DNA of 38,665 bases, taken from the NCBI RefSeq assembly GCF_003315135.1, contig NZ_QNRK01000053.1, forward strand, positions 1 through 38,665. The letters run 5' to 3'. This stretch comes from Roseiarcus fermentans (lineage in GTDB: Bacteria > Pseudomonadota > Alphaproteobacteria > Rhizobiales > Beijerinckiaceae). Positions 1 to 38,665 of this stretch are shown piece after piece. Every line of letters starts with the position of its first letter. Positions within the stretch are counted from its first letter, which is position 1. The notes beneath the pieces were generated by a model. That model was not told the origin of the DNA. It did no database searches and saw nothing but the letters and a program-made list of their open reading frames with translations. Made by a program: the position numbers and the translations under genes.

Positions 1-171
1 GCGGGGTGTCCATGGGGAGTCTCCGAATCAGGAGCGCCCATGGAGTCAGCCTTCGCGCAATTCGTAAATCCCGTTAACCCGAGTTCGGAGCCCTGAAGGC
101 GAGCGGGTCGGCGATTGCCCAATCTCCCGATCGATGACAAACTCGGCCGAGATCGGACGAGGGAGGCCCAG

Positions 172-483
172 GTGAGACGGTTGCGGCCGGTCGCCATGGC
201 GATCGTGGCGCTCGGCTTGGCGACGAGCCTCGCCGGAGGACAGGAGGCGACGTCGGGAATCTTCGCCGGGCATGGGCGCGTGGAAGCCGTCGCGCCCGGG
301 ACCGGCGCGCTGACGATCGTCCATGACGACATCGAAGGCTTTATGCCCGCGATGGAGATGATGTACAAAGTGAAGACCCCTGACCTCAGCAGGGATTTGC
401 GGCCAGGCGACGCGATCGACTTCAAGATCGACGCGTCGACCTACACCGTCATTCAGGTGACGCGGGTCCTGGGCGCGAAATAA
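172..483 (+). CDS. CusF-like periplasmic copper-binding protein
   Basis: A 103-residue protein. The GTG at 172 is preferred over the TTG at 115 because GGGAGG lies five bases upstream (161-166) and because it puts a typical signal peptide at the very N-terminus (MRRLRPVAMAIVALGLATS, then an Ala/Gly cleavage region). The mature part is a small beta-barrel-like domain resembling CusF/YdeI-type metallochaperones: GHGRVEAVAP, then LTIVHDDIEGF, then MPAMEMMYKV. The His in VHDD and the Met-rich MEMM segment sit where CusF has its Cu(I)-binding His and two Mets. It would act in the periplasm, carrying copper to an efflux system or buffering it; no efflux genes are visible here. The convergent gene ends six bases downstream. 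The family call is good; the exact role is inferred. Confidence 0.8.
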   Translation: MRRLRPVAMAIVALGLATSLAGGQEATSGIFAGHGRVEAVAPGTGALTIVHDDIEGFMPAMEMMYKVKTPDLSRDLRPGDAIDFKIDASTYTVIQVTRVLGAK

Positions 484-488
484 CCGCC

Positions 489-1842
489 TCATCGCACGGC
501 CGCCAGGAAACCCGAGAAATCGCGGCCTCGGACATTGCCGACATTGTGGCAGGCCATACAACTCGAAGCGCCGTCCTGCAGGTAGGTCTCCAACGTGGTG
601 TTGACCAGGTTTTCCTGGCCTTGGGTTGCGGGGTCGGTCGACTGGTAGTTCTCGCTGGGTTTATCCCGGTCGACGGTCAGTCCGGGAAAGAAACCCCCGT
701 CGTTTTGCGGTCCAGGCGGGTTGGGCGCGGTCGGCCATTGGCTTGCGACGAGCATGTAGTGTTCCCACACCGAGCCCCTGATCCCGGAGAGCGCCCAAAA
801 AGCCCGGTTCATCGCCATAGTCGAGGTGTGGATCGGGAAACGGCGCGTGACCTGCATCGGCTCGGGATCGGGCGAAGGCGGATTCGTCACGCTGACCGGC
901 CGGGTCTCCGGTGACCCGAACTTGGGCAAGTCGGAATTCGGGTGGCGGGGATCGTAATAGGAGTAAGGCGCGCCGGCGTCCTTCGCGTCCGGCTCGCGCG
1001 CGTCCCCCACGCCGGCCGGCGGGACGTTGTCGATCTGTTCGAAGGTGCTCCATAGCCACTGCGGCCTGTAGCGCGTCTTGATCATGATGTGGAACCCGAC
1101 GAGCCCGATGTCGGCCTTCGCGCACACGATCCGTCCGGCGGCGAGGCTGGCCGACACGTCGACGACCTCGGCGTTCTCGACAACGTAGTAGCGGGCCCGG
1201 ATCGCCGGCGTATCCGCATCGGTCATCAGCCGCCACGCGGCCTTCACAGCGATGGATCCAACCGGCAGATTCGCGGGATGGGTCTCGTCCGGCAGGTTGC
1301 GCCCCTCGCTCCAGCCGGCGCTGGCGACAGCGTCGTACTCGGGCTCGTTCACGCGAATCTCGTATCGGGTGTAGGTGCGGTTCCGCGCAACGAGAGGATT
1401 GGTGGACTCGCCAGGCGAGGACCCCGGTTGGTTGAATTCGGCATAAGGCGTAAAAGACGCGAGCGTTTTCACCCGGTTGTCGACGTTCGCGCCGCACGGA
1501 TTGCGCCCGTCCCAACTCGCCCACGGCGTCGGCGCATTCGGCTTTCCGTCCGGACCGATGGGGAAGAGCTCGTATCGCGCTTTGAAGGTCTCCCATACGC
1601 GCGCTCCGGGATCCGCGAGAGTCCTGGCGCGATCGGGCTCGCCGCGCCGCTCAGCGTCTGCGACCGCCGGCCAGTTGAGCGCGATGAAGGCGCGCCAGGC
1701 GAAGGCGTCGAACGTTGGATAGGGATCCGCTCGGGTCGACGGGGCGTCCTCGATCCGGGTGGGCGAAAGGCTCGGGGCGAGGTCGTCCGCCGCCGCGACG
1801 CTGGAAACCGCCAGCAGCGCGACGAGCGCCGCAACGGCGCAT
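489..1842 (-). CDS. Secreted mono-heme cytochrome c-type protein, 5' end disrupted or mis-sequenced
   Basis: About 450 codons. The C-terminus holds one c-type heme motif, CMACH, within GASSCMACHNVGN, followed by about 20 residues. The central part (WRLMTDADTPAIRARYYVVEN, broken here only by length rules; see also GLVGFHIMIKTRY and FPIHTSTMAMNRAFWALSG) is typical of periplasmic proteins annotated only as cytochrome c family. The first ATG/GTG/TTG in frame is GTG 1472, but the frame stays open and protein-like far upstream (DPYPTFDAFAWRAFIALNWP, ARVWETFKARYELFP), reaching a signal-peptide-like stretch (VAALVALLAVSSVAAADD) near 1797-1833. The only nearby ATG (1840-1842) is one base out of frame, so I place the 5' end there and suspect a one-base indel in the first few codons. 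It lies downstream of the CHRD gene on the same strand. Function unknown; an electron-transfer or redox-sensing role is inferred from the heme motif. Confidence 0.65.
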
Positions 1843-1981
1843 GGCAGGCCTGGCGCGGCGCTTAGGGTGGGCCGCGTGCGACCCGACGGTTCTCGCAGCG
1901 CTTCGCTCCTCTTGTTGCTTCGGTTTCGTCCGCCGTTGCCGTTTCGGCCCCCGCCCCGGTTTGCGCGCTTGCCGGAGGCCG

Positions 1982-2476
1982 CTACCGGAGCCCGACGGGC
2001 CCCCGGATCTCGCCAGCCGGGAATTGCTTGCTATGCACGTTGAAATAGTAGCGGCCCCCTTTCAGGTCGCTTGCCTGGGTCTCGTCGATCTTGGCCACGC
2101 CGTGGAAGGGGCTCGCGAGGTTGCCGGGCGTACCGACCTGGATCGGCGCATTCTCCTCGGAGGTCGACCCGATATAGGAGACCGGCCCATGAAAATGCGC
2201 CCCGATCACCGGGGTGTCGATCCCCTTGTAGGTGACCGACCATTCCAGCGTGTTGGTGTCGGTGTCGAGCGTTCCGATCATTTGCCCCTGGGCCTTGCTG
2301 TCATTCCGAGGCACCTCCGCCCCGCCGCTCAGCGTGGCCTGGATCGAAATCTTGTATGCTAGAGCCTGCGAGCCCGTCGCGAGCAGACCGAGAGTTACGA
2401 GCGCGGCGAGAGCGGCGCGCCCCGATATCGGCGGGCGGGCGCAAGAGCGGCGATCTTCGCGAGCTTTCCGTAGCAT
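1982..2476 (-). CDS. CHRD (chordin-like) domain secreted protein
   Basis: 164 residues from ATG 2476, chosen because GGGAGG lies four bases upstream (2481-2486); an earlier in-frame ATG at 2530 has no such site. Residues 1-40 form a signal peptide with a basic start (MLRKAREDRRSC) and a hydrophobic core ending in ALA. The rest is one CHRD domain: YKISIQATLSGGAEVP, GTLDTDTNTLEWSVTY, GAHFHGP, and the C-terminal GGRYYFNVHSKQFPAGEIRG, the most diagnostic block of this family. CHRD proteins in bacteria are extracytoplasmic and of unknown biochemical role. The gene is followed about 140 bases downstream by the cytochrome c-type gene on the same strand, so the two may be co-transcribed. Confidence 0.85.
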   Translation of the reverse strand: MLRKAREDRRSCARPPISGRAALAALVTLGLLATGSQALAYKISIQATLSGGAEVPRNDSKAQGQMIGTLDTDTNTLEWSVTYKGIDTPVIGAHFHGPVSYIGSTSEENAPIQVGTPGNLASPFHGVAKIDETQASDLKGGRYYFNVHSKQFPAGEIRGPVGLR

Positions 2477-3042
2477 GGCGCCTCCCATTTTTCTTGTTTT
2501 CGCGATGGGCGACGAACCGCCCGCTCGCAAGTCGTCACGTTCGCCCGTTCAGGCCTCAGAACGCCGACGATGAAAAAATCTCCGGCCTGAGAGCGCCTCC
2601 AAGGCGTGCTCAACCTCGCTCAGCCACCTGCCCAAGGTCTTTCGCCAGCCCGAGGGCCGTCGAATGTGCTTTGGCGGATCGTATCTTAGACCAGCCTGAT
2701 GGCGATGAAAAGTCTCAGCGCCGCGAACGTAATATGAACGTCTGGAACAGAGTCGAGCCGCTGGCCCCTGCCGCGATCGGGCTTTTCGATCGGCTCGCAG
2801 CGCTCAATCTCCGACGGCTTCGGCATCGCGCGCAACGCCGCCGCCGGCTGTTCGGCGCGATGACGAGGACGTCGCCGTGCCGCTCGATGGAAGGCTCGAC
2901 GGTCGCGTCGTCGTGGCCGACTCCCGCGCGAATGCCGATCGCTGGCCGGCGCCGGATCTGAACGCCCACCTCAGCGGCATTTCCGCTCCATTTCGCGACC
3001 GGGAATAGGTGGGGCGGAGGAAGCCGAACGCTGTCTATGCGC
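2477..3042. other. Intergenic region without a convincing gene
   Basis: No frame here has both a start with a ribosome-binding site and a recognisable product. One + strand frame (roughly 2823-3008, ending at TAG 3006-3008) reads like acidic protein (DDEDVAVPLDGRLDGRVVVADS) but has no start codon; it could be a decayed gene fragment. The segment 2680-2740 is more AT-rich than its surroundings. The 5' signals of the CHRD gene should lie in 2477-2550. I see no clear intrinsic terminator for lpdA, which ends at 3043. Confidence 0.5.
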
Positions 3043-4440
3043 TCACACGTGGATCGCCCGCTTGTCGACCGCCATGGCGGCTTCCTTGACCGCTTCCGAC
3101 ATCGTCGGATGGGCGTGGCAGGTGCGCGCCAGGTCCTCCGCCGAACCGCCGAACTCCATCAGCACGCAGACCTCGTGGATCATCTCGCCGGCGCCGAAGC
3201 CGACGATATGCGCCCCGAGAACCCGGTCGGTGGCGGCGTCGGCCAGAATCTTCACGAACCCGTCAGTGTGGCGCATGGCGCGCGCGCGGCCGTTGGCGGT
3301 GAACGGGAATTTACCGATCTTGTAGGCGACGCCGGCGGCCTTCAACTCCTCCTCGGTCTTGCCGACCGAGGCGATTTCGGGACTCGTGTAGACGACGCCC
3401 GGAATCACGTCGTAGTTCACGTGGCCGGCCTGCCCGGCGAGGATCTCGGCGAGCGCGACGCCCTCGTCCTCCGCCTTGTGGGCGAGCATCGGGCCCCGGA
3501 CCACGTCGCCGATGGCGTAGATCCCGGGAACGTTGGTGGCGAAATGCTGGTCGACCGCGATCATGCCCCGGTCCATCGCCACGCCCTGCGCCTCCAGACC
3601 GAGATTGTGCGTGTACGGGCGACGCCCGATCGCGACCAGCACCACGTCGGCGTCGAGGACCTTCGCTTCGCCCCCCGCGGCGGGCTCGATGGTCGCTCTC
3701 ACGCCCTCGCCCGCCTTCTCGACCCCGGTCACCTTGTGGCCGAGATGGAAGGCGAAACCCTGCTTCTCGAGCAGGCGCTGGAACTGTTTGGCGACCTCGC
3801 CGTCCATGCCGGGCAGGATGCGGTCGAGGAACTCGACCACCGTCACCTCGGCGCCGAGCCGACGCCAGACCGAACCGAGCTCGAGCCCGATCACCCCGGC
3901 GCCGACCACGATCAGCTTCCTGGGGACCTTGGGCAGGCTCAGGGCGCCGGTCGAGGAGACGACGGTCGTCTCGTCGATCTCGACGCCGGGGAGTTTTGCG
4001 ACGTCCGAGCCGGTGGCGATCACGATCGCCTTGGTCTCGAGGAGTTTTTCGTTGCCGTCCTCGCCCTTGACCACGACCTTGCCGGGCGAGCGGATGCTCC
4101 CCTCGCCGGTAAGGGAGTCGACCTTGTTCTTCTTGAAGAGGTACGCGACGCCGTTGACGTTGGCGGCGACGGTGTCGTCCTTGTGCTTCATCAACGCGGC
4201 GTGATCGAGTGTTGGCGCAGCCACCACGACCCCGAGCGGCGCCATGCCGTGGTTCGCCTCCTCGAACATCTCGGAGGCGTACAGCAGCGCCTTCGAGGGG
4301 ATGCAGCCGATGTTGAGGCAGGTGCCGCCGAGCGTTTTTCGCTTCTCGACCACGGCCACCTTCAGGCCGAGCTGGGCCGCGCGGATGGCGCAGACATAGC
4401 CGCCGGGGCCGGCGCCGATGACGACGAGATCATAGCTCAT
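3043..4440 (-). CDS. lpdA: Dihydrolipoyl dehydrogenase (E3)
   Basis: 465 residues, full length for the family. It reoxidises the dihydrolipoyl arm of 2-oxoacid dehydrogenase complexes with NAD+; here it is the E3 of the 2-oxoglutarate dehydrogenase cluster. The N-terminal FAD-binding motif is [18 protein letters not shown]. The redox disulfide is C41/C46 in [13 protein letters not shown]. The NAD-binding [13 protein letters not shown] follows in the middle. The C-terminal dimer-interface active site is [12 protein letters not shown] with His444 and Glu449. It is the last gene of the TCA cluster, 57 bases after the MAPEG gene, and is separated from odhB by three non-TCA genes. No strong Shine-Dalgarno sequence is seen before the ATG. 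Confidence 0.97.
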
Positions 4441-4497
4441 TCAAATATCTCACTTTTGTTTTGGCTTTGCGGCCGGCTCCGTCAGGCGAAGCGCGAT

Positions 4498-4881
4498 TCA
4501 GTCGAGCGCCAGCCGGAGCAACATCATCACGATCGCGAGAACGGAGACGCCCCACACGAGGGAGCGCACCCAGGCGACGTTGAAGAGATACAGCGGCAGG
4601 TAGGCGACCCGGGCGACGATCCACACGATCGGCCAGATCCCCGCCGACCAATGAAGCGCGATGAACGCCAGATCGAGCGCGACGAAGGCGGTGAAGCTCT
4701 CGAGATAGTTGGCGAGCGCCCGCCTCGCGCGTCCAGCGATCACCCCCTTCGGCTCGATCGCGACGTCGCGCGCGCTCACGAGGTAGGAGCGCGGCAGGGC
4801 GAGATTGGCGGCGCCCGCCTGCGCCACGACGTGAACGACCCACAGGAGGACGCTCAGTTCCAGACACGCGAGTTCGCTCAT
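4498..4881 (-). CDS. MAPEG-family integral membrane protein
   Basis: 127 residues with about four hydrophobic segments: ELSVLLWVVHVVAQAGA at the N-terminus, SFTAFVALDLAFIALHW in the middle, then IWPIVWIVARVAYLPLYLF and VWGVSVLAIVMMLLRLAL. The motif RARRALANYLESFTAF, with its Arg-Ala-x-x-Ala-x-x-N-x-x-E pattern, is the signature of MAPEG proteins (membrane-associated eicosanoid/glutathione metabolism). Bacterial members are mostly uncharacterised inner-membrane proteins. The ATG overlaps the vapC stop by four bases (ATGA), so translation is probably coupled to the toxin gene. It sits between odhB and lpdA and has no evident link to that complex. Confidence 0.85.
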   Translation of the reverse strand: MSELACLELSVLLWVVHVVAQAGAANLALPRSYLVSARDVAIEPKGVIAGRARRALANYLESFTAFVALDLAFIALHWSAGIWPIVWIVARVAYLPLYLFNVAWVRSLVWGVSVLAIVMMLLRLALD

Positions 4882-5315
4882 CCGTTCTCCCCCCCGCGCA
4901 ACCCCGCTGCGGCGCCGGTTGAAGCCAGCGCCAGTCGCACAGGAACGCGCTCTGTCGTGGCTGCCTTTTTCGCAAGGCGTCTGTCGAACGTCGCGAAAGC
5001 CTCGCAGTCCTCGCTCATGGCCAGATGCAGCGCATCGGCGAAGCCCAACCCGCGCTCTGCGTCATCGAGCGCTCGCCCGACGGCGTCGGCGGCGCCGACT
5101 GTCACGCGCTCGAGTCCGCAAAACCTTCTGAGCTGCCGAATGACTTCGTCACGCGGCAGGTCATATGCGTCGCGCAACACCCACTCCGCTTCCAGAATGA
5201 CCGTCACGGGCGCAAAGACATCGGTGTCGCTGACGATCTTCAGAGCGCGTTGCGCGAGCGTCTCGTCATCACGCGTCAGGAAGCGAATGACGATGTTCGT
5301 GTCAATCGCCAGCAT
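4878..5315 (-). CDS. vapC: VapC-type PIN-domain toxin (putative ribonuclease)
   Basis: 145 residues, a single PIN domain covering almost the whole protein. The expected acidic metal-binding residues are present: Asp5 (MLAIDTNIVIRFLTRDD), Glu44 (VILEAEWVLRDAY), Asp94 (GFADALHLAMS) and Asp111 (FATFDRRLAKKA). PIN toxins of this type cleave tRNA or rRNA in a Mg2+-dependent way; the target cannot be told from sequence. The start overlaps the upstream antitoxin gene by 14 bases and the stop overlaps the MAPEG start by four. The active-site set is intact, so the toxin is expected to be functional and held in check by the partner at 5302-5577. Confidence 0.9.
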   Translation of the reverse strand: MLAIDTNIVIRFLTRDDETLAQRALKIVSDTDVFAPVTVILEAEWVLRDAYDLPRDEVIRQLRRFCGLERVTVGAADAVGRALDDAERGLGFADALHLAMSEDCEAFATFDRRLAKKAATTERVPVRLALASTGAAAGLRGGENG

Positions 5316-5577
5316 AACGGCGCTTCGCGGCGGCGCGAAGCGCCTTCTCGATGTCCTCGTCGCTCAGCCGCTTTCCATGGTGCGACAGGGACCCGAAAAC
5401 GTCCTTCGGCTCGGTAGGCGGGAACGGGCTTGCAGGCCGCAGGAGGATCCCCTCCCGCGTCTCCTCGACCACGAGTTTTTGACCCGCTCTCCACCCCTTG
5501 GACTCGCGGATCGCCTTGGGCAGGATCACCTGCCCTTTGGTGGACACAACCGTCGAAGATTTGTTCGTCAAGGTCAT
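5302..5577 (-). CDS. vapB: AbrB/SpoVT-type antitoxin (VapB-like)
   Basis: 91 residues. The N-terminal half is a swapped-hairpin AbrB-type DNA-binding domain: STVVSTKGQVILPKAIRE, then GWRAGQKLVVEETREGILLRP. The C-terminal part (DVFGSLSHHGKRLSDEDIEKALRAAAKRR) is a helix-rich tail of the kind that wraps the toxin active site. It should neutralise VapC and autorepress the pair. It overlaps vapC by 14 bases. A promoter-like TTGCGA-N17-TATCTT lies just upstream (5611-5639), so the pair need not depend on the TCA transcript. No good Shine-Dalgarno sequence is seen before the ATG. Confidence 0.88.
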   Translation of the reverse strand: MTLTNKSSTVVSTKGQVILPKAIRESKGWRAGQKLVVEETREGILLRPASPFPPTEPKDVFGSLSHHGKRLSDEDIEKALRAAAKRRYAGD

Positions 5578-5610
5578 CGCGCGCCGGCGGCCGATAGGTA
5601 AGACGAATGT

Positions 5611-5639
5611 AAGATAGGTCTGGCGCCGCCCGTTCGCAA
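5611..5639 (-). promoter_or_regulatory. Candidate vapBC promoter inside the TCA cluster
   Basis: On the minus strand TTGCGA (5639-5634) is followed after 17 bases by TATCTT (5616-5611), a good sigma-70-like pair, with a predicted start near 5604, about 27 bases before the vapB ATG. Immediately after the -10 hexamer, CCTATCTTAC and CTTACCTATC form a repeated pattern that could serve as the antitoxin operator. This is pattern recognition only. Confidence 0.5.
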
Positions 5640-5647
5640 GACGCCCC

Positions 5648-6868
5648 TCACAGGTCGAGGACGAGCCGGGCCGGATCCTCGAGCGCCTCCTTGACTCGCA
5701 CCAGGAAGGTCACCGCCTCCTTGCCGTCGACGATGCGGTGGTCGTAGCTCAGCGCCAGATACATCATCGGGCGGATCTCGACCTTGCCGGCCACCGCGAT
5801 CGGGCGCTCCTGGATCTTGTGCATGCCGAGGATGCCGGATTGCGGCGCATTCAGGATCGGCGTCGACATCAGCGAACCGTAGATGCCGCCGTTGGTGATG
5901 GTGAAGGTGCCGCCCTGCAGATCCTCGAGCTTGAGCTGACCGTCGCGGGCGCGCTTGCCGAGATCGGCGATCGCCTTCTCGATCCCCGCCACCGAAAGCC
6001 GGTCGCAGTCGCGCACCACCGGCACGATCAGGCCCTTGTCGGTGCCGACCGCGATGCCGAGGTGGTAGTAGTTCTTGTAGACGAGGTCCGCGCCGTCGAT
6101 CTCGGCGTTGACCGCCGGAATCTCCTTCAGCGCCTGCACGCAGGCTTTGACGAAGAAGCCCATGAAGCCGAGCTTGGCGCCGTGCTTCTTCTCGAAAGCG
6201 TCCTTGTAGCGCGCGCGCATCGCCATCACTTCGCTCATGTCGACCTCGTTGAAGGTCGTGAGCATGGCTGCGGTGTTCTGGGCGTCCTTGAGGCGGCGCG
6301 CGATCGTCTGGCGCAATTTCGTCATGCGCACGCGCTCCTCGCGCACGCTGTCATCCGGGGCGGGGGCGCGCGCGGCGGGCGTGGGGACGGGAGTGGGCGA
6401 AGGCGCCGTCACGACGGGGGCCGGGGCGGAGGAAACGCCCGGAGCGGCGGCCGCAGCGAGGACGTCGCCCTTGAGCACCTGACCGCGCTTGCCGCTGCCG
6501 GCGATCGCGCCGAGGTCGATCTTCTGCTCGGCCGCGATCTTGGCCGCCGACGGCGCCGGCGGCATGGCGGAAGCGCCCGCGTGAGCGGCCTTCGGCGGGA
6601 CGGGAGCGGGAGCGGCGAGCGAGGCGGCCGCGGCGCCGCTCAACTGGCCGAGCAGCGCGCCGATCGACACCGTCTGTCCGGTCTCGGCCGAGATCTCGCT
6701 CAGGACGCCGGCGCCCGGCGCGTTGACTTCCAGCGTGACCTTGTCGGTCTCGAGCTCGACCAGCGGCTCGTCGGCGCGCACCGCCTCGCCCGCCTTCTTG
6801 AACCACTTGCCGACAGTCGCCTCGGTGATCGATTCGCCAAGCGTCGGGACACGGATTTCAATCGCCAT
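5648..6868 (-). CDS. odhB: Dihydrolipoyllysine-residue succinyltransferase (E2 of 2-oxoglutarate dehydrogenase)
   Basis: 406 residues. Domains in order: an N-terminal lipoyl domain (about 1-77) with the lipoylated Lys in [14 protein letters not shown]; an Ala/Pro linker; a short peripheral subunit-binding domain (about 110-145, [20 protein letters not shown]); a second Ala/Pro linker; and the catalytic acyltransferase domain (about 175-406). The active site [12 protein letters not shown] carries His377 and Asp381. It transfers succinyl groups from the E1-bound intermediate to CoA and forms the core of the complex. It lies 32 bases downstream of the YciI-like gene and upstream of vapBC, so in this cluster E2 is separated from both E1 and E3 by unrelated genes. 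No clear Shine-Dalgarno sequence precedes the ATG. Confidence 0.97.
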
Positions 6869-6900
6869 TCACATCGCGCCGACAACGGCGCCCTTCTTGA

Positions 6901-7236
6901 TCAGGGTGTTACAGAATCGATCGGCGAGAGCGGCAGGCTCGGCCGCACCGCGATCGCAGGCATGGGAAACGTCTCGTAGGAGAAGCCGCGCTTCGACAGG
7001 ATCGCCGGGTCCGCCGCCAGCATCGCCTCGAGCGCCGCCTGCGACCTGGCCTCGATGATCGCGACGCCGTAGCCGCCGGCCGGGTCGGCGACCGGCCCCA
7101 TGGCGATCACCGCGCCGATCTCGACCCGCGGCGTCCAGTATTCGCGGTGCCGGCGCATCACCAGCGCCTCGTCCGAGGTCATGTCGGACAGGAACGTCGG
7201 CCGCGGCGGCCTCAGCTTGCACAGAAAGTGCGACAT
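6901..7236 (-). CDS. YciI-like (YCII domain) protein
   Basis: 111 residues. The YCII fold is recognisable from FLCKLRPPRPTFLSDMTSDE, the central MRRHREYW, then GPVADPAGGYGVAIIEA and the terminal GFSYETFPMPAIAVRPS. YCII proteins are small ferredoxin-like alpha-beta proteins with a conserved His/Asp pair; a few have enzyme activity on small substrates, but most are unassigned. The gene is inserted between sucA (stop 23 bases upstream) and odhB. The last dozen residues after AVRPS look like a run-on tail. Family call good, function unknown. Confidence 0.8.
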   Translation of the reverse strand: MSHFLCKLRPPRPTFLSDMTSDEALVMRRHREYWTPRVEIGAVIAMGPVADPAGGYGVAIIEARSQAALEAMLAADPAILSKRGFSYETFPMPAIAVRPSLPLSPIDSVTP

Positions 7237-7259
7237 CGGACTCTAAGCCTCAGCGAGCG

Positions 7260-10223
7260 TCAGGCGAAGCATTCGTCGAGGAAGGCCTTGAGCTGGGCGA
7301 GATGCTTCGACATGAGGCCCGTCGCCGTCGCCGCGGCCGCCGGACGACCGGCGTAGCGCGCGCGCTTCGACTTGCCGCCGACCTGGCCGAGCACCCATTC
7401 CATATAGGGCTCGACGAAGAACCATGCGCCCATGTTCTTGGGCTCTTCCTGACACCAGACCACCTCGGCCTTCTTGAACCGGGAGAGATGCCGGACCATC
7501 TGCTTCAGCGGGAAGGGATAGAGCTGCTCGCAGCGCAGGAGATAGACGTCGTCGACGCCGCGCTTCTCGCGCTCGTCATAGAGATCCCAGTAGACCTTGC
7601 CCGACGAGATCACGACGCGGCGAATCTTGTCGTCCTTGACGAGCTTGATCTTCTCGTTCTTCCAGGTCTCGGCCTTGTCGAGCAGGATGCGGTGGAACGC
7701 CGAGCCCGGCGCGAAGAACTCGAGCGGCGACACGGCGCGCTTGTTGCGCAGCATCGACTTCGGCGTCATGAGAATCAGCGGCTTGCGGAACGGCCGCTTC
7801 AGCTGCCTTCTCAGCACGTGAAAGAGGTTCGCCGGGGTCGTGCAATTGACGACCTGCATGTTGTCTTCGGCGCAGAGCTGGAGATAGCGCTCGAGCCTGG
7901 CCGAGGAATGCTCCGGACCCTGGCCCTCGTAGCCGTGCGGCAGCATGCAGACCAGGCCCGACATGCGCAGCCACTTGCGCTCGCCGGCCGAGACGAACTG
8001 GTCGAACACCACCTGCGCGCCGTTGGCGAAGTCGCCGAACTGCGCTTCCCAGACGGTCAGCGCGTTCGGCTCGGCGAGGGTGTAGCCGTACTCGAAGCCG
8101 AGCACCGCCTCTTCCGAGAGCATCGAGTTGATGACCTCGTAGCGCGCCTGGCCATCGCGGATGTGGTTGAGCGGGATGTAGCGCGCCTCGGTCTGCTGGT
8201 CGATCAGCACCGAATGGCGCTGCGAGAAGGTGCCGCGCTCGACGTCCTGGCCCGAGAGCCGCACCGGAAAGCCCTCGTCGAGCAGCGCGCCGAAGGCGAG
8301 CGACTCGGCGGTCGCCCAGTCGATGCCGTCGCCGCTCTCGATCGCGTTCCGCCGGCTCTCCATGAACCGGAGAATTGTCTTGTGGATCTCGAAGCCCTGC
8401 GGCGCCGTCGTGATGCGCTGGCCGATCTGCTTCAGCCGGTCGACGTCGTAGCCGGTGTCGCCGCGGCGATCGTCCTCGACCACGTCCTGCGACGCCTTGA
8501 AGCCGGCCCAGCGGCCGTCGAGCCAGTCGGCCTTGTTGGGCGAATAGGCCTGACCGGCTTCGTATTCGGCCTCGAGCCGATGGCGCCAGTCGGCGCGCAT
8601 CTTGTCGACCTCGCCCTGGGTGACGAGGCCTTCGCGGGTCAGCTTGTCGGTGTAGATCTGCAGCGTGGTCGGATGCGAGCGGATCAGCCGGTACATGATC
8701 GGCTGGGTGAACGAGGGCTCGTCGCCCTCGTTGTGGCCGAAGCGGCGGTAGCAGAACATGTCGATGACGACCGGCTTGTGGAACTTCTGCCGGTACTCGA
8801 TCGCGACCTTGGCGCAGAACACCACCGCTTCCGGATCGTCGCCGTTGACGTGAAAGATCGGCGCCTCGACCAGCTTGGCGACGTCCGACGGATAGGGCGA
8901 GGAGCGCGAATAGCGCGGATACGTGGTGAAGCCGATCTGGTTGTTGATGATGAAGTGGAGCGAGCCGCCGGTGCGGTGGCCGCGCAGGCCCGAGAGGCCG
9001 AAGCATTCGGCCACCACGCCCTGGCCGGCGAAGGCCGCGTCGCCGTGGATGAGGAGCGGCAGCACCTTCGAGCGCTCGATGACGTCGTCGAACTGGTCCT
9101 GCTTGGCGCGCACCTTGCCGAGCACGACGGGATCGACGATCTCGAGATGCGACGGGTTGGCGGTCAGCGACAGGTGGACGGTGTTGCCGTCGAACTCGCG
9201 GTCCGACGACGCGCCGAGGTGGTACTTGACGTCGCCCGAGCCTTCGACCTCGTCGGGCGACGCCGAGCCGCCCTTGAACTCGTGGAAGATGACGCGGTGC
9301 GGCTTGGCCATCACCTGCGAGAGCACGTTGAGGCGGCCGCGGTGGGCCATGCCGACGCAGATCTCCCGCAGGCCGAGCTGACCGCCGCGCTTGATGATCT
9401 GCTCCAGCGCCGGGATCATCGCTTCGCCGCCGTCGAGGCCGAAGCGCTTGGCGCCGGTGTACTTGACGTCGAAGAAGTTCTCGAAGCCCTCCGCCTCGAC
9501 CAGCTTCGACAGGATGGCGCGCTTGCCCTCGCGGGTGAAGTGGATCTCCTTGTCCGGACCCTCGATGCGCTCCTGGATCCAGGCCTTCTCGGCGGGATCG
9601 GAAATGTGCAGGAACTCGAAGCCGATGGTGCCGCAATAGGTGCGGCGCAGCAGCGCCAGCATCTCGCGCACGGTGGCGTATTCGAGCCCGAGCACGTGAT
9701 CGATGAAGATCTTGCGGTCATAGTCGGCCTCGGTGAAGCCGTAGGTCGACGGATGCAGCTCCTCGTGATCCTTCTGCGGCTCGAGGCCGAGCGGATCGAG
9801 GTTGGCGTGCAGGTGGCCGCGCATGCGGAAGGCGCGGATCATCATGATCGCGCGCACCGAATCGCGGGTGGCGCGCTGGATTTCGCCCTCGCTGACCGGC
9901 GCCGAGGGGCCAGCCTCGGCGGCCTTGCCGCGGATCTTGTCGCCGAGCGCCTTTTCCGTCGCCGGCCAGTCGCCGTCGAGGGCGTTGATCAGGTCGCCCT
10001 TCGGCGTCTGCGGCCATTGCGCGTTCTTCCAGGAGGCGCCGGCCGCCGTCTTGCCGACGCTCGCAGGATCGTCCCCGAGGCTGCCGAAAAAGTCGCGCCA
10101 GCCGGGCTCGACCGACATCGGGTCCTTTTCGTATTTCGCCTGCAGCGCCTCGATGTAGGCGCTGTTCGCGCCATACAGGAACGAAGTCTGCAGCAGCGCC
10201 TGGTTGACGTCCTGACGGGTCAT
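7260..10223 (-). CDS. sucA: 2-oxoglutarate dehydrogenase E1 component
   Basis: 987 residues, normal length for E1o. It decarboxylates 2-oxoglutarate with thiamine diphosphate and passes the succinyl group to the lipoyl arm of OdhB. Visible blocks: an N-terminal E2-binding region (TSFLYGANSAYIEALQAKY); the ThDP-binding region GDAAFAGQGVVAECFGLS with the following INNQIGFTT; GHNEGDEPSFTQP; and the transketolase-like C-terminal half (FGDFANGAQVVFDQFVSAG, LPHGYEGQGPEHSSAR). AGGGAA before the ATG is a reasonable ribosome-binding site. It lies 20 bases downstream of sucD and so belongs to the mdh-sucCD-odhAB transcript. Confidence 0.98.
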   Translation of the reverse strand: MTRQDVNQALLQTSFLYGANSAYIEALQAKYEKDPMSVEPGWRDFFGSLGDDPASVGKTAAGASWKNAQWPQTPKGDLINALDGDWPATEKALGDKIRGKAAEAGPSAPVSEGEIQRATRDSVRAIMMIRAFRMRGHLHANLDPLGLEPQKDHEELHPSTYGFTEADYDRKIFIDHVLGLEYATVREMLALLRRTYCGTIGFEFLHISDPAEKAWIQERIEGPDKEIHFTREGKRAILSKLVEAEGFENFFDVKYTGAKRFGLDGGEAMIPALEQIIKRGGQLGLREICVGMAHRGRLNVLSQVMAKPHRVIFHEFKGGSASPDEVEGSGDVKYHLGASSDREFDGNTVHLSLTANPSHLEIVDPVVLGKVRAKQDQFDDVIERSKVLPLLIHGDAAFAGQGVVAECFGLSGLRGHRTGGSLHFIINNQIGFTTYPRYSRSSPYPSDVAKLVEAPIFHVNGDDPEAVVFCAKVAIEYRQKFHKPVVIDMFCYRRFGHNEGDEPSFTQPIMYRLIRSHPTTLQIYTDKLTREGLVTQGEVDKMRADWRHRLEAEYEAGQAYSPNKADWLDGRWAGFKASQDVVEDDRRGDTGYDVDRLKQIGQRITTAPQGFEIHKTILRFMESRRNAIESGDGIDWATAESLAFGALLDEGFPVRLSGQDVERGTFSQRHSVLIDQQTEARYIPLNHIRDGQARYEVINSMLSEEAVLGFEYGYTLAEPNALTVWEAQFGDFANGAQVVFDQFVSAGERKWLRMSGLVCMLPHGYEGQGPEHSSARLERYLQLCAEDNMQVVNCTTPANLFHVLRRQLKRPFRKPLILMTPKSMLRNKRAVSPLEFFAPGSAFHRILLDKAETWKNEKIKLVKDDKIRRVVISSGKVYWDLYDEREKRGVDDVYLLRCEQLYPFPLKQMVRHLSRFKKAEVVWCQEEPKNMGAWFFVEPYMEWVLGQVGGKSKRARYAGRPAAAATATGLMSKHLAQLKAFLDECFA

Positions 10224-10243
10224 GGACAGCGTTCCCTGTTGTC

Positions 10244-11131
10244 TTACTTGCCGTTCAGAACGTCGACGAGGGTCTTGCCGAGGCGCGCCGGCGAGGGCGA
10301 GACCCGGATTCCCGCCGCCTCCATCGCCGCGATCTTGTCCTCGGCGCCGCCCTTGCCGCCGGCGATGATCGCGCCGGCGTGGCCCATCCGCCGTCCGGGC
10401 GGCGCGGTGCGGCCGGCGATGAAGCCGACGACCGGCTTCTTGCGGCCCTTCTTCGCCTCGTCGATGAGGAACTGGGCCGCGTCCTCCTCGGCCTGGCCGC
10501 CGATCTCGCCGATCATCACGATCGAGTGGGTCTCAGGGTCGGCGAGGAACAATTCGAGCGCGTCGATGAACTCGAAGCCCTTGATCGGGTCGCCGCCGAT
10601 GCCGACCGCGGTCGTCTGGCCGAGGCCCTCCTGGGTGGTCTGGAACACCGCCTCGTAGGTCAGCGTGCCCGAGCGCGACAGGATGCCGACGCTGCCCTTG
10701 GCGAAGATGTTGCCCGGCATGATGCCGATCTTGCATTCGCCGGCGGTCATCACGCCGGGGCAGTTCGGGCCGACCAGAATCGACTTCGACCCCTGCAGGG
10801 CGCGCTTGACGCGCATCATGTCGAGCACCGGAATGCCCTCGGTGATGCAGACGATCAGCGGCACCTCCGCGTCGATCGCCTCGCAGATCGCGTCGGCCGC
10901 GCCGGGCGGGGGAACGTAGATCGCGCTCGCCTCGGCGCCGGTGGCCTCGCGCGCCTCCTTGACCGTGTCGAACACCGGCAGGCCGAGGTGGACGCCGCCG
11001 CCCTTGCCCGGGCTGACGCCGCCGACGAGTTTCGTGCCGTAGGCGATCGCCTGCTCGGAATGGAACGTGCCGTTCTTGCCGGTGAAGCCCTGGGTGATGA
11101 CCTTGGTGTGTGCGTTGACGAGAATGGACAT
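10244..11131 (-). CDS. sucD: Succinyl-CoA ligase (ADP-forming) alpha subunit
   Basis: 295 residues. It pairs with SucC to convert succinyl-CoA to succinate with substrate-level phosphorylation. The N-terminal CoA-binding region is [20 protein letters not shown], followed by the Rossmann part with GGVSPGKGG. The phosphohistidine is His251 in [31 protein letters not shown] is the usual central block. It lies 58 bases after sucC and 20 bases before sucA. A short inverted repeat (AGGCTGC at 11160-11166 and GCAGCCT at 11179-11185) sits in the sucC-sucD gap and could shape mRNA processing. Confidence 0.98.
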
Positions 11132-11189
11132 GTCGGTCTTTCGCAGTGAGATGGTGGGAAGGCTGCGAGCGAAGTTCAGCAGCCTGAGA

Positions 11190-12389
<1,200 letters not shown>

Positions 12390-12414
12390 GGGGACGACGA
12401 CCTCGGGAGAGAGC

Positions 12415-12439
12415 GAACGCCCGCCTCATGCGGGCGTTC
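12415..12439 (-). other. Perfect 10-bp stem-loop between mdh and sucC
   Basis: GAACGCCCGC (12415-12424) and GCGGGCGTTC (12430-12439) are exact complements around a five-base loop. There is no U-tract after the stem in the direction of transcription, so an intrinsic terminator is unlikely; a processing or mRNA-stability element that sets mdh apart from sucCD is more plausible. Confidence 0.55.
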
Positions 12440-12449
12440 CGGAGAGCCA

Positions 12450-13779
<1,330 letters not shown>

Positions 13780-14754
13780 TCAATACACCTGACGACCGAA
13801 CAGGCTCGCGGCCAGATCGACCAGCAGCAGCGCGCTCTTGCCCCGCTCGTCCAGGAACGGATTGAGCTCGACCAGGTCGAGCGACGGCGCGAGGCCGGAT
13901 TCGTAGAGGAGCTCCATCACCAGATGCGCCTCGCGATAGCTCGCACCGCCCGGCACCGCCGTGCCGACCCCCGGCGCGATCGTCGGGTCGAGGAAATCGA
14001 CGTCGAGACTGACGTGCAGCAGCCCGTCCGCCGCGCGCACCCGGTCGATGATGCGCCGGATCGACACCGCGAAGCCGTCCTCGTCGAGCCGACGCATGTC
14101 GACGACGTCGACGCCCCGGGCTTTGAGCAGCCGCCTCTCGTCGGCGTCGATCGAACGGATGCCGAAGAGGTGCACGTGCGCGGGGTCGATCAGGGCGCGC
14201 GGCTCGTCGCCGAACATCGTCTCGAAACCCGGCTCGCCCGAAAGCATCGCGACCGGCATCCCGTGCATGTTTCCGGAGGGCGAGGTCCTGGGGGTGTTGT
14301 AATCCGAGTGGGCGTCGAGCCACAGGACGAACAGCTTTCGCCCGATCTCCGCGGCGTGGGCCGCGACGCCGCCGATCGAGCCCATCGCCAGGCTGTGGTC
14401 GCCGCCGAGCACGAGCGGCAGCCGCCCCTCGCGCAGGATCGCATGCGTCTCGCGCGCCAGGTCGCGCGCCCAGGCGGCGATCTCGGCGAAGTCGCGGGCC
14501 TCGCCCTCGGGCGCGCGCGCATGCGCGAACGGCTGCCCCGGCGCGAGGTCGCCGAGATCGACGACGTCGTGGCCGAGGTCCTTGAGGGTTCGGACGATCC
14601 CCGCGGTGCGCAGCATGGCGGGCCCCATGGCGCAGCCGGCGACGCCCGCGCCGGCCTCGATCGGCGCGCCGAGAAGGGTGATCGCGTGCCTGCGCGGCCG
14701 TCTCGCTCCGCCCGCCGCCGCGTCGGCGGCTTCATTCGCTTCGGTCATGGCCAT
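13780..14754 (-). CDS. rocF: Arginase
   Basis: About 324 residues from ATG 14754; the ATG two codons later (14748) is equally possible, with GGGG placed well for it. Binuclear Mn-binding motifs of the ureohydrolase family are complete: GGDHSLAMG, LWLDAHSDYNTP and SLDVDFLDPTIAPG. The substrate-binding block SGNMHGMPVAML and the C-terminal LDLVELNP are typical of true arginases rather than agmatinases. It hydrolyses arginine to ornithine and urea in the cytoplasm. It is transcribed divergently from cysS. It would supply ornithine, while argD/argF at the far end of the window run the biosynthetic direction. Confidence 0.93.
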   Translation of the reverse strand: MAMTEANEAADAAAGGARRPRRHAITLLGAPIEAGAGVAGCAMGPAMLRTAGIVRTLKDLGHDVVDLGDLAPGQPFAHARAPEGEARDFAEIAAWARDLARETHAILREGRLPLVLGGDHSLAMGSIGGVAAHAAEIGRKLFVLWLDAHSDYNTPRTSPSGNMHGMPVAMLSGEPGFETMFGDEPRALIDPAHVHLFGIRSIDADERRLLKARGVDVVDMRRLDEDGFAVSIRRIIDRVRAADGLLHVSLDVDFLDPTIAPGVGTAVPGGASYREAHLVMELLYESGLAPSLDLVELNPFLDERGKSALLLVDLAASLFGRQVY

Positions 14755-14807
14755 CCCCTGTCGCGCCTCGGTCCCGCGACACATTATCCGACTTTGATCG
14801 CGGCGGC

Positions 14808-14836
14808 TTGACAAGCGGCGCGCCCTGCCCGATGGA
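14808..14836 (+). promoter_or_regulatory. Weak candidate promoter upstream of cysS
   Basis: TTGACA (14808-14813) is a perfect -35 hexamer; 17 bases later the sequence is GATGGA, a poor -10. Alphaproteobacterial promoters often have a strong -35 and a weak -10, so this is kept at low confidence. It lies about 170 bases before the cysS ATG and overlaps the 5' side of arginase. Confidence 0.25.
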
Positions 14837-15000
14837 AATCGGCCATGACGCGTTCTTTCCGCATCGCCCGGATTTGCATCATTACCCGCTAGCTCTTCAG
14901 CTGGCTGGTTCGCGTCTCCTCATCTTCATCCCGAGAAGCGATCATCCGGCCGGTCCCGGACGGCGCGTGGGCGTCGTCGCGCTTCCAGACGAGACGTTCG

Positions 15001-16485
15001 ATGTCGCTGCGCTTCACCAACACCCTCACCCGCCGCAAGGAGGATTTCGCCCCGATCGACCCTTCGGCGGTGCGCGTCTACGTCTGCGGGCCGACCGTCT
15101 ACGACTTCGCCCACATCGGCAACGCCCGACCGGTGATCGTGTTCGACACGCTCTTTCGCCTGCTTCGCCACGTCTATGGGGCGGAGCACGTGATCTACGC
15201 GCGCAACATCACCGATGTCGACGACAAGATCAACGCGCGGGCGGCGCGGGACTATCCGGACCTGCCGTTCAACGAGGCGATCGCGAAGGTCACGGAAACG
15301 ACGGCGCGCCAGTTCCACGAGGACGCGGCGGCGCTCGGCGCGCTGACGCCGACGGTCGAGCCGCGCGCGACCGACCATATCGAACCGATGCGCGCGCTGA
15401 TCGAGCGGCTGGTCGCCCGCGGCGTGGCCTATGTCGCGGAGGACCACGTCCTGTTCTCGCCCGCCGCGATGGACGCCTTGCCCGGCGCGCCGCGCTACGG
15501 CGCGCTCGCCCGCCGCTCGCTCGACGAGATGCTGGCCGGGGCGCGCGTCGACGTCGCCCCTTACAAGCGCGACCCGATGGATTTCGTGCTGTGGAAGCCG
15601 TCGAAGCCGAACGAGCCGAGCTGGCCGAGCCCGGCCGGGATCGCAGCCCCCGGTCGTCCCGGCTGGCACATCGAGTGCTCGGCCATGTCGATGGCGAAGC
15701 TGCTCGAGCCGTTCGGCGGCGGGCTTCGCTGCGACGATCCGGCGCTCAACACGTTCGACATCCACGGCGGCGGCGTCGACCTCGTCTTCCCCCACCACGA
15801 GAACGAGATCGCCCAGTCGTGCTGCGCCTTCGGCGCCCCCCGCATGGCCAACCTCTGGATGCACAACGGCTTCCTGCAGGTCGAAGGCGAGAAGATGTCG
15901 AAGAGCCTCGGCAACTTCGTCACCATCCGCGAGCTGCTCGAAACGGAGAATTTCGGCGGGCGGAAATGGCCCGGCGAGGTTCTGCGGCTCGCCATGCTGC
16001 GCACCCACTATCGCCAGCCGATCGACTGGACCGTGAAGGCGCTCGAAGAAGCCGAGGCGACGCTCGACCGCTGGTACGACGCCGTCGGGGACGTCGAGCC
16101 GGGACCGGACGTTGCCGAAGCCGTGCTCGAAGCGTTGGGCGACGACCTGAACACACCCGCAGCCGTCGCCGAACTCCATCGCCTGGCGCACCCGGCGATC
16201 GCGGGCGTCACGCAGGTTGGAGCGTCGCGCTCCGCGCCGCACGTTCTGAAAGCCAGCGCGAACCTGCTGGGGCTGCTCCTGCAAACGCGATCCGAGCGGC
16301 GCGAGTCGCAGATTCACGCCGCCCGGGTCAACGTTCCCGAGATCGAGGCCATCCTCGCCGCCCGCGCCGCCGCGCGCGCAGCAAAAAACTGGGCGGAATC
16401 GGACCGGCTGCGCGACGAGCTCGCCGGCCTTGGCGTGGTCATCAAGGACAGCAAGAACGGCACGACCTGGGAGTTCAAGCGATGA
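15001..16485 (+). CDS. cysS: Cysteinyl-tRNA synthetase
   Basis: 494 residues, class I synthetase. It charges tRNA-Cys with cysteine. The zinc-binding Cys29 is in [18 protein letters not shown], which also holds the HIGH-like motif HIGN (38-41). [12 protein letters not shown] carries the second zinc-ligand region, [21 protein letters not shown] the zinc-binding His cluster, and EKMSKSLGN is the KMSKS loop. The C-terminal part is the helical anticodon-binding domain. The stop overlaps the start of the downstream acetyltransferase by four bases (ATGA), so the two are co-translated. Confidence 0.98.
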
Positions 16486-16979
16486 GCGCGATTTCCTTCC
16501 GCCCCTACCTCCCCTCCGACGCCGCGCGCTGCGCCGCGATCTTTCGCGACGCCGTCGAGTTCTCGGCGGCCGACGACTACGGCGACGACCAGCGCGCCGC
16601 CTGGGCCGCGCGCGCCGACGACGAAGCCGCCTTCGGCGCCAAACTCGCAGGCCAGCTCACGATCGTGGCGACGCTCGACGGCTTCGTCGTCGCCTTCGCG
16701 AGCCTCGAGGGCGCGGAGAAGCTCGACATGCTGTACGTCGATCCCGCCGCCGGCCGGCAGGGGGTCGGCGCGGCGCTGGTCGACGCGATCGCCCGGCTGG
16801 CCGAGGGGCGCGGCGCGAAACGGCTCACCGCCGAGGCCAGCGACGTCTCGAAGCCGCTGTTCGACCGGCTCGGCTTTTCCGCCGAGCGCCGCAGCCTCGT
16901 CCAGCTCGAAGACCAGTGGCTCGCCCACACCACCATGACCAAGGCGCTCGGCGAATCCTCGTCCGCGACCCGACATTGA
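16482..16979 (+). CDS. GNAT-family N-acetyltransferase
   Basis: 165 residues. The acetyl-CoA-binding motif A is [27 protein letters not shown], with the R/Q-x-x-G-x-G/A pattern of GNAT enzymes. The N-terminus ([21 protein letters not shown]) and the terminal [26 protein letters not shown] resemble small YafP-like acetyltransferases. Its substrate cannot be told from sequence. It starts inside the cysS stop (ATGA overlap) and ends 14 bases before cimA, so it is part of a cysS-GNAT-cimA unit. Confidence 0.85.
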
Positions 16980-16993
16980 CCAAGAGCGAGACG

Positions 16994-18592
16994 ATGACCC
17001 GCGAACGCCTCTACCTGTTCGACACCACGCTGCGCGACGGCGCGCTCACCACCGGCGTCGACTTCTCGCTCGACGACAAGATGAACATCGCGCTCATGCT
17101 GGACCGGCTCGGCGTCGACTACGTCGAGGGCGGCTATCCCGGCGCCAATCCGCTCGACACCGAGTTCTTCACCAAGAAGCGGACCAAGCGGGCGAAATTC
17201 TGCGCCTTCGGCATGACCAAGCGCGCCGGCCGCTCGATCGGCAACGATCCGGGCGTGGCGGGCCTGCTCGCCTCCGACACCGACGCCATCGTCTATGTCG
17301 CCAAGTCGTGGGACTACCACGTCCACGTCGCCCTCGGCTGCACCCTCGAGGAGAACCTCGAATGCATCGCCGAGAGCGTGCGCGCGGCGATCGACTCCGG
17401 CCGCGAGGCGATGGTCGATCTCGAACACTTCTTCGACGGCTACAAGGCCAACCCGGACTACGCGCTCGCCTGCGCTGCGACGACGATCCGGTCGGGCGCC
17501 CGCTGGGCGGTGATGTGCGACACCAACGGCGGCACGCTGCCGCACGAAATCGAGCGGATCGTCGCCGAGGTCGCGCGCGTCATCCCCGGCGACAGGCTCG
17601 CCATCCACGCCCACAACGACACCGGCAACGCGGTCGCCAATTCGCTGGCGGCGATCCGCGCCGGCGCGCGCCAGGTGCAGGGCACGCTGAACGGCCTCGG
17701 CGAACGCTGCGGCAACGCCAATCTCGTGACCCTGATCCCGACGCTGGCGCTGAAAGACGAGTTCGCGAAGGCGTTCGAGATCGGCGTGACGCCCGAGGCG
17801 CTGAAGGAGATCACGCTCGTGTCGCGCGCCTTCGACGAGCTGCTGAACCGCTCGCCGAACCGGCATGCGCCTTACGTCGGCGCGTCCGCCTTCGCCACCA
17901 AGGCCGGCATTCACGCCTCCGCCCTCGCCAAGGACCCGCGCACCTACGAGCACGTGACCCCCGACAGCGTCGGCAACAAGCGCGCGATTCTGGTCTCCGA
18001 CCAGGCCGGGCGGTCGAACCTGCTCTCCGAGCTCGCCCGCCTCGGCGTCGAGTGCGATCCGGCCGATCCGCGCCTGAACCGGCTCCTCGAAACCGTCAAG
18101 GAGCGCGAGTCCCAGGGCTTCGCCTACGAAGGGGCCGACGCCTCGTTCGAGCTGCTCGCGCGGGCGGCGCTCGGCGGCGTGCCCGACTTTTTCGAGGTCG
18201 AGAGTTTTCACGTCGGAGTCGAGCGCAAGGTCGTCGCGCCCGGCGTCACCTATTCCGCCTCGCAGGCGGTGGTGAAGATCCGCATCGGCGACGACGGCTT
18301 CATCTCCGCCGCCGAGGGCAACGGCCCGGTCAACGCGCTCGACCTCGCGCTGCGCAAGGACCTCGGCGTCTACCAGAAGCATATCGAGAACCTGGTGTTG
18401 CGCGACTATCGGGTGCGCGTGTTCCAGGGCGGCACGGACGCGGTGACGCGGGTGCTGATCGAGTTCGGCGACGGCGACCGCGATACCTGGTCGACGGTCG
18501 GCGTCTCGGGCAACGTCATCGACGCCTCGTTCCAGGCGCTGGTCGAGGGGATCGTCTACCGGCTGGTGAAACTCGGCGTGCCGGCGCAGTAG
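16994..18592 (+). CDS. cimA: (R)-citramalate synthase
   Basis: 532 residues. It condenses pyruvate with acetyl-CoA to citramalate, giving 2-oxobutyrate for isoleucine without threonine. The catalytic domain starts LYLFDTTLRDGA and carries metal-binding HAHNDTGNAVANSL plus GTLNGLGERCGNANL, typical of the HMGL-like barrel. The C-terminal 150 residues form the LeuA-type allosteric dimer domain, with NGPVNALDLALRKDLG. The subfamily order GVDFSLDDK and GLGERCGNANLV fits the long CimA type rather than LeuA. The class signature LRDGxQ has Leu instead of Gln (see findings). ATG 16994 is the family's usual start. Confidence 0.92.
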   Translation: MTRERLYLFDTTLRDGALTTGVDFSLDDKMNIALMLDRLGVDYVEGGYPGANPLDTEFFTKKRTKRAKFCAFGMTKRAGRSIGNDPGVAGLLASDTDAIVYVAKSWDYHVHVALGCTLEENLECIAESVRAAIDSGREAMVDLEHFFDGYKANPDYALACAATTIRSGARWAVMCDTNGGTLPHEIERIVAEVARVIPGDRLAIHAHNDTGNAVANSLAAIRAGARQVQGTLNGLGERCGNANLVTLIPTLALKDEFAKAFEIGVTPEALKEITLVSRAFDELLNRSPNRHAPYVGASAFATKAGIHASALAKDPRTYEHVTPDSVGNKRAILVSDQAGRSNLLSELARLGVECDPADPRLNRLLETVKERESQGFAYEGADASFELLARAALGGVPDFFEVESFHVGVERKVVAPGVTYSASQAVVKIRIGDDGFISAAEGNGPVNALDLALRKDLGVYQKHIENLVLRDYRVRVFQGGTDAVTRVLIEFGDGDRDTWSTVGVSGNVIDASFQALVEGIVYRLVKLGVPAQ

Positions 18593-18762
18593 GACTTCGG
18601 AAAGCCGCTCAAGCCGGCCGCTCGAATCCCGCGCTCCGCCTGGGAATCGCTCTAACCCATGACGTTTCCGGGTGCGACAATGCATCGCACGCGGGAACTA
18701 TTTGCCTTTATTGAGACTCCTCGCTGCACGACCTACCATCACGTCAATCATCGGAGGTCTCT

Positions 18763-18816
18763 GTGATATCGGATTACGGAGGGACAACTAGCCGGGCGCC
18801 TGACTGGTACGCGTGA
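18763..18816 (+). CDS. Possible 17-codon leader ORF upstream of the histidine kinase
   Basis: GTG 18763 has GGAGG five bases upstream (18753-18757) and opens a short frame, MISDYGGTTSRAPDWYA, ending at TGA 18816, about 70 bases before the kinase ATG. The ribosome-binding site is better than that of the kinase itself. There is no run of regulatory codons, so attenuation is not implied; it may be a chance ORF. Confidence 0.25.
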   Translation: MISDYGGTTSRAPDWYA

Positions 18817-18885
18817 ATTGCGGGAGTGGCCGCGCGGGCGCCCCCGGAGTGAGGCCAATATGGTTTGCGACAAGGCCACGGTGGG

Positions 18886-20787
18886 ATGACGCGTGACGAC
18901 TTCAGCCTCACCGGGCGCCTGGATTCCTTTATCGAAAACGCGCCGGACGCCGCCGCCATGTTCGACCGCGACATGCGCTACCTCGCCACGAGCCGCCGCT
19001 GGCTCCGCGACTACAGGATCGACGGGCCGGTCATCGGACGCAATCACTACGAGGTCTTTCCCGAAATCCCCGAGCGGTGGAAGGAAATCCACGCCCGCGC
19101 GCTCGCCGGCGAAACATTGTCCAACGAATGCGAGGCGTTCGAACGCGCCGACGGCGCGATCCAGTGGCTCCGCTGGGAAATTAGACCGTGGCGGTCGCCG
19201 GACGGCGAGGTCGGCGGCGTCGTCATCTTCACCCACGACATCACGGCGACCAAGGTCGCGGAAAGGGAACTCGTCGAACGCGAGGCGCATTTGCGCTCGA
19301 TCCTCGCGACGGTGCCCGACGCCATGATCGTCGCCGACGAGCGCGGCGTCATCACGTCGTTCAGCGCTGCGGCGACGGCGTTGTTCGGCTACAGTTCGGA
19401 GGAAGTCGTCGGCCGCAGCGTCAATACGCTGATGCTGGAGCCTTTCCGCTCGCAGCACGACGGCTCCATCGCCACCTACCTGAGAACCGGCGACGCCCAC
19501 GTGATCGGATACAGCCGCTTCGCGCAGGCGGTCGCCAGGGGCGGCGGGGTGCTGCCGATCGAGCTTTCCATCGGCGAAGCGCGCGCGAACGGACGCAGGA
19601 TCTTCACCGCTTTTCTGCGCGACCTCGCCAGCCGGCAGAAGATCGACGAGGAGGCCCGACAGGCGCAGACGATGGAGGTGGTCGGACGGCTCACCGCCGG
19701 CGTCGCTCACGACGTCAACAATCTTTTGACGGTGATCCTCGCCAACCTGGAGCTGCTCGCTCCGCAACTCGCGGACGCGGACCTGCGCGAACTGGCGGAC
19801 GAGGCCCATGGCGCGGCGGAGGACGGCGCCAGGCTCACCGCGCAGCTGCTGGCGTTCGGCCGTCGCCAGCCGCTCGATCCGAGGGAGACGGACCTCGGCG
19901 CGCTCGTTTGCGGGAGCGCCGATCTGCTGCGGCGGACGATCGGCCCGGCGATCGCGCTCGACATCGTTACGCCTGCGGCCTCGCCCCTGACGTTGGTCGA
20001 TCCCGCGCAGTTGCAGAACGCCCTGCTCAGCGTCGCCGACAACGCCCGCGACGCCATGCCGGAGGGCGGGCGGCTGATCCTCGAGGTTTCCTCCGCTTGT
20101 CTCGACGCCGACTATGCGCAGATGTATCCGGAGGTTCGTCCGGGTCGGTATGGCCTGATCACGGTCTCCGACACCGGAGTGGGCATGGCGCCGGAGGTTC
20201 GGCGGCGCGCCTTCGAGCCGTACTTCACCACCAAGCCGGTCGGCGACGGCGTCGGACTCGGACTGAGCATGGTTTACGGGTTCGTCAAGCAATCCGGCGG
20301 TCACATCCAGCTCTACAGCGAGCCGGGGCGCGGCACGTGCGTACGGATTTATCTGCCGATTGCTGACGATGGCGGAGCGGAGGCGACGATGGCGACGGAG
20401 GCGGAAGGTCCAGAACTCCGGAAGGGAACGGAGACCATCCTTCTCGTCGAGGACGACGCCCGCCTGCGCCGGGTGCTCGGCCGGCGATTGAGGGGCCTGG
20501 GCTATTCGGTCTACGAGGCGGAGAACGGGGCCGCCGCGCTCGCGCAACTCGAAGCGCTTCCGGATACGGCGCTCGTCTTCACCGACATGGTGATGCCGGG
20601 CGGGATGACCGGCCTCGAACTCGCGGAGGCGGCGCTGGCGGCGAAGCCGGGCCTCAAGATCCTGTTCACTTCCGGCTACGCCGAACCGTCGGTCGCGCGG
20701 CTCGGCCGGAAAAAGGGCGCCTGGCTCAAAAAACCCTACACCGCTGACGAACTCGCCGACAAACTGCGGGAGGTCCTCGACGAGTGA
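18886..20787 (+). CDS. PAS-domain hybrid sensor histidine kinase with receiver domain
   Basis: 633 residues, no membrane segment, so a cytoplasmic sensor. Domains: PAS 1 (about 10-125, IENAPDAAAMFDRDMRYLATSRRW) with a PAC-like end VVIFTHDITATKVAE; PAS 2 (about 130-255, ILATVPDAMIVADERGVI); HisKA with phospho-acceptor His275 in GVAHDVNNLLTVI; HATPase (about 385-495) with NARDAMPEGG, DTGVGM and GLGLSMVYGFVKQSGG; and a C-terminal receiver (about 515-630) with EDD, phospho-acceptor Asp567 in FTDMVMPGG, TSG and KKPY. The VAHDxNNLL type is common in soluble hybrid kinases whose signals are unknown. No response regulator lies beside it. The start at 18886 lacks a strong Shine-Dalgarno sequence; the in-frame TTG at 18865 is possible. 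Confidence 0.92.
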   Translation: MTRDDFSLTGRLDSFIENAPDAAAMFDRDMRYLATSRRWLRDYRIDGPVIGRNHYEVFPEIPERWKEIHARALAGETLSNECEAFERADGAIQWLRWEIRPWRSPDGEVGGVVIFTHDITATKVAERELVEREAHLRSILATVPDAMIVADERGVITSFSAAATALFGYSSEEVVGRSVNTLMLEPFRSQHDGSIATYLRTGDAHVIGYSRFAQAVARGGGVLPIELSIGEARANGRRIFTAFLRDLASRQKIDEEARQAQTMEVVGRLTAGVAHDVNNLLTVILANLELLAPQLADADLRELADEAHGAAEDGARLTAQLLAFGRRQPLDPRETDLGALVCGSADLLRRTIGPAIALDIVTPAASPLTLVDPAQLQNALLSVADNARDAMPEGGRLILEVSSACLDADYAQMYPEVRPGRYGLITVSDTGVGMAPEVRRRAFEPYFTTKPVGDGVGLGLSMVYGFVKQSGGHIQLYSEPGRGTCVRIYLPIADDGGAEATMATEAEGPELRKGTETILLVEDDARLRRVLGRRLRGLGYSVYEAENGAAALAQLEALPDTALVFTDMVMPGGMTGLELAEAALAAKPGLKILFTSGYAEPSVARLGRKKGAWLKKPYTADELADKLREVLDE

Positions 20788-20870
20788 TCCGCCGCGGTCG
20801 CGCGCGCGGCCCGTTGCGGCGGCGCGCCGCCGCGCCCAGGATGGTCAAAGGACCTGCGCGAGGACACGTC

Positions 20871-21641
20871 ATGGCGACATTGCATCGTTCCGCGGCCGAA
20901 GGCTTCGAGGCGGGCGCGCCGGCCTACGCGGCCGGCCGGCCCGGCTATCCGGGCGCTCTCGACGGCTGGCTGAGCGACGCGCTCGGCCTCGGGCCGGGCA
21001 AGACGGCGCTCGACCTCGGCGCCGGCACGGGCAAGTTCACGCCCCGCCTCGTCGCGACGGGAGCGCGGGTGACGGCGGTCGAACCGGTCGCGGCGATGCG
21101 CGCCGAGTTCCGACGCGCCAACCCGGACATCGACATCGCCGAAGGCCGCGCCGAGGCGATCCCCGCGGCGGACGCGAGCGTCGACGCCGTCGTCTGCGCC
21201 CAGTCGTTCCACTGGTTCGCGACCCCAGCGGCGCTCGCCGAGATCCGCCGGGTCCTGAAGGTCGGCGGGGCGCTGGGCCTTGTGTGGAACGTTCGCGACC
21301 TGCGCGTCGGCTGGGTCGCGGCGCTGGACGAGATCATGCGCCCCTACGAGAGCGACGCGCCCCGCCACGAGAGCGGCGCGTGGCGAAACGCCTTTCCCGC
21401 GCCCGGCTTTTCCGCCCTCGACGAGCGGCGTTTCGCCCATGCGCATGAAGGCCCGCCCGAGCGCGTGATCGTCGACCGCGTGCTGTCGGTGAGCTTCATC
21501 GCGGCCCTCGACGCCGCGGAGCGGGCGAAGGTGGAGGATGCGGTTCGCGGTCTGATCGCCGCGGCGCCAGACCTCTCGGGACGCGATCGCGTCGCATTCC
21601 CCTATGAGACCGTCGCCGCGCGGAGCCTGCGGCTGAGCTGA
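20871..21641 (+). CDS. Class I SAM-dependent methyltransferase
   Basis: 256 residues from ATG 20871, which has GAGGA eight bases upstream and starts a typical family N-terminus (HRSAAEGFEAGAPAYAAGRPGYP). SAM-binding motif I is ALDLGAGTGKFTPRL; the acidic end of strand 2 is TAVEPVAAMRAEF; motif II/III are VDAVVCAQSFHWF and RVLKVGGALGLVWN. The FHWF signature places it with the methyltransferase type 11 proteins that have unknown small-molecule substrates. It begins 83 bases after the histidine kinase on the same strand. Confidence 0.85.
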   Translation: MATLHRSAAEGFEAGAPAYAAGRPGYPGALDGWLSDALGLGPGKTALDLGAGTGKFTPRLVATGARVTAVEPVAAMRAEFRRANPDIDIAEGRAEAIPAADASVDAVVCAQSFHWFATPAALAEIRRVLKVGGALGLVWNVRDLRVGWVAALDEIMRPYESDAPRHESGAWRNAFPAPGFSALDERRFAHAHEGPPERVIVDRVLSVSFIAALDAAERAKVEDAVRGLIAAAPDLSGRDRVAFPYETVAARSLRLS

Positions 21642-21767
21642 CCGGGAGCGGGCGCCCCGAGATGCGGCGTGCGGCGTCGCGGGTCGCCAAGGGACGCCGT
21701 TTCGTGCTTCATAGACGTCCGCTCGGGCCGCCGGATTGTAGCGCCCGGACGTTCGGCGACGGAAAGG

Positions 21768-23237
21768 ATGGTCGGAGTGAGCGCGCTGTCAGAGCTTGCC
21801 TGGTATCCGGTCGACCGCTGTTTCATCGGCGGCGCGTGGGTTCCGCCGGCGTCGCCCGAAACCCTGCCGCTCGAGGACCCGTCGCGCGGCGCGACGATCG
21901 GCGCGATCGCGCGCGGCGGGGCCGAGGACGTCGACGTTGCGGTCGAGGCGGCGGAGCGGGCGCTGGCCGGCGAGTGGGGGCGGCTGACCGCGACCGAGCG
22001 CGGCCGCCTTCTGATGACGCTGAGCGGGCTCGTGAAGGCGCGCGTCGAGACGCTCGCCCGCATCGAGGCGCTCGATGTCGGCAAGCCCCTGAAACAGGGG
22101 CGCGCCGACGCGCTGGCGATGGCGCGCTACATGGAGTTCTACGCCGGCGCGGCCGACAAGGTGATGGGCGAGACGATCCCCTACCTCGGCGGCTATACGG
22201 TCTACACGCTGCGCGAACCGCACGGGGTCACCGGCCACATCGTGCCGTGGAACTATCCGATGCAGATCGCCGGGCGCACCATCGGCGCGGCGCTGGCGAT
22301 GGGCAACGCCTGCGTGATGAAGCCGGCGGAAGAAGCCTGCCTGACCTCGCTCGCGCTCGCCGACCTCGCCCGCGAGGCCGGGTTTCCGGCCGGCGCCCTC
22401 AACGTCGTTCCGGGCCTCGGCGAGGAGGCCGGCGCGGCGGTCGCGGCGCACCCCGGCGTGCGTCACGTGTCGTTCACCGGCTCCGTGACGGTCGGGGCGC
22501 TGGTCCAGGCGTCCGCGGCCCGGCATGTCGCGCCGGTGACGCTGGAACTCGGCGGCAAGTCGCCCCAGCTCGTGTTCGCCGACGCCGATCTCGAGCGCGC
22601 CCTGCCGTTTCTCGTCAACGCCGGAATCCAGAACGCGGGCCAGACCTGCTCGGCCGCCTCGCGCATTCTGGTGGAGCGCCGGCGCTACGACGAGGTCGTC
22701 GAACGGATGGCGGAGCGCTACCGGGCGTTGCAGGTCGGGCCGGCCGACGCCGATCTCGACGTCGGGCCGCTGATCTCGGCGCGGCAAAAGGAGATCGTCG
22801 AAGGCTTTGTCGCGGCTGGGGCGGACCTGACGACCGTCGCCAAGGGAAGGATCGTCGCGGACGCGCCGGCCGGCGGGCACTATCTCGCGCCCACCCTGTT
22901 CGCCGGCGCGGCGCGCGACCATCGCCTCGCGCAGGAAGAGATTTTCGGGCCCGTCCAGGTCGTCATTCCGTTCGACGACGAAGCCGATGCCGTGGCGATC
23001 GCCAACGGAACCGGCTACGGGCTGGTCGCGGGCGTGTGGACGACCGACGGCGGGCGACAGATGCGGCTCGCGAAAGCGCTGCGCGCCGGGCAGGTGTTCC
23101 TCAACAACTACGGCGCCGGAGGCGGCGTCGAATTGCCGTTCGGCGGCGTCGGCAGATCCGGTCACGGGCGCGAGAAGGGTTTCGAGGCGCTCTACGGCTT
23201 CTCGGCCCTGAAGACGGTCGCGGCGTGGCACGGATGA
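21768..23237 (+). CDS. NAD(P)-dependent aldehyde dehydrogenase
   Basis: 489 residues from ATG 21768; GTG 21777 ([11 protein letters not shown]) fits the GGAAAGG at 21761-21767 better and would give 486. It oxidises an aldehyde to the acid. Motifs are complete: [17 protein letters not shown], the cofactor-binding [11 protein letters not shown], catalytic Glu in [11 protein letters not shown], catalytic Cys in [22 protein letters not shown] and [15 protein letters not shown]. The sequence resembles betaine/aminobutyraldehyde dehydrogenase relatives, but the substrate cannot be assigned and no alcohol dehydrogenase or transporter is adjacent. It is on the same strand as the methyltransferase and aroQ. 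Confidence 0.93.
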
Positions 23238-23440
23238 GGGAGGCGACCATCAAAGTCACGCTCACCGTCGTGGCGATCGCCGCATGTCCGACGCGCGCGT
23301 CGGCGCCGCGCGATCGGAACGCGTTCGCCTCAGGGTGGCGGAGGCCGACATCGGCGTGGAAGCGGCAGCGACGTCGGACGGCGCAATCCCGGGGCCGGAC
23401 GGCGACCGGGTCGCCAGCGGATCGGGATTGTCGCGCATGA
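23234..23440 (+). CDS. Doubtful small lipoprotein-like ORF
   Basis: 68 codons beginning in the aldehyde dehydrogenase stop (ATGA overlap). The N-terminus [17 protein letters not shown] has a basic start, a hydrophobic core and an IAAC lipobox-like end. The remainder is Arg/Ser-rich and resembles no known protein. The frame in phase with aroQ is also open over the same bases. It may be a decayed or frameshifted small lipoprotein gene, or chance. Confidence 0.25.
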
Positions 23441-23457
23441 CGGATGAGAGGGAAGAC

Positions 23458-23907
23458 GTGAGCCGCATTGTCCTCGTCCTGAACGGGCCGAACCTGAACC
23501 TGCTCGGCAAGCGGCAGCCGGAGATCTACGGCCGCGAGACGCTGGCCGACGTCGAGGCGGACTGCCGTCGCCTCGCCGGCGAACTCGGGCTCGAGATCGA
23601 GTTCCGCCAGAGCAACCGCGAATATGAAATCATCGACTGGATTCACGAGGCGCGCGGTCGCGTGGCCGGCGTCGTCATCAATCCGGCCGCGTTCACCCAC
23701 ACCTCGGTCGCGATCCTCGACGCGCTCCACGCCTTCGAGGGTCCGATCATCGAGGTCCACATTTCGAACGTGCACAAGCGCGAGGAATTCCGCCATCGAT
23801 CCTACGTATCGGCGGTCGCCTCCGGCGTCATCGTCGGGTGCGGAACGCAGGGCTATGCGCTGGCGCTGCGGCGGATCGCGGCGCTCGTCGGAGCGGAGGC
23901 GGGTTGA
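23458..23907 (+). CDS. aroQ: Type II 3-dehydroquinate dehydratase
   Basis: 149 residues from GTG 23458, which has AGGGA four bases upstream and gives the usual family length; ATG 23437 would add seven residues. It dehydrates 3-dehydroquinate to 3-dehydroshikimate in the shikimate pathway. Motifs: [19 protein letters not shown] with the active-site Arg and Tyr of the flexible lid; [31 protein letters not shown]; and [21 protein letters not shown] with the catalytic His. It is the last gene of the + strand group, with a stem-loop 11 bases after its stop. Confidence 0.97.
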
Positions 23908-23913
23908 CGGACG

Positions 23914-23946
23914 AAAAAGGCCGGCGAGCGCACGCGCTCGCCGGCC
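23914..23946 (-). terminator. Intrinsic terminator for carD, shared stem with the aroQ end
   Basis: A perfect 12-bp stem (GGCCGGCGAGCG at 23919-23930, its complement at 23935-23946) with a four-base loop. On the minus strand it is followed by TTTTT, so it terminates carD, whose stop is 28 bases before. On the plus strand the stem follows aroQ directly but lacks a U-tract there. It serves the two convergent genes. Confidence 0.88.
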
Positions 23947-23973
23947 TGGTCTGTCACAGCGGCGACCGTCGGA

Positions 23974-25089
23974 TCAGGCCGCCTCCTCGATTTCCGGATC
24001 GGCGGCCTCGGACGAGGCGGCTTTCGCCTGCCGCGCATGGGTCTTCTGAAGCTGCGCCTCGATCGCCTTCAACGCGTCGATCTCGTTCGACTTCTGAACC
24101 GCGGCGATTTCCCGCACCATGCGATCCAGAGCCGCCTCGTAAAGCTGCCGCTCCGAGTACGACTGCTCGGGCTGCGCCTCGGAACGGTAAAGATCCCTGA
24201 CCACTTCGGCGATCGCGGTGATGTCGCCGGAATTGATCTTGGTCTCGTATTCCTGCGCGCGGCGCGACCACATGGTGCGCTTGACGCGGGCGCGACCGCC
24301 GAGAATGTCCAGCGACCGCTTCGCGGTGTCGGGGTCCGAGATCTTTCGCATGCCGACGCCCGCGACCTTCGAGGTCGGCACGCGCAACGTCATCTTGTCT
24401 TTGGAGAAGCTGATGACGAACAACTCCAGCCTGAAGCCGGCGACCTCCTGCTCCTCGATCGCCACGATCTGGCCGACGCCGTGGGCCGGGTAGACCACAA
24501 ACTCGTTCAGCTTGAAGCCTTGCCGCTGCCCGGAGACCTTGGCGGACTTCGAGGCGGCCGGAGCTTCCTCCTTTGCAGCCGGCTTCGGCTTGCTCGCCGA
24601 TGAAGCGGCCCTGGCGGGAGAAGCCGAGCCCGCGGCTCCGCTGGTTTCAGTCGCTTTCGTCCCCGGGACCGGCGCGGGATCAGTCTTCTCAACCTTCAAT
24701 GGGGACTCCTGGCTCGGGGCCTGTGACCTCGTCTTCTGTGGGCTCTTCGTCTGCAAACTCGCGTCCACGATTCCGTCCGATTGTCCTTCGACGGCAAGCA
24801 CTGTCATTTCGCGGTCCAATGTCGTCCTCGCTCCACCTTCCGGGGTTGGCTTGCCCTGATGAGTTTCCTCGCGCCGCTCGGCCATGGCGGCATCTTCGTC
24901 ATTCGGGAGCGCAGACCGTTCGCCGGTCGCACGCCTCGCGTCGGTCGCCTCGCGCGCCGCCGATTTGCTCATCGTCTTTCGCGTTCGCGCCGCGCCGCTC
25001 CTTGGGCTCGATCGTGTCTGGGAGGGAACTGATCCTGCTTCTTCGCGTTGAGAATGGCCGACTTTCGTGGACTTCCTACGCGCCGCCAT
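23974..25089 (-). CDS. carD: CarD/CdnL-family transcription regulator with long N-terminal extension
   Basis: 371 residues from ATG 25089. The C-terminal 185 residues are a complete CarD-type protein: the RNA-polymerase-interacting domain starts FKLNEFVVYPAHGVGQIVAIEE, followed by FVISFSKDKMTLRVPTSKV and VKRTMWSRRAQEYETKI with the conserved promoter-contacting Trp, then a helical DNA-binding tail (SERQLYEAALDRMVREIA). CdnL-type proteins bind RNA polymerase beta and stabilise open complexes. The first 186 residues are low-complexity (Ser, Lys, Ala, Pro, Glu) and look disordered; usual alphaproteobacterial relatives are about 170-190 residues in all. Later in-frame ATGs exist, but none lies close to the core, so some extension is certain. 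A good promoter lies upstream. Confidence 0.88.
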   Translation of the reverse strand: MAARRKSTKVGHSQREEAGSVPSQTRSSPRSGAARTRKTMSKSAAREATDARRATGERSALPNDEDAAMAERREETHQGKPTPEGGARTTLDREMTVLAVEGQSDGIVDASLQTKSPQKTRSQAPSQESPLKVEKTDPAPVPGTKATETSGAAGSASPARAASSASKPKPAAKEEAPAASKSAKVSGQRQGFKLNEFVVYPAHGVGQIVAIEEQEVAGFRLELFVISFSKDKMTLRVPTSKVAGVGMRKISDPDTAKRSLDILGGRARVKRTMWSRRAQEYETKINSGDITAIAEVVRDLYRSEAQPEQSYSERQLYEAALDRMVREIAAVQKSNEIDALKAIEAQLQKTHARQAKAASSEAADPEIEEAA

Positions 25090-25207
25090 CGTCCAACACT
25101 CCACCCACGGCCATGCCTCGCGCCGGAACGTCGCGCCGCTTCCGTCTCTTAAAACAGCAACACCGTTCCCTGACGGCGCCAAGAGCGCCGAAAGGTCCGC
25201 GCCAAAC

Positions 25208-25233
25208 ACACCATTCCGTAAGGCGGATGGTGT
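25208..25233 (-). promoter_or_regulatory. Dyad at the predicted carD transcription start
   Basis: ACACCAT-T-CCG and CGG-ATGGTGT are inverted around TAAGG: ten paired bases with one bulged T. It overlaps the downstream half of the -10 hexamer, the position expected for a repressor operator; alternatively it is a 5' UTR hairpin. No known regulator is recognised. Confidence 0.4.
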
Positions 25234-25259
25234 TTAGCACAATTCCATCGAAATTTCAA
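25231..25259 (-). promoter_or_regulatory. Candidate carD promoter
   Basis: Minus strand TTGAAA (25259-25254), a 17-base spacer and TAAACA (25236-25231) in an AT-rich island of an otherwise GC-rich region. The predicted start near 25224 would give a 5' UTR of about 135 bases before ATG 25089. It makes carD independent of fdxA, which ends at 25337. Confidence 0.55.
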
Positions 25260-25336
25260 AGGCTGAGTAATAACACTTGCAACACGTCAGAACGCCCCGG
25301 CATCGAGGCGTCCGCGCTGGCTTCTGGAAGAGCCCG

Positions 25337-25675
25337 TCAGTCGCCCTGGCCGGGCTCCGAAGAAAAGAAATCGTTAAACTTGTTAGGCTTTCCGTCGAAC
25401 TCCTTGGCGTCCGTCTCGGAGTCTCTCTTCACCGTCACGTTCGGCCAGACTTGTGAATATTCGGCATTCAGGGTCAGCCACTGGGCAAGACCCGGCTCGG
25501 TATCCGGCTTGATCGCTTCCGCCGGGCATTCGGGCTCGCACACGCCGCAGTCGATGCACTCGTCGGGATGTATCACGAGCATGTTCGCGCCTTCGTAGAA
25601 ACAATCTACCGGGCACACCTCGACACAGTCCATATACTTGCACTTGATGCAGTTTTCGACGACAACATACGTCAT
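25337..25675 (-). CDS. fdxA: 7Fe ferredoxin (FdxA type)
   Basis: 112 residues. A low-potential electron carrier with one [3Fe-4S] and one [4Fe-4S] cluster. The N-terminal ligand block is [21 protein letters not shown] with Cys9, Cys17 and Cys21; VDCFYEG follows; the second block [17 protein letters not shown] carries Cys40, Cys43, Cys46 and Cys50. The C-terminal 50 residues ([17 protein letters not shown]) are the helical extension of this ferredoxin class. GAGG lies nine bases before the ATG. In related genomes fdxA sits between an S4-domain/helicase pair and carD; here the S4 gene is absent and only 82 bases separate it from the helicase remnant. Confidence 0.96.
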
Positions 25676-25757
25676 TGATCCAAGCCTCGTCTTGTGTCTC
25701 GTTTCGTCCGGAGTTCACCTGTTGAAGCGGGGACGAAGCGAAGGCGCACGGAACCCG

Positions 25758-27653
25758 TCACTTCCGCTTCTTGCTCTCCGCTTCGAGGATCGAGCGCAAT
25801 TCCATCAGCTTCGCAAACGGGGACATCGGATCGATCGCGGCTTTCCTGTCCCCTCCGGGGCGGCCCTCCGGTCCCGATCGGCCCTCGCGCTTGTCCTGCG
25901 CGGGCCGTTGAGTCTTCTCCGCCTCCCAAGGCCTCCGCTTGCCGTGAAACGGTTTCTCGAACCGCGCCGGACGCTTTTCCCTCGGGTTGGCGGCCTCGGC
26001 GGACCGGTCGGCTGCAGGGGCCGCTTCCGGCGGGGGCGCGGTGGAGTCCGGCGGTTGGGGTTGAAAACGACGTTCGCCGGCGGGACGCTCGCCGGGAGCA
26101 GGCGACTTGCGCCGGAACGAGCGAGGACGCCTCTGATGACCGGGCGTCGGCAGACGCACGAATCGCCAGATGGTGACCGTGTCGTCTCCAGTCGCCGGCG
26201 GAGCCGGTTCGGCGACCGCATTGGTCGCCGCCTCCGCAGCCGGTTCGGACGCCAAGTTCGCCGGCTCGGGGGGGTCATCCGCAGGCCCGTCGGCCGGCGG
26301 CGGGATGTCGTCGTCGTGTCCCGGATCGGTTGTCGGGACGTCCTCGGCGGCGGATGCATCGGCCGCAGTCTCGGGGGCGTCGCCGGAGTCTTCGGCCGGA
26401 TCCGGGGCGGCTTCGTCGCCGGGTTCGGCCGTGCTCGAATCCTCGGCGGCGGACCGGAGGTCGGGCGGAGCCGCGGGCGGGTCCTCCGCGGACGCGGCGT
26501 CGCCGCCGTCCGTCGCAGATCCGGCCTCGTCGGCCAGACCCGTGATCGCTTCGTCCGTCGGCGCGAGCCCGGTCTCGGCCGGATCGGCGCCGTCGCTCGC
26601 GACCTCCGGGGCCGAACTCGGCTCCGCAGCGGCCGCCGCCTCGACCGCCGCAGCCGGAGCCGCGGCCGCCGGCCACACGATCCCGCTGCGCGGGACGTCA
26701 AGGCTCTCGAATCCCAACGCCTTCAGGATCGAGGCGAAGCTCTCCCCGGAACAGCCGGTCAGCGAGGTCATCTGACTCGTGACCTGAAACGCCGCCGGCC
26801 CGGCGTCCGATCCGACGACGCGCAGGACCGACCCGGCCCGGATCATGTCCGCCAGGCGTTCGACGATGTCGACGCGCACGACTCGGTCGCCACAGGACCG
26901 GAAGCCGCCGACGCGGTAGGCCTCGCCGCTGACGCGGGCGTCCGGAGGCGCAGAGGTCCGGCCGGACGAAGCCATCGGGATCAGCCCCTGGGCCGCGGCG
27001 TTGAAATCCTCGCCTCCCTTCGCGAGGCACCAGAGTTGCAGCGCCAGCGCGCGCGCGGCCGGTCGAAGGGTGGAGGGAACATAAAGATAATAGGAGCCGA
27101 ACCGGACGCCGTGCTTGCGCAGCACAGCTCTGGACGGCTGATCCAGGCCTCGGACCATGCCCCGAACCGGCTCCCGCTCCAGCACGCCCAGCGCGTTGGC
27201 GATCCTGGCGGCCAGATCCTGCAGCGGCCCGGAGCCTTCCTGCATGGACCGCAGTGAAAACAGCGGCCCGAGCAGGCGCTGGACAGTCGCAGCGAGCCAG
27301 AGGTCGAGTCGGGCGGCGACGATCGCCTGCGCGTCGACGGACATCGCCGGGTCGGCGAGCAAAATCGTGCGCGGCGCGAGAAGGTCGTCGCCGGCGGCGA
27401 GTCTGGCGATCGGGTCGCCGAGCCAGCGGATCGCGCCGTCGCTGGCGAGCACGATCGAGGAATCGACCGCCTGGTGGAACCGGGCCGCCCTCGCGTCGAG
27501 TTCGATGGCCAGCGCCGTTCGGCGCTGCTCGTCGTCGGACGCTTCCCCTTCCACGGGTCCGTCCTTCGCGCCGACGAACTGGAACCCGTGAAGGCTGGAA
27601 AAATCCCATGCCGACAGGGTATGCTCGGGAGACGCCCGTTCTTCGACGGACAT
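25758..27653 (-). CDS. C-terminal part of an MgpS-type RNA/DNA helicase, motor domain absent
   Basis: 631 residues from ATG 27653, preceded by GGAGG (27658-27662). The folded part (about 45-315) matches the post-motor region of the large alphaproteobacterial helicases encoded beside fdxA and carD: GAIRWLGDPIARLAAGDDLL, LDLWLAATVQRLLGPLF, LDQPSRAVLRKHGVRFGSYY, and the MTSLTGCSGESFASILKALG module. No Walker A, DEAD/DEAH or motif VI is present; the upstream neighbour begins only 257 bases away, so the motor is not in a separate adjacent ORF. The middle (about 330-500) is Ala/Asp/Pro/Glu-rich and disordered, then a basic tail ends in SPFAKLMELRSILEAESKKRK-like sequence, as in the full-length family. 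It is either a remnant kept in frame or a stand-alone RNA-binding protein. Confidence 0.75.
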   Translation of the reverse strand: MSVEERASPEHTLSAWDFSSLHGFQFVGAKDGPVEGEASDDEQRRTALAIELDARAARFHQAVDSSIVLASDGAIRWLGDPIARLAAGDDLLAPRTILLADPAMSVDAQAIVAARLDLWLAATVQRLLGPLFSLRSMQEGSGPLQDLAARIANALGVLEREPVRGMVRGLDQPSRAVLRKHGVRFGSYYLYVPSTLRPAARALALQLWCLAKGGEDFNAAAQGLIPMASSGRTSAPPDARVSGEAYRVGGFRSCGDRVVRVDIVERLADMIRAGSVLRVVGSDAGPAAFQVTSQMTSLTGCSGESFASILKALGFESLDVPRSGIVWPAAAAPAAAVEAAAAAEPSSAPEVASDGADPAETGLAPTDEAITGLADEAGSATDGGDAASAEDPPAAPPDLRSAAEDSSTAEPGDEAAPDPAEDSGDAPETAADASAAEDVPTTDPGHDDDIPPPADGPADDPPEPANLASEPAAEAATNAVAEPAPPATGDDTVTIWRFVRLPTPGHQRRPRSFRRKSPAPGERPAGERRFQPQPPDSTAPPPEAAPAADRSAEAANPREKRPARFEKPFHGKRRPWEAEKTQRPAQDKREGRSGPEGRPGGDRKAAIDPMSPFAKLMELRSILEAESKKRK

Positions 27654-27909
27654 CGAGCCTCCGTCAATCACCATATGGCTCCGCGCCTGACGTCAAGAAT
27701 TGGGACTGGGACCTCGGCTCGCGAAGGTTCGAGCGCCGCACTCCTTAGCCGACCGGCGAGCCGCTGCCAATAGTGGAGGCAGCGCCGATCCGCGGCATTT
27801 CGGCCCTGCGGCCATGGACATTGCATGTCTGGCGCGCCTTTCGCCGTCGAGGCGGCCCGCGGCCGGGCGCAGGAGCGGCTCTTCCCGCGCCGGCGCGGCG
27901 GCCGATCCG

Positions 27910-28776
27910 TCACACGTCGAGCCTCGAGATGAGGCTCGACGTGTCCAGGCGGCCGCCGCCGTGCGCCTGGATGTCGCTGTAGAACTGGTCGACGAGCGCC
28001 GTCACCGGGAGCGGCGCGCCGTTCCGCCGCGCTTCGTCGAGGCAAATCGCGAGGTCCTTGCGCATCCAGTCGACCGCGAAGCCGAAGTCGAATTGCCGGG
28101 CGATCATCGTCGCGTGGCGGTTGTCCATCTGCCACGACTGGGCCGCGCCCTTGGAGATCACGTCCACGACCATCGTCGGGTCGAGACCGGCGGCCTCGGC
28201 GAAGCGGATCCCTTCCGAGACCGCCTGCACGAGGCCGGCGATGCAGATCTGGTTGACCATCTTGGTCAATTGCCCGGCCCCGACCGGACCCATGAGCCGG
28301 CAGGCGCGCGCATAGGCGGCGATCGCCGGCTCGGCCAGGGCGAAGGCGTCGGGCTCGCCGCCGCACATGACCGTCAGCTTGCCGTTTTCCGCCCCGGCTT
28401 GCCCGCCCGAGACCGGGGCGTCGACGAAACCGAGCCCATGGGCTTTCGCGATCGCCGCGAGTTCCCGGGCGACGGTCGCAGAGGCCGTCGTGTGGTCGAC
28501 GAACACGGCGCCAGCGCGCATCCCGGCGAACGCGCCGTCCTCGCCGAGGCAGACCGACCTCAAATCGTCGTCGTTGCCGACGCAGGCGAACACGAGCGCG
28601 CGGTCGCGGGCGGCCTCGCGCGGGGTCGGCGCGCTCGACCCGCCGAACGTCTCGACCCAGCGGGCGGCGCGGGCGGAGGTGCGGTTGAACACGACCGTGT
28701 CGTGGCCGGCCTTGACGAGGTGGCCCGCCATGGGAAAGCCCATCACGCCGAGGCCGAGGAATGCGACGTCGCTCAT
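27910..28776 (-). CDS. Beta-hydroxyacid dehydrogenase (3-hydroxyisobutyrate dehydrogenase-like)
   Basis: 288 residues from ATG 28776. The N-terminal NAD(P)-binding motif is FLGLGVMGFPMAGHLVKAG, the substrate-binding block FVDAPVSGGQAGAENGKL, and the catalytic Lys falls in GAGQLTKMVNQICIAG. The C-terminal all-helical domain has KDLAICLDEARRNG. Members act on 3-hydroxyisobutyrate, tartronate semialdehyde, glyoxylate or succinic semialdehyde; the exact substrate is not assigned. The adjacent purU gene, 67 bases upstream in the same direction, hints at C1/glyoxylate metabolism but does not prove it. A 14-bp perfect inverted repeat overlaps its last codons. Confidence 0.88.
   Translation of the reverse strand: MSDVAFLGLGVMGFPMAGHLVKAGHDTVVFNRTSARAARWVETFGGSSAPTPREAARDRALVFACVGNDDDLRSVCLGEDGAFAGMRAGAVFVDHTTASATVARELAAIAKAHGLGFVDAPVSGGQAGAENGKLTVMCGGEPDAFALAEPAIAAYARACRLMGPVGAGQLTKMVNQICIAGLVQAVSEGIRFAEAAGLDPTMVVDVISKGAAQSWQMDNRHATMIARQFDFGFAVDWMRKDLAICLDEARRNGAPLPVTALVDQFYSDIQAHGGGRLDTSSLISRLDV
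27912..27944 (-). terminator. Perfect 14-bp inverted repeat over the stop codon of the hydroxyacid dehydrogenase
   Basis: ACACGTCGAGCCTC (27912-27925) pairs exactly with GAGGCTCGACGTGT (27931-27944) around a five-base loop. It covers the last codons up to the TGA. No U-tract follows on the minus strand, so it may act as a Rho-independent-like or 3'-end protecting hairpin rather than a classical terminator. Confidence 0.45.
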
Positions 28777-28843
28777 CTTGAAGTCCCGTTGCTGGACGCC
28801 GAATCCGGGTCGGACCGGCGGCGGATGAAACCCTCCGGCGCCC

Positions 28844-29701
28844 TCAGTCGGGGAAGACGACCGTCTTGCCGTGGTTGACCAGGACGCGGTCCTCGAGAAC
28901 GTGGCCCAGCGCCCGGGCGAGCACGCGCCGTTCGATGTCGCGGCCCTTGCGCACGAGCACGTCGGGGGTGTCGCGGTGGCTGATCCGTTCCACATCCTGC
29001 TCGATGATCGGGCCCTCGTCGAGGTCGGCGGTGACGAAATGCGCCGTCGCGCCGATCAGCTTCACGCCGCGCTCGTGCGCCTGATGGTAGGGCTTGGCGC
29101 CCTTGAAGCCGGGCAGGAACGAATGGTGGATGTTGATGCAGCGCCCCTTGAGCTTGGCGGCGAAGCCGTCGGACAGGATCTGCATGTAGCGCGCCAGCAC
29201 GACGACGTCGGCCTTCGACGCCTTGAGGATCTCCCACGCGTCGTGCTCCTGCTCCATCTTGGTCTCCCGGGTGACCGGCAGGTAGTGAAACGGGATGTCG
29301 TCGAGATCGATGTGAGCGTAGGTCTCGCGCGGATAGTTGGCGAGGATCGCGACCGGCTCCATCGGCAATTCTCCCGCGCGCCAGCGGTAGAGAAGGTCGG
29401 CGAGGCAATGGTCGAACTTCGACACCATCAGCGCCACGCGCTTGCGGTGGGCGGCCAGACGCATCGACCAGATCATGTGGAACGCCTCGGCGAGCTCGCC
29501 GAAGGCCGTGCGCAGGCCCGCGACGTCGCCGTCGCCGTCGGCCGGGTTGAACACGACGCGCATGAAAAAGGTTCCGGTGAGCGTGTCGTCGAACTGCTGC
29601 GCGTCGAGAATGTTGAAGCCGCCGTCGAACAGCACGGCCGAGACTTTGGCGACGATCCCCGGCTTGTTGGGGCAGGACAGGGTGAGAATGTGACGCTTCA
29701 T
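28844..29701 (-). CDS. purU: Formyltetrahydrofolate deformylase
   Basis: 285 residues from ATG 29701, with AGGGG about six bases upstream; the frame is open further up but [21 protein letters not shown] is the family start. It hydrolyses 10-formyl-THF to formate and THF. An N-terminal ACT domain (about 1-80) is followed by a formyltransferase-type catalytic domain. The catalytic Asn and His lie in [20 protein letters not shown], and the catalytic Asp in [20 protein letters not shown]. It is upstream of the hydroxyacid dehydrogenase in the same direction. Confidence 0.96.
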
Positions 29702-30033
29702 GCGGCCCCTAGGCTCCCGGCGATTCCTGTCCCTCGGCGCTGCGACAGATCCGGCTCCGGCCGGCGCGGCCGCCATGCGGCGGGCGCGCCTATCCCGAGT
29801 CGGTTCCTCGCTTTGTCAAGGACTTGCGGCGCCAAACGAGGCTCCGCCCAGGCCGACCGGGCCTGGCTCGCGGATCGCAGTTTCGGCGCCTTGCGGCGAT
29901 TTCAGCGGGTTAGGCGCCAAAATCCGTCCAAAATCAACTGCCCCGTTGCCGCGGCGCGCGCGTTCGTCACGCAGGCCGGGCGATCGGGCCCGGATCGCCG
30001 AGGCGAGTGCGCCCAATAGCCGGGCTGCAACCG
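29702..30033. other. Intergenic region between the GH31 gene and purU
   Basis: Both flanking genes run on the minus strand, so this stretch should hold the GH31 terminator and the purU promoter. A promoter candidate is listed separately. Inverted repeats are present (GGCGCCT/AGGCGCC around a 20-base loop near 29890-29920, and CCAGGCC/GGCCTGG at 29848-29866), neither followed by a U-tract. No riboswitch class was recognised and no gene is supported. Confidence 0.4.
29791..29819 (-). promoter_or_regulatory. Candidate purU promoter
   Basis: Minus strand TTGACA (29819-29814), a 17-base spacer and GGGATA (29796-29791). The -35 is perfect and the -10 weak, as is common in alphaproteobacteria. Predicted 5' UTR of about 85 bases. 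Confidence 0.4.
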
Positions 30034-32391
30034 TTAGATCCGCAGCCCGATCCCGTCCACCCCGCGCAATTCCACGCGTCGCCGATCGTCTTCCGGCAGG
30101 ATCACCCGCATCTGCGAACAGGGCAGGCGATAGTCGCCGTTCGCCGACACCTCGACGCGCACGGTCTTCGCCGTCCAGCCGAGCGCGACGGCGACGCGGG
30201 TCGAGGGGCCGGCGAGCGAGAGGCCGTCGTCCTCGACGAGAACGGCGCGCGACGAACCCTCCCCGCCGCCCGGAAAGACCAGCAGCGCCCGCGACGGTTC
30301 GTCGTGCAGGCGGGCGTAATCGTCGCCGCTGTCGGTCACGGCGACGATCGCCCCGGCCGGCGCGAGCAGCGGCAGCCGGTCGAGCGGCGCCGGGATCGTC
30401 GCGCGCCGGCCGGCCGCATAGACCCGCCCGGTCCAGACATCGCGAAAACTCTCCGGCCCCGCCGGCAGATAGACCTCGACCGCGCGCGCGCCCTGGCGCA
30501 ACGCCGGCGCGGCCAGCAGGCACGGGCCGAACATCGCGGCGTCCGCGTCGGCAAAGGTCTCGGGGTCGTCCTCGAAGGCGAAGAAGGTCGGCGCCAGCAC
30601 GGGGACGTGCGCCTCGTGCGCGGAAACCATGGCGCTGTAGAGATAAGGCATCAGCCGCAATCTCAGCCGCAAGGCGGCGCGAATGGCCGGCAGCGCCTCG
30701 GGGTGCAGCCACGGCGAGGTGACGACGCCGTCGGCCTTCCAGCTGTTCATGAGAAAGCGCGGATGCAGGACCCCGGCCTGCGTCCAGCGGATCAGCAGCT
30801 CCGGGTCGGGCGGCGGACCGGCGAAGCCGCCGATATCGTGGCCGATGTTGTAGAGGCCCGAGAGCGCCATGCCGAGCCCGGCGCGGAAATTCCACTTCAG
30901 CGACCGCCAGCTCGTCGTGTTGTCGCCGCTCCAGCTCTGGGCGTAGCGCTGCAGGCCCGGCCCGCCGGCGCGCGAGACGGTGAACGGACGAACGCCCGGC
31001 TTCGCCGCCACCTGGGCCTCGCGGGTCGCGCGCGTCATCAGCAACGCCTCGACCGGGCGCAGCAGCGCCAGCGGCGTCGGCTGGCCGAAGCCGGCGGCGG
31101 TCGCCTCGTCGTCGAACAGGCCGTATTCGTTGTTGTCGTTCCACCCCGCGTCGACGCCGACGTCGAGGACCTCGCGGGTGAAGGATTCCTTCCACCATGC
31201 GACGCCGGCCGGGCTGGTGAAGTCGACGTGGGCGCCCTCGCCGTCCCAGAACCGCGACCGGAGCGGCGCGCCGTCGGCGCCGGCGACGAAGGCGCCGAGC
31301 CCGGCGACCTCGTCGTAGCGGGGATGGTCGTCGAGCAGACAGGGCTTGACGTTGGCGACGACCTTCATGCCCGCGGTGTGGAAGGCGCGGATCAGCGCCT
31401 CCGGCGCCGGGAATTTGGCGCGGTTCCAGGTGAAGACGTAGCGCTTCCCGCCGATCGAGGTGTATCCCGAGCCGAAATGAAAGGCGGAGACGGGGATGTC
31501 GTGCGCCCTGGCCGCGTCGATCACGCCCTCGATTCGCGCCTGGGCGTCGGGCGCGTCGGCGAGCGCCATCGCGGTCTGGGCGAAGCCGAGCGACCAGCGC
31601 GGCGGCAGGGCGGTCCGGCCGGTCAGCGCGACGAATTTACGCGTGACGTCGGCGAGACGGGGACCGAGGATCAGATAGAGGTCGAGGTCGCCGTCCTCGG
31701 CCTCGTAGGTTCGATAGCGGCCGAAGTAATTGTCGTGTTCGCAGCCGAGGTCGAACGCGCCCTCGGCGCCATTGTCATAGAACAGGCCGTGCGCGACGCC
31801 GCTTGGCCCGTCGCGCACGATCAGGAACGGCCAGGCCTTGTACAGCGGATCGCCGCGCTCGGGGTCGTAGCCGAGCGCATCGCGCATGGCGCAGCGCAAC
31901 CGCCGGCCGGTGAGGTCGAGCGGCCCGGTCTTGTCGCCGAGGCCGTAGTGCCGGTCGCCCTCGGCGCGGGCCATTGCGTGTTTGAAGGCATGGGTCCCTT
32001 GCCCGAGCCAGTAGGGCTGGGTCTCGCGGTCGCTCGCAAACACCGTCCTGTCGGGCAGCGCCCAGTCCAGCCGCAAGGGGTCCAGCGTGACGGTGAGGCT
32101 GAGCGCGCGCGTGGCGAGCGTGACCTGCGCCGGCGACGCCGCGATGTCCGTCGCGACGGCCGGCCACGAAGAATCGTCGAGCCGGTCGCGGCCGGCCCAG
32201 TCGGTGTCGGCCTCGCCATGGGCGGGGACGGACCAGGTGCGCGTCTGGCGAAGGGTTCCGCCGCGCAACAGGGTCACCCGCACGAGGTCGTCCCGAAGCG
32301 CGACGATCCGCATCGCCGCGCCGTCGCCGCAGTCGAGCACGACGCCCTGCGCGTCGGCTGCGGCGAGGCGGGCGCGCAGGATCGGCTTCAT
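30034..32391 (-). CDS. GH31-family alpha-glycosidase
   Basis: 785 residues from ATG 32391, which has AAGGAG about eight bases upstream. An N-terminal galactose-mutarotase-like beta-sandwich (to about 250, with YGLGDKTGPLDLTGRR) precedes the catalytic barrel. The nucleophile region WNDNNEYGLFD puts Asp419 at the GH31 catalytic position (the usual form is W-x-D-M-N-E). The acid/base region SWSGDNTTSW carries Asp490, and GHDIGGFAG is the conserved substrate-binding loop. C-terminal beta domains follow. No signal peptide is seen, so it is probably cytoplasmic. Activity is likely alpha-glucosidase, but alpha-xylosidase and others share this fold. No sugar transporter or regulator is next to it. 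Confidence 0.92.
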   Translation of the reverse strand: MKPILRARLAAADAQGVVLDCGDGAAMRIVALRDDLVRVTLLRGGTLRQTRTWSVPAHGEADTDWAGRDRLDDSSWPAVATDIAASPAQVTLATRALSLTVTLDPLRLDWALPDRTVFASDRETQPYWLGQGTHAFKHAMARAEGDRHYGLGDKTGPLDLTGRRLRCAMRDALGYDPERGDPLYKAWPFLIVRDGPSGVAHGLFYDNGAEGAFDLGCEHDNYFGRYRTYEAEDGDLDLYLILGPRLADVTRKFVALTGRTALPPRWSLGFAQTAMALADAPDAQARIEGVIDAARAHDIPVSAFHFGSGYTSIGGKRYVFTWNRAKFPAPEALIRAFHTAGMKVVANVKPCLLDDHPRYDEVAGLGAFVAGADGAPLRSRFWDGEGAHVDFTSPAGVAWWKESFTREVLDVGVDAGWNDNNEYGLFDDEATAAGFGQPTPLALLRPVEALLMTRATREAQVAAKPGVRPFTVSRAGGPGLQRYAQSWSGDNTTSWRSLKWNFRAGLGMALSGLYNIGHDIGGFAGPPPDPELLIRWTQAGVLHPRFLMNSWKADGVVTSPWLHPEALPAIRAALRLRLRLMPYLYSAMVSAHEAHVPVLAPTFFAFEDDPETFADADAAMFGPCLLAAPALRQGARAVEVYLPAGPESFRDVWTGRVYAAGRRATIPAPLDRLPLLAPAGAIVAVTDSGDDYARLHDEPSRALLVFPGGGEGSSRAVLVEDDGLSLAGPSTRVAVALGWTAKTVRVEVSANGDYRLPCSQMRVILPEDDRRRVELRGVDGIGLRI

Positions 32392-32527
32392 CGAGAGGGC
32401 TCCTTGGCCGGACAGGCTGGCCCGAAAGGCGGTCGCGCCGCAAGCCGCGCCGCTCGCCGCAGCGGCGAACATCGCGCGCGGTGATCCGGCTCACAGCGCA
32501 ACCGCGCTCCCGGGTCCATGGTGGCTC

Positions 32528-32547
32528 AGCGGGCCGGGGAGCCCGCT
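32528..32547 (+). other. Short stem-loop between the divergent GH31 gene and a small ORF
   Basis: AGCGGGC (32528-32534) and GCCCGCT (32541-32547) pair around six bases; a pyrimidine-rich stretch follows. It lies upstream of the small + strand ORF and could be its 5' UTR hairpin. No stronger function is implied. Confidence 0.3.
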
Positions 32548-32569
32548 TCCTCTCTCGATGGGGCGAACG

Positions 32570-32743
32570 ATGCAGTACCGGGTGCAATTTCTCGACCGTT
32601 CGGACAAGGTCGTCCGCGAGCTTCAGGCCGACGCGAGGAGCGCCGGTTTCCCGTTGCTGACGGCGCCGCCGGCCCACGTCGCCCAGGTGCGGGTGATCTA
32701 TCCGTCCGGATACGTTTCGACCGTGCGCCTTCCCGGCGCATGA
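32570..32743 (+). CDS. Small hypothetical protein (57 aa)
   Basis: The frame reads MQYRVQFLDRSDKVVRELQ, then DARSAGFPLLTAPPAHV and QVRVIYPSGYVSTVRLPGA. Alternating charged and hydrophobic residues suggest a small beta-rich soluble domain. ATG 32570 has GGGGC about six bases upstream; ATG 32558 (four residues longer) is an alternative. It stands alone, divergent from GH31 and convergent with gcrA. It looks like real coding sequence by composition, but I do not recognise the family. Confidence 0.5.
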   Translation: MQYRVQFLDRSDKVVRELQADARSAGFPLLTAPPAHVAQVRVIYPSGYVSTVRLPGA

Positions 32744-32932
32744 GGCGGCGGGCGTTCGACTCGATTGTCGCCGAAGCGTCGCGGTCCGCCGCCGCTCGCG
32801 GGGGGATCAACGAGGAGCGGCGGGCCATGCCTGTCGGTTCGGCGCGGCGGGGAAATCAATCGTGTCCGAAGGTCGGGCGACCCCGCCCCCGCGCGGGCTC
32901 GCGCTCCGGCCGGTTCCTTCGGACTCCCCCCG

Positions 32933-33484
32933 TCAGCGCAGCGCGAGGCGGCGGTCGCGGTCGCGTCGGCGCGCGTCGGTCGGCTGATAGGCGAGGCCGC
33001 CGTGGTGCGAGCAGTAGGGCCCGGCGTGGGTCGGCGAGCCGCAATAGCGGAAGTCCGAGCTGGTCGGATCGCCGAGCGGCCAGCGGCACATCGACTCCCG
33101 CAGTTCGACGATGGTGACGCGCGCCGACATCGGCAGCACGACCCTCTCGATCTCCTCCGGCTGCGTCTCGGTCAGCGTCTGAGACTGAGGCTGAATGGCG
33201 AGCGCGGTCGCGCCGCGCACCATCCGCGCCGCCGGCACCGGCGCGGCGGCCGCGGGACGAGACTGGGCGACCGCGCGCGCCTCCTGCGGCGCCGCGACCG
33301 CGCGCGATTGCCCCGCGGCCGCGTTCGGGGCCTTGATCCGCCCGGCGAGGCCCAGTCGGTGCACCTTGCCGATCACCGCGTTTCGAGTGAGCCCGTGACC
33401 GAGGAGGTTGGCGATCTGGCTGGCGCTCTTGCCTTCCATCCACGCCAGCCGCAGCTGCTCCACTCGTTCGTCCGTCCAAGACAT
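32933..33484 (-). CDS. gcrA: GcrA cell-cycle regulator
   Basis: 183 residues. The N-terminal helix-turn-helix domain is [20 protein letters not shown], then [26 protein letters not shown], the GcrA signature. A Pro/Ala/Gln-rich linker (about 55-125) follows, then the C-terminal sigma-interacting region with [16 protein letters not shown] and [13 protein letters not shown]. GcrA binds sigma-70 and activates promoters carrying methylated GANTC sites in alphaproteobacteria. Its own upstream region (33485-33760) carries four GANTC sites, consistent with methylation control. It is divergent from argD. Confidence 0.96.
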
Positions 33485-33820
33485 TGTCGCCTCGTTGGTC
33501 TCGTGCCTGCGTCAAAGCGCGACGCGTTGCGGAATCCGGCGCTGGCGCCGGCGAGCAGCCTCGCCGGGCGAAACGCGAACCATCACGCTCTATGAAACCG
33601 TCGCCACGACATCTCGTGGCCATCGAGGAGAACGCTACACTACTCGTTGAATCGGGCGCAAGAGTCGGAGCGCGCGAAAGGCCCGGCTTTTCAACAGGTC
33701 TCGTGGCGGGGGCCGGCGCGATCGAACGCGGCGCGAGCGATTGCCCGAGTCGGCTCAACGCTTTAGCCGGACCCGCGCGGCGGCGCCGGAAGCGCACTCC
33801 GGCCGGTGGTTTCCAACGCG

Positions 33821-33832
33821 GGTCAATTGACC
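33821..33832. promoter_or_regulatory. 12-bp palindrome overlapping the argD -35 box
   Basis: GGTCAATTGACC is a perfect palindrome whose right half is the -35 hexamer TTGACC. Position and symmetry suit a dimeric repressor operator. It does not match the AT-rich ARG box consensus well. Confidence 0.45.
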
Positions 33833-33856
33833 AAATCCGGACGTTTCCGCTATATT
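33827..33856 (+). promoter_or_regulatory. argD operon promoter
   Basis: TTGACC (33827-33832), an 18-base spacer and TATATT (33851-33856), the best sigma-70-like pair in this region. Predicted start near 33863, giving a leader of about 92 bases before the argD GTG. Confidence 0.6.
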
Positions 33857-33872
33857 CGCCGCGGTTTCGGCG

Positions 33873-33897
33873 GCCGCCCCAGCGGGGCGGCGTTTTT
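33873..33897 (+). terminator. Intrinsic terminator in the argD leader (possible attenuator)
   Basis: GCCGCCCC (33873-33880) and GGGGCGGC (33884-33891) pair perfectly with a three-base loop, followed by GTTTTTATTTT. It lies between the promoter and the argD start codon, only about 10-35 bases after the predicted transcription start. It would stop the leader transcript unless prevented; an upstream pairing (GCCGC 33858-33862 with GCGGC 33870-33874) overlaps the stem by two bases. Confidence 0.75.
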
Positions 33898-33954
33898 ATT
33901 TTGCGTTCCCCCGGCCGCTGCAAACTGCGAATAAGGATTCAAGGAGTTCTTGAC

Positions 33955-35163
33955 GTGGATTCCGTTCAGGCGCCCTCTGCGATCGTTCCGACCTACGCCC
34001 GCGCGAACGTCGCCTTCGATCGCGGCGAGGGATGCTGGCTCGTTTCGACCGCCGGCGAGCGCTATCTCGACTTCGGCGCCGGCATTGCGGTCACGTCGGT
34101 CGGGCACGCCCATCCGCACATGGTCGAGACGCTGATCCGTCAGGGCTCGAAACTTTGGCACGTCTCCAACCTCTACCAGACGCCGGAGGGCGAGCGCTTC
34201 GCCCGCCGTCTCGCCGACGCGACCTTCGCCGATCTGGTGTTCTTCACCAATTCCGGCGCAGAGGCCAACGAGGCGGCGATCAAGATGGCGCGCCGGCGCC
34301 AGTGGATCGACGGCCATCCCGAGCGCTATCGCGTGCTGACCTTCGAGGGCGCCTTCCACGGCCGCACGCTGGCCACCATCGCGGCCGGCGGGCAGAAGAA
34401 GTATCTCGAGGGCTTCGGGCCCAAGGTCGAGGGGTTCGACCAGATCCCGGCCGGCGACCTCGAGGCGGTCGAGGCCGCCGTCGGCCCCGAGACGGCCGCG
34501 ATCATGATCGAGCCGATCCAGGGCGAGGGCGGCGTGCGCGTCATCGCGCCCGCCTTCCTGCGCGGCTTGCGCGCCCTCTGCGACCGGCGCGGGCTGCTCC
34601 TGATCTTCGACGAGGTGCAGACCGGCGTCGGCCGCACCGGGCGGTTCTTCGCCTACGAGCACTCGGGCGTCCAGCCCGACATTCTCACCTCCGCCAAGGG
34701 CCTCGGCGGCGGCTTCCCGATGTCGGCCTGCCTCGCCACCGCCGACGCCGCGCGCGGCCTCACCGCCGGCGTCCACGGCACGACCTTCGGCGGCAACGCG
34801 CTCGCCATGGCGATCGGCAATGCGACGCTCGACATCGTACTGGCCCCCGGCTTCCTCGATCGCGTCGCCGGTCTCGGCCTGCTGCTCAGGCAGCGCCTCG
34901 CCGAACTGAAGGACCGCCATCCCGGGATCGTCGACGAGGTGCGTGGCGAGGGGCTGATGGTCGGCCTGAAGCTGCATGTCCCGCCCGGCGACTTCGCCGC
35001 CGCCGCGCTCGCGCAGAAGCTGCTCGTCATTCCCGCCGGCGACAACGTCGTCCGGATCATTCCGCCGCTCGTGGTGAACGAGGAGGAGATCGCGGAGGGG
35101 GTGCGGCGGCTCGGCGCCGCCTGCGCCGCGCTGGAGCGGCGACCGGCCGTCGCGGTCGAATGA
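33955..35163 (+). CDS. argD: Acetylornithine aminotransferase
   Basis: 402 residues from GTG 33955, with AAGGAG eight bases upstream. A class III PLP aminotransferase converting N-acetylglutamate semialdehyde to N-acetylornithine in arginine synthesis, often also acting in lysine synthesis. Motifs: [55 protein letters not shown]; the PLP-binding Asp region [15 protein letters not shown]; the Schiff-base Lys in [12 protein letters not shown]; and [13 protein letters not shown]. It is the first gene of argD-argF-array-hslO-ispA; the argF ATG follows its stop by one base. Confidence 0.97.
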
Positions 35164-35164
35164 C

Positions 35165-36106
35165 ATGAACGCAGCCGTGCAAGCCGCGCCGCGGCATTTC
35201 CTCGGCCTCCTCGACCTTTCCGCCGGAGAGCTCCGCCGCATCCTCGACACGTCCGAACGGATCAAGCGCGCCCGCAGGAAGGGCGCGGTGCAGGAGTGGC
35301 GGCCGCTGGCGGGCAAGACGCTGGCGATGATCTTCGACCGCCCGTCGACCCGCACCCGGGTGTCTTTCGACGTCGGCATGCGCGAGCTCGGCGGCGAGAC
35401 GATCATGCTGACCGGCGCAGAAATGCAGCTCGGCCGCGGCGAAACCATCGCCGACACCGCGCGCGTCCTGTCGCGCTATGTCGAGGCGATCGTCGCCCGC
35501 ATCCTGAGCCAGGACGAGATGCTGGAGATGGCGGCGCACGCCACCGTGCCGGTGATCAACGGCCTGACCAAGCAGTCGCATCCCTGCCAGGTGATGGCCG
35601 ACATCCTCACCTTCGAGGAATGGCGGGGTCCGATTCGCGGCCGCAAGGTGGCCTGGAGCGGCGATTACAACAACGTCCTGTCGTCCTGGATCGACGCCTC
35701 CGCGCGCTTCGACTTCACCCTCGACATCGCCTGCCCGCCCGACTTGCAGCCGCCGGCCGAACGGCTCGCTGCGGCGAGGGTCGCCGGCGCCCGGATCAGG
35801 CTCGGCGACGATCCGCAGGCCGCGGTCGCCGACGCCGCGGCGGTCATCTCGGACTGCTGGGTGTCGATGGGCGACGAGGACGAGGGGCGGCGGCACAACC
35901 TGCTCGCGCCCTATCAGGTCAACGCCGGCCTGATGGCCGGCGCGGCGCCCGACGCCATCTTCATGCACTGCCTGCCCGCCCATCGCGGCGAGGAAGTGAC
36001 CGACGAGGTGATCGACGGTCCGCGCTCGGCTGTGTGGGACGAGGCGGAGAACCGTCTCCACGCCCAGAAGGGCGTGCTCGCCTGGTGCCTCGGAGTCGAG
36101 CCGTGA
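35165..36106 (+). CDS. argF: Ornithine carbamoyltransferase
   Basis: 313 residues. It makes citrulline from ornithine and carbamoyl phosphate. The carbamoyl-phosphate site is [23 protein letters not shown] is the second conserved block, DCWVSMGDE binds ornithine, and [13 protein letters not shown] holds the catalytic Cys. The C-terminus [18 protein letters not shown] is the source of the downstream tandem repeat: the last 19 codons, plus the overlap with the next GTG, have been copied six times. The stop TGA overlaps the GTG of the first repeat unit by two bases (GTGA). Confidence 0.97.
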
Positions 36107-36477
36107 GCGAAAACCGTCTCCACGCCCAGAAGGGCGCGCTCGCCTGGCGCCTCGGAGTCGAGCCGTGAGCGAAAACCGTCTCCACGCCCAGAAGGGCGCG
36201 CTCGCCTGGCGCCTCGGAGTCGAGCCGTGAGCGAAATCGCCCTCATACGCGGAAGGGCGTGCTCGCGTGGCGCCTCGGAGTCGAGCCGTGAGCGAAAATC
36301 GCCGTCATACGCGGAACGGCGTGCTCGCCTGGCGCCTGGGAGTCGAGCCGTGAGCGAAAACCGTCTTCATGCCCGGAAGGGCGTGCTCGCCTGGCGCCTC
36401 GGAGTCGAGCCGTGAGCGAAAACCGTCTTCATGCCCAGAAGGGCGCGCTCGCCCGGCGCCTCGGAGTCGAGCCGTGA
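36047..36477 (+). repeat. Seven-unit 62-bp tandem array of stop/start-overlapping mini-ORFs between argF and hslO
   Basis: Units begin at 36047 (inside argF), 36109, 36171, 36233, 36294, 36356 and 36418. The period is 62 bases except unit 4 (61). Units 2-7 each start a frame at GTG (36103, 36165, 36227, 36288, 36350, 36412) that reads [11 protein letters not shown]...LGVEP and ends in a TGA sharing four bases (GTGA) with the next GTG; 66-4 gives the period. Five of the six frames are intact (units 2, 3, 5, 6, 7: 36103-36168, 36165-36230, 36288-36353, 36350-36415, 36412-36477). Unit 4 lacks one A, so its GTG opens a 62-codon frame (36227-36415) that joins the unit 6 frame and stop. GGAGTCGAGCCGTGAGC is conserved in all seven units, putting GGAG seven bases before every GTG, including that of hslO. 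Units 4 and 5 are the most diverged in the middle. Confidence 0.95.
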
Positions 36478-37439
36478 GCGCGCCCGTGCGGACGGTGTCG
36501 GCCGAGGCCGTCGACGACATCGTGCTGCCGTTCGCGGTCGAGGGTCTGAGCACGCGCGGCCGGCTGGTGCGGCTGGGTCCCGCGATCCACGCCGTGCTCG
36601 AGCGCCACGGCTATCCCGAGCCGGTGTCGAAGCTGCTGGCGGAGGCGGCGACGCTGGCGATCCTCCTGGGCTCGACGCTGAAGGAGGAGGGCCGGTTCCA
36701 GTTGCAGACCAAGAGCGACGGGCCGGTGTCGATGCTGCTCGTCGACTTCGACGCGCCCTCGAACGTGCGGGCGCTGGCGCGGTTCGACCGGGCGCGGGTG
36801 GCGCGCGCCGCGTCCGGCGACGACCTCGTCGGCCACGGCCACCTCGCCTTCACCATCGATCCCGGCGGCGACCTGTCGCGCTATCAGGGCGTCGTCGCCC
36901 TCGAGGGGCTGGGGCTCGAGGCCGCGGCGCATTCCTATTTCGAGCGGTCGGAACAGATCCCCACCCTGGTGCGGCTCGCGGTCGGCGAGACGGTCACGGC
37001 CGCCGGGCGGTCGTGGCGCGCCGGCGGCCTGATCGTCCAGCACCTGCCCTCGGCCGGTCCCGGCCGACGGGCGGACTTCCATCCCGGCGACGCGCCCGAG
37101 GGAACCGAGCCGCACAGGCTCGACGAGGACGACGCCTGGACCGAAGCGAAGGCTTTGGCTTCGACCACCGAGGCCCATGAGCTGATCGATCCGACGCTGT
37201 CGGCCGAGCGGCTGCTGTTCCGCCTGTTCAACGAGCGCGGCGTGCGCGTGTTCGAGCCGACGCGGCTGGCGGCCCAGTGCCGCTGCTCCGCCGAGGGGGT
37301 CGACGCGATGTTGCGCAGCTTTCCGCCCGAGGAGATCGCGCACATGGTCGGCGACGACGGCATGATCGGCGTCACCTGCGAATTCTGCTCGACCAAGCGC
37401 GTGTTCAATCCCGCTGACTACGGCGTGTCCTCCCCATGA
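36474..37439 (+). CDS. hslO: Hsp33-family redox-regulated chaperonin
   Basis: 321 residues from GTG 36474, which overlaps the stop of the last repeat unit (GTGA) and has GGAG seven bases upstream within that unit. A cytoplasmic holdase activated by oxidation. The N-terminal domain includes LLAEAATLAILLGSTLKEEG and FQLQTKSDGPVSMLLVDFDA. The zinc-binding redox switch has two pairs of cysteines: CRC in AQCRCSAEGVD and CEFC in VTCEFCSTKRVF. All four are present, so the switch is intact. The downstream prenyl synthase starts in its stop codon (ATGA). Confidence 0.95.
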   Translation: MSAPVRTVSAEAVDDIVLPFAVEGLSTRGRLVRLGPAIHAVLERHGYPEPVSKLLAEAATLAILLGSTLKEEGRFQLQTKSDGPVSMLLVDFDAPSNVRALARFDRARVARAASGDDLVGHGHLAFTIDPGGDLSRYQGVVALEGLGLEAAAHSYFERSEQIPTLVRLAVGETVTAAGRSWRAGGLIVQHLPSAGPGRRADFHPGDAPEGTEPHRLDEDDAWTEAKALASTTEAHELIDPTLSAERLLFRLFNERGVRVFEPTRLAAQCRCSAEGVDAMLRSFPPEEIAHMVGDDGMIGVTCEFCSTKRVFNPADYGVSSP

Positions 37440-38353
37440 ATGCAATGTTTCAGGCGCGGCTCGCGGCCGCCGCCGCGGCGGTCGAAGCGGCGCTCGACTC
37501 CGAACTGGCGTTCGAGCCGAAGCCCGGCGAGCCCGCGCGTCCCCGCCGCCTGCTCGAGGCGATGCGTTACGCCACCCTCGGCGGCGGCAAGCGGCTCAGG
37601 GCCTTCCTGGTGATCGAGACCGCCCGCGCGCTCGGGCGAAGCGACGCCGGGCCGGTGCGCGCCGCCGCGGCGATCGAATGCCTGCACGCCTATTCGCTGG
37701 TTCACGACGACCTGCCGGCGATGGACGACGACGACCTGCGACGCGGCCGGCCGACCGCCCACAAGGCCTTCGACGAGGCGACCGCCATTTTGGCGGGCGA
37801 CGCGCTGCAGACCGCGGCTTTCGAGATTTTGGCCGATCCGGCGACGGACTCGAACGCGGAGACCCGCGCCGCGCTGTGCGCGAGCCTCGCCCGCGCCGCC
37901 GGCGCCGCCGGCATGGTCGGCGGCCAGGCGCTCGACCTCGCCGCCGAAACCGCGGAGACGCCGCTCTCGACCGGCGCGATCGCGCTCCTCCAGGCGATGA
38001 AGACCGGCGCGCTGCTGCGCTTCAGCGTCGAGGCCGGCGCCCGCCTCGGCGGCGCGAGCGCAGCCGCCGCGGAGGCGCTGTCGACCTATGGCGCCGTGAT
38101 CGGCGCGGCGTTCCAGATCGCCGACGACCTGCTCGACGCCGAGGGCGACACGGCGACGCTCGGCAAACGCGCCGGCAAGGACGCCGGACGCCACAAGGGC
38201 ACGCTGGTCGCGGCGCTCGGCATCGACGGAGCGCGGCGAAAGCTCGCGGACCTCGTCGCCGAGGCGAAGGCGGCCGTTGACGCGGCGCGCTTGGGCGAGG
38301 CGGGCGACGCGCTGAAGGCGACGGCCGAGTTCGTGGCGGCGCGCAAGAGCTGA
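37436..38353 (+). CDS. ispA: Short-chain (farnesyl/geranylgeranyl type) polyprenyl diphosphate synthase
   Basis: 305 residues. It condenses isopentenyl diphosphate with allylic diphosphates. The first aspartate-rich motif is SLVHDDLPAMDDDDLRRG and the second is FQIADDLLDAEGD; GGGKRLRAFLV binds IPP and VGGQALDLAAE is the central helix. Length and the two residues between the Asp groups of the first motif fit bacterial type II FPP synthase, so IspA is the best guess; chain length is not certain. It overlaps the hslO stop by four bases, so the argD-argF-hslO-ispA genes are chained by overlaps. Dispersed repeats follow. Confidence 0.9.
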   Translation: MNAMFQARLAAAAAAVEAALDSELAFEPKPGEPARPRRLLEAMRYATLGGGKRLRAFLVIETARALGRSDAGPVRAAAAIECLHAYSLVHDDLPAMDDDDLRRGRPTAHKAFDEATAILAGDALQTAAFEILADPATDSNAETRAALCASLARAAGAAGMVGGQALDLAAETAETPLSTGAIALLQAMKTGALLRFSVEAGARLGGASAAAAEALSTYGAVIGAAFQIADDLLDAEGDTATLGKRAGKDAGRHKGTLVAALGIDGARRKLADLVAEAKAAVDAARLGEAGDALKATAEFVAARKS

Positions 38354-38364
38354 CGGCGGGCGCC

Positions 38365-38404
38365 GGATCGCCGCGTCGCCCTTCGGGCTCCCCGCGATGA
38401 CGGC
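38365..38404 (+). repeat. Dispersed palindromic repeat unit, copy 1
   Basis: A unit of the form GGATCGCCGCGTCGCCC-TTCG-GGCTCCCCGCGATGACGG. Related sequences are widespread between genes in Rhizobiales genomes. It lies just after ispA and probably also ends its transcript. Confidence 0.7.
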
Positions 38405-38442
38405 GGGTGAGGCGCTTCGGTGGCGACGCAGCGCGCGGCCTT

Positions 38443-38478
38443 CGTCATCGCGAGGAGCGAAGCGACGTGGCGATCCAG
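38443..38478 (-). repeat. Dispersed palindromic repeat unit, copy 2 (inverted)
   Basis: The inverse form: CGTCATCGCGAGGAGCGAAG followed by CGACGTGGCGATCCAG. With copy 3 it can form a long stem enclosing about 70 bases. Confidence 0.7.
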
Positions 38479-38546
38479 GAGTCCAGGACGCCGACGCCTG
38501 CCGCCTGCGCGGTCCAGCGCTGCGGCGCCGGCGGTGCAGACTGCCC

Positions 38547-38586
38547 CTGGATCGCCGCGTCGCCCTTCGGGCTCCTCGCGATGATG
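38547..38586 (+). repeat. Dispersed palindromic repeat unit, copy 3
   Basis: CTGGATCGCCGCGTCGCCC-TTCG-GGCTCCTCGCGATGATG, the same orientation as copy 1 and closest to it. Copies 1-3 occupy the first 230 bases after ispA. Confidence 0.7.
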
Positions 38587-38665
38587 GGGTGGATGGCCCC
38601 CTCGCGGCATTTGTGTGCCAAAGTTGGGTTGTCGAAACCAACTGCAGCGGAGCCATCCATGAGAG

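Follow-up and report, generated by a model that had tools for sequence, protein, structure and literature searches.

A tandem array of stop/start junctions between argF and hslO in Roseiarcus fermentans, and a possible translational link across it

We analyzed a 38,665-nucleotide stretch of Roseiarcus fermentans DNA (hereafter the window), in which argF leads into hslO through a seven-unit minisatellite built from the argF 3′ end. Every unit closes with the same stop/start junction, and an unbroken chain of overlapping reading frames runs from one gene to the other. The explanation that we favor, at a probability of about 0.5, is that a coupling junction was duplicated with a period that makes the duplication harmless, and that translation of hslO probably remains tied to that of argF, if less strongly. 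A neutral array with independent initiation of hslO is nearly as likely.

The array and its reading frames

TRF placed a tandem array at 36050-36480 (period 62, 7.0 copies, 92% matches, score 666), which as a repeat is far outside chance. Its head-to-tail copies lie in the 10- to 100-bp range of minisatellites (VNTRs), and the unit consists of the argF 3′ end and its 4-nt overlap with hslO. The protein family matches of both genes (Table 1) agree with the first-pass annotation, which had derived the unit from argF and let the last GTG start hslO. That annotation had also described seven units with a 62-bp period; seven were found, and the GTG-to-GTG spacings are 62, 62, 61, 62, 62, and 62, so the regular period breaks between the third and fourth GTG, where unit 4, at 61 bp, is one base short. 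Units 2 and 3 are identical in sequence, while units 4-7 differ among themselves. The strongest divergence lies in units 4 and 5, whose middles had already been singled out at first reading. As had likewise been recorded, the 17 bases GGAGTCGAGCCGTGAGC are identical at all seven junctions from argF to hslO, and each junction has a GTGA overlap with GGAG 7 nt before the GTG (7 of 7). All seven therefore carry the stop/start overlap of termination-reinitiation coupled pairs, and at each the SD core stands at a usable distance from the start.

The plus strand of 36041-36480 contains exactly seven stop codons, each of them the TGA of a GTGA. Five of the six added units form the 21-codon ORF that had been ascribed to all of them; the ORF from 36227 extends to 62 codons because unit 4 lacks one base. 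In codons, the chain from argF to hslO reads 313-21-21-62-21-hslO, with five hand-overs, and it skips the mini-ORFs at 36288 and 36350, thus bypassing two junctions. It remains closed despite the deletion in unit 4 because all seven plus-strand stops sit in GTGA. The idea that the chain is independent of copy number held as arithmetic: when units 2-7 were singly removed (six variants) or doubled (six variants) in silico, all 12 distinct variants still reached hslO, as follows from a GTGA overlap combined with a period that leaves a remainder of 2 on division by three. With one base added to or taken from every added unit in silico, the last ORF overran the hslO start.

Table 1. Features of the argF-hslO region, in window coordinates
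Feature	Position	Strand	Evidence
argF (ornithine carbamoyltransferase), 313 aa, stop TGA 36104-36106	35165..36106	+	TIGR00658/NF001986, PF00185+PF02729
Unit 1, the 3′ end of argF, from which the repeat derives (sequence in common with the other units from about 36050)	36041..36102	+	TRF, junction mapping
First SD-GTGA junction, GGAGTCGAGCCGTGAGC	36092..36108	+	exact sequence search
Other six SD-GTGA junctions (start positions)	36154, 36216, 36277, 36339, 36401, 36463	+	exact sequence search
GTG codons of the seven junctions	36103, 36165, 36227, 36288, 36350, 36412, 36474	+	
Unit 2 mini-ORF, 21 codons, GTG to TGA	36103..36168	+	junction mapping
Unit 3 mini-ORF, 21 codons; same unit sequence as unit 2	36165..36230	+	junction mapping
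Unit 4 (61-bp) mini-ORF, frame shifted, 62 codons through units 5 and 6	36227..36415	+	
Unit 5 mini-ORF, 21 codons; off the relay path from argF	36288..36353	+	
Unit 6 mini-ORF, 21 codons; off the relay path from argF	36350..36415	+	
Unit 7 mini-ORF, 21 codons; GTGA overlap with hslO at its end	36412..36477	+	
Predicted stem-loop over the hslO GTG (unit 7 and first hslO codons)	36441..36485	+	fold prediction
hslO (Hsp33); its GTG start belongs to the seventh GTGA junction	36474..37439	+	NF002386, PF01430

The distance from the argF stop to the hslO start is 367 nt, and the operon junctions on both sides of the array are tight. Upstream lies a class-III aminotransferase gene, taken as argD (PF00202 match, frame 33484), the stop of which is 1 nt apart from the argF start (35161-35167); downstream, hslO and a polyprenyl synthetase gene (PF00348) overlap by ATGA (37436-37439). 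The longest hslO frame, 36369-37439, opens at an ATG within unit 6 and would encode 356 aa. We rejected an N-terminally extended HslO from this ATG, since by eye an SD core is absent ahead of it, and gene callers may draw a spurious 35-codon hslO extension out of the repeats.

We also examined folding and transcription signals. The stem predicted over the hslO GTG reaches -33.4 kcal/mol for 60 nt, which is no stronger than expected from shuffles (z of -0.76 and -1.5), and in 65-nt folds the empty-site junction gave a similar value, -32.5 kcal/mol against -34.4 with the array. Such a stem would fit the idea that ribosomes have to open the start, but it is not evidence for it. A sequestering stem as a conserved device was dismissed, the start-codon pairing among relatives ranging from 0.02 to 0.96 in a table whose rows for loci L015, L022, L028, and L034 use a start other than that of hslO. 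A special fold of the whole array was set aside as well (z -1.35, not remarkable), and the folds of three junctions in the window and of one relative were unremarkable. No RNA family was detected at the gathering threshold in 35900-36700, and no sigma-70-like promoter was found in 35000-37600. The only terminator-like site in the latter region lies within the array on the minus strand, and shuffled sequences give the same number.

The locus in its genome and among relatives

The background scan covered 2.04 Mb of the organism's own genome, made up of 100 stretches and the window. In a separate search of the genome, no second copy of the array emerged at E <= 0.001, with 40 of 103 first-look candidates scored, and GGAGTCGAGCCGTGAGC occurs in the genome seven times, in the array only. 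The near match GGAGTTGAGCCGTGAGC on contig 12 was rejected as a second array, as its region has no visible argF-like ORF. In the 2.04 Mb, TRF returned 49 rows with a period of at least 20 and at least 2.5 copies, some of them overlapping; for 15 of the 49 the period is not a multiple of three, and the argF-hslO array scores highest of these. A second high-identity minisatellite, on contig 30 (L132:3492-3684; 38 bp x 5.1, 98% matches), lies shortly 3′ of a 506-codon ORF that looks aldehyde dehydrogenase-like by eye. It shows no sign of coupling, so arrays without a coupling role do arise in this genome. Near a contig start on contig 16 (L067:426-1582), a GC-rich CCCTTCTCCGCGAAGCGGGG-type element forms large tandem duplications (458 and 203 bp).

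Of the 21,452 ATGA/GTGA sites in the 2.04 Mb, 6 open a chain of at least five stop/starts; three of these belong to the argF-hslO region, and the remaining three are spread over two further loci. Since chains occur elsewhere, chaining alone can be chance; the repeated SD and the identical junctions set the argF-hslO array apart from chance chains.

For comparison with relatives, where one genome represents each species, a search with HslO covered 60 genomes including our own and found a match in 59; loci were obtained for 30, one being our own. Together with six named loci among the matches listed, this gave 35 relatives' loci, and 34 argF-hslO junctions were compared after L021 was left out because argF is absent from the stretch fetched. 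In none of the 34 was there a second argF-like end after the argF stop (best 20 of 41 bases). The two genes overlap in frame by 4 nt at 19 of the 34 junctions and by 1 nt at five, with neither arrangement at ten; within the genus, nine of ten relatives have the 4-nt overlap, locus L011 being the exception. The near relatives L003, L004, and L005 share the GTGA junction, which bears out the earlier proposal that the original argF/hslO junction was of this form. L003, the closest by HslO (ArgF 90.7% and HslO 83.6% identical), has a single GTGA and lacks the array. The best named protein match among the matches listed was HslO of Rhodoblastus acidophilus (59%). In one relative (G018, locus L028), the argF stop and the HslO match are 429 nt apart, at a junction that is an overlap in most relatives.

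The wider survey used an exact codon-degenerate pattern for the argF motif ENRLHAQKG, which matched in 355 of the 397 genomes sampled from the family and in 259 of 397 from the order. Twenty genomes are common to both lists (18 with a match), so that 596 of 774 distinct genomes matched, and, with rows judged by eye, our own was the only one of the 774 with more than one match. The survey concerns exact matches and says nothing about arrays that have diverged or about the 178 genomes that gave no match; even in our own genome four of the seven units fit the pattern. When the array DNA was compared with the genus, each of the ten other genomes showed a match at its one argF end, and four short, weak matches fell elsewhere. 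Among the genomes compared, the minisatellite is seen in this lineage only, as far as such matches can tell.

Explanations for the array

According to the explanation that we favor, a 62-bp piece comprising roughly the last 18 argF codons, the SD core, and the GTGA overlap with hslO would have been duplicated in tandem. Because 62 leaves a remainder of 2 and there is no other plus-strand stop, the added copies are short ORFs with their stop over the next start. A ribosome ending argF at 36106 could then restart in turn at 36103, 36165, 36227, and 36412 before arriving at the hslO start (36474), which means that the two genes could stay coupled in spite of the 367-nt insertion. The output of hslO per argF would lie below its pre-expansion level, because each hop loses ribosomes, a loss that fresh initiation at the repeated SDs would offset partly. 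The array would owe its persistence to doing little damage, and not to any tuned regulatory role, and the short peptides are probably by-products. Reporter data from E. coli bear on both lengths. In the part of PMC10666635 available, reinitiation was (almost) abolished at +38 nt, for which reason hslO would be expected to lose its coupling if 367 nt devoid of ORFs were inserted, and the last 15 nt of the upstream gene sufficed for coupling, for which reason 63-nt mini-ORFs are long enough. Speaking against our reading, the deletion in unit 4 makes the relay skip two junctions. The relay may also be dispensable, as hslO retains its own SD.

The strong rival, already named as the plain alternative in the first-pass annotation, is a neutral minisatellite: slippage would have copied the argF 3′ end, the last SD-GTG alone would be used, hslO would initiate independently, and the chain would be accidental. 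We consider it a serious, somewhat less probable account. A period has a one-in-three chance of leaving a remainder of 2, the deletion in unit 4 shifts the frame, homogenization between units could maintain their likeness without selection, and the minisatellite on contig 30 offers an example without coupling. Against it stand the coupled type of the ancestral junction, as judged from relatives, and the loss of coupling that a 367-nt gap is predicted to bring about (PMC10666635, as far as its text was available). Moreover, all seven junctions are intact although the middles of the added units differ at up to 11 of 62 columns.

How far that last point exceeds chance was assessed in two ways. 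The array alignment has 14 substituted columns; its longest invariant run spans 22 columns (P=0.017), or 18 when the deletion is counted (P=0.052), and the 8 bases of GGAG and GTGA are spared by substitution with P=0.11, figures that we count in favor of a neutral array. The 17-base junction is spared with P=0.006, its limits having been chosen post hoc, and its conservation is only modestly beyond chance. In 5000 neutral simulations with 16 substitutions and one deletion, any closed path being counted, SD and GTGA were all intact in 10% of runs, the chain was closed in 33%, and both held in 3.4%. Because the last figure assumes 16 independent events, ignores shared ancestry, and uses a criterion set after seeing the array, we take it only as suggestive of selection. 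An earlier criterion (21-codon ORFs throughout, 5%) was replaced, since the real array itself fails it.

A third account, which we hold to be improbable, sees an adaptive rheostat: slippage would alter the copy number and thereby set the Hsp33:ArgF ratio, as in a contingency-type switch. In one form of it, itself just as improbable, the array would be a self-made chain of reinitiation minicistrons in which every unit gained or lost would change the hslO/argF ratio by the same factor with the chain unbroken, because a ribosome in any plus-strand frame meets a GTGA within three units. The tolerance of the chain for single-unit changes in silico fits such a switch, and the identity of units 2 and 3 makes a recent change plausible; the length of the repeats upstream of M. 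tuberculosis fpg1 has also been linked to expression (PMC2734929, in the part available). On the other hand, the other 773 distinct genomes of the survey lack a second exact match to the argF pattern (595 have one). Control of hslO/argF by copy number, as proposed at first reading, is possible but unsupported.

That the 21-residue peptides and their variants are functional products seems very unlikely. Between unit 2 and units 4/5, pS is 0.45-0.46 and pN 0.11-0.13 over the 17 codons compared, and the differences are mostly synonymous (Fisher P=0.011-0.021), as selection on a peptide would have it. The ratio, however, is like the one seen when argF is compared across species (0.20-0.35, six relatives) and may be inherited from argF alleles. 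The relay takes unit 4 in another frame, the nine residues ENRLHAQKG are altered at three positions in unit 4 and at four in unit 5, and a Pfam search with the 62-codon ORF returned no match. The peptides look unconstrained; the base missing from unit 4, together with the amino acid changes in units 4 and 5, weakens the earlier expectation that the array yields several near-identical products of 21 residues. Silent-site divergence between unit 2 and units 4/5 exceeds that of argF against L003 (0.31), and 5 of the 10 changed columns of unit 4 carry the L003 base. Some bases in the middles of units 4 and 5 (36227-36349) are common to argF of the sister species L003 and L006. We read these middles as possibly older or exchanged, perhaps foreign, argF sequence. 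Selection on a peptide is the less likely reading, given that motif residues mostly kept by argF are altered in units 4 and 5 and that the relay takes unit 4 in another frame.

Finally, an array real in itself with a wrong copy number or a wrong unit-4 deletion is the least probable account: the genome is a 90-contig draft assembly, in which the copy number could be wrong because units 2 and 3 are identical, and yet several units are needed, since units 4-7 are mutually different and both flanking genes share one contig.

Precedents and meaning

In the literature searched, we found no report of such an array, and no paper on this hslO/argF operon by title. Coupled NTGA overlaps as described in the available parts of PMC6728339 and PMC10666635 share the GTGA overlap and the SD core 7 nt ahead; the array differs in iterating the junction seven times in tandem, and coupling is here a prediction from sequence. 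Compared with an ordinary bacterial minisatellite, it has the same head-to-tail 62-bp copies, with units 4 and 5 most diverged, whereas its period and content keep a chain of SD-start-stop modules.

The closest precedent is the MIRU arrays that occur in mycobacterial operons. They reportedly contain small ORFs overlapping at DTGA sites, and on this description our array resembles them in its units between operon genes and its overlapping small ORFs. In the accessible text of PMC4213456, the M. tuberculosis senX3-regX3 MIRU units are 77 bp and 53 bp, and the MIRU region has promoter activity and drives regX3 transcription. In both systems, a pair of genes is separated by tandem units some tens of bases long, and 77 and 53, like 62, leave a remainder of 2 on division by three. 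MIRUs are, however, dispersed over 41 locations in H37Rv (PMC2734929, part of the text), whereas the argF-hslO unit occupies a single locus at E <= 0.001, is home-made from the argF end, and comes without a promoter-like site in the region searched. As a one-locus, argF-derived unit, the array is not filed as a MIRU. The function proposed for MIRUs includes differential translation in a polycistronic operon (Supply 1997, as cited in the available part of PMC2734929).

The same portion of PMC2734929 describes an array between rnc and fpg1 that is 279-358 bp long in M. tuberculosis, M. bovis, and M. microti, with 3-54 bp between the two genes in other mycobacteria in the rows given. There, as here, a long array stands where relatives have few base pairs. 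The units of those repeats are 55 and 79 bp, and they are discussed in terms of DNA folding, transcription factors, and enhancer-like sites, a stop/start chain not being among the explanations in that portion.

If the relay works, the argF-hslO array would offer a natural series of reinitiation junctions for measuring how efficiency compounds over hops. It would also mean that tandem duplication of an operon junction can be harmless when the period leaves a remainder of 2 on division by three, and it would provide an independent case of the MIRU proposal, arising from the end of a host gene instead of a dispersed element.
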